A stretch of 38,408 nucleotides of DNA, from contig CAMEQB010000004.1 in the NCBI GenBank assembly GCA_945932505.1, positions 1 to 38,408 on the forward strand, read 5' to 3'. Below the pieces are notes generated by a model, which saw nothing but the letters and a program-made list of their open reading frames with translations, was not told where the DNA came from and made no database searches. Origin of the DNA: an uncultured Spirochaetales bacterium. GTDB taxonomy: Bacteria > Spirochaetota > Spirochaetia > Sphaerochaetales > Sphaerochaetaceae. Below are positions 1-38,408 of the stretch, piece after piece; the first letter of the stretch is position 1, and every line of letters begins with the position of its first letter. Made by a program: the position numbers and the translations under genes.

Positions 1-34
1 CAATCTGGCGCTCTACCACTGAACTACTTCCACC
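1..34 (-). tRNA. tRNA-His, 5' part only (runs off the window edge)
   Basis: Read on the minus strand, this is the 5' part of a tRNA: acceptor strand GTGGAAG, positions 8-9 TA, a D arm GTTC...GAGC, then CCAGA and TTG. After the universal U33 the first anticodon base is G. An extra encoded G precedes the 7-nt acceptor strand (G-1), which is a hallmark of tRNA-His. The anticodon itself lies outside the window, so the identity is inferred from G-1, the GTGG start and G34. The 3' half is missing only because the window ends. Confidence 0.8.
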
Positions 35-78
35 ATGTTTGGTAGCAATGCGTTCGTCATTGCAATTTCAACAGTGAA

Positions 79-107
79 ACTATACGGAAAGATTACTTTA
101 GTGTCAA
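79..107 (-). promoter_or_regulatory. Promoter of the tRNA-His gene
   Basis: On the minus strand a perfect -35 TTGACA (102-107) is followed by a 17-nt spacer and -10 TATAGT (79-84). The predicted start is near position 72, about 38 nt before the mature tRNA 5' end. This is one of the best sigma-70-type promoters in the window, as expected for a stable RNA gene. Confidence 0.8.
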
Positions 108-151
108 CTACACATAAGAGTTTTTTTCTCCACTAGTTTCATTTTCTTCAA

Positions 152-2356
152 TTAATTCCCTTTTACTTTCCCATGAATCTCTTTTAGTTCATTGCCACTT
201 CTTCGTTTTTTTCCTTTAAAAGTAATAAGTGCGATTGTGTTTTTCCACTGTAAAACTCCAGGCTGGAGAGACGAGAAGAACTCATCCCGCTCTACTCCAT
301 ACTTTGAGTACGAGTTGATAAACCAAGACTCGAGAGCTTCTTTAGTTACGCTCCTCTCTTCCTTTTCATCCACATACTCTATCTCAGCTTCTTTATATTC
401 ACTCTTAACTGTCTCTTCCAGTTCTTTCTTCCCCCAGGATGTAAGAGGATTAGAGAAAGAATATATTTCTCTTTCTGCGTCTATCATCTTTTCTCTCACA
501 CTAGGTGACGAAACAAAATCGCTGAGACGAGATGAAAGGGAGGGGATAGACTCCATCAGTGCAATTGTGCCATTTTCATCAAGGAAAGAAGAAATAAGAG
601 GAAGGATGGCTTTATCTTCAGAGAGACGGGAGAGTATATTGCGGCCACTTATTACCGAGAACTTTATCCCATCTTCCAACAAAGAAAAAACATCTCTTGG
701 AGTAGATACATAGACCTGAGGTCTTAGTATCTCTTCCAAATCCAAAGCAAAATGATCTATTACATCTTTTTGGTCTTTACTCTTTACTTGGGCAATGGAG
801 GAACCTTCGGGATTCTTCTTCATCAATGGATATAACATAAGGCCATGAGAGGCATTAAGTACCATTACATTCCCGTGACGAGGGATATCAATATTCAAGT
901 AAAGCTTCTTTGTAAGCGTGAGAAGTATATTGGCCCTATTTCCTAGAGCTCTTTCAATCCACTTGTCACGCTTTCTATCATCAGGAGTGAAAGTCAGATT
1001 TTCTACAAACAAATCGTCGCCCACGGCTTCAAGCTGCGCTTCCCTTTTTTCAAAGACTTCTTCTCTTATTTTTCCTTCGTATCCCATATTTGAAGGCTTG
1101 TAGTAGACTTTACCTTGTAAAGCATTAGGAAGATACTGCTGGGCGACCCAGTGGTCTTTGTATGCGTGAGGATACATATATCCCTCTCCATGACCAAAGC
1201 CTTCGCTGTCACGGGAGGCATCCTTTAGGTGGTTTGGAACCTCGTTGTCCTTCTCTTTTTCTACATCAGAGAGGGCGTCAAAGAAAGCCAAGGTACTGTT
1301 GCTCTTAGGGCATGTCGCTAGATAAAGAGCGGCATGAGCCAGATGAAATCTCCCCTCTGGCAGTCCGATTCTATCGAAGGCTGCAGCATCGGCCTCAACT
1401 ACGACTATTGCGTTTGGATCAGCTAGCCCTATATCTTCGCATGCAGAAATAAGCATTCTCCTAAATATAAATCTAGGATCCTCTCCAGCTGCTACCATTC
1501 TTGAAAGCCAATAGAGTGCGGCGTCAGGGTCTGAACCACGAAGAGATTTGATGAATGCAGATATTACATCGAAGTGATAGTCACCTTCTTTATCATACAA
1601 GACAGCCTTCTGCTGTATAGATTCTTCTGCAGTCTCTTTTGTTATATAAATCTTGCTGCCTTTTTCAGGAGGAAAATGTTCAGGCGTTGTCTCAACGGCA
1701 AGCTCCAACGCATTAAGGAGGCTTCTTGCATCGCCACCGGAAACATTAACCAAGTGCTCCAAGGCTCCTTCCTCGAACTCAACATCAAATTTACCATATC
1801 CACGTTCTTTGTCGTTTATAGCCTGCAGTGCTATATCTCTTAAATTCTCATCTGTAAGCTTTTTTAATTGGAAGACTCTACTTCTTGAAACAAGGGCCTT
1901 GTTGACTTCAAAAAACGGGTTCTCTGTAGTAGCTCCTATTAGGATAATCGTACCATTCTCAACCCAAGGCAAAAGTGCATCCTGCTGGCTTTTATTCCAT
2001 CTATGGACTTCGTCGATGAAGAGAATAGTCCTCATCCCCCAATGGTCCCTTCTCTCCTTTGCTTCTGCTATTTCTTCTCGTAGCTCTTTTACCCCTGAAA
2101 GAACAGCATTGAGAGAAGAGAAATGACTCTTTGTAGTATTTGCTATAACCCTTGCAAGTGTGGTCTTTCCTGTCCCTGGAGGGCCATAGAATATAATGGA
2201 TGACAGCTGATCCATCTGTATGGCACGTCTTAGGAGCCTTCCCTTTCCAAGAATATGATCTTGACCTATGTATTCCTCAAGAGTCCTAGGGCGCATTCTT
2301 GCAGCCAAAGGCTCGTTTGTAACAGGAGCTGAAGAAAAAAGATTGTCACTGTCCAT
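152..2356 (-). CDS. rarA: RarA (MgsA) clamp-loader-like ATPase fused to an extra C-terminal domain
   Basis: The N-terminal ~430 residues are a replication-associated recombination AAA+ ATPase of the RarA/MgsA/WRNIP1 family, which acts at stalled forks. Visible are Walker A GPPGTGKTT (about residue 58), Walker B ILFIDEVHR (about 112), sensor-1 GATTENP and SRSRVF with the arginine finger. The RarA tetramerisation region follows (GRFHLAHAALYLATCPKS, DHWVAQQYLP). RarA normally ends near 430-450 residues; here about 300 more follow. That part has alternating beta/alpha character (VMVLNASHGLMLYPLM, FSVISGRN, GTIALMESIP) that vaguely recalls a methyltransferase-like Rossmann fold without a clear glycine-rich motif I. 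Such 'RarA/unknown domain' fusions are known from spirochaetes. ATG at 2356 is preferred to ATG 2362 because GGGAG is 8 nt away instead of 2. The upstream lipoprotein stop lies 5 nt away, suggesting coupling. Confidence 0.9.
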   Translation of the reverse strand: MDSDNLFSSAPVTNEPLAARMRPRTLEEYIGQDHILGKGRLLRRAIQMDQLSSIIFYGPPGTGKTTLARVIANTTKSHFSSLNAVLSGVKELREEIAEAKERRDHWGMRTILFIDEVHRWNKSQQDALLPWVENGTIILIGATTENPFFEVNKALVSRSRVFQLKKLTDENLRDIALQAINDKERGYGKFDVEFEEGALEHLVNVSGGDARSLLNALELAVETTPEHFPPEKGSKIYITKETAEESIQQKAVLYDKEGDYHFDVISAFIKSLRGSDPDAALYWLSRMVAAGEDPRFIFRRMLISACEDIGLADPNAIVVVEADAAAFDRIGLPEGRFHLAHAALYLATCPKSNSTLAFFDALSDVEKEKDNEVPNHLKDASRDSEGFGHGEGYMYPHAYKDHWVAQQYLPNALQGKVYYKPSNMGYEGKIREEVFEKREAQLEAVGDDLFVENLTFTPDDRKRDKWIERALGNRANILLTLTKKLYLNIDIPRHGNVMVLNASHGLMLYPLMKKNPEGSSIAQVKSKDQKDVIDHFALDLEEILRPQVYVSTPRDVFSLLEDGIKFSVISGRNILSRLSEDKAILPLISSFLDENGTIALMESIPSLSSRLSDFVSSPSVREKMIDAEREIYSFSNPLTSWGKKELEETVKSEYKEAEIEYVDEKEERSVTKEALESWFINSYSKYGVERDEFFSSLQPGVLQWKNTIALITFKGKKRRSGNELKEIHGKVKGN

Positions 2357-2361
2357 AATCA

Positions 2362-3051
2362 TTACTCCCAGAAGACTGAATACGGCGAATCGGAGGAAGC
2401 AGGTGTATTCTTTAGTGTTTTCTCTTCTCTTCCTAGCTGATTAAAAAACTCATCGCTGACGACTACAGAAACAATATCGAAAAGAATACTCTCCGCTTCA
2501 GGTAAATACTCGCCTTTTCCAACACTCTCTAGGGAAGCATATCCTTTTCTTATTTCTCCGAATATTTTTGACACACCTAAAAAGCTTTCTTCTAAATCAG
2601 AACTCTTATCTTGAAGAGTACTGTAGATCACAGAAGAAAGTTCACCTCCGACTTTAGATCTCAAGGCATTTGTAAGGCTTGTGTCCCCTTTGATGTAATC
2701 CAATGGCTCCTTTGCCAGTTCCAAAGCGCTTTCCTTGATAACAGGCATATAGTTCTTTACTGCTTCCACGGCAGCATCTGCAACATCGGAAAGGTACTTA
2801 TTCTCCAAGTCATCAAAGGAAGGTACATATTCTTCATAAATTGAGAAAGAAGAAGGAAGAGCCTCCTCCAGTATCTTGGAGTCAATTGAAAAAGAAGAAA
2901 GAGAAGAAAACATATCCAGGGATAAAAGCTCCATGGCAGCCCTCTCTCTTTCAACAGATATAATCTCTTTTTCTTCACCACTGCCTCCTGTAGCGCAGGA
3001 GGAAAGAGTCAAAAGAGAAACAGCAATGATAAGAGCCAGAAATCTCCACAT
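2362..3051 (-). CDS. Lipoprotein resembling the DUF4197 family
   Basis: A 229-residue protein begins with a hydrophobic signal peptide ending in the lipobox LSSC (Cys about 19), so it is probably lipid-anchored in the cell envelope. The mature part is mostly helical. The C-terminal part, with an internal KESALELAKEPLDYIKGD stretch and the ending EFFNQLGREEKTLKNTP...VFWE, resembles DUF4197 proteins, whose function is unknown. It lies between a sigma factor gene (43 nt upstream) and rarA (overlapping or abutting downstream). No Shine-Dalgarno precedes ATG; a -10-like hexamer sits exactly 6 nt before it. The family assignment is from remembered resemblance and is moderate. Confidence 0.75.
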   Translation of the reverse strand: MWRFLALIIAVSLLTLSSCATGGSGEEKEIISVERERAAMELLSLDMFSSLSSFSIDSKILEEALPSSFSIYEEYVPSFDDLENKYLSDVADAAVEAVKNYMPVIKESALELAKEPLDYIKGDTSLTNALRSKVGGELSSVIYSTLQDKSSDLEESFLGVSKIFGEIRKGYASLESVGKGEYLPEAESILFDIVSVVVSDEFFNQLGREEKTLKNTPASSDSPYSVFWE

Positions 3052-3057
3052 GACTCT

Positions 3058-3086
3058 AGAATACTTTCTTCTTTATTTATGGTCTA
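3058..3086 (-). promoter_or_regulatory. Candidate leaderless promoter of the DUF4197-like lipoprotein gene
   Basis: On the minus strand TAGACC (3081-3086), a 17-nt spacer and TATTCT (3058-3063) are followed by exactly 6 nt (AGAGTC) and the ATG at 3051. Transcription would start at or next to the start codon. No Shine-Dalgarno-like sequence lies between. The -35 matches the consensus at only 4 of 6 positions. Confidence 0.45.
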
Positions 3087-3094
3087 CAATCCTT

Positions 3095-3796
3095 TTACCC
3101 TGCAAGGAGGTAAGAACGAAGTTTTCTGATTCCATCCCTCTTTCTCTTAGACACTGTACCGACGCTTACTCCCAGTTCTGCGGCAACAGCCTTTAAGTTT
3201 TTCTTAGGCTGATTCATTACGCCGAAGGATGTAGCAACTGCGTACATTTCATCCCAGCTTAAGGAACTGAAGGCTCTCTCCAGAACAATCTGGGATTCAA
3301 GATTCTCATATTCCTCTTCCACCGTAGTATTGGATGGGACAGTCTCTGATAGTGTCCTTCCTTCCTCTTTGTTTGTATATGACACATCAAGAGAAAGGCA
3401 CTCTTCCCTTTTTATGGCATCCTTTATCTTTTTTTCTTTCTCTGAAGTAAGATATATATCGTCTCCATTTCTATATTTTCTTATGGACTCGATCATATGC
3501 TTGGGAATACGGATTGTCCTGAGACTATCGTTAAGAAAAGATCTGACTTCAGTATTCATGGCTCTTTCCATGTATGCATCAAAGCCAGAGTAAGAGAAGT
3601 CGAATCTCATCAATGCACTGTGGATTCCTAATCTTGCTGCGTTCTCGATATCATCTCTGTACTCCGATGCACCTTTGACAGAGTTGATATATTTACTGGC
3701 AACCTTTTTTACTTTCGGCTCCATCATCACGATAAACTCATTTTCCTTTCTTTTATCACACTTTGCCTCTTTTGCCATTTCATAGACTGTAGCCAT
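3095..3796 (-). CDS. Sigma-70-family RNA polymerase sigma factor
   Basis: This is a 233-residue sigma-70-type factor without region 1. Region 2 is recognisable from IENAARLGIHSALMRFDFSY through the helix ending SLRTIRIPKHMIESIRK, which corresponds to the region 2.4/3.0 'RTIRiPvHm' motif of primary-like factors. Region 4 is LSWDEMYAVATSFGV followed by the HTH KAVAAELGVSVGTVSKRKRD. It would direct RNA polymerase to a specific promoter set that cannot be named from sequence. The ATG at 3796 is chosen over upstream in-frame codons because AGGAG lies 7 nt before it; the ATG at 3802 would leave only 1 nt. It is the first gene of a minus-strand cluster with the lipoprotein and rarA, and is divergent from tig. 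A palindrome lies in its upstream region. Confidence 0.85.
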   Translation of the reverse strand: MATVYEMAKEAKCDKRKENEFIVMMEPKVKKVASKYINSVKGASEYRDDIENAARLGIHSALMRFDFSYSGFDAYMERAMNTEVRSFLNDSLRTIRIPKHMIESIRKYRNGDDIYLTSEKEKKIKDAIKREECLSLDVSYTNKEEGRTLSETVPSNTTVEEEYENLESQIVLERAFSSLSWDEMYAVATSFGVMNQPKKNLKAVAAELGVSVGTVSKRKRDGIRKLRSYLLAG

Positions 3797-3830
3797 ATTC
3801 ATTCTCCTATGGATACAGTTTTGCACACTA

Positions 3831-3853
3831 ACTAGGTCAGTTTATGTCCTAGT
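3831..3853. promoter_or_regulatory. Palindrome ACTAGG-N11-CCTAGT upstream of the sigma factor gene
   Basis: A perfect 6-bp inverted repeat with an 11-nt centre lies 35 nt upstream of the sigma factor start. It could be an operator or a small mRNA hairpin. On the minus strand a TTGAAA-16-TATTTT promoter candidate lies just upstream, so the palindrome would fall at the start of the transcript. Confidence 0.4.
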
Positions 3854-3872
3854 GAATAAAAAAATAAAGCAT

Positions 3873-3901
3873 TTGCCTTTTTTTTCAAGAACGTTTATTT
3901 T
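3873..3901 (+). promoter_or_regulatory. Candidate promoter of the tig-clpP-clpX operon
   Basis: TTGCCT (3873-3878), a 17-nt spacer and TATTTT (3896-3901) form a plausible sigma-70 promoter. The predicted start is around 3908, just before the inverted repeat in the leader. The T-tract spacer is shared with an oppositely oriented TTGAAA-16-TATTTT candidate for the sigma factor gene, so the two promoters would overlap. Confidence 0.45.
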
Positions 3902-3911
3902 TCCTTTTGTG

Positions 3912-3970
3912 GCAGCTAAAAGTGCACCTATATACAAAGGTATGGAAAAACGTATATATTTATTAGCTGC
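3912..3970 (+). repeat. Nested inverted repeats in the tig leader
   Basis: Outer arms GCAGCTAA (3912-3919) and TTAGCTGC (3963-3970) enclose inner arms TATATAC and GTATATA, with a 16-nt loop. In RNA this gives one long imperfect hairpin with an asymmetric internal loop (9 versus 4 nt). If the promoter at 3873-3901 is used, it forms the extreme 5' end of the tig-clpP-clpX mRNA, about 47 nt before the ATG. Confidence 0.5.
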
Positions 3971-4016
3971 TACGGCGTGTTATTTTAGAATAAAAAATCA
4001 TTAAGGGAGACCAAAG

Positions 4017-5363
4017 ATGGTAACCGAGAAGAACGTTAAGGAACTGGAAAACAGTCAGGCATCACTTACACTTACAATTGATGCTGCAACTATCGAGAAG
4101 GCATATCAGGCAAAGCTCAACAAATATGCCAAGACAATTGAAATGCCAGGCTTCAGAAAGGGCCACGTACCTGCATCTGTCGTTGAAAGAAAGTATGGCC
4201 AGGGAATCAGAGAAGAATCTACATTCGACTGCATGGAAGAGAACTTGAAAGAGACCATCGAAACTTTGGAAGAGAGCCAGAGACCTCTCCCTTATTCAGT
4301 TCCTGAACTTCAGGATGAAGAGACTCTTCTTCCATTCAAGAAGGATAGCGACATTACATTCACAGTAAAGTATGACATCTATCCTAAGTTCGATCTTCCT
4401 CAGTACACAGGACTTGAAGTTGAAGTCAAGAAGGCTGAAGTAACAGATGAAGATGTAGAGAAAGAGATCAAGAATCTTCAGGAACAGAATGCTATGGTCG
4501 TCAGAAAGGACGGAGCAGTGGAAGATGGAAACATTGTAAAGATCGATGTTGCCGAGCTTGACGAAAATGGAAACGAAATCGAAGATTCCAAGACTTCTGA
4601 CTTTACTTTCACAGTAGGCAGTGGCTACAACCGCTACAAGATCGATTCCGACATCATCGGTATGGCTGCAGGAGAAGAGAAGACTTTCGACAAGACATAT
4701 GGCGAAGATGAGACAAATGAAACTCTTAAGGGCAAGACTCTCAAGCTTCACGTCAAAGTCAACGAAGTCAAGTACCGCGACATTCCTGAATTGGATGACG
4801 ACTTTGCACAGGACGTCAAGGAAGAGTATAAGACAGTTGCCGACTTGAAGGCCGGAATCAGAGCTGACTTCGAGAAGAGACTTGAAGAAGCTCAGAAGAA
4901 CATAAAGGCTGACGCTATCATCAACGCTGTTGCAAAGAATGCTGTCATCTCTATCCCAAAGAGCATGATCGATTATGAAGCTGAGAATCAGTGGCAGAGA
5001 CTTGTACAACAGATGGGTGGTTCCGAGGAACAGCTCGTTTCCTTCCTCCAGATTCAGGGAAGTGGAAAAGAAACACTTATGGAAAACTGGAAGGAGCCTA
5101 TTATTGAAGACTTGAAGAAGCAGATGATTCTTGATGCAATCAGAAAGAAGGAAGACTTCAAGGTCGACGAAGAAGCTTACGAAGCAAAGTGCAAAGAAGA
5201 AATCAAGGATTCATATACAGATGAGCAGAAGGATTATTTGAAGTCAGCAATCAAAGATGAAATGCAGTATGCTGAAACAGTCCCATTCCTTCTTGCAAAC
5301 AACACATTTAAGGATGGCGAGACTTTAAGTTTCGAAGCATTCATGAACCCTTCAGAGGAGTAA
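4017..5363 (+). CDS. tig: Trigger factor, ribosome-associated chaperone
   Basis: Trigger factor binds at the ribosome exit tunnel and folds nascent chains. The 448 residues match the family length. The N-terminal ribosome-binding domain has the signature stretch MPGFRKGHVPASVVERKYG (about residues 43-61), close to the conserved GFRxGKxP motif. A middle FKBP-type prolyl isomerase domain spans about 150-240 (VEDGNIVKIDVAELDENG ... TVGSG). A long helical C-terminal arm region follows. ATG 4017 has GGGAG 8 nt upstream. It leads the tig-clpP-clpX operon; clpP starts 3 nt after its stop. This order is common in bacteria. Confidence 0.98.
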   Translation: MVTEKNVKELENSQASLTLTIDAATIEKAYQAKLNKYAKTIEMPGFRKGHVPASVVERKYGQGIREESTFDCMEENLKETIETLEESQRPLPYSVPELQDEETLLPFKKDSDITFTVKYDIYPKFDLPQYTGLEVEVKKAEVTDEDVEKEIKNLQEQNAMVVRKDGAVEDGNIVKIDVAELDENGNEIEDSKTSDFTFTVGSGYNRYKIDSDIIGMAAGEEKTFDKTYGEDETNETLKGKTLKLHVKVNEVKYRDIPELDDDFAQDVKEEYKTVADLKAGIRADFEKRLEEAQKNIKADAIINAVAKNAVISIPKSMIDYEAENQWQRLVQQMGGSEEQLVSFLQIQGSGKETLMENWKEPIIEDLKKQMILDAIRKKEDFKVDEEAYEAKCKEEIKDSYTDEQKDYLKSAIKDEMQYAETVPFLLANNTFKDGETLSFEAFMNPSEE

Positions 5364-5366
5364 GAT

Positions 5367-5972
5367 TTGTCTAATCCTAAAATGAATACATATGTCCCCT
5401 ATGTTCTGGAGCAATCCGGAACCGGGGAACGTACTTACGACATCTTTTCCCGTCTCTTAAAAGACAGGATTATCTTTGTAGATGGAGAGATAAACGACGC
5501 CATGGCTGATCTGGTTGTGGCTCAGCTTATTTTCCTTGAGAGTGAAAATCCTAAAAAGGAAGTAAACCTCTATATAAACTCTCCTGGCGGCAGCGTAACA
5601 GCTGGTCTTGCAATCTACGACACAATGCAGTATATATCCTGCCCAGTCTCCACAATTTGCATAGGGCAGGCATGTTCAATGGCCGCATTGATTCTCGCTG
5701 GAGGTGAGAAAGGATCCAGATTTGTCCTCCCCTACTCCAGAGTCATGATTCACCAGCCTTCCGGCGGAGCTGAGGGACAATCTTCCGATATTCTCGTTAC
5801 AAACAAAGAAATGCAGAGAATAAAGAAGATAACCACTTCAATCCTTGCCCATCACACAGATAAGAGTGTCGAGGAAGTGACCAAAGATATAGAAAGAGAC
5901 TTTTTCATGGATGCAGATGAAGCTGTAGCCTATGGAATTGCTGATAAGGTAATGAGAAGAAAAGATGGCTAG
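5367..5972 (+). CDS. clpP: ATP-dependent Clp protease proteolytic subunit ClpP
   Basis: ClpP forms the tetradecameric serine protease chamber that degrades proteins unfolded by ClpX. The catalytic triad is visible: Ser in GQACSMAA (about 104), His in RVMIHQPSG (about 129) and Asp in [11 protein letters not shown] (about 178). The length of 201 residues is normal. The start appears to be TTG at 5367, supported by GAGGAG 6 nt upstream at the very end of tig; the first ATG at 5382 has no such site. Its end overlaps clpX by 8 nt. Confidence 0.98.
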
Positions 5973-7215
5973 AAACGCTAAATACTGTTCATTCTGTGGT
6001 CGCCCAAATGACGGAACAGTCAGGATGGTGAATGGTCCTGGAGTTTGTATCTGTGAAAGCTGTATCAAAACTTGCTCCGATATCCTCAAAGAGCAGGGAG
6101 CAAGTAGCGACAGCGATGAATTTCAGGATCTTGAAATCCCTACACCAGAGGAAATCAAGAAATATCTTGACCAATATGTCATCGGGCAGGATGCAGCAAA
6201 GAGAGTCCTCTCTGTCGCTGTATATAACCACTACAAAAGAATTAAGTATCAAGATAAAATCAAAGATTCCGGCGTAGAGCTTGATAAGTCCAACATTTTG
6301 ATCATAGGCCCTACAGGAACAGGCAAGACTCTTCTTGCAAGGACACTTGCAAAGAAGCTTAACGTTCCATTTGCGATTGCAGATGCTACTACTCTTACAG
6401 AGGCAGGATATGTTGGCGAAGACGTAGAGAATATTCTTCTTAAACTTATCGAAGCTGCCGACTACGATATTGCAAAGGCTGAAAAAGGTATAATCTTCAT
6501 CGACGAAATCGATAAGATTGCAAAGAAAGGTGAAAACGTCTCAATCACTAGAGATGTATCTGGAGAAGGCGTTCAGCAGGCACTCTTGAAGATCATCGAG
6601 GGAACAGTTGCTTCTGTTCCTCCTCAGGGTGGAAGAAAGCATCCTAACCAGGAGATGTTGAAGATTGACACATCAAATATTCTCTTCATCTGCGGTGGTG
6701 CCTTCGTAGGCTTGGATAAAGTAATCGAAAAGAGAACAGCTGTATCAAGTATGGGCTTCGGAGCTACTGTCAAAGATAAAAACGAGAAAGATCTTGGAGC
6801 TTTATATAAAGAGCTGCATCCAGACGACCTTGTGAAGTTCGGTCTTATTCCTGAGTTTATCGGAAGACTTCCAATCCACACAACTCTTGAGAATTTATCA
6901 CAGAGTGACCTTGTAAGAATCCTTACAGAGCCAAAGAACTCTATCATCAAGCAGTATGAGACTTCTTTTGCTTTGGATGGAATAAAGCTGAGGTTTACAG
7001 ATGATGCGGTAAACGCTATTGCTGAGAAGTCCTATGAACAGAAGACAGGAGCAAGAGGACTTAGATCAATTGTAGAGAACCTTATGCTCTCCATATCTTA
7101 CGACGTTCCTTCTATTCCTGGAGTCAAAGAGGTCGTAGTAGATAAAGACAACGTAACAATGGGTACTGTACCTAGAGTTTACGGAGAGAACAATCTCCTA
7201 TTAGATGTTAAATAA
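5965..7215 (+). CDS. clpX: ClpX, ATP-dependent unfoldase of ClpXP
   Basis: This AAA+ unfoldase recognises, unfolds and feeds substrates to ClpP. The N-terminal zinc-binding domain has two CxxC pairs (CSFCGRP and CICESC). The AAA+ module has Walker A GPTGTGKT (about residue 113), Walker [10 protein letters not shown], a pore loop in GYVGEDVE and sensor/arginine residues in EFIGRLP. The 416 residues are typical. It overlaps clpP by 8 nt and has only a purine-rich weak ribosome site, so it is probably translated by coupling. A hairpin terminator follows directly. Confidence 0.98.
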
Positions 7216-7221
7216 ATGATC

Positions 7222-7248
7222 TATCCCGGGAGACCGGGATATTTCTTT
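7222..7248 (+). terminator. Terminator after clpX
   Basis: A perfect 8-bp stem TATCCCGG / CCGGGATA closes a GAGA tetraloop and is followed by TTTCTTT. It starts 6 nt after the clpX stop. Confidence 0.85.
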
Positions 7249-7276
7249 GCACCTATAAAAACATTTACGATATAAA
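7247..7276 (+). promoter_or_regulatory. Candidate promoter of the sigma-like regulator gene
   Basis: TTGCAC (7247-7252), an 18-nt spacer and TATAAA (7271-7276) predict a start near 7283. That gives a leader of about 60 nt containing the inverted repeat at 7294-7341. The -35 hexamer is the same as the one proposed for the Hc1-like gene. Confidence 0.45.
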
Positions 7277-7293
7277 TTTGTACTATAAATTAC

Positions 7294-7345
7294 AAACCTC
7301 CACTAAAGGCACTGATTTTGAATGAAGAAAGGTGGAGGTTTTTTC
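7294..7345 (+). promoter_or_regulatory. Terminator-like hairpin that masks the ribosome-binding site
   Basis: Perfect 10-nt arms AAACCTCCAC (7294-7303) and GTGGAGGTTT (7332-7341) enclose a 28-nt loop and are followed by TTTTC. The 3' arm contains the Shine-Dalgarno GGTGGAGG for the ATG at 7346. The same structure could therefore act as an intrinsic terminator/attenuator, as a ribosome-site sequestering stem, or both. Confidence 0.6.
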
Positions 7346-8344
7346 ATGAAAAAGGATTTTTTATCAAGGGAAGAGGACATCAGATTCAGCAAGACAGTCA
7401 TAGACTTCAATTCATTGGGTGATAAAGCAGACGATAATTTAAAGAACGAAATCAAAGAGAGGACAAAGCTTCTTATTTACATTGTATCAAGAGATGTTCT
7501 TCACCTATCATACGATGACGCTTCTTCTGTTTTTCTCGAGCTTGAAGAGGAACTGGACAGAATAATAGCTTCATATAAAGTATCAAACGCAACTTTCAAT
7601 CAGTACTTAAAGCAGTTATGCCAATATAGATGTAGAAGAATGAAACAAAAAAAGTATCAGAATACTCTTTGGGAGAATGCATTCTTCATGGAAGAGGCAA
7701 AATATAATGCAAGAGGTTTGGGGGACGTTGAGTTTCTGGAAATACAAAAAAGAGAACAGACAAAGTCCTTGAGAATTCAAAGTGATATATATGCCGAATT
7801 TGACATGAAGGGAATAATAGAATTTATCTCGAGAAATAAAAACGTACCTGACTACCCTATTTACAACAGAATGGAATTAAAGCTAAGAAAGGCTCTTGAT
7901 AACAACACATCAAGAAAGAGATTTCTAATCTTCATTCTTACTCTTCCTAGAAACTCAGAAGGCTTCGATTCCTATGATATAGCAAGAGTGATGCAGACAG
8001 ACGAATTGGCCATATCACATCTACTATTACTTAAAGACGAAGAGCTCGGTTTTCAAGAAGAAAAGATAAGGGAGATTCAATCAAGAGCCAGCAAACACTG
8101 GCGCATTATGGCAAAACTTATTGCAAACATAAACATGGAAAACGATGAAGACAAAAAGAGAATACTCAGAGATCACTACCAGACACAAGTAATGTGCCAC
8201 AAAAACAATGTAAGAGAAATAAAGAAAGCCTCCGCCGGCATGTCTCGTTCATCCATCGCCACTGTCATTGGAGTATCTAGATCCTCTGTTTCAATTGCAA
8301 TAAAAGAGATTTCATCTTTACTGGAAATCATAGCCAAAAGCTGA
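7346..8344 (+). CDS. Divergent sigma-like / helix-turn-helix regulator
   Basis: I do not recognise this 332-residue protein with certainty. Residues about 40-100 (LLIYIVSRDVLHLSYDDAS ... FNQYLKQLCQYRCRRMKQ) resemble sigma factor region 2. A middle part (RKRFLIFILTLP ... YDIARVMQTDELAISHLLLL) recalls a region-4-like helical segment. The C-terminus is a clear HTH, GMSRSSIATVIGVSRSSVS. No signal peptide or membrane segment is seen, so it is cytoplasmic. ATG 7346 is chosen because GGTGGAGG lies 7 nt upstream; the ORF-track start at 7322 lies inside the hairpin loop and has no ribosome site. It probably controls transcription, but whether it is a true sigma factor is inference. It is transcribed from its own promoter after the clpX terminator. 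Confidence 0.65.
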   Translation: MKKDFLSREEDIRFSKTVIDFNSLGDKADDNLKNEIKERTKLLIYIVSRDVLHLSYDDASSVFLELEEELDRIIASYKVSNATFNQYLKQLCQYRCRRMKQKKYQNTLWENAFFMEEAKYNARGLGDVEFLEIQKREQTKSLRIQSDIYAEFDMKGIIEFISRNKNVPDYPIYNRMELKLRKALDNNTSRKRFLIFILTLPRNSEGFDSYDIARVMQTDELAISHLLLLKDEELGFQEEKIREIQSRASKHWRIMAKLIANINMENDEDKKRILRDHYQTQVMCHKNNVREIKKASAGMSRSSIATVIGVSRSSVSIAIKEISSLLEIIAKS

Positions 8345-8385
8345 AGCATGTTCCTTTTTTGTGTTTTTTGCTTCATACTATTCTC

Positions 8386-8985
8386 ATGAAGCTATATTTT
8401 GCATCTGGTAATCTCCATAAGAAAAAAGAAATGGAAGATCTTTTGGGAGGTGAGATTCAGCTCACATTGCCAAAAGAGGAAGGAATAGTATTTGATCCAG
8501 AAGAAAACGGTTCTACATTCGTTGAGAATGCAATCATCAAGGCTAAGGCTCTTTATGATGAAGTGCATTCCCCCGTTCTCTCAGATGACTCCGGGCTCTG
8601 TGTAAAAGCCCTTGATTGGGGCCCTGGTATCCACACGGCAAGATTCGGGGATACAGAAGAAAGAAAACTGGACAGCAGAGAAAAATACATGCTGCTCCTT
8701 GAGAAAATGGAAGGAGTGGAAGATAGAGAGGCTTACTTTACATGTGCTCTATGCCTCTATCTTTCCCCTACCAGAATCTATGTGATTCAGGAAGAAGCAA
8801 AAGGAAAGATTGCTCTCACTCCAAGCACTGGTAAGGAAGGCTTTGGATATGACCCTGTATTCTTCTCTGATGAAGCAGGTCAAATCGTTGCAGATCTGCC
8901 TTTGGGAGAAAAAGGAAAATATTCACATAGAGGAAAAGCTGCAAGAGTAATGTATGAATTAATAAAAAAGGAAATAGAAAAATGA
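8386..8985 (+). CDS. rdgB: XTP/dITP diphosphatase (Ham1/RdgB family)
   Basis: This house-cleaning enzyme hydrolyses non-canonical purine triphosphates (dITP, XTP) to monophosphates, keeping them out of DNA and RNA. Family hallmarks are the N-terminal MKLYFASGNLHKKKEM, the motif FVENAIIKAKAL, VLSDDSGLCVKAL with the metal-binding acidic residues, GPGIHTARFG, and the C-terminal GFGYDPVFF and SHRGKAA motifs. With ATG 8386 the protein has 199 residues, normal for the family; the nine upstream residues in the ORF track do not fit. No Shine-Dalgarno is present; CATACT or TACTAT lies 4-6 nt before the ATG. It overlaps pepF by 4 nt (ATGA). Confidence 0.95.
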   Translation: MKLYFASGNLHKKKEMEDLLGGEIQLTLPKEEGIVFDPEENGSTFVENAIIKAKALYDEVHSPVLSDDSGLCVKALDWGPGIHTARFGDTEERKLDSREKYMLLLEKMEGVEDREAYFTCALCLYLSPTRIYVIQEEAKGKIALTPSTGKEGFGYDPVFFSDEAGQIVADLPLGEKGKYSHRGKAARVMYELIKKEIEK

Positions 8986-10757
8986 TTGAAAGAAAAGAAC
9001 AAAAGACAAACGACACTTGGGACCTTTCGGCTCTTACACAGTCTCCAGAGGCTTGGGACAAAGATGTAGCCGCTCTCAGAAGTAGACTTGGAGAACTGGA
9101 GGAATACAAAGGAAGGCTGGGAGAAAGCTCCGATACTCTCTACTCTGCCCTCAATAAGCTTTTTACTATTCTTCAGGAAGCAGAGAGACTTGGAAGCTGG
9201 GCTTTCTTGATGTACTCAGCAGACTCATCAAATCCTGAAGTCATCAACAGAGCAGGTATTGCCGACATGGTTGAAAACGAGTTCAGCGAGAAGACCAGCT
9301 GGATGGATCCAGAGTTGATGGCCATTAAGGAAGAAGATATCTCCAAGTGGCTTGAAGAAGATAGATTTGCTCCTTACCGCGTCTATATTACAAAGGCAAG
9401 AAGGATGAAAGACCATGTACTCTCAGATAAAGAAGAGAGAATCATGAGTCTTTATGGAGCAAATGCCGAAGGCTATCATCAGGCATACATGGATATCGAC
9501 AACATCGACTTGGACTTCGGAGAAGTGGACGGAGAGAAACTCACACACTCCACATGGTCTAAATTCCTCCATAGCACAGATGAAAGTAAGAGAGAAAAAG
9601 CATATAAGGCATTCTACAAAGAGTACGAGGACCATCAGCACATTATCGCCCGCCTCTATGAAGGCAGCGTAAAAAACGATATTTTCTCTGCCAAGGCACG
9701 TGGTTATAAGTCTTCTCTTGATAGAGCGCTCTTCCCAGACAATGTTCCTGAAGAAGTTTACAGAAACCTTATTTCTGCAGTCCATGAAGCATTCCCTTCA
9801 CTCCACCGCTACTATGCCCTCAGAGCAAAACTTCTTGGCAAAGACAAGCTGAAGCACTGGGATGTATATGTTCCTGTAGTACCTGCAGTAAACAGCAAGC
9901 ATACTTACGAAGAAGCTGTAGATATCATAAGAGAAGCTGTTATGCCTCTTGGAAAAGATTACTCAGACATTCTCTGCAAAGGTCTCTTGGAAGATAGATG
10001 GGTAGATAGATACGAGAACAAGGGAAAGAGAAGCGGCGCCTTCAGTGCAGGCTGTTTCACAGGTAACCCATATATTCTTACAAACTTCGAAGAAGATGTA
10101 ATCAACAGTGTATTCACCCTTATCCACGAAGGCGGACACTCAATGCACTCCTACTTCTCAGCAAAGAACAACCCGTTCCCTTGCTACAACTACACAATAT
10201 TCGAAGCTGAAGTTGCATCTACTTTCAATGAAAACCTTTTGATGAAGTATCTTATGTCCCATACAGACAATAAGGAAGAGAAGGCATTCTTGGTTGCTCA
10301 GCAGCTGGATAACATTGTAGCAACATTCTTCAGACAGACTATGTTCGCAGAATTTGAACTTCTTGTTCACGAAGAGGCAGAAAAGGGCAATCCTATCAAC
10401 GTCACATTCTTCAGAGAAACATACAGAAAGCTCTTAGAGTCATATTTCGGTCCACAGGTAGAGTTTGAATCCAACTCCGATATGGAAGGATTGAGAATTC
10501 CTCACTTCTACAGAGCATTCTATGTATATAAGTATGCAACTGGCATTGCAGCTTCCATTGCACTCTCAGAGAGAGTAGTAAACGGAGGAGAACAGGAAAG
10601 AAACGACTATCTCACATTCCTTAAATCCGGAGGATCAAGATATCCATTGGAGGCATTGAGAGTGGCAGGAGTCGACATGGCAAAACCAGACGCTGTAAAG
10701 GCTACAGCAAAATACTTCGACTCTCTCATTACAGAGCTGGAAGAACTGGTAAAATAA
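8982..10757 (+). CDS. pepF: Oligoendopeptidase F (M3 zinc metallopeptidase)
   Basis: This cytoplasmic peptidase cleaves short peptides and probably completes degradation of products from proteases such as ClpXP and Lon. The zinc-binding HExxH motif is in LIHEGGHSMHSYF (about residue 387). The third ligand is expected in the downstream FEAEVASTFNENLL segment. The 591 residues match PepF/M3B proteins. It begins at the ATGA overlap with rdgB, with AGGA 9 nt upstream. Its terminator lies inside the convergent downstream ORF. Confidence 0.95.
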   Translation: MIERKEQKTNDTWDLSALTQSPEAWDKDVAALRSRLGELEEYKGRLGESSDTLYSALNKLFTILQEAERLGSWAFLMYSADSSNPEVINRAGIADMVENEFSEKTSWMDPELMAIKEEDISKWLEEDRFAPYRVYITKARRMKDHVLSDKEERIMSLYGANAEGYHQAYMDIDNIDLDFGEVDGEKLTHSTWSKFLHSTDESKREKAYKAFYKEYEDHQHIIARLYEGSVKNDIFSAKARGYKSSLDRALFPDNVPEEVYRNLISAVHEAFPSLHRYYALRAKLLGKDKLKHWDVYVPVVPAVNSKHTYEEAVDIIREAVMPLGKDYSDILCKGLLEDRWVDRYENKGKRSGAFSAGCFTGNPYILTNFEEDVINSVFTLIHEGGHSMHSYFSAKNNPFPCYNYTIFEAEVASTFNENLLMKYLMSHTDNKEEKAFLVAQQLDNIVATFFRQTMFAEFELLVHEEAEKGNPINVTFFRETYRKLLESYFGPQVEFESNSDMEGLRIPHFYRAFYVYKYATGIAASIALSERVVNGGEQERNDYLTFLKSGGSRYPLEALRVAGVDMAKPDAVKATAKYFDSLITELEELVK

Positions 10758-10761
10758 AAAC

Positions 10762-11127
10762 TTACTTTTTCTGGAGGGCGATTATCTTGCCCTCCTTTAT
10801 TATTAAGTAGAGATAGTCATCTGTCTTCTGAGAATAGAGATAGATGCCATTACCATCAAACTCACCGAGAATAACATCCTCCATAGGCAACAAAGATGCC
10901 AAAAGAGGAGAATAGGAAGCAAGAAAAGCGTCACTCTGATCGCAGTATTTCTCTATCCAAGAAAGAGAAAACTCTTCCTTTAGGGCATTTGAGACCATTT
11001 CCTCTACACTTCCCTCTTCTATCTTCACACATACTCTCCCGACCCTCACACTTTCAGGAACTATTCCTGAAAAAAGAAGAGAGGATGAAAACAGTAATAG
11101 AGAAAGGATAGAAAGAACATACTTCAT
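10762..11127 (-). CDS. Small exported protein of unknown function
   Basis: A 121-residue protein starts with a hydrophobic signal peptide (VLSILSLLLFSSSLLFSG) with probable cleavage after it and no lipobox. The mature part is about 100 residues, ending in beta-rich sequence (GNGIYLYSQ, YLYLIIKEGKIIAL). I do not recognise a family. It converges on pepF with a 4-nt gap, and the pepF terminator hairpin is built into its last codons. The start has no usable Shine-Dalgarno (AAGG is 2 nt away) but a good promoter ends 6 nt before ATG. Confidence 0.7.
   Translation of the reverse strand: MKYVLSILSLLLFSSSLLFSGIVPESVRVGRVCVKIEEGSVEEMVSNALKEEFSLSWIEKYCDQSDAFLASYSPLLASLLPMEDVILGEFDGNGIYLYSQKTDDYLYLIIKEGKIIALQKK
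10773..10799 (+). terminator. pepF terminator, located within the convergent CDS
   Basis: GGAGGGC (10773-10779) and GCCCTCC (10789-10795) form a perfect 7-bp stem with a 9-nt loop, followed by TTTATTATT on the plus strand. On the minus strand the downstream side is A-rich, so it should terminate only the pepF transcript. It overlaps the final codons of the small exported protein. Confidence 0.75.
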
Positions 11128-11133
11128 GCCCTT

Positions 11134-11162
11134 ATTATTTGTTTCTTTGTAGAATTTATCAA
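11134..11162 (-). promoter_or_regulatory. Leaderless promoter of the small exported protein
   Basis: On the minus strand TTGATA (11157-11162), a 17-nt spacer and AATAAT (11134-11139) are followed by exactly 6 nt (AAGGGC) and ATG 11127. Both hexamers match the consensus at 5 of 6 positions. The expected transcription start coincides with the start codon. Confidence 0.65.
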
Positions 11163-11206
11163 TGGATAAACCTGAAGCAAAACACTCTTTTCCCTTCCCT
11201 CTCCTT

Positions 11207-11233
11207 TTGAGTTTTCTCTTCCTGTGCTATATT
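11207..11233 (+). promoter_or_regulatory. Leaderless promoter of the HD-domain gene
   Basis: An extended -10 (TGC then TATATT, 11228-11233) is followed by exactly 6 nt (AATCCT) and ATG 11240. TTGAGT (11207-11212) is a possible -35, though its 15-nt spacing is short. No Shine-Dalgarno precedes the ATG. Confidence 0.55.
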
Positions 11234-11239
11234 AATCCT

Positions 11240-12514
11240 ATGGAAAGAACAAAAGCCCAGAACATACTCAACGAAGGATTTGTACACACTGTCAAAGACC
11301 CCCTTTGGCAGAATATTCCTATGACAAAGGAAATAAAAGCACTAACGGAAGTGGATGACGTACAGAAACTTGCCAGAATCAAGCAGAATGGTCCTACTTA
11401 CCACATATACCCGGGATCAGTGCACACAAGACTCAGCCACTCTATGGGAGTATATCATCTTGGTCGTCAGATACTTCTTTCCCTTTCCAAAAAATCAGAA
11501 GAACTACCTTTTACAGAAAAGGGCATGATGAGTTTTCTAGTAGCCTGCCTACTACATGATATCGGACACTTTCCATATGCACACTCCTTAAAAGAGCTTG
11601 CCATAAGAGATCATGAAGAACTGGCAGGAGAGATGATATTAGAGAGAGAGGAACTGGGAAAAGCTGTAGAGAATACTGGAGCAGACAGAGAGATGACTGC
11701 TGCAATAATAGACAAGGATCTTCTGACTTCAGACGATGAGACTCTTTTCTATAGGAATGTTCTTTCAGGAACTTTGGACCCGGATAAGCTGGATTACCTA
11801 TCCAGAGACGGCTTCTTTGCAGGAGTCCCATACGGTAAGCAGGATACAGATTTTATTATTTCATCCTTTGCATATCGTAATTCACGCCTATGTATCGATA
11901 AAGCCGCTATCAGCAGTGTAGAGCAGATTCTTTTCTCAAAGTATATGATGTATAGGACCATCTACTGGCATAAAGGTGTGAGAAGTGCAACTGCCATGAT
12001 AAAGAAAGCCCTTATTACAGCTCTGAAAGAGGGCTTGATAGAGTTTGATGAACTCTATGGTCTTGATGACAATGAGTTCGTCCTTCTCTTAAAAAGCAGA
12101 AAAGAGAAGTGTCAGGCCTTGGAAATGGTTGAAGAAGTAGAACATAATCATCTCTTGGAAAGAAAAGTATATAAGGATTATGACAGCTCTGGAGTAATAG
12201 AAAACAGAGGAAGAAAGCCAGAAGAACGGGAAGATATGGAGAACTTCATTTGGAAAGAACTCTCACAAACATACCCAAGCCTGAAAAAGTGGGAAGTCAT
12301 TATCGATATACCTGAACCCATTAGTTTTGAAACCCATATTTCTGTAGTTACGGAAGAAGGAAAAGTAGAAGATATTAATGACAGCGATATGATATTCTCA
12401 GGAAAAGTCTCTTCCCTATTTCAAAAGAGTCTAAGAAAAGTAGCCTTATATGCACCATCCTACATCAAGGAAGATGATGCTTGGAAAGCTATGGGAGAAA
12501 TAATACATGGATGA
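11240..12514 (+). CDS. HD-domain metal-dependent phosphohydrolase
   Basis: This is a member of the large HD hydrolase group related to dGTP triphosphohydrolases and YdhJ/SAMHD1-like proteins. Motifs include YPGSVHTRLSHSMGVY with the first His, LLHDIGHFPYAHSLK with the HD pair (about residue 110), and GTLDPDKLDYLSRDG with the distal Asp. Substrate cannot be told from sequence; a phosphate ester of a nucleotide is likely. ATG 11240 is preferred over 11162 because family homology begins just after it. The 26 extra upstream residues would add a hydrophobic segment unlikely in a cytoplasmic enzyme. It overlaps the PP-loop gene by 8 nt, so the two are probably translationally coupled. Confidence 0.88.
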   Translation: MERTKAQNILNEGFVHTVKDPLWQNIPMTKEIKALTEVDDVQKLARIKQNGPTYHIYPGSVHTRLSHSMGVYHLGRQILLSLSKKSEELPFTEKGMMSFLVACLLHDIGHFPYAHSLKELAIRDHEELAGEMILEREELGKAVENTGADREMTAAIIDKDLLTSDDETLFYRNVLSGTLDPDKLDYLSRDGFFAGVPYGKQDTDFIISSFAYRNSRLCIDKAAISSVEQILFSKYMMYRTIYWHKGVRSATAMIKKALITALKEGLIEFDELYGLDDNEFVLLLKSRKEKCQALEMVEEVEHNHLLERKVYKDYDSSGVIENRGRKPEEREDMENFIWKELSQTYPSLKKWEVIIDIPEPISFETHISVVTEEGKVEDINDSDMIFSGKVSSLFQKSLRKVALYAPSYIKEDDAWKAMGEIIHG

Positions 12515-13316
12515 AGAAAAAATAAGCTACAAGACACTGATCGATGGTGATATTCCCCCATGGGTGATGAGGTTTATAAAGGGTGTCGGAAAAGCTATCA
12601 ACAAATATGGAATGATAAAATCAGGCGATACAGTCTTAATTGCCGCCAGCGGGGGCAAGGACTCCCTGGCCCTGGCTTTGGCTCTTTCTTTAAGAAGAAA
12701 GTGGCTTCCTGTATCATATAACCTTGAAGCTGTTATGATCGATTGGATCGAGCACCCCATTGATCCAGAGTATAGAGAGAAGTTAAAGACATACTTCAAA
12801 GACCTGGATATTGACCTGACTATTGTGGACGAAAAGCAATACCCAGAGTCATTTAAAGGAGAGTTCAACTGCTATCTCTGCTCCCGTAACAGAAGGCGTA
12901 TCCTCTTTCAGTGGGCGGACGAACACAATGAGAAACTCATTGCCATGGGCCACCATTTGGATGACCTAGTTGAGACTACTATGATGAACCTATGCTTCAG
13001 AGGCAAGTTCTCAACCATGCTTCCTGTGCAGGAATTCTTTGAGGGGAAAATGCACATAATCAGGCCAATGATCGAGACGAAGGAGAATGTTACTCAGAGA
13101 CTGAAGGAAGTCTACGACATACCTGTGGTAAAACCTGTCTGCCCCTTTGACCAGACAAACATCAGGGCAAAACTAAAGCCTGTCGTGAAAGAATTGTGTC
13201 ATATCGACAAGCTTACCAGAGAGCACATCTATGCCGCCCACACTTTCTCAAATAATCTTTTGGACAAAGATACCACAGAGTGTGATAAGGAGGACACAAA
13301 TAATAAAGATAAGTGA
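12507..13316 (+). CDS. TtcA-like PP-loop ATPase (tRNA 2-thiolation family)
   Basis: The protein belongs to the adenine-nucleotide alpha-hydrolase (PP-loop) family and most resembles TtcA, which makes 2-thiocytidine at tRNA position 32 using an iron-sulfur cluster. The PP-loop is AASGGKDSLALAL (about residue 47). The CxxC pair CYLCSRNRRRIL and the GHHLDDLVETTMMNLCF stretch are characteristic of TtcA. A further Cys in KPVCPFDQTNIR lies where TtcA has its third cluster ligand. The 269 residues are slightly short for TtcA. ATG 12507 has GGGAG 9 nt upstream. A paralogous tRNA-thiolation role cannot be excluded, so no symbol is given. Confidence 0.88.
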   Translation: MDEEKISYKTLIDGDIPPWVMRFIKGVGKAINKYGMIKSGDTVLIAASGGKDSLALALALSLRRKWLPVSYNLEAVMIDWIEHPIDPEYREKLKTYFKDLDIDLTIVDEKQYPESFKGEFNCYLCSRNRRRILFQWADEHNEKLIAMGHHLDDLVETTMMNLCFRGKFSTMLPVQEFFEGKMHIIRPMIETKENVTQRLKEVYDIPVVKPVCPFDQTNIRAKLKPVVKELCHIDKLTREHIYAAHTFSNNLLDKDTTECDKEDTNNKDK

Positions 13317-13348
13317 GAATAAACACGTGGATAAAACAAGCATCTATG

Positions 13349-13357
13349 TGTTACTAT
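13349..13357 (+). promoter_or_regulatory. Extended -10 promoter of the FecR-like gene
   Basis: TGT followed by TACTAT forms a TGn extended -10. The predicted start is near 13364, leaving a very short leader that carries AGAGG 5 nt before ATG 13374. No good -35 is visible. Confidence 0.4.
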
Positions 13358-13373
13358 AGTGAAAGAGGTCATT

Positions 13374-14171
13374 ATGAAGAGACTTACAGCTGCAATAATG
13401 TTAATACTCATAGGAGCGGTTATTTTCGCTTCCAACCCAATATCTTTCTCCGGCCGATATGCTTTGGTTGGCTCTGATGGCAGAACCATCAGAAGAACAA
13501 GTGTTGATGTAGAGGGCACTGGTGTAGTACTAGCTACAGGAGAGGAGAAAGCAAAAGCAGAAGGTTCTGCATTCTCCCTTATTTTGGGTGAGAACTCTTT
13601 GGCAGCCATAAAAGATGAAGAAGGCCTTGTAATCTACCTTGTTTATGGTAACGCTACAGTAGTCTCTGGAGATGAAAGGGATATTGCTGTATACACTCCT
13701 ACAACAAAGACAACTCTATCCGCTAAAGGTGAGTACCATTTTATCTCGCTAGATAAAGAGGAAAAAGCATATAACTTCTCTTCCCCAGACATAGAGCTTT
13801 ATGACTCTATCAGAGGAACATACACTACCCTTTCCTACAATGAAGGTTACGACTATATCAAGGGTAGAAAGATTGAAGCCGATGAAAATAAGAGATACCT
13901 GGAGACACCTATCCACGTGCTTACACCAGTATTTACAGATGAAGTCTACTCATATCTCACAGGCTCTCCTGATACTCCAGTCCTCTCTATTTCAGAGCAA
14001 TATATGACAGGTACTCCTGATGCTCCTATTTTCGTCAAGAAAGAGAGTGAAGTCATTAATGATCCTGATACTCCAATCATCCTCGATAACGTTGTACAGA
14101 CAATCGTAGACTCCTCATTCTCTCCTATCTCAGTCACTCAGGAACTTTATGACAGCGAGAGCAACAACTAA
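13374..14171 (+). CDS. Exported FecR-like domain protein with C-terminal 16-residue repeats
   Basis: A 265-residue protein begins with a signal peptide (MKRLTAAIMLILIGAVIFAS). The mature N-terminal half resembles a FecR-like periplasmic beta domain: GENSLAAIKDEEGLVIYLVYG, then VYTPTTKTTLSAKGEYHF. The C-terminal part has three tandem 16-residue units centred on SPDTPVL, TPDAPIF and DPDTPII. FecR domains in this setting are thought to bind ligands or the cell wall; the function here is unknown. ATG 13374 (AGAGG 5 nt upstream) is preferred to the GTG at 13359. Its TAA overlaps the mutL ATG (TAATG), so an envelope protein and MutL are translationally coupled. Confidence 0.75.
   Translation: MKRLTAAIMLILIGAVIFASNPISFSGRYALVGSDGRTIRRTSVDVEGTGVVLATGEEKAKAEGSAFSLILGENSLAAIKDEEGLVIYLVYGNATVVSGDERDIAVYTPTTKTTLSAKGEYHFISLDKEEKAYNFSSPDIELYDSIRGTYTTLSYNEGYDYIKGRKIEADENKRYLETPIHVLTPVFTDEVYSYLTGSPDTPVLSISEQYMTGTPDAPIFVKKESEVINDPDTPIILDNVVQTIVDSSFSPISVTQELYDSESNN
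13965..14108 (+). repeat. Three 48-bp in-frame repeats (16-residue units)
   Basis: The core CCTGAT(A/G)CTCC recurs at 13968, 14016 and 14064, exactly 48 nt apart. The encoded units start SPDTPVLS, TPDAPIFV and DPDTPIIL. A more degenerate unit (TPVFTDEVYSYLTG) may precede them. Confidence 0.75.
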
Positions 14172-16009
14172 TGGGAAGAATTAACCTTCTAGATCCTCTT
14201 CTCTCCTCCCGCATCGCCGCTGGAGAAGTCATAGAGCGCCCTCAATCTGTGTTAAGAGAGTTTCTAGACAACTCACTTGATGCAGAAGCTGATGACATTA
14301 CAGTAATCATAGAAGGTGGTGGAATCGACAAGCTGGAAGTACAGGATAACGGGAAAGGTATCAACAGAGAAGACTTGTCCTTGATTGCTACCCGCCACGC
14401 CACAAGTAAGATTCATAATCCTGATGATTTATATGAAATAAATACTCTAGGCTTCAGAGGAGAAGCTTTATACTCAATCTCTTCTGTCTCAAAACTTACT
14501 ATCTCTTCCTTTGACAGCGAAGAGAAAGAAGCATCTACCCTTGTAATTGACAATGGCAGAAGATATCCGGTCAGCGAAACAGGCCCCATAAAAGGCACCA
14601 TCTGCACTTCAGAGGATTTATTCTTGGAGATTCCTGCCCGTAGAAGCTTCTTAAAGAGAGCCAGCACAGAATCCACTCTCTGTCGCACGCTCCTTTCTTC
14701 AAAAGCCCTTGCCTTTCCTAATGTGCGCTTTACTCTCAAAGTAGATGGAGCGACAAGGATGCAGTGGCCTAAAGCAAGTGACTACAAAGAGAGGGTCATG
14801 ATGCTTTGGAGAGAGTATGGTATCTCATCTTCCGATGTAACAATGCTTACAGAAACTGAAGAAGACTACTCTATCACAGTAGTTGCAGGAACTTCTGCTG
14901 TAAAACGTTCTGACAAAAAGGAGATAAGAATCTATGTAAACTCCCGTCCTGTCGAGGAGTTTTCAATGGTACAGGCTGTACTATATGGATACGGGGAGCT
15001 TCTCCCTGGTGGAAGTTATCCTTATGCATGTGTATTTATCAACGATAAAAGTGAGCTGGTGGACTTTAACATCCACCCGGCGAAGAAAGAAGTAAAAATA
15101 AGGAACAAGGCTGACATCCACCACACTCTCTCATCAATGATCAAGAAAGGAATAGAGAGAAAGATTCCTGAAATAAAGAGTGTAAGACAGTTTTATCTAG
15201 ATGATGCTGAACGCTGGGAAAACGGAGCAAAAACCAAATCCTTTGGTGCTATGCCTACTCCACATATAGAGAAGCCTATAAAACAAGAAGAAAAGCCTAT
15301 TGTATACTCCCATGAGACTTCAACAAAGCCAGAGAGCTTTGAAGATAATTCCTCAAGATATACTCCCAAAGATCCAGATTGGCTAAGAAAGGCGAAAGAA
15401 CTTAAAGCAATCAGAGAGAAAGTCAAAAATGAGCCGATTGAGAAAACCGAAGAGAAGCCTCATAACGAAGACGAGATAATATACATAGGTCAGGCTTTTG
15501 ATCTATTTCTCATATGTCAGAAAGGGGATTCACTATACCTAGTGGACCAGCATGCCGCCCACGAGAGGATTCTCTACGACGAACTATTATCTCTGAAGAC
15601 AGTCCAAAAACTACTTGTCCCTATAAAAATCGAAGTGGACGATATTACAGATGACTTTCTTGAAAGAAACTCTTATGTCTACACAAAACTTGGCATATCT
15701 CTTTTAAAAGAGAAAAAGGGGGAATGGGAAATAGACGCCATTCCTGCTGTATGTAGGGGAATAGAGGGCGAGATCGTTGACTTTATCACCAGTGCAAAAA
15801 GCGATGAACATGAACTTGAAGAGAAGATCTTTGCAATAATGGCTTGTCGCAAGGCAATAAAAATGGGTGACAAAGTCGACAAGTGGGCAGCCCAGTCTAT
15901 ACTTGAAAAAGTATTTATGATGGATGAGCCTTGTTGCCCCCATGGCAGAACTTTTCTTGTAAAGATTACAGAGCAGAGCCTGAAAGAAATGGTAGGTAGA
16001 ACAAAATAA
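14171..16009 (+). CDS. mutL: DNA mismatch repair protein MutL
   Basis: MutL couples mismatch recognition by MutS to strand incision or removal. The N-terminal GHKL ATPase shows IAAGEVIERPQSVLREFLDN, VQDNGKGI and TLGFRGEALYSISSVS. A low-complexity linker spans roughly 340-430. The C-terminal dimerisation/endonuclease domain carries DQHAAHERILYDE (about 458), ACRKAIKMGDKV and CPHGRT (about 589), so it is probably the nicking type found in bacteria lacking MutH. In the DQHA(X)2E(X)4E motif the last Glu is Asp. The 612 residues are normal. No mutS is in the window. It overlaps the FecR-like gene by 1 nt and converges with the minus-strand lipoprotein after 2 nt. Confidence 0.97.
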   Translation: MGRINLLDPLLSSRIAAGEVIERPQSVLREFLDNSLDAEADDITVIIEGGGIDKLEVQDNGKGINREDLSLIATRHATSKIHNPDDLYEINTLGFRGEALYSISSVSKLTISSFDSEEKEASTLVIDNGRRYPVSETGPIKGTICTSEDLFLEIPARRSFLKRASTESTLCRTLLSSKALAFPNVRFTLKVDGATRMQWPKASDYKERVMMLWREYGISSSDVTMLTETEEDYSITVVAGTSAVKRSDKKEIRIYVNSRPVEEFSMVQAVLYGYGELLPGGSYPYACVFINDKSELVDFNIHPAKKEVKIRNKADIHHTLSSMIKKGIERKIPEIKSVRQFYLDDAERWENGAKTKSFGAMPTPHIEKPIKQEEKPIVYSHETSTKPESFEDNSSRYTPKDPDWLRKAKELKAIREKVKNEPIEKTEEKPHNEDEIIYIGQAFDLFLICQKGDSLYLVDQHAAHERILYDELLSLKTVQKLLVPIKIEVDDITDDFLERNSYVYTKLGISLLKEKKGEWEIDAIPAVCRGIEGEIVDFITSAKSDEHELEEKIFAIMACRKAIKMGDKVDKWAAQSILEKVFMMDEPCCPHGRTFLVKITEQSLKEMVGRTK

Positions 16010-16011
16010 AA

Positions 16012-16350
16012 CTAATAAGTGATGCTCTCTTCTATTTCTGTTCCATTTGTCGAGTGAATTATTAACTTATACTCCCCCTTGGGCATCGACGCACCAGGAG
16101 TAAGCAAAATATAGTCTGAGGTGAGACGATGTTTATCGAAGAGTAAATCTCCTTTCCAGACTAAATCTCTATCAGGAGAAGTGAGGATGAAAGAGTAGTT
16201 TTCACCCTCCTCTCCTTCATCTAAGTACGCTTTAATTCTTATATTCCCTTCGTTTTCATCGAAAGTAGCTCCCGATACAGTGAAACTACTACGGGAGCAG
16301 GAAACAAAAATAATGGAAATGATAATAAGAATCAGAAAAACTCTTCTCAT
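16012..16350 (-). CDS. Small lipoprotein of unknown function
   Basis: A 112-residue protein has a signal peptide ending in lipobox IFVSC (Cys about 18). The remaining ~94 residues look like a single beta-sandwich: GNIRIKAYLDEGEEGENYSF, RDLVWKGDLLF, GEYKLIIHSTNG. No family was recognised. It starts with a 4-nt overlap (ATGA) with the acyltransferase gene, so it is last in the minus-strand operon and is probably co-translated with it. Confidence 0.75.
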   Translation of the reverse strand: MRRVFLILIIISIIFVSCSRSSFTVSGATFDENEGNIRIKAYLDEGEEGENYSFILTSPDRDLVWKGDLLFDKHRLTSDYILLTPGASMPKGEYKLIIHSTNGTEIEESITY

Positions 16351-17474
16351 TGCTCATTCTTTGCCTGAAGCATCATCCTCACAGGGTTAGCATATGTGTT
16401 CAAAACAAAGCTTCTCACATCTTCAGATAAGTGTGCAAACCTTGATAAGAACTCTTCTTTATCGAGAGAAGAGTAGAATTCCTTAAACCTATCTCCACCT
16501 TCAAGTACATCATAAGAAAGATAGTTTGTATCAAAGAGATGGTAGTTAAGGTGAATCTGATGGTCGATTGCCTCAGCAACTTCTTCAGGAGTGTTGTACT
16601 CTCCCTCTAGAGGATCTCCGATAGCTACGTGGACATGCCCCTTCTGACATCTGAGGCCCTTAACCATGCTGATAAGGTCTTCGTACTTCTTCTTCTCATA
16701 CTTACCATCATTATGTTCCTTTGTAACTTCCTCCCTCCCCTTGTTGATATCATTAGGGTCATATTGGTAGCTGATAGCTACAGGAACAATGTTGCACTTC
16801 TTCATAAGCTCTGAGAAAGAATATCCTTCCCTCTTCTTTGAAAGATAGAGCATTTTTATAATTGCAGACTGAGTAAGGTCTTTTCCATCCTTGCTTCTTC
16901 CAGACTTCTGTGCAACCCAGATAGATTTATTCTCTTCCGAAACAGTCTCAACAAAGTATTCACTGATTCTGATGGATTCCAAATACTTCTCTCTCATAGG
17001 GAGATTACGCTTGATGATTATTCCCCCGTTCATACGGAAGAGATCCTCAACCAGCTGGTTTACCATCAAGTTGTCACCTACAGCCATTTCACAGAGAGGT
17101 AGATTCTTAGTCTTTAAGGCATAATCCAGCAAAGTACAATCCAGAATAATATCTCTATGGTTAGATATAAAGAGATATCCTTTGTCTTTATCCAGATTCT
17201 CTCCCCCAGAGACGGAAAAACCTGTCGTCGTTTTATCGATAATAGCCGGAATAAAATATCCTGCCGTCACCTTATGCTGGAAATCATCATAAGAGTGCAC
17301 ATCCACCAGTGCACTCTCTATAGCATTTACCATTGGTTCTACAGAAGAGAAATCTCCGCTGAGCATATAGGCAAAGGCACCTATAAACTCTTTTCTGGCC
17401 ATTAAGTTGGCCTTGGCTTTCTCAAACCTTTCACCTCTATATGGTTCTATATCTTCGTATTTTGTCCTATCCAT
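16347..17474 (-). CDS. PlsC-like acyltransferase
   Basis: A 375-residue member of the glycerolipid acyltransferase superfamily (PlsB/PlsC-like), presumably transferring an acyl chain in membrane lipid synthesis at the inner membrane. The acceptor/catalytic block is FISNHRDIILDCTLLDY (about residue 102). It is followed by GGIIIKRNLP and SIWVAQKSGRSKDGKDLTQ, which match block motifs of a long acyltransferase subfamily also known from Bacteroidetes. VPVAISYQYDPND may be a further block. The histidine is in an HRD context rather than the canonical H(X)4D. A Shine-Dalgarno AGGGA lies 5 nt before ATG. It starts 1 nt after the DHOD-like stop. Confidence 0.85.
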   Translation of the reverse strand: MDRTKYEDIEPYRGERFEKAKANLMARKEFIGAFAYMLSGDFSSVEPMVNAIESALVDVHSYDDFQHKVTAGYFIPAIIDKTTTGFSVSGGENLDKDKGYLFISNHRDIILDCTLLDYALKTKNLPLCEMAVGDNLMVNQLVEDLFRMNGGIIIKRNLPMREKYLESIRISEYFVETVSEENKSIWVAQKSGRSKDGKDLTQSAIIKMLYLSKKREGYSFSELMKKCNIVPVAISYQYDPNDINKGREEVTKEHNDGKYEKKKYEDLISMVKGLRCQKGHVHVAIGDPLEGEYNTPEEVAEAIDHQIHLNYHLFDTNYLSYDVLEGGDRFKEFYSSLDKEEFLSRFAHLSEDVRSFVLNTYANPVRMMLQAKNEQ

Positions 17475-17475
17475 T

Positions 17476-18459
17476 TTAGTCCCTGCTGATAATCTTTAAG
17501 AACTGTGTTCTTTCCCATTTATACCCGTCAGAACTCTCTTCCTGGGCAAGGCGACCACAGAAGTCTGAGATAGAATTGAAGTTATGGCGTTCCATCCATG
17601 CTTTTATCTCATTATTTAGGCGTGTAATGGAGCCAAAACCCTCTTTAATAGGAAGAGAAGCAACTTCAAATGCCTTTGCTCCAGCAAGAAGCATCTTTAT
17701 GGCAGTCTCTGAAGAGTGTATTCCTGTATTGGCGCAGATATCCATCTTAACTTCTCCGCTCATAAGAGCTGTCCATCTCAAAGAATCTGTATAATCGTTG
17801 CCGTCTGTAGTTGGACAACCAGCGACTATCTCCATCTTCTCAATGTCTACGTCAGGGCGGAATGTTCTGTTAAAAAGAACTACACCTTCGATTCCTGCCT
17901 TGTCTATTGCCTTTATCTTATTGGCAAGAGCAGAGTACTTGCTGCCCATTTTGATTGTCAAAGGACAAGAGATATGCTTTCTTGCGAACTCGATAAATGA
18001 GAAGAACTCATCATCAACCTTTCTTCCGTCCACTCTCGCATCGGATGTAATAGGGTAATAGTTCAGTTCTATTGCATCTGCTCCGTTTTCAACAAATCTC
18101 TCTGCATATTCGGACCATGATGAAAGACTCTTACAGCATACAGAAGCGATTACAGGAATGCTAAGCTCTTTCTTTGCAGATGCAAGTAACTTGATATATT
18201 TGTCGATATAAAAATCTGTTGCAGCTCTTTTATATACATTGTGGGCGGAAGAGAAGTTTAAGTATTCGTCATTAGCTTCAACTTCAGCGCTAACTTCACT
18301 TTCAATCTGTTCTTCGAAAATTGATTTGAGCACTACTGCTCCGGCTCCTGCCTCTTCACACTTTTCAAGAGACACCACATTCTGTGTCAAAGGACTAGAT
18401 CCTACGATTACAGGACTTTTTAAAGAAAGCCCAAGATATTTGGTTTCTAGGGATGCCAT
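17476..18459 (-). CDS. Dihydroorotate dehydrogenase-like flavoprotein
   Basis: A TIM-barrel protein of the DHOD-like family, with the N-terminus MASLETKYLGLSLKSPVIVG, EAGAGAVVLKSIFEEQI, and C-terminal FMN-phosphate-binding segments (VEIMEIVAGC region, NTGIHSSETAIKMLLAGAKA). The NLSCPN-type motif of true PyrD is absent; the matching place reads ADAIELNYYPI. It is therefore probably a paralogue, not the pyrimidine enzyme, and its substrate is unknown. ATG 18459 is chosen (AGGAG 8 nt upstream) over the 21-residue longer ORF-track start. It is the first gene of the operon with the acyltransferase and lipoprotein. Confidence 0.85.
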   Translation of the reverse strand: MASLETKYLGLSLKSPVIVGSSPLTQNVVSLEKCEEAGAGAVVLKSIFEEQIESEVSAEVEANDEYLNFSSAHNVYKRAATDFYIDKYIKLLASAKKELSIPVIASVCCKSLSSWSEYAERFVENGADAIELNYYPITSDARVDGRKVDDEFFSFIEFARKHISCPLTIKMGSKYSALANKIKAIDKAGIEGVVLFNRTFRPDVDIEKMEIVAGCPTTDGNDYTDSLRWTALMSGEVKMDICANTGIHSSETAIKMLLAGAKAFEVASLPIKEGFGSITRLNNEIKAWMERHNFNSISDFCGRLAQEESSDGYKWERTQFLKIISRD

Positions 18460-18557
18460 AGTTTGCTCTCCTTTAGGTTTCGTTTTTTCTATATCATAGC
18501 TGAAAAACAAAGGAGACGCCAATGAATATAATAATGATAAGGATTAAAACTATTCAA

Positions 18558-18587
18558 AATACACAAAAGGCCCGGCATTGCCGGACC
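18558..18587 (-). terminator. Terminator after the Lrp/AsnC gene
   Basis: On the minus strand GGTCCGGC-AAT-GCCGGGCC forms an 8-bp stem (one G-U pair) followed by TTTTGTGT. It sits 6 nt after the stop of the Lrp/AsnC gene and ends the dehydrogenase-lrp unit. Confidence 0.85.
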
Positions 18588-18593
18588 CGTGTG

Positions 18594-19049
18594 TCATAGA
18601 ATATATGGAACTAACAGTTCGTGGGACTTATATACTACGTAAGTCTCCACTTCCAATACTTCCGTCAATTTAGTCAGCTCCTGAGAGAAGAACTGTAACA
18701 GAGACAGATCCTCGTCTTCTGAAAGTACCAACTCGACTATCAAGTCATATCTACCTGTAACTATAGATACTGAGACAACGCCTCTAAGTTTCATGAACTC
18801 CACAGCCTTCTTCTGAAGCTCCATAGTTGAGAGTTTGACGCCCATATAGATCATCTGAAGGCCAGGTACATTCTCAGGATCCACCATACCGGTAATTCTC
18901 AGTACACCATCTTCCAAAAGCTTATTGGCTCTGCTTCTTACTGTGTTTTCAGTAATACCAAGTTCGTCTGCAATTACTGAATATGGTTTTCTACCATCAC
19001 GAAGAAGCCTGATAATAGCTTTGTTAGTGTCGTCAATTTTCTTTGCCAT
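18594..19049 (-). CDS. Lrp/AsnC-family transcriptional regulator
   Basis: A 151-residue feast/famine regulator. The N-terminal winged HTH is IDDTNKAIIRLLRDGRKPYS ... ELGITENTVRSRANKLLEDG (residues about 5-50). The C-terminal RAM ligand-binding domain includes GVVSVSIVTGRYDLIVELVL. Such proteins usually sense amino acids and form octamers on DNA. It starts 18 nt after the dehydrogenase stop, behind a GGGGGGAG purine run, so the two are co-transcribed. The context suggests it may control the dehydrogenase promoter, which carries a large inverted repeat; that is inference. Confidence 0.92.
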   Translation of the reverse strand: MAKKIDDTNKAIIRLLRDGRKPYSVIADELGITENTVRSRANKLLEDGVLRITGMVDPENVPGLQMIYMGVKLSTMELQKKAVEFMKLRGVVSVSIVTGRYDLIVELVLSEDEDLSLLQFFSQELTKLTEVLEVETYVVYKSHELLVPYIL

Positions 19050-19067
19050 GACTCCCCCCTTTTCAGA

Positions 19068-19952
19068 TCAGACCAAGCCTTCCTTATGATACTTGCTGAT
19101 AGTATCAATGACTTCTTCTCCGATTCTGAGAAGGTTCTCTTCACTGTTGGCACCTACATGAGGAGTAAATGTTACATTTGTGCATCCAAAGAGAGGGTTC
19201 TCTTCTCTTACTGGAGGTTCTGATGAGTATACATCAGTACAGAACCAAGAAAGATCTCCATTCTTTAGAGCCTCTGCAACGTCTTTTTCATCTACACACT
19301 TACCACGACCTGTGTTGATGATGACAGGCTTCTTTGTCATCTTTGCGATAAGATCTTTGTTGACCATCTTATCTGTTTCCGGAGTATAAGGAAGGTGCAT
19401 TGAAATGTAGTCTGCATCCTTGACTGCATCTTCAAGGCTCATCATCTCTGCAAGATCTGACTTCTCTACATATTTATCATATGCAACAACCTTCATACCG
19501 AAGGCATGAGCTCTCTCAGCAACCTTTCTTGCAATATTTCCGATGCCCAAAAGACAAAGTGTCTTTCCATAAAGCTCATGTCTCTTTGTCTTCTTAGCCC
19601 ACTCGCCGTTCTTCATAGTACTGTCATAGAAGCAAAGATTATTTGGTGTGCTGAGCATAAGGCAGAAAGCAAGCTCTGCAACAGCAACAGCTGATGACTT
19701 AGGTGTATTTGTAGCAACAATTCCCTTTTCCTTACAGTAAGGGATATCAATATTATCCATACCGACACCGCCACGGATGATAAGCTTCATATTCTTGGCT
19801 TTGTCAATATACTCTTTTGTAGCCTTTGTCTTACTGCGGATCAAAACCACATCAGCTTCTCCAAGTCTTTCGATATCTGTTGTGACTTCCCCGAAAACCT
19901 CAAGTTTACCAGGAAGAGATTTGTCAAATGCATCTGCTATAAGAATAAGCAT
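19068..19952 (-). CDS. D-2-hydroxyacid dehydrogenase, probably phosphoglycerate dehydrogenase
   Basis: An NAD-dependent D-isomer 2-hydroxyacid dehydrogenase, closest in appearance to short SerA (3-phosphoglycerate dehydrogenase, first step of serine synthesis). Seen are the NAD-binding LCLLGIGNIARKVAERAHAFGM, the catalytic Arg region VIINTGRGKCVDEKDV, the Glu region DVYSSEPP and the His in FTPHVGANSEE. At 294 residues it lacks the ACT domain of long SerA. ATG 19952 (AAGGAG 6 nt upstream) is preferred to the 17-residue longer ORF-track start. It is co-transcribed with the Lrp-type regulator. Another 2-hydroxyacid substrate cannot be excluded. Confidence 0.9.
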   Translation of the reverse strand: MLILIADAFDKSLPGKLEVFGEVTTDIERLGEADVVLIRSKTKATKEYIDKAKNMKLIIRGGVGMDNIDIPYCKEKGIVATNTPKSSAVAVAELAFCLMLSTPNNLCFYDSTMKNGEWAKKTKRHELYGKTLCLLGIGNIARKVAERAHAFGMKVVAYDKYVEKSDLAEMMSLEDAVKDADYISMHLPYTPETDKMVNKDLIAKMTKKPVIINTGRGKCVDEKDVAEALKNGDLSWFCTDVYSSEPPVREENPLFGCTNVTFTPHVGANSEENLLRIGEEVIDTISKYHKEGLV

Positions 19953-20019
19953 GGGATACTCCTTTTCCCCGTATTTGCGGGTTTGTTTAGAGTATCCCAC
20001 CACTTTTATAATATGTCAA
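19952..20019 (-). promoter_or_regulatory. Dehydrogenase promoter overlapping a 10-bp inverted repeat
   Basis: On the minus strand TTGACA (20014-20019), a 17-nt spacer and GATACT (19991-19996) form a promoter. The -10 lies inside one arm (19990-19999) of a perfect 10-bp inverted repeat, TGGGATACTC ... GAGTATCCCA. The other arm (19952-19961) contains the last bases of the Shine-Dalgarno and ends at the start codon. The arms are 28 nt apart and enclose a smaller CCCG/CGGG hairpin. A weaker -10 (TATTAT) further upstream would place the whole repeat in the RNA. Confidence 0.65.
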
Positions 20020-20089
20020 ATTTTTTCTTTAAAAACATCTGAAATCAGAGGTTTTAAGAGTTAAAGTTGCGTAAATCCCAACGTTTCAG

Positions 20090-22213
20090 TTATAGTGCTT
20101 CCATTTCCTTAATATGCATCTGCAATTTACCTACTCCTTTCCACCAGTTTGTCTCAGGTGAAAATACAATAGAAACATGCCTTCCTACTGTATATTCAGA
20201 GTTATTTCTGGCATCCCACCAGACGCTGGGCCAAGCGTTTTCGCCATAGCGGATAGTGAAACGCATATACTTCGGGTTGTTGGCCACACAATATGCTTCT
20301 TCTATGACGCCATCCGGGATATAGAACAAAAGTTCTTCATTCTCCTGTCCGAATGGTTCAAATAACTCGTTTGTCTTCCATACGTTTTCATTCATAAATT
20401 CTTTAGGAATCTGGGCGTCTACTTCTATCTCAATATCCTCTTGGTTAATTTCAGGGAGAGTGGACATATACTCCTCGAAGGATGAAATAAGCTCTTCTTT
20501 TTTCTCTTCATCACTTCTAAAGCCTGCAGCAAATCTGTGTCCGCCATAGTCTTCAAATAGATAAGAAAAATTAGATAGAAATTCCCGTGCATTCCAGGGT
20601 TCTGTGCATCTCATACTTCCCACAATCTTTCCATCTACTCCCGCCATTACTATGACAGGGATCTTTTTATCGTTGGAAAGCCTGCTGGCTATGCTTCCAG
20701 TCAGTCCTCTTGGAACGTCTGGATCATCAATAATGATAATCTTTCCATCATTCTTTATTAAGGACTCTTCAGCTTTTATGGAGACTTTCTCCATTATCTC
20801 TTCTTCGCTCTTCTGTCTCTGCTGGTTCATATCCAAGAGTCTCAGGGAAAGCTCCTCGATTACTCCCGGATCATCAGAAATCAAAAGTTCCAAAGCTTCC
20901 TCTGGCTTACCCATTCTTCCTGCAGCATTCAATACAGGAGCAATTTTGAAAGATACATTCACACTTGATATAGGCTTCGATATCAAGTTCTGTTTTGCAA
21001 TAAGATACTGTAGGCAAGAGAGTGGTGTGCGACTCATAAGCTTCAAGCCTTTCTTTACAATGAGCCTATTTTCATCCTTCATAGGCATCAGGTCTGAAAT
21101 CGTTCCTATAGCCTCCAACTGCTGAATATCTTCAAAGTTCTTTGTAAGCTCCGGAAAAGAATAGATAGATGAAGATTTGAAAAGCGATATCAGAGTCTCC
21201 ATCTCTTTATTGGAAGAAGCGTATTTTGCAGCCCTACTATATACAGATAGGTCAAAAAGACTCTTTCCCCTGGTCTTAGGCATAACCTTCTCCATCTGTG
21301 GCCTGAAGTCTTCAAGAGAAATATCTACATTCTTTCCGAAGGCTCTTCTAAGTAGAGATAGCTCTGTATCTTTGTCCAATACCACTATTGGTAGCTGACA
21401 AGAGAGGAATGGAAGCAGCCTTGATTGAGAAAGTGAGTTTCTTCCATCCTCAAGAAACTCGTCTGAGCATGTATCTACTACAACAAGATTCTCCAATTTC
21501 GCCCCTGTAACTCTTATTGTGCCGTTACCAGGCTCAGCGTGAAGAAGAATAAGAGATGAGTTCCATAAGGGAGTGGATGCAAAATGAAGAGCCCAACACA
21601 ACTTTGCAGCCACAGCGCAACCAGCCAAATGAGGAAATGGATAACCTGATCCCTCGATTTTCGGGTCGAAGATAGCTTCTGCAGGAGGAAGCCTATCTCC
21701 TGGAATATGATGGTCTAGGACTATAACGCTTACTCCAGCCTTTTCAAGTCTTTTTATCTCTTCTATTGCAGATATACCGTTGTCTACAGTTATTACAAGC
21801 GTTACCCCTGACTCCAGTATTTCATCTACAGCATCATCCGTGAGGCCGTAGCTCTCGTCTCCATGAGGTAGACGCCAACTAACATTCTTGGCCCCAAGTT
21901 TTCTAAGAGTCCTGATCATAATGGCTGTACTAGTTACGCCGTCTACGTCTCTATCGCCGAAAATCAGAATCTTCTCCTGCTCTTTTCCATCCTCTTCATC
22001 CAAGGCTTCCTGTATTCTCTCCACTGCTGTATATACATCATCTACAGTAAATGGACTATGTTGATAGAGAATATCATCCTCAAGAGAGTACATCACCTCT
22101 TCTTCAGGCATCTCTCTCCTTGCCATAATTGTAGAAGCCAAAATAGGAAGGCCAAATCGCTCGCTGAGGGCCCTTGCCCTAGATGAGTCGTACTTTTTAA
22201 TCCTTACTTTCAT
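20090..22213 (-). CDS. recJ: Single-stranded-DNA-specific exonuclease RecJ, with an internal insertion
   Basis: RecJ is a 5'-3' ssDNA exonuclease of the DHH family, working with RecO/RecF in gap repair. DHH motifs are ILIFGDRDVDGVTSTAI (about residue 82), VITVDNG and VIVLDHHIPGD. The DHHA1 domain shows NAAGRMGKPEEALELL and YGGHRFAAGF. A C-terminal OB-like region ends the protein. At 707 residues it is about 130 longer than E. coli RecJ. Most of the excess is an inserted segment of about 155 residues (roughly 210-365) between AGCAVAAKLCWAL and AIGTISDLMP, where the usual link is only some 30-40 residues. It lies 16 nt downstream of recO in the same transcript. Confidence 0.95.
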   Translation of the reverse strand: MKVRIKKYDSSRARALSERFGLPILASTIMARREMPEEEVMYSLEDDILYQHSPFTVDDVYTAVERIQEALDEEDGKEQEKILIFGDRDVDGVTSTAIMIRTLRKLGAKNVSWRLPHGDESYGLTDDAVDEILESGVTLVITVDNGISAIEEIKRLEKAGVSVIVLDHHIPGDRLPPAEAIFDPKIEGSGYPFPHLAGCAVAAKLCWALHFASTPLWNSSLILLHAEPGNGTIRVTGAKLENLVVVDTCSDEFLEDGRNSLSQSRLLPFLSCQLPIVVLDKDTELSLLRRAFGKNVDISLEDFRPQMEKVMPKTRGKSLFDLSVYSRAAKYASSNKEMETLISLFKSSSIYSFPELTKNFEDIQQLEAIGTISDLMPMKDENRLIVKKGLKLMSRTPLSCLQYLIAKQNLISKPISSVNVSFKIAPVLNAAGRMGKPEEALELLISDDPGVIEELSLRLLDMNQQRQKSEEEIMEKVSIKAEESLIKNDGKIIIIDDPDVPRGLTGSIASRLSNDKKIPVIVMAGVDGKIVGSMRCTEPWNAREFLSNFSYLFEDYGGHRFAAGFRSDEEKKEELISSFEEYMSTLPEINQEDIEIEVDAQIPKEFMNENVWKTNELFEPFGQENEELLFYIPDGVIEEAYCVANNPKYMRFTIRYGENAWPSVWWDARNNSEYTVGRHVSIVFSPETNWWKGVGKLQMHIKEMEAL

Positions 22214-22229
22214 ATATATTCACATTTCC

Positions 22230-22961
22230 TTACAATATCAGCCCCGTTTCCAGCACATTCAGGCGGACGGGGAATGAATGCTTTAAAGTCCTTAAAAGAT
22301 AACGGAATATGCGCCTAGCCATTTCATCGCTTATCCTTATCTCTCCAGCCTCCTTTAAAGAACATTCATATATTCGGGCAAGATACTTTCTTGCATTGGG
22401 GGGAAGAATCATCTCTCCTCCCATTTCGTCGCAGTCACTGCAGACAGCAGCACCCAAAGACAGAGAATACCCCAAGACCTCGTCGTCTCTATATTCCCTC
22501 AAACACTCGGGACAGTTTTTCCAATCTCCTCCCAGGCTTTGGGAACGAAGGTAATGTACAATAAAATAAATACCCCCTCGGTCTCTCTCCCCACTCTCCA
22601 CTTCATCAAGAGTACCTGCAAAAAGATTATAGATGTATGCATCTACACTTCTTCCTTTGATTATCATCTCAGAAAACAAAGACAGAGCGATAGTCTTTTC
22701 CAAGCTCTCCCTTATTTTCTCATGAAAGGAAAGTGTATCTACATCTTTAAGTGTTATCTTTCCATTTTCAGTACGCCTTGAAAGAGAAAAAACACCCTCA
22801 GTGAACACAGAGGCCCTTACGGCCTTGGAACTCTTTCTTACCCCATATACATAGACTTCAAGAACACCCATATCGGGAGTAAGGATTCTGATGACAACGT
22901 CATTATCTTTGGCATTGTCTTTTTTCAGAACTATCCCCAGTGTCTTAAAGTCTCTTTCCAT
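22230..22961 (-). CDS. recO: DNA repair protein RecO
   Basis: RecO loads RecA with RecR on SSB-coated gaps. The N-terminal OB fold is seen in TLGIVLKKDNAKDNDVVIRILTPDMG and VYVYGVRKSSKAVRA. The central helical domain carries a zinc-ribbon CPEC ... CSDC (about residues 155-180). The 243 residues fit the family. ATG 22961 is chosen rather than the GTG just before it. No Shine-Dalgarno is present; an extended -10 (TGC TAAAGT) lies exactly 6 nt upstream. It heads the recO-recJ unit, giving a coherent RecFOR-pathway pair. Confidence 0.93.
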   Translation of the reverse strand: MERDFKTLGIVLKKDNAKDNDVVIRILTPDMGVLEVYVYGVRKSSKAVRASVFTEGVFSLSRRTENGKITLKDVDTLSFHEKIRESLEKTIALSLFSEMIIKGRSVDAYIYNLFAGTLDEVESGERDRGGIYFIVHYLRSQSLGGDWKNCPECLREYRDDEVLGYSLSLGAAVCSDCDEMGGEMILPPNARKYLARIYECSLKEAGEIRISDEMARRIFRYLLRTLKHSFPVRLNVLETGLIL

Positions 22962-22967
22962 CACTTT

Positions 22968-22995
22968 ACTTTAGCACAATTAACACAGACGACAA
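22968..22995 (-). promoter_or_regulatory. Candidate leaderless promoter of recO
   Basis: On the minus strand TTGTCG (22990-22995), a 16-nt spacer ending TGC, and TAAAGT (22968-22973) are followed by exactly 6 nt (AAAGTG) and the recO ATG. Confidence 0.5.
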
Positions 22996-23068
22996 AGACA
23001 AATACCCGATTTTCTTTCCCCAATGAGAGTGGAAGAAGAAGAGATGAGATGCTAAACTCCTCATATCT

Positions 23069-24316
23069 ATGAAGAAGTTTTCAGTTCTTATGGTGTTGTT
23101 CATATTAATACTTGGACTCTACGGAGGAGAGGCCACTCCCCCACTTTTCGATATAGATAAAGAGCTGGATTCTTTTAAAACGAGTGAAGTCACTGAAGAA
23201 GAAAGAGAAAAATACAATGATATGGAGTTTTACCTTATTACTGGAGGACCTGGGTCTCTTGTTTGGGAAAACTTCGGCCATAGTGCGATACTATTCACAT
23301 CTCCAGATTCATTCCCTATAGCCTACGATTGGGGAATCTTTACCTTCGACGACTCTTTTTTCGTCAACTTCGCTTTCGGTCGCCTATACTACGAGGCTTG
23401 GGCTACATATGGGGAGTATAGGATAGAGTCATTGATTGCCGACGACAGAAGCGTCAGGGCACTTAAACTTGAACTAGATGAAAACCAAAAGAAGAATCTT
23501 CTATCATTTCTCATATACTCCACTAAAGAAGAAAATAAGACTTATTTATATGACTACTTTAGGGATAACTGTGCCACAAGACCTAGAGACATCTACTCTT
23601 GGCTCACGGGTGGAGAGTTTGAAGAGAAGTTAAAATCAACGCCATCAGAAGAGACTCTAAGGGAAACAGTGGAACGACACTTATCACTATCAACATTTCC
23701 GGTTGCTTGGACAATAAGCTATCTTCTTGGTCCTGATACAGATAAAGAAGAGACCATGTGGGAGGCCTGTTTCCTTCCTTCCACACTTAACGCGTGCATA
23801 AAAGAGTATCAAGAGAGCGAGGATGATATCATTTATTCCTCCGAGAGCAGAAAATCTGTTCCAGAGAAATGGAGTCTGAAAACAAGATCTATTCTCATGG
23901 GCCTGATACTTATTGCAATATCTCTTCTCCCTCTCACTAAAAAAAGATGGGTAGAAAGGATCAGCGATATTATTCTTGGAATAATCTACTTATTCTTCGC
24001 TGTCCTTTCCCTCGTCCTATTGTTCTTTATGCTCTTTACTATACACAACGTGACAAAGGGAAACGTAAACTTTCTCCTTATTTCTCCACTCTGCCTTGTC
24101 TCTTCTTTTCTTCATTTTGCTTCCCTATCAAAGAAAAGAAAGAATAAAGCGTTACTCATAAACTCAGGAACAATGCTAGCCTTGGCACTAATTGTATTAG
24201 TATTAAGGCTTATTATCCCTTCTTTCATACAAGACTCATATGCAGTATTCATTCCTGCAATAATGCTATATGCGTCGGAGGCTTTTGTAAGCTACAAGTG
24301 CATGACGAAGAAATAA
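23069..24316 (+). CDS. DUF4105 (Lnb N-terminal-like) membrane protein
   Basis: A 415-residue envelope protein begins with a signal peptide or anchor (MKKFSVLMVLFILILGLYGG). The DUF4105 domain spans about 45-250. Its hallmarks are FYLITGGPGSLVWENFGHSA near the start and YLYDYFRDNCATRPRDIY, with the conserved Asn-Cys-Ala-Thr later. The conserved His and Cys suggest a papain-like thiol active site. About five membrane segments follow (from SILMGLILIAISLLPL to the C-terminus). The domain would face the periplasm. Its substrate is unknown. It is divergent from recO and has no clear Shine-Dalgarno. Confidence 0.85.
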   Translation: MKKFSVLMVLFILILGLYGGEATPPLFDIDKELDSFKTSEVTEEEREKYNDMEFYLITGGPGSLVWENFGHSAILFTSPDSFPIAYDWGIFTFDDSFFVNFAFGRLYYEAWATYGEYRIESLIADDRSVRALKLELDENQKKNLLSFLIYSTKEENKTYLYDYFRDNCATRPRDIYSWLTGGEFEEKLKSTPSEETLRETVERHLSLSTFPVAWTISYLLGPDTDKEETMWEACFLPSTLNACIKEYQESEDDIIYSSESRKSVPEKWSLKTRSILMGLILIAISLLPLTKKRWVERISDIILGIIYLFFAVLSLVLLFFMLFTIHNVTKGNVNFLLISPLCLVSSFLHFASLSKKRKNKALLINSGTMLALALIVLVLRLIIPSFIQDSYAVFIPAIMLYASEAFVSYKCMTKK

Positions 24317-24345
24317 AGGACAGGAAGAAAATATCCCCCCTGTCC
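24311..24345 (-). terminator. Terminator after arcC
   Basis: On the minus strand GGACAGG ... CCTGTCC forms a perfect 7-bp stem with a 14-nt loop, followed by TTTATTTC. It lies between the convergent DUF4105 and arcC genes. On the plus strand it is followed by CAAAAC, so it mainly serves arcC. Confidence 0.6.
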
Positions 24346-24369
24346 CAAAACTATGTGCATATATTGTTG

Positions 24370-25314
24370 TCAATTCTGAATCTTTGTTCCCTGGTCTCCA
24401 TATACAGCGTCATAGAGATGCTCAGGATCAGTAACGATTCCCATGTTTCCTGTGGAGTCTACAAAGTCCACCAAAGCCTGGATCTTTGGAAGCATAGATC
24501 CTGGAGCAAAGTGACCTTCCTTAATATATTCCCTAGCTTCATCAGTTGTAATGGAATCAAGCTTCTTCTCATCGCTCTTACCATAGTTGAGGCACACCTT
24601 CGGAACTGCTGTGGATATGACGAACATATCTGCATTAAGATCCTTTGCAAGCATTGCAGCAGCCAAGTCCTTGTCTATGACGGCCTCCATGCCCTTTAAG
24701 TATCCATTCTCATCCTTGACGACAGGAATACCACCGCCGCCAGCAGCGATAACGATGATGCCATTGTCCAAGAGGCACTTTATTGTCTCAAGCTCGATAA
24801 TTGAAACAGGCTTAGGGGATGCAACTACTCTTCTCCAGCCTCTTCCTGCATCCTCCACTACGCTCCAGCCATCTTTTTCCTTTCTTTCCATAGCATCTGC
24901 TTCACTCATAAAGGATCCGATAGGCTTAGTAGGCTTCTGGAATGAAGGGTCGTCAGCCTTTACTTCAACTTGAGTGACGACAGTGGCGATGTTCTTCTTC
25001 AATCCGTCAGCCACCATCTGATTGTCCAATGCCATCTGCAGTTGATATCCAATAGCACCCTGGGTATCTGCAACACAGGAATCCAAAGGAACAGTGTGAA
25101 GCTGCTTCTGTGCAAGCTCGGCTCTTCTCAGAATATATCCGACCTGTGGACCATTTCCATGTGCAATTACAACTCTGTTTCCAGCCTGCACAAGGCGTGC
25201 TATATGCTTTGCTGTCTTATTGGCAGCATCATACTGACTCTGTACTGTTACGTGTTTGGAATCCTCGATGAGAGAGTTTCCACCAATGGCTATTACAATA
25301 AGTTTACTATCCAT
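24370..25314 (-). CDS. arcC: Carbamate kinase
   Basis: Carbamate kinase interconverts carbamoyl phosphate + ADP with carbamate + ATP, usually to make ATP. Family motifs are LIVIAIGGNSLIED at the N-terminus, VIAHGNGPQVGYILRRAE, RRVVASPKP, IVIAAGGGGIPVV and a C-terminal FAPGSMLPKIQALVDFV. The 314 residues are normal. ATG 25314 has AGGA 8 nt upstream; the GTG start of the ORF track overlaps that site. It stands alone: no arginine deiminase, ornithine carbamoyltransferase or transporter gene is adjacent, so the source of carbamoyl phosphate is not evident here. Confidence 0.96.
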   Translation of the reverse strand: MDSKLIVIAIGGNSLIEDSKHVTVQSQYDAANKTAKHIARLVQAGNRVVIAHGNGPQVGYILRRAELAQKQLHTVPLDSCVADTQGAIGYQLQMALDNQMVADGLKKNIATVVTQVEVKADDPSFQKPTKPIGSFMSEADAMERKEKDGWSVVEDAGRGWRRVVASPKPVSIIELETIKCLLDNGIIVIAAGGGGIPVVKDENGYLKGMEAVIDKDLAAAMLAKDLNADMFVISTAVPKVCLNYGKSDEKKLDSITTDEAREYIKEGHFAPGSMLPKIQALVDFVDSTGNMGIVTDPEHLYDAVYGDQGTKIQN

Positions 25315-25346
25315 TTTTGATTTCCTCACGTTTAGAGGTTAACACG

Positions 25347-25366
25347 AATGCAACAAAATGCAACAA
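25347..25366. repeat. Tandem 10-bp repeat upstream of arcC
   Basis: AATGCAACAA occurs twice back to back, 33-52 nt upstream of the arcC start. A 10-bp period is about one helical turn, so it could be a double binding site for a regulator. On the minus strand it also offers two TTGCAT hexamers as possible -35 elements. Confidence 0.5.
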
Positions 25367-25529
25367 CTTTCTTTCACGATTTACATTAATTCCATAAAAC
25401 CAAAAGCGACAATCCCAGCTATAGATTTAAAATAAGAAAAGGAAGAAAATAAGTAGATGGTGTTTTTTCCATTCCATCTTCTTTCTAGTAAGGATTTTTA
25501 CTATTATATTCAATGATAGGAAATGTAGA

Positions 25530-28004
25530 ATGAACGAAAATAAAAATGAAATAAACGTTACATCAGCTCCTGTGTTGGCTTTGACGGAGAGACCTCTCTT
25601 TCCTGAAACCTTCACTACCCTGATGATTGCAAGGCCTGAAGATACAAAAGCCATCAATTATGCCATTGAAAAGAATGGCGGCATATTCGTGGCTGTATTA
25701 AAGGATGAAAAAGACGGAAGTCTAAAAAAAGTGGGTACACTTGCAAAAGTATCAAAGTTTATCAAGCTTCCAAATAACTGCATACATGTATTTGTATCCA
25801 CTCTTAAAAGAGTAAACATAGACTCATTAGTTACTGAGCCTGAGCCTGTGCAGGCAAATGTCTCCGACCTCATAGATAAGGCAGTCTCTGAAAAAGTGCT
25901 TACACCATATGTCAGAATTCTCAAAGACCTGGTTACATCACTATCTAAGACACAAGTATTCTCCTTCGCTACTGAAGTCAACATCTCCAATTTCAATGAT
26001 GCAGATGCAATCTGTTGGTATGCTGCATCTTCACTTGTCAGTGCACCAAAGGAGTTCTTGGAAGAGATACTTGAATCCACTGATCCGAAGAAGAGAGTAA
26101 ATGACCTTACTTCTTATATCGCTGGAGAAAAAGAAATCCTAGATAAAGAAGAGCAGATCAAGGCTGACTTCATCAACCGCGTAAAAAGTAGAAACAAGGA
26201 AGCAATCCTCCGTGAGCAGATCAGAGTTCTGACTCAGGAACTGAATGGCGTCATGGGTAATAATACTTTTGGGGGCACTCCCACCAAAGGTGATATATTC
26301 CAAAGAGCAGCAACAAAAGAGCTGCCTCAGGAATATAGGGAAGTTGTAGACAGAGAGCTTCAGAAACTCATGAATCTGGATCCAATGAACGCTGAGTATA
26401 TGCTGACAAAAGTCTATGTAGAGACAATCCTTGATCTCCCCTTCTCTTTTGAAGACATTATCCCAGACTACTCCATAACAAAAGTCAAAGAACAACTGGA
26501 GAAGGACCACTACGGCATGAAGGAAGTAAAAGAGAGAATCGTAGAATTCTTGGCTTCCAGACTAAAGGCCCAGAGCACTAAGGGTGCTATAATCTGTCTC
26601 GCAGGCCCTCCGGGAGTAGGAAAGACCAGCGTCGCTTCTTCTATTGCAAAAGCTTTGAACAAAAAATTCTACCGCTTCAGCGTAGGAGGAATGAGAGACG
26701 AAGCTGAAATCAAGGGACACAGAAGAACTTATATAGGAGCCCTTCCTGGAAAACTTATCCAGGCAATAAAGACGGTCAAGACCGTGGATCCTGTAATTCT
26801 AATAGACGAAATCGACAAAATGGGTGAAAGCGTCAACGGGGACCCGGCTTCCGCTCTCTTGGAAGTATTGGATCCTGAGCAGAACGTAAACTTCAGAGAT
26901 CTATATCTGGATCTTCCATACGACCTATCTAAAGTCCTCTTTATCGTAACAGCCAACGACCTCTCAAGAATCCCACGTCCTCTCTATGATAGAATGGAAG
27001 TCATCGAGATGGAGGGATACACACCTCAAGAGAAGATTCATATCGGAAAAGAGTACCTCGTTCCTGACTTGATGAAGAAAAACGGCTTGAAAAAGAGAGA
27101 GTTCAGAATCGACGACAAGACTCTTGGAAGAGTTGCCGAGGAGTATGCCAGAGAAGCTGGAGTCAGACAATACAAGAACCAGCTGGACAAGATAATGAGA
27201 AAAGTCACTCTCAAGATTCTGGAGACACCGGAAGAAGAGATGAAGCTTCCTGTAAAAGTAAGCTCAAAGGACCTCAAGGATTATCTTGGCCTTCCTTTAT
27301 ACCCAGCCGATGACATTAGAGTTGCAGACAGCATAGGCATGGCTATGGGCCTGGCTTGGACAAGTGCAGGAGGAGATGTAATACCTGTGGAGGCTGTAGC
27401 CCTGCCTCAGAAAGGTGAAATGAAGATTACTGGACAGTTGGGAGATGTAATGAAGGAATCTGTCTCCATTGCATTCTCAAGAGTAAAAGAAGAAGCATAC
27501 CTTAGAGGTTTGGATATCTCATTCTTCGAAAACCACTCTGTCCACCTCCACTGCCCTGAAGGAGCAGTACCAAAAGATGGACCAAGTGCCGGTATCACTC
27601 TGTTTACTGCCCTTTGGTCCATGTATAGAGAGGTAGGAGTAAAAGAAAAGCTTGCCATGACAGGAGAACTGACCCTTACAGGAAAGGTAGAGGCAATCGG
27701 AGGATTGAAGGAAAAGATTCTCGGTGCAAGAAGAAACGGAATACAAGAAATCATTATTCCTTTCTCAAATATCAGAGACCTTGAAAAGTTGGATGATGAA
27801 GTAAAGGGTGATGTAGTTTTCCATCCTGTAAAAGATATTCAGGAAGTAATCGCCATTGCCTTCCCTTCAGAATCCACACACAGACTGAGCAAAGAAGAAC
27901 TTGTAAGGCTTGATCAGGAACGTAAGGAAAAGGAGAAGAAAGAGAGAGAAGAAGAGACATTTCTTCAGGCCGAAGCTTTCGGAAAGGCGGTAAAATGGCA
28001 ATAG
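25530..28004 (+). CDS. lon: ATP-dependent Lon protease
   Basis: Lon is a cytoplasmic AAA+ serine protease degrading misfolded and regulatory proteins. The N-terminal substrate-binding domain starts at LALTERPLFPETFTTLMI. The ATPase shows Walker A GPPGVGKTS (about residue 359), Walker B ILIDEIDKM and an arginine-bearing PRPLYDRMEV segment. The protease domain has the catalytic Ser in PKDGPSAGITL (about 685) and the Lys in GGLKEKILGARRNG (about 727). A charged Lys/Glu tail follows. The 824 residues are normal for LonA. AGGA lies 8 nt before ATG 25530. Its end overlaps the U32 gene by 10 nt. No heat-shock operator was found in the 215-nt region upstream. Confidence 0.97.
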   Translation: MNENKNEINVTSAPVLALTERPLFPETFTTLMIARPEDTKAINYAIEKNGGIFVAVLKDEKDGSLKKVGTLAKVSKFIKLPNNCIHVFVSTLKRVNIDSLVTEPEPVQANVSDLIDKAVSEKVLTPYVRILKDLVTSLSKTQVFSFATEVNISNFNDADAICWYAASSLVSAPKEFLEEILESTDPKKRVNDLTSYIAGEKEILDKEEQIKADFINRVKSRNKEAILREQIRVLTQELNGVMGNNTFGGTPTKGDIFQRAATKELPQEYREVVDRELQKLMNLDPMNAEYMLTKVYVETILDLPFSFEDIIPDYSITKVKEQLEKDHYGMKEVKERIVEFLASRLKAQSTKGAIICLAGPPGVGKTSVASSIAKALNKKFYRFSVGGMRDEAEIKGHRRTYIGALPGKLIQAIKTVKTVDPVILIDEIDKMGESVNGDPASALLEVLDPEQNVNFRDLYLDLPYDLSKVLFIVTANDLSRIPRPLYDRMEVIEMEGYTPQEKIHIGKEYLVPDLMKKNGLKKREFRIDDKTLGRVAEEYAREAGVRQYKNQLDKIMRKVTLKILETPEEEMKLPVKVSSKDLKDYLGLPLYPADDIRVADSIGMAMGLAWTSAGGDVIPVEAVALPQKGEMKITGQLGDVMKESVSIAFSRVKEEAYLRGLDISFFENHSVHLHCPEGAVPKDGPSAGITLFTALWSMYREVGVKEKLAMTGELTLTGKVEAIGGLKEKILGARRNGIQEIIIPFSNIRDLEKLDDEVKGDVVFHPVKDIQEVIAIAFPSESTHRLSKEELVRLDQERKEKEKKEREEETFLQAEAFGKAVKWQ

Positions 28005-29227
28005 AGCTTCTTTCACCTGCCGGCAACTACGAGAAACTTGAGACTGCATTTAACTATGGTGCAGATGCAGCATATATGGGAATGACAGAGTTCTCTTTAA
28101 GAGCAAATGCTGGAAACTTCTCACAAGAAGAAGTGGAAAAAGTAAAAGCTCTTAAAGAGAAAACAGGAAAAAAAATCTACTGTACCATGAACATTCTCTT
28201 TAAAGAAAGCCAAATGGAGAAGCTACACTCTATGAAAGACGAGATAGCGTCCTGGCCCTTCGATGCATTTATCGTCTCTGACATAGGAACAGTCCCCTTC
28301 CTGAAGAAGAACTTTCCAGACAAGGCCCTACATCTATCTACACAAGCTTCCTGTATTAACAGTGAAAGTGCCAAGATGTATAAAGACATGGGCTTTGAAA
28401 GAGTAATACTTGGTCGTGAAGCCAGTCTCAGCGATATAAAGAGAATCAAAGACAAAGTTCCTGAATTGGAGTTGGAGGCTTTCGTACATGGTGCCATGTG
28501 TATGTCATACTCGGGCAGATGCATGCTCTCCTCCTTCCTTACAGGAAGAAGCGCAAACAGAGGAGACTGCTCGCATACATGCCGCTGGAACTATAAGATG
28601 TACGCTTTGGAGGAAGAAGAGAGAAAAGGTACATATTTCCCTATTGAAGAGAATGACGACTACACAACGATTCTCTCATCCAAAGACCTATGCATGATCG
28701 ACCATGTAAAAGAGTTGGAGGATGCAGGGCTCTCATCTTTGAAGATCGAAGGCAGAATGAAAAGCGTCTACTACGTTGCAGTAGTTACAAGAGCATATAG
28801 AAAAGCCATCGACGACGACAAAGACAAAGACCTATACAAGAGAGATATTTTCGACGTATCTCACAGGGAATTTACCACAGGTTTCTTCTTTCGTGACGAT
28901 CCAATTGAAGCTAGAGTTGACGATGATGTATCTCGTCCTACAAGCTATGGATACGAACGATCCTATACATTCTTGGGAACAGTCGGAAAGAAAGTCAGAG
29001 ACAGCATTTGGGAGATTGACTGCAGGAATCAGATAAAAAACGGCCAGACATTGGAGTTTATCGGACCCGATGTCCCACTTCTATCTGACTCTAATTTCAA
29101 GATCCTCGATGAAAACGGTTTCCCTCTCTTCAAACTGGACCACATGAAGAAGGGATTGATTCAAACCAACTTACCACTTAAGGAGGGATACATAATCAGA
29201 CGTATCTCTGATCAAAAGTATTTTTAA
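27995..29227 (+). CDS. Peptidase U32-family protein (TrhP/YegQ-like)
   Basis: The 410-residue protein has the U32 signature EAFVHGAMCMSYSGRCMLSS followed by GRSANRGDCSHTCRW, with the conserved cysteines. It begins with IELLSPAGNYEKLETAFNYGADA, typical of the family. The YegQ/TrhP subgroup is now linked to prephenate-dependent hydroxylation of tRNA uridine 34 rather than proteolysis; assignment to that subgroup is by overall look. It overlaps the end of lon by 10 nt, with a GGCGG ribosome site within lon, so it should be translated with it. Confidence 0.9.
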   Translation: MAIELLSPAGNYEKLETAFNYGADAAYMGMTEFSLRANAGNFSQEEVEKVKALKEKTGKKIYCTMNILFKESQMEKLHSMKDEIASWPFDAFIVSDIGTVPFLKKNFPDKALHLSTQASCINSESAKMYKDMGFERVILGREASLSDIKRIKDKVPELELEAFVHGAMCMSYSGRCMLSSFLTGRSANRGDCSHTCRWNYKMYALEEEERKGTYFPIEENDDYTTILSSKDLCMIDHVKELEDAGLSSLKIEGRMKSVYYVAVVTRAYRKAIDDDKDKDLYKRDIFDVSHREFTTGFFFRDDPIEARVDDDVSRPTSYGYERSYTFLGTVGKKVRDSIWEIDCRNQIKNGQTLEFIGPDVPLLSDSNFKILDENGFPLFKLDHMKKGLIQTNLPLKEGYIIRRISDQKYF

Positions 29228-29233
29228 CTTTAA

Positions 29234-29956
29234 ATGAAAAGAAAAGTAGTATTCTTATTAGCTTTAGTTTTAGCTCTCACCCCACTCTTTTCCATCAACG
29301 ACTCACTGAAAGTCTTTGATACCAAGGAGTGGCTGGAGCTTGAAGAAGTAATAAAGTGCAACAAAGAAAGAAGCATCGTAGATCCTGTTTATTCTTCCTA
29401 TATCAAATCTGATATAACAGACTTTGAGAAAGCAAGAGCTGAATATCTTTATGCCAGATACTTGGCGGACAACGATTACAAAGATGAGGCTAAAGAGCAT
29501 CTGGAGTATAACAAAAACTATGTAGACTCTATGGATAAAAGTAATGAGATACTTAATCTCATAGCTCAAATCGATTATTCATCTGCAAAGACTTACATAG
29601 GCAAAGACTACTTAGGTGCAGGACTAGAGAACTCAAATCTTACAAAAGAAGCTATAAAGAAATATCCGGATGAAGCTTACTTTATTGTAACAAACGGTTG
29701 GAGACTTATTTATACACCTCAGATTGCGGGAGGCTCAAACAAGAACGCCATCAAAGGTTTGGAGCCTATCCTAAAGGAGATAGACAACATCTCTATTTCG
29801 AATAAGTATTCAGCATATGGGGCTTTGGCGACAGCCCACTTTAATAGAAAAGATTATAAAGAGAGCAAAGAGTATCTTGATCTTGCCTTTGATATTTACT
29901 ATGGAGAACCTCCTTTACTGGAGTTGGAGAGAGACTTGGAGAAAAAACTAAAATGA
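29234..29956 (+). CDS. Exported helical (TPR-like) protein of unknown function
   Basis: A 240-residue protein has a signal peptide (KVVFLLALVLALTPLFS) without a lipobox. The mature part is almost entirely helical, with TPR-like helix pairs such as ARAEYLYARYLADNDYKDEAKEHLEYN and AYGALATAHFNRKDYKESKEYLDLAFD. It is probably a periplasmic scaffold. It lacks a Shine-Dalgarno, starts 6 nt after the U32 stop and overlaps the glycosyltransferase by 4 nt (ATGA), which suggests a shared role in envelope glycan or lipid assembly; that is inference. Confidence 0.75.
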   Translation: MKRKVVFLLALVLALTPLFSINDSLKVFDTKEWLELEEVIKCNKERSIVDPVYSSYIKSDITDFEKARAEYLYARYLADNDYKDEAKEHLEYNKNYVDSMDKSNEILNLIAQIDYSSAKTYIGKDYLGAGLENSNLTKEAIKKYPDEAYFIVTNGWRLIYTPQIAGGSNKNAIKGLEPILKEIDNISISNKYSAYGALATAHFNRKDYKESKEYLDLAFDIYYGEPPLLELERDLEKKLK

Positions 29957-31101
29957 AGATATTTCTTTCCCTTCTTTCTTGGATTTCACTGATTTTTGGG
30001 GTTTGGTGCCTAATATGCACACTCTCTAATCTTCTTTTCTTCCGCCGTCATAGAAGTAAAGCAACAAAAATAAATATTGACGGAAAAAGGAAAGTATCAG
30101 TGATTATTCCAGCCAGAAACGAAGAGGAACACCTGCCCCGTCTTTTGGATTCTCTCTTAAACCAAGATTATCCCAATTACGAAGTAGTGATCATCGACGA
30201 CCAGTCTACAGACTCTACATGGAGCATTATCCAAAGCTACATGGCTAAGAGCGACAAAATAAAAGGCTTCAAAAATGAGGGCGGCAAAAGATTATCTCCA
30301 TACGGAAAGATCAATGCGCTTTTGAATCTCATTCCTCATGCCGATGGAGATATTCTTCTCTGCACAGATGCAGATACTGTCCACAATCCTTCTTCAATTT
30401 CAATGGGTGTAAGATATATGGAAGAAGGAAACTTGGATATTCTCTCTGGTTTCCCATACCAAGGTGTCACTACATATGGCGGAGGTGTAGTCACTGCAGC
30501 CATGATGTTTTCAAATGTAGTTCTCCCCCACTTCATACTTAACCCCATTCAGTTCATACCTTTCGCCATAGGTATCGGACAGTATGTAATGATGAGAAGA
30601 GATAGCTACTCCCAAGTAGGAGGGTATAGTGCCATGCCTCAAAAAGTGTGTGATGATATTGGCATCATCAAACATTTCATGAGACACAAAAAGAAATATG
30701 GATTTAGAAACCTATCAAAAGATGTGTCATGCAAAATGTATAGTGACAGAAAGAGTGCATTTAGAGGCATAGAGAGAAGTCTTACAGATTTATTCCCTCC
30801 AACCTTCATTATGATTCTACTTCTATTAATTGCAGTGACACTTTTGATGTTTATTTCATGGACTCCTCTTTTTGCTCCTCTTTTCATTTGTTTTAATGAG
30901 AATAAGCTTCTTTTGATGGCAATAAGCGGATGGATTTTGACATTCATAGGCTGGGCCATCGGTTCAAGAGAAATAGGATTCTGGAGAAGCGTTTGCGTTT
31001 CAGGTTTCCTTTCTATTACAGCAATCTGCGCCATGTATGTCCATGGCATGTATAGAAAGCTCTCTGGAAAAGGCTTTGATTGGAAAGGAAGAAAAGTGTG
31101 A
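29953..31101 (+). CDS. Membrane-bound family 2 glycosyltransferase
   Basis: A 382-residue GT-A enzyme anchored in the inner membrane. An N-terminal membrane segment (FLSLLSWISLIFGVWCLICT) is followed by the GT2 domain: VSVIIPARNEEEHLPRLL, YEVVIIDDQSTDSTW and the metal-binding DILLCTDADTVHN. The conserved acidic/aromatic region VGGYSAMPQKVCDDIGI likely carries the catalytic base. About three membrane segments follow from residue ~275. The layout recalls CrtQ/diaponeurosporenoate-type and lipid glycosyltransferases; acceptor unknown. It overlaps the exported helical protein by 4 nt. Confidence 0.9.
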   Translation: MKIFLSLLSWISLIFGVWCLICTLSNLLFFRRHRSKATKINIDGKRKVSVIIPARNEEEHLPRLLDSLLNQDYPNYEVVIIDDQSTDSTWSIIQSYMAKSDKIKGFKNEGGKRLSPYGKINALLNLIPHADGDILLCTDADTVHNPSSISMGVRYMEEGNLDILSGFPYQGVTTYGGGVVTAAMMFSNVVLPHFILNPIQFIPFAIGIGQYVMMRRDSYSQVGGYSAMPQKVCDDIGIIKHFMRHKKKYGFRNLSKDVSCKMYSDRKSAFRGIERSLTDLFPPTFIMILLLLIAVTLLMFISWTPLFAPLFICFNENKLLLMAISGWILTFIGWAIGSREIGFWRSVCVSGFLSITAICAMYVHGMYRKLSGKGFDWKGRKV

Positions 31102-31148
31102 AAACGCCACAAAAATAGAAGAATGAATAGTAAAAAACTCAATCTTTG

Positions 31149-31176
31149 TTGCACTCTGTCTGTTTTATGTTATTAT
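31149..31176 (+). promoter_or_regulatory. Promoter of the Hc1-like gene
   Basis: TTGCAC (31149-31154), a 16-nt spacer and an extended -10 TGT-TATTAT (31171-31176) predict a start near 31183, about 27 nt before the ATG. The transcript would carry AGGAG 7 nt from the start. Confidence 0.65.
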
Positions 31177-31209
31177 TTCTTCATATCTAAAGGAAATAGG
31201 AGTTAAACA

Positions 31210-31395
31210 ATGTCTACACATGATGAAATTGTAGCCCAGATGGAGATCTATGTTACAGAAAACAATAAGTTCGTGGAAAAAGGCATCAAGTCTTCAGCAA
31301 CAAGAGCAAGAAAGGCCCTCTCTGAAATTGCGAAACTAGCAAAGGCAAGAAGAGCTGAAATTACAGACGAAAAAGATGCAATGGATAAGGAATAA
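31210..31395 (+). CDS. Histone H1-like protein (Hc1 family)
   Basis: A 61-residue, lysine- and alanine-rich helical protein. The stretch FVEKGIKSSATRARKALSEI followed by AKLAKARRAEI matches the conserved core of the bacterial Hc1-type histone H1-like family (gNKAAGTRARK... pattern), found in chlamydiae, Bacteroidetes and spirochaetes. It presumably binds and compacts DNA. Shine-Dalgarno AGGAG lies 7 nt before ATG. It has its own strong promoter and terminator, consistent with an abundant monocistronic mRNA. Confidence 0.85.
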   Translation: MSTHDEIVAQMEIYVTENNKFVEKGIKSSATRARKALSEIAKLAKARRAEITDEKDAMDKE

Positions 31396-31418
31396 GAATT
31401 ACAGCTTATGTTCATAAA

Positions 31419-31440
31419 ACCCCGGTTTCCCGGGGTCATT
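31419..31440. terminator. Bidirectional terminator between the Hc1-like gene and valS
   Basis: ACCCCGG and CCGGGGT form a perfect 7-bp stem with a 4-nt loop. On the minus strand the loop is GAAA and TTTT follows, a strong terminator for valS. On the plus strand CATTTT follows, which may suffice for the Hc1-like gene. Confidence 0.85.
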
Positions 31441-31447
31441 TTCATGA

Positions 31448-34096
31448 TTATAGAGTCTTCAAAAGAGCTATGTGCTCAGTAGATTTCGCTATCTTTTCTT
31501 CGAACTCAGCCTTCTTGCTCTTCTCTTTTTCGATAGCTTCAGGTTTAGCATGAGTAATAAAGTTCTCATTCTCAAGTTTCTTCATGCTCTGAGCCAAATT
31601 TGCCTCAGCCTTCTTGATCTCACCTTCAAGTCTCTTTATTTCACCCTCTACATCGATGGCATCACGAACAAAGACAAATGCTTCGAAGCCGCTGCCATGG
31701 CAAGGGAAGGCCTTTGAAGTATCTTCGCTTCCATCTGTATCGATGGTGACTGTAGAAGCTCCCATGAAAGATGTGAGGATCTTTACTTCAGACTTATAGA
31801 AGTCTACATACTTATTAGACTTATCTGGTCTTACTACAACCTTAAGTTTCTTCTCCGGTCCAATACCGAGGCTGCTTCTGACTGCTCTGACGACTCTCAC
31901 CACTTCCTGGAGACTATCCATAGAAGCTTCTGCATATTCATCCTTCTCTTTCTCATCGAATTCAGGATATTTTGCAACGATAACGTCTCCATTATGATTT
32001 GGAAGCTTCTGATATATCTCTTCTGTAAGGAAGGAAAGGAATGGGTGCATCAAGCGCATTGAAGCTTCCAAGATATCCATAAGGATAGACACCTGGAGAT
32101 CCTTCTCTTCGTCACTGCCATGGAGAAGTTTCTCTTTACTTGCTTCAATATACCAGTCACAGAAATCATTCCAGAAGAAAGAGTATACCGTCTGGGCTGC
32201 ATCATTGAAGTGATACTCATCCATAGCATTCTTAATGGAAAGAGCAGCGTCATTAAGACGTGAGTATATCCACTTATCCAGGACAGTAAGCTTAGATTTA
32301 TCAACCTCAACAAGATTTCTGCCCTCAAGATTCATCAACAAGAATCTTGTAGCATTCCAAATCTTATTTGCAAATCTGGAACCAAGCTTAAATGAGTTCA
32401 TATCTATCTGAACGTCCTGTCCCTGAGCTGCAAGGAAGCAGAGTGTAAACTTCATGGCGTCAGCGCCATATTCGTCGATTACATCCAACGGGTCGATTCC
32501 GTTTCCAAGAGATTTGGACATCTTTCTTCCCTGTGTATCTCTTACAAGACCTGTAATGACGATATCTTTGAAAGGCGCCTTACCCAAGAACTCTTCACTT
32601 GCCATTATCATTCTGCTGATCCAGAAGAAGATAATGTCATATGCAGAAACAAGAGTATTTGTCTGGAAGAACTTATCGAAATCAGGAGTCTTTTCAGGCC
32701 AGCCAAGAGTTGAGAATGGCCAAAGCCATGAAGAGAACCATGTATCGAGGACATCTGTGTCCTGCTTAAGGTTATGGCTATGACACTTTGGACACTCTGT
32801 TGCATCTTCTCTTGATACAATCATTTCGCCGCAGTCTTCGCAGTACCATACAGGAATTCTATGTCCCCACCAAAGCTGACGTGAGATACACCAGTCCTTG
32901 ATAGTCTCCATCCAGTGGATATATGTATTTTCCCATCTCTTAGGATAGAACTGAATATCGCCCTTCTTCCAAGCGTCAATGGCCTTGTCTGCCATACCAC
33001 GCATCTTTACAAACCACTGCTCGGAAAGATATGGCTCTACGATTGTATGACATCTATAACAATGACCGACTTCATGGTTATAGTCTTTCTCGCTTACAAG
33101 ATATCCCTTCTCCTTAAGCTCTTCTGCAACCATTTTTCTTGCTTCCTGAGCAGGAACACCCCTATATTTCTCAGGACAGTTGTCATTCATAGTTCCATCC
33201 GGGTTAAGGACATTGATGGCTTCTAGATTGTGTCTCTTTCCACACTCCCAGTCATTAGGGTCATGGGCTGGAGTAATCTTTACCATACCTGTACCGAAAC
33301 CAAGCTCAACAAAAGAATCTGCAATAATTGGAATCTCTCTATCTGTAAGAGGAAGTCTAAGCTTTTTCCCAACTATATCCTTATATCTTTCATCTTCAGG
33401 GTTTACTGCAACTGCAACGTCTCCGAACATAGTCTCTGGCCTTGTTGTTGCAACTGTAATCCAGCCAGAACCGTCGGCATATGGATATCTGACATCATAG
33501 AGTTTTCCAGGAACGTTCTCATATTCGACTTCATCGTCTGCCAGAGCAGTACCGCACTTTGGGCAGTAGTTTACAAGGTACTTACCTTTATAGATCAGTC
33601 CTCTCTCATATAGGGTGACAAATGCTTCCCTTACAGCCTTGGAGAGTCCCTCGTCCATTGTGAATCTCTCGTGATCCCAGTCACAGGAACATCCCATCTT
33701 CTCAAGCTGACTCTTAATAATATTGTGGTGCTTGTCTTTTACAGCCCAAGTACGTTCCAAGAACTTCTCTCTTCCAAGATCCTGACGTCTCAAGCCTTCT
33801 TTCGCAAGCTGTCTCTCCACAACGTTCTGTGTTGCAATACCTGCATGGTCTGTTCCAGGTACCCATAGAGTAGGAACACCTGTCATTCTCTTATATCTGA
33901 TGATTATATCCTGCAAGCTGTTATTTAAAGCATGGCCCATGTGAAGGACGCCAGTAACGTTTGGTGGTGGCATAACGACAGTAAAATGTCCTTCACCACT
34001 TCTGGGAGCAAACTCTCCCTTCTCTTTCCATTCGCTGTAAATGCGGTCCTCGAAATCTTTTGGGTTATAGGCTTTGGCCAATTCCACGGCTTTCAT
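31448..34096 (-). CDS. valS: Valyl-tRNA synthetase
   Basis: ValRS charges tRNA-Val. Class I signatures are PPPNVTGVLHMGHALNNS (HIGH variant HMGH, about residue 43) and GRKMSKSLGNG (KMSKS). The editing domain contains TTRPETMFGDVAVAVNP and DPNDWECGKRHN. Zinc-ribbon cysteines are seen in YCPKCGTAL and CEDCGEMI ... CPKCHSH. A C-terminal coiled coil (VEGEIKRLEGEIKKAEANLA) binds tRNA. The 882 residues are normal. ATG 34096 (GGAGG 10 nt upstream) replaces the 18-residue longer ORF-track start. No T-box leader was seen. Confidence 0.98.
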   Translation of the reverse strand: MKAVELAKAYNPKDFEDRIYSEWKEKGEFAPRSGEGHFTVVMPPPNVTGVLHMGHALNNSLQDIIIRYKRMTGVPTLWVPGTDHAGIATQNVVERQLAKEGLRRQDLGREKFLERTWAVKDKHHNIIKSQLEKMGCSCDWDHERFTMDEGLSKAVREAFVTLYERGLIYKGKYLVNYCPKCGTALADDEVEYENVPGKLYDVRYPYADGSGWITVATTRPETMFGDVAVAVNPEDERYKDIVGKKLRLPLTDREIPIIADSFVELGFGTGMVKITPAHDPNDWECGKRHNLEAINVLNPDGTMNDNCPEKYRGVPAQEARKMVAEELKEKGYLVSEKDYNHEVGHCYRCHTIVEPYLSEQWFVKMRGMADKAIDAWKKGDIQFYPKRWENTYIHWMETIKDWCISRQLWWGHRIPVWYCEDCGEMIVSREDATECPKCHSHNLKQDTDVLDTWFSSWLWPFSTLGWPEKTPDFDKFFQTNTLVSAYDIIFFWISRMIMASEEFLGKAPFKDIVITGLVRDTQGRKMSKSLGNGIDPLDVIDEYGADAMKFTLCFLAAQGQDVQIDMNSFKLGSRFANKIWNATRFLLMNLEGRNLVEVDKSKLTVLDKWIYSRLNDAALSIKNAMDEYHFNDAAQTVYSFFWNDFCDWYIEASKEKLLHGSDEEKDLQVSILMDILEASMRLMHPFLSFLTEEIYQKLPNHNGDVIVAKYPEFDEKEKDEYAEASMDSLQEVVRVVRAVRSSLGIGPEKKLKVVVRPDKSNKYVDFYKSEVKILTSFMGASTVTIDTDGSEDTSKAFPCHGSGFEAFVFVRDAIDVEGEIKRLEGEIKKAEANLAQSMKKLENENFITHAKPEAIEKEKSKKAEFEEKIAKSTEHIALLKTL

Positions 34097-34198
34097 ATTA
34101 AAAAGTCCTCCGTCGCCGTTTATGGTATCAAAAAAGAGTGCTCTTAACAATGGAAAGAGTCTATCCCATTTTTCATCCGTTTATGATAAATTCAAAGT

Positions 34199-35569
34199 AT
34201 GAGTGAAAATCAGCAATATCTAAAAATGACACAGACACCAGTGTCGTCACTTATTCCTCGACTTGCAGTTCCAACTATAGTGTCGATGCTTGTATCTTCC
34301 ATTTATAATATGGCGGATACATACTTTGTCTCCCAAATCGGAACAAGTGCTTCTGCCGCAGTAGGTGTAGTTTTTTCCATAATGGCAATTATACAGGCGG
34401 TGGGGTTCACAATAGGAATGGGAGGAGGAATCCTCGCTTCCCGCTCTCTGGGAGCAAAAGACAAGGACAGGGCTGACACTCTTGTTACGCTCTCTTTCTT
34501 CTTCTCTCTCCTCTTTGGTGTCATCCTTGCTATTCTTGGTATCGTCTTCAATAAAGGCCTTATGAGAATGCTTGGGGCTACAGAGACTATTCTTCCATTT
34601 GCTGAGGCTTATTCCAGATATATTTTCATTGCTTGTCCATTTATGATCGGTTCATATGTAATGAACAATATCCTACGCTCTGAAGGAAAAGCTTTCTATG
34701 CAATGGTGGGAATAACCACAGGCGGCGTACTAAATATTGCACTGGACCCTCTGTTTATCTTCGTCTTCGGACTTGGAACATCAGGAGCCGCCATTGCAAC
34801 TGCCATAAGCCAGTTTATCAGCTTTATCATTCTGCTTATGGCATTTATCACAGGAAAGAGTGAAGCAGATATTGTGGTTTCCAAGATAAAGCACTTTCAG
34901 CCTTCAATGCTGTCAGCAATAATAAAGACGGGACTACCGTCACTGGCTAGGCAAGGACTTGCAAGTATTGCAACAATCCTTTTGAATCTAAGCGCAGCCG
35001 TATATGGAGACGCTGCCATTGCTGCAATGAGCATTACAGGTAGAGTGACTTTCTTTATCTTCTCCGCCCTTCTTGGATTCGGACAAGGTTTCCAACCAGT
35101 CTGTGCATATAACTGGGGGGCAGGAAAATATGACAGAGTAAGGAAGGCTACTGTATTCACAGCACAAGTGGGAACAATAATAATCACTATCCTTTCTCTC
35201 CTTACTTATATATTAACGCCGTCAATAATCAAAGCTTTTATAAGTGATGACCCCATGGTCATTGAAGTAGGAACAAGAGCATTAAGAGCCCAATGCCTTC
35301 TTCTACCTTTCTGTGGAATAAATGTCACCACAAATATGGCTCTACAAGGAACAAGCCATGTAGCGTCAGCCACATTCCTTGCTATGTGTAGACAAGGTAT
35401 CTTCTATATTCCATCCATTCTCATTCTACCGAGAGTTCTTGGGATTACAGGTGTGGAGATAGCACAACCTGCAGCAGACGTTTTGACCTTTACTTGCTCT
35501 ATCTTCTTATTCACATCTTTCCTAAGAGAGTGTAAAAATAAGAATAAAGAGAATAACCCAGTTGAGTAA
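34199..35569 (+). CDS. MATE-family efflux transporter
   Basis: A 456-residue, 12-helix inner-membrane antiporter of the multidrug and toxin extrusion family, exporting organic cations or drugs with Na+ or H+. Family features include the start LIPRLAVPTIVSMLVSSIYNM, ADTYFVSQIG, the loop GGGILASRSLGAKDKDRAD, and the second-half counterpart GLPSLARQGLASIA and GFGQGFQPVCAYNWGAGKYD. It is divergent from valS, has no clear Shine-Dalgarno, and stands alone without an adjacent regulator. Confidence 0.95.
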   Translation: MSENQQYLKMTQTPVSSLIPRLAVPTIVSMLVSSIYNMADTYFVSQIGTSASAAVGVVFSIMAIIQAVGFTIGMGGGILASRSLGAKDKDRADTLVTLSFFFSLLFGVILAILGIVFNKGLMRMLGATETILPFAEAYSRYIFIACPFMIGSYVMNNILRSEGKAFYAMVGITTGGVLNIALDPLFIFVFGLGTSGAAIATAISQFISFIILLMAFITGKSEADIVVSKIKHFQPSMLSAIIKTGLPSLARQGLASIATILLNLSAAVYGDAAIAAMSITGRVTFFIFSALLGFGQGFQPVCAYNWGAGKYDRVRKATVFTAQVGTIIITILSLLTYILTPSIIKAFISDDPMVIEVGTRALRAQCLLLPFCGINVTTNMALQGTSHVASATFLAMCRQGIFYIPSILILPRVLGITGVEIAQPAADVLTFTCSIFLFTSFLRECKNKNKENNPVE

Positions 35570-35602
35570 AACTCTCCTCAATGGATTAATAGAACCTTTT
35601 AT

Positions 35603-35644
35603 AAATGACCGTCTCTCCGATGGTCATTTCTTCGATTTCTTTTT
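35603..35644 (+). terminator. Terminator after the MATE gene
   Basis: AAATGACC (35603-35610) and GGTCATTT (35622-35629) form a perfect 8-bp stem with an 11-nt loop, followed by a pyrimidine-rich stretch ending in TTTCTTTTT. Confidence 0.75.
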
Positions 35645-35674
35645 ACGAAAGTGCAAAACTGACTAATGGTCTGT

Positions 35675-35700
35675 AAAAAAGGACCCGATTTTTCGAGCCC
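35675..35700 (-). terminator. Terminator after the anti-sigma gene
   Basis: On the minus strand GGGCTCGA-AAAA-TCGGGTCC forms an 8-bp stem with two G-U pairs, followed by TTTTTT. It ends the cysS-sigma-anti-sigma unit, 8 nt past the stop. Confidence 0.8.
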
Positions 35701-35707
35701 TAAGTAA

Positions 35708-36247
35708 TCATTCCCCTTTTTCTTCCAATGGCTGAAGACCTTTGATAGAAATATCCACCTGATATCCTTTGCCATCTAGATATTGAAGTATCTCTTCCAG
35801 TGTATAGTCGTCGAGACTATTCTTACCCGATGATACAAGTCTAACATTTTCTGTATCTGCGTTTACGGAGAAAGACGGAAGAATATCATTTGTCTCTTTT
35901 GCATTTGAGCCAAAGAATACAAAACCTCCCACGAAGATGAATACAGCGGCAGCGGCAGCTGTAATTGCAGTAGGTATGCTCATCTGGATCTTTCTTCTAA
36001 AGAAAGAAATCTGCTTGCCATTTCCAAAGCACTTTGCATCAAGCTTTTTGAATATGGCATCTTTGTTTCTATTAAGCTCTTCTTCTGAGAATGTGTCTTT
36101 TTGGATCTTTTCATCCAACTTCTTCATATTCTCAAGAAGATTCCTGCAGGCAGCGCAGTGCTCCAAGTGTTCCTTCACTTGGGTTCTATATGGCTCCTTT
36201 AATTCTCCATCCATATATGCGGACAGCATCTGCAGATCAATACACAT
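35708..36247 (-). CDS. Zinc-finger anti-sigma factor, membrane-spanning
   Basis: A 179-residue anti-sigma factor. The N-terminal cytoplasmic ZAS domain (residues ~1-45) has the H-x3-C-x2-C motif in EHLEHCAACRNLL and binds the partner sigma factor. One membrane segment (AITAAAAAVFIFVGGFVFFG, about 95-115) leads to a short periplasmic tail of some 65 residues ending near SIKGLQPLEEKGE. ATG 36247 (GGAGG 6 nt upstream, inside the sigma gene) is chosen over the ORF-track start. It overlaps the ECF sigma gene by 11 nt, the usual arrangement for a sigma/anti-sigma pair. The sensed signal is unknown. Confidence 0.9.
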   Translation of the reverse strand: MCIDLQMLSAYMDGELKEPYRTQVKEHLEHCAACRNLLENMKKLDEKIQKDTFSEEELNRNKDAIFKKLDAKCFGNGKQISFFRRKIQMSIPTAITAAAAAVFIFVGGFVFFGSNAKETNDILPSFSVNADTENVRLVSSGKNSLDDYTLEEILQYLDGKGYQVDISIKGLQPLEEKGE

Positions 36248-36770
36248 CTTTATCCTCCGCGGAAAGAATCTCTTCAAGCTTTTTCCTTGCTCTATGGACT
36301 CTAACCTTTACGTTTGTTTCAGAAATACCCAGGATCTTTCCTATAGCTTTATAGTCAAGTCCCGAATACTCTTTAAGCTGTATTACGCTCCTCAAGTTCT
36401 CTGGAAGGGCATTGACTGCATCTCTAACAGTCTTTCTATCCTCTTCTTCCATTACAGCTTTTGAAGAGTCAAAATAGTTTGCAGTTTCACCTGGCATCTT
36501 TTTGACTTTATCTACAAGCTGTATCTCCCTCTTGTTCTTTCGAACATTATTGAGAGCCAGATTCTTGGAAACTCTCAACAGCCAATACTTGGCGTCATCC
36601 ATGGTCGGGAAGGAAATATTCTTCACATAAAAACGTTCAAATGTTTCCTGGACCAAGTCTTCCGCAATTTCCTGATTGTATACGATGTGCATCACCACTT
36701 GCATTAGAAGCGTGTAATTAGCATCGTATACTTTCCTGAAATCTTCCCGGTTGGTACTTTTGATTTCCAT
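36237..36770 (-). CDS. ECF-type sigma factor (RpoE-like)
   Basis: A 177-residue extracytoplasmic-function sigma factor. Region 2 is VYDANYTLLMQVVMHIVYN ... EDLVQETFERFYV and AKYWLLRVSKNLALNNVRK. Region 4 is LPENLRSVIQLKEYSGLDY followed by KAIGKILGISETNVKVRVHR. It is held inactive by the overlapping zinc-finger anti-sigma factor and released by an envelope signal. Only 27 nt separate it from the cysS stop, so it may be read from the cysS transcript or from an autoregulated promoter inside the end of cysS; none is obvious. The ribosome site is weak (AGGA 14 nt away). Confidence 0.95.
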   Translation of the reverse strand: MEIKSTNREDFRKVYDANYTLLMQVVMHIVYNQEIAEDLVQETFERFYVKNISFPTMDDAKYWLLRVSKNLALNNVRKNKREIQLVDKVKKMPGETANYFDSSKAVMEEEDRKTVRDAVNALPENLRSVIQLKEYSGLDYKAIGKILGISETNVKVRVHRARKKLEEILSAEDKDVY

Positions 36771-36797
36771 CTTATTAACAAATTTCCTACCTAATGG

Positions 36798-38201
36798 TTA
36801 CATTATTTTTTGAAGAATTGGTCCTTGAGGAGTATCTTTTACAATAAAACCCCTTGTTTCCAGTTCTTTTCTTATCTCATCAGCTCTCTGATAGTTCTTT
36901 TCAGCTTTAGCCTGCTTTCTCTCTTCCACAAGCTTCCACTCCTCTTCTCCTCCGACTTTTTCCTCTTTCTTAGCCTCTATTTTATCCAGGTCCAATCCAA
37001 GGACTTTATCCATAGAATAGAGAAGAGAAAGTTTTTCTTCGTCACTTATAGAACCATCTTTAATCATCTTCCACATGACAGCCAAAGCCTCTGGGCATCT
37101 CAGGTCATTATAGAGGGCGGCAAAGAAAGAATCTTTATAGCTCTGAGCTTTTTCCCCAAGAGAAGCTGCAGGCTTGGATTTTGCCTTGAGTTCAGCTACT
37201 ACTCCATTAAGTCTCTCCCTAGCGATTTTTGCATGGTCGAGAGCTTCATAAGAGAACTTTAGCTGTGTGCGATAGTGTCCGCCAAGGCAGAAATATCTGT
37301 AGTCTAGAGCCTCGTATCCATGAGAAACCAAAACAGGGAGGGTCAAGAATTCTCCTGACGACTTACTCATTTTTCCTTTATCATTCAGGAGGAACTCTCC
37401 ATGGCACCAGTAGTTTACCCACTTGTGACCTGTGGCAGCCTCGCTCTGAGCTATCTCATTAGTGTGGTGGACAGGAATAGCATCAATACCTCCACAGTGG
37501 ATATCGAAGGTTTCCCCCAGATACTTCATGCTCATGGCAGAGCACTCAATATGCCATCCAGGATATCCTCTACCCCACGGGGAATCCCACATCATAGCTT
37601 GTTCACCAAACTTACTATTTGTGAACCATAGTACAAAGTCCTGAGGATTACGCTTATTTCCGTCTACTACAATTCTTGCACCACTTAATTTATCTTCCTG
37701 CTTCTGACCTGCAAGCTTTCCATAGTCGTCGATGGTATCTATAGAGAAGTAGACATTGCCTCCAGCTGTGTAGGTGTGTCCCTTCTCTTCCAATCTCTTT
37801 ATCAAAGCGATCATATCAGAAATATGATCTGTAGCCTTACATACTACATTAGGTCTCTTTATATTCAGGGCCTTCTCATCTGCAAAGAATGCGTCTGTGT
37901 AGAATGCAGCGATATCCCAAACACTTTTACCTGTCTCTCTGCTTCTCTTTCCAAGCTTATCCTCTCCATCGTCTCCGTCTCCTGTGAGGTGACCAACGTC
38001 TGTGATGTTCATAACGTGTTTTACTCTATATCCTGCCTCTTCAAGAGTACGATGAAGTATATCTTCAAAAATAAAGGTCCTTAAGTTTCCGATATGGGCA
38101 TAGTTGTAGACTGTAGGGCCGCAACAGTACATTCCTACCTTTCCTTCTTCAATCGGTACGAACTCCTCAACTTTGCGATCCATTGTGTTATACAGCTTCA
38201 T
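36798..38201 (-). CDS. cysS: Cysteinyl-tRNA synthetase
   Basis: CysRS charges tRNA-Cys. Class I motifs are GPTVYNYAHIGNLRTF (HIGH variant HIGN, about residue 36) and KGKMSKSSGEFLTL (KMSKS). Zinc ligands are expected in MYCCGPT, GWHIECSAM and the HHTNEIAQSE segment. The 467 residues are normal. ATG 38201 (AGGAG 7 nt upstream) is chosen over the ORF-track start nine residues earlier. The ECF sigma gene follows after 27 nt. No T-box was seen upstream. Confidence 0.98.
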   Translation of the reverse strand: MKLYNTMDRKVEEFVPIEEGKVGMYCCGPTVYNYAHIGNLRTFIFEDILHRTLEEAGYRVKHVMNITDVGHLTGDGDDGEDKLGKRSRETGKSVWDIAAFYTDAFFADEKALNIKRPNVVCKATDHISDMIALIKRLEEKGHTYTAGGNVYFSIDTIDDYGKLAGQKQEDKLSGARIVVDGNKRNPQDFVLWFTNSKFGEQAMMWDSPWGRGYPGWHIECSAMSMKYLGETFDIHCGGIDAIPVHHTNEIAQSEAATGHKWVNYWCHGEFLLNDKGKMSKSSGEFLTLPVLVSHGYEALDYRYFCLGGHYRTQLKFSYEALDHAKIARERLNGVVAELKAKSKPAASLGEKAQSYKDSFFAALYNDLRCPEALAVMWKMIKDGSISDEEKLSLLYSMDKVLGLDLDKIEAKKEEKVGGEEEWKLVEERKQAKAEKNYQRADEIRKELETRGFIVKDTPQGPILQKIM

Positions 38202-38237
38202 GCTTAATCTCCTTTGTGCACATGGCACTCTCTATTA

Positions 38238-38265
38238 AGTATAATAGATTTAGTCTCATGATAAA
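38238..38265 (-). promoter_or_regulatory. Candidate promoter of cysS
   Basis: On the minus strand a good -10 TATACT (38238-38243) lies about 16 nt downstream of a weak TTTATC -35. The start would be near 38231, giving a leader of about 30 nt with AGGAG in front of cysS. Confidence 0.45.
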
Positions 38266-38316
38266 AGGAGATTGGACTTCAATAAAGAAAGGCATTGAAT
38301 ATTTATTATTTGTTTT

Positions 38317-38408
38317 TTGTGTGTCTCTTTTTTTTCGTCCTATATTAAAAGAGGGGGGATTACCTTTAGTCCAGCTTAAGCTGGGCTATTGGTATCGATC
38401 TTGCCCTT
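38317..38408 (+). promoter_or_regulatory. Promoter and beginning of an unidentified transcript at the window edge
   Basis: TTGTGT (38317-38322), an 18-nt T-rich spacer and TATATT (38341-38346) predict a start near a run of six G at 38353. The transcribed part begins with a compact hairpin AGTCCAGC-TTAA-GCTGGGCT (38368-38387; one G-U pair) not followed by a T-run. No start codon with a ribosome site is seen before the window ends. It could be a structured leader or the 5' end of a non-coding RNA; the family is not recognised. Confidence 0.35.

Follow-up and report, generated by a model that had tools for sequence, protein, structure and literature searches.

Sigma-70-type promoters placed at the start codons of two divergent genes suggest leaderless initiation in an uncultured gut spirochaete genus

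Known leaderless genes and the locus studied

Zheng et al. (2011, PMC3160421) have described TA-led leaderless genes, in which a TANNNT -10 element precedes the start codon by about 12 bp; of 18 spirochaete genomes, 6 showed this signal, in 1.8-6.9% of their genes; leaderless genes averaged 19% and 39% of genes in Actinobacteria and Deinococcus-Thermus, respectively. In Leptospira interrogans, about 440 transcripts with leaders under 10 nt have been mapped by dRNA-seq (2017, PMC5243855). The literature searched contained no report of leaderless genes in Sphaerochaeta, the papers naming Ornithospirochaeta deal with other subjects according to their titles and abstracts, and we know of no earlier leaderless work covering the uncultured genus considered here.

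The DNA analysed, called the window throughout, is a stretch of 38,408 nucleotides corresponding to contig C4 of a 1.81 Mb, 82%-complete genome of an uncultured Spirochaetales bacterium; Rfam gave no match in it. The window contains a divergent gene pair, one member of which encodes an HD-domain phosphohydrolase whose nearest named records come from Spirochaetales MAGs (96% identity), the protein of Candidatus Ornithospirochaeta stercoravium being 57% identical. Both genes very probably use sigma-70-type promoters with +1 at the A of the AUG, which would give leaderless mRNAs and place the pair in a genus-wide minority class beside Shine-Dalgarno (SD)-led genes.

This class resembles the TA-led genes in the position of its -10 element, in being a minority beside SD-led genes, and in the TG extension known from some lower-GC genomes. 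It differs in that the gap between hexamer and start codon is sharply 6 nt in the species itself, with about 5% of all called genes concerned, and in that single genes could be followed here through some 29 congeneric records. L. interrogans belongs to the same phylum and likewise mixes leadered and leaderless transcripts, although these were mapped there and are deduced from sequence here. As in Actinobacteria and Deinococcus-Thermus, the -10 element is sited so that the start codon would be the +1, but the share of about 5% is well below their 19% and 39%. Since the signal was described by Zheng et al. and leaderless mRNAs are known from Leptospira, the architecture is already known, and the present locus is a well-supported further instance of it. 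Its interest lies in showing, for an uncultured genus of gut spirochaetes, a mixed-mode system of translation starts that is clean and conserved, and in supplying genes in which switches from leaderless to SD-led initiation can be mapped onto a tree. Gene callers that rely on the SD may misassign such starts.

Promoter placement at the divergent pair

The features of the divergent region are the following.
10762..11127, minus strand: gene encoding a conserved 121-aa protein whose N terminus resembles a signal peptide and for which Pfam has no family
11134..11139, minus strand: -10 element AATAAT of the minus-strand gene, 6 nt before the ATG (from the sequence and a promoter scan; kept in five close species)
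11157..11162, minus strand: -35 element TTGATA of the minus-strand gene, spacer 17 (promoter scan, 10/12 match)
11225..11233, plus strand: extended -10 element TGCTATATT of the HD-domain gene, 6 nt before the ATG (from the sequence; TGNTANNNT in 27/29 congeneric records)
11240..12514, plus strand: HD-domain phosphohydrolase gene (PF01966 and PF19276 by Pfam), 424 aa, start set by coding potential and ortholog alignment, its start codon being the presumed +1

Upstream of the minus-strand ATG (11127-11125), TTGATA (11162-11157), 17 nt, AATAAT (11139-11134) and AAGGGC follow one another, in agreement with the TTGATA-17-AATAAT and 6-nt gap of the original prediction, and an independent promoter scan ranked this pair best in the region, with 10 of 12 positions matching. 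The encoded protein has matches in 44 of 48 congeneric genomes and adjoins the HD-domain gene in the loci examined. AATAAT, 6 nt and ATG or GTG are retained in five close species, including where the ATG has become GTG; in more distant congeners the signal is less strong and can in part be mistaken for an SD, as in GGGAGAAT-6-ATG, which can be read as a weak one. Standing 1 nt from the ATG and lacking conservation in relatives, the AAGGG of the minus-strand gene does not qualify as a usable SD. The base at -1 is C. The first position of the -10 hexamer falls at about -12, as in TA-led genes, although AATAAT lacks the leading T and so does not fit TANNNT.

The HD-domain gene is preceded by TGTGCTATATT, in which the hexamer TATATT occupies 11228-11233 and has its first T at about -12; AATCCT and the ATG at 11240 follow, so that the extended -10 and 6-nt gap that had been predicted are present. 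There is no SD, and the base at -1 is T. Among 29 distinct congeneric records, at 47-100% protein identity, TGNTANNNT lies 6-9 nt upstream of the ATG or GTG start in 27, the gap being 6 nt in 16, 7 nt in six, 8 nt in three and 9 nt in two, and a pyrimidine occupies -1 in 25 of these 27. The gap of 9 occurs in two relatives at 87-89%, which suggests a leader of a few nucleotides there. In the remaining two, from the species L021 and L022, the gene has AAGGAG and a TTG start instead of the extended -10, a clean change of initiation mode within the genus as judged from these upstream regions.

An in-frame ATG further upstream, at 11162, would extend the open frame by 26 codons and place the hexamer within the coding region. 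It is most improbable as the true start: coding potential selects 11240, the added stretch is unconserved and diverges in close relatives, and in an ortholog of 96% identity the open frame is just 430 codons long, with 424 aligned.

It is also unlikely that leaderless transcripts occur only as a minor form, with longer ones yielding most of the protein. A weak plus-strand match, TAGAAA-18-TATTAT, does lie upstream and would suit such longer transcripts, but the divergent spacer holds no other promoter as good as those described, and in the close clade neither start has a conserved SD nearby.

The reading we prefer is therefore that of an ordinary sigma-70-type promoter, with -35 and -10 elements at the minus-strand gene and an extended -10 at the HD-domain gene, sited so that RNA polymerase would begin on the A of the AUG. 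Translation would then start from the 5'-terminal AUG (GUG in relatives) without SD contact. Entry of 70S ribosomes or with the help of IF2 is known for leaderless mRNAs elsewhere, and one or the other may operate here.

Position of the -10 element across the genome

A plot of -10 position in SD-less genes had been proposed with the original prediction, with a peak expected at -12. We made it on 759 kb of the same genome (42%, taken in stretches; G+C 41%), in which 610 genes were called with a three-periodic Markov model blind to upstream sequence; a plain codon-usage caller had proved too weak and was replaced by it. The called genes were divided by SD, promoter-proximal ones were retained, and the position of TANNNT relative to the start was plotted. 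The peak at -12 was found: among 141 SD-less promoter-proximal genes, TANNNT stands at gap 6 in 29 and at gap 7 in 12, against a background of 3.6-4.6 per position (Poisson P about 2e-14 for gap 6). The 169 SD-led promoter-proximal genes have only 7 at gap 6 and peak instead at 18-19 nt, as expected of promoters with leaders. Three congeners (G014, G020 and G017) also peak at 6-7, with P for gaps 6-8 of 4.5e-7, 1e-6 and 3e-4, respectively; the peak is weak in members of three other families of the class, and E. coli K-12, processed identically, gave none among its only 62 SD-less genes. The excess at gaps 6-8 amounts to about 32 genes, that is about 10% of the 310 promoter-proximal genes and about 5% of all 610, probably a lower bound since AATAAT-like hexamers are not counted. 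The claim that the genome uses both initiation modes holds as well, an SD of at least 4 nt being present in 390 of the 610 genes. The only 16S sequence found in the genus, sought for its anti-SD, stops at GGATCACCT, on a contig end.

Three properties that played no part in choosing the 29 gap-6 genes point the same way. A -35 element is visible 17 nt upstream of the hexamer (T83% T59% G41%). A pyrimidine occupies -1 in 27 of 29, against 129 of 255 other genes (P 3.3e-6); since initiators are usually a pyrimidine followed by a purine, the likely +1 is the A of the AUG. Finally, the signal is absent from all 220 tightly spaced same-strand genes of the genome, as expected of a promoter and not of a ribosome site, and 182 of these 220 have an SD of at least 4 nt. 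The free middle positions of the gap-6 hexamers, moreover, tend to TATAAT. The class thus shares with TA-led genes the lack of a usable SD, the Y(-1)R(+1) initiator and the restriction to promoter-proximal positions. Promoter placement, the gap-6 peak, the -35, the pyrimidine at -1 and conservation are seen directly and support the leaderless interpretation first proposed, in which the +1 and the mode of ribosome entry are inferred.

Could the hexamers be a coincidence of AT-rich DNA, the real leaders coming from promoters farther upstream and being translated in the SD-independent, AT-rich/S1-type manner of Bacteroidetes? Upstream regions are AT-rich in this 41% G+C genome, and a caller-free count, which gave a modest peak for exact TATAAT (22 at gap 6 versus a mean of 9.9), gave none with looser motifs; exact TATAAT apart, such counts are too diluted to decide. 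Yet a broad AT bias cannot account for a peak at a single position that comes with a -35 at 17-nt spacing and a pyrimidine at -1 and is missing from operon-internal genes. In the spacer of the HD-domain gene it is the extended -10 that is conserved as a block, while the remainder diverges among congeners, and in the Bacteroidetes type the SD is absent genome-wide, whereas here it is common. We consider this explanation quite improbable.

Orthologs share the presumed leaderless state more often than expected: where starts agree, 8 of 17 leaderless genes have a leaderless ortholog, against 4 of 43 SD genes (P 0.002). No functional theme was found among 30 leaderless candidates, which mix housekeeping genes and regulators, among them SecA, DNA ligase, an IMS-family polymerase, class I lysyl-tRNA synthetase, EPSP synthase, DHQ synthase and a TetR regulator. 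One candidate (L048:7339-9255) encodes a fusion protein in which DAHP synthase is joined to prephenate dehydratase and an ACT domain.

Other candidates in the window and divergent arrangement

Three further genes of the window belong here.
2362..3051, minus strand: small lipoprotein gene, TATTCT 6 nt before the ATG (from the sequence)
8386..8985, plus strand: Ham1/RdgB-type gene without SD, -10-like CATACTAT adjoining the ATG (coding potential, Pfam and orthologs)
22230..22961, minus strand: recO, -10 element TAAAGT with TG extension, 6 nt before the ATG (from the sequence and Pfam)

The recO and lipoprotein genes had been proposed as additional 6-nt cases, and in both the hexamer does end exactly 6 nt before the ATG. 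The recO start at 22961 reads TGTGCTAAAGT-AAAGTG-ATG, with G at -1 as an exception to the pyrimidine rule, and its orthologs in G014 and G020 have the -10 seven nt ahead of the ATG. The lipoprotein start at 3051 reads TATTCT-AGAGTC-ATG, with gap 6 retained in three close species and gap 7 in G020; since this protein has no Pfam family, the label "DUF4197-like" is unsupported. The Ham1/RdgB-type gene at 8386, absent from the original prediction, is a probable fifth leaderless case, TANNNT standing 6-7 nt ahead of the ATG in the majority of its orthologs from more distant congeners. In the window, TANNNT at gap 6 is seen 3 times versus 0.4-0.8 expected (17-31 genes, about 2.5% per gene per position).

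The divergence of the pair is incidental. Whether a partner is leaderless is independent (P=0.16 in the genome itself, P=0.53 in the genus), and an enrichment of leaderless-leaderless divergent pairs was rejected, their frequency being no higher than chance. Such pairs are compact, with a median spacer of 82 versus 214 nt, counted on seven pairs only.

In two congeneric loci (L010 and L036) the spacer upstream of the HD-domain gene contains a near-palindrome, CTTTGTCAAAG, reading TTGTCA forward and TTGACA in reverse; it could be the -35 of both divergent genes, in which case the two promoters would exclude each other. It is a doubtful proposition that selection keeps the HD-domain gene, its divergent neighbour, recO and ham1 leaderless as a regulatory mode, with the pair in some species sharing this -35 in mutually exclusive promoters.

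Two other divergent arrangements were observed. recO and a divergent Lnb_N-domain gene (window 22961-23069) have a common 107-nt spacer; at the Lnb gene, TGCTAAACT precedes the ATG by 10 nt, from which a leader of a few nt might result. In another locus (L059:2315-3919), a tRNA m1G methyltransferase-family gene and an aldose epimerase-family gene form a divergent leaderless pair whose starts lie only 69 nt apart, a distance at which the two -35 regions must adjoin each other.
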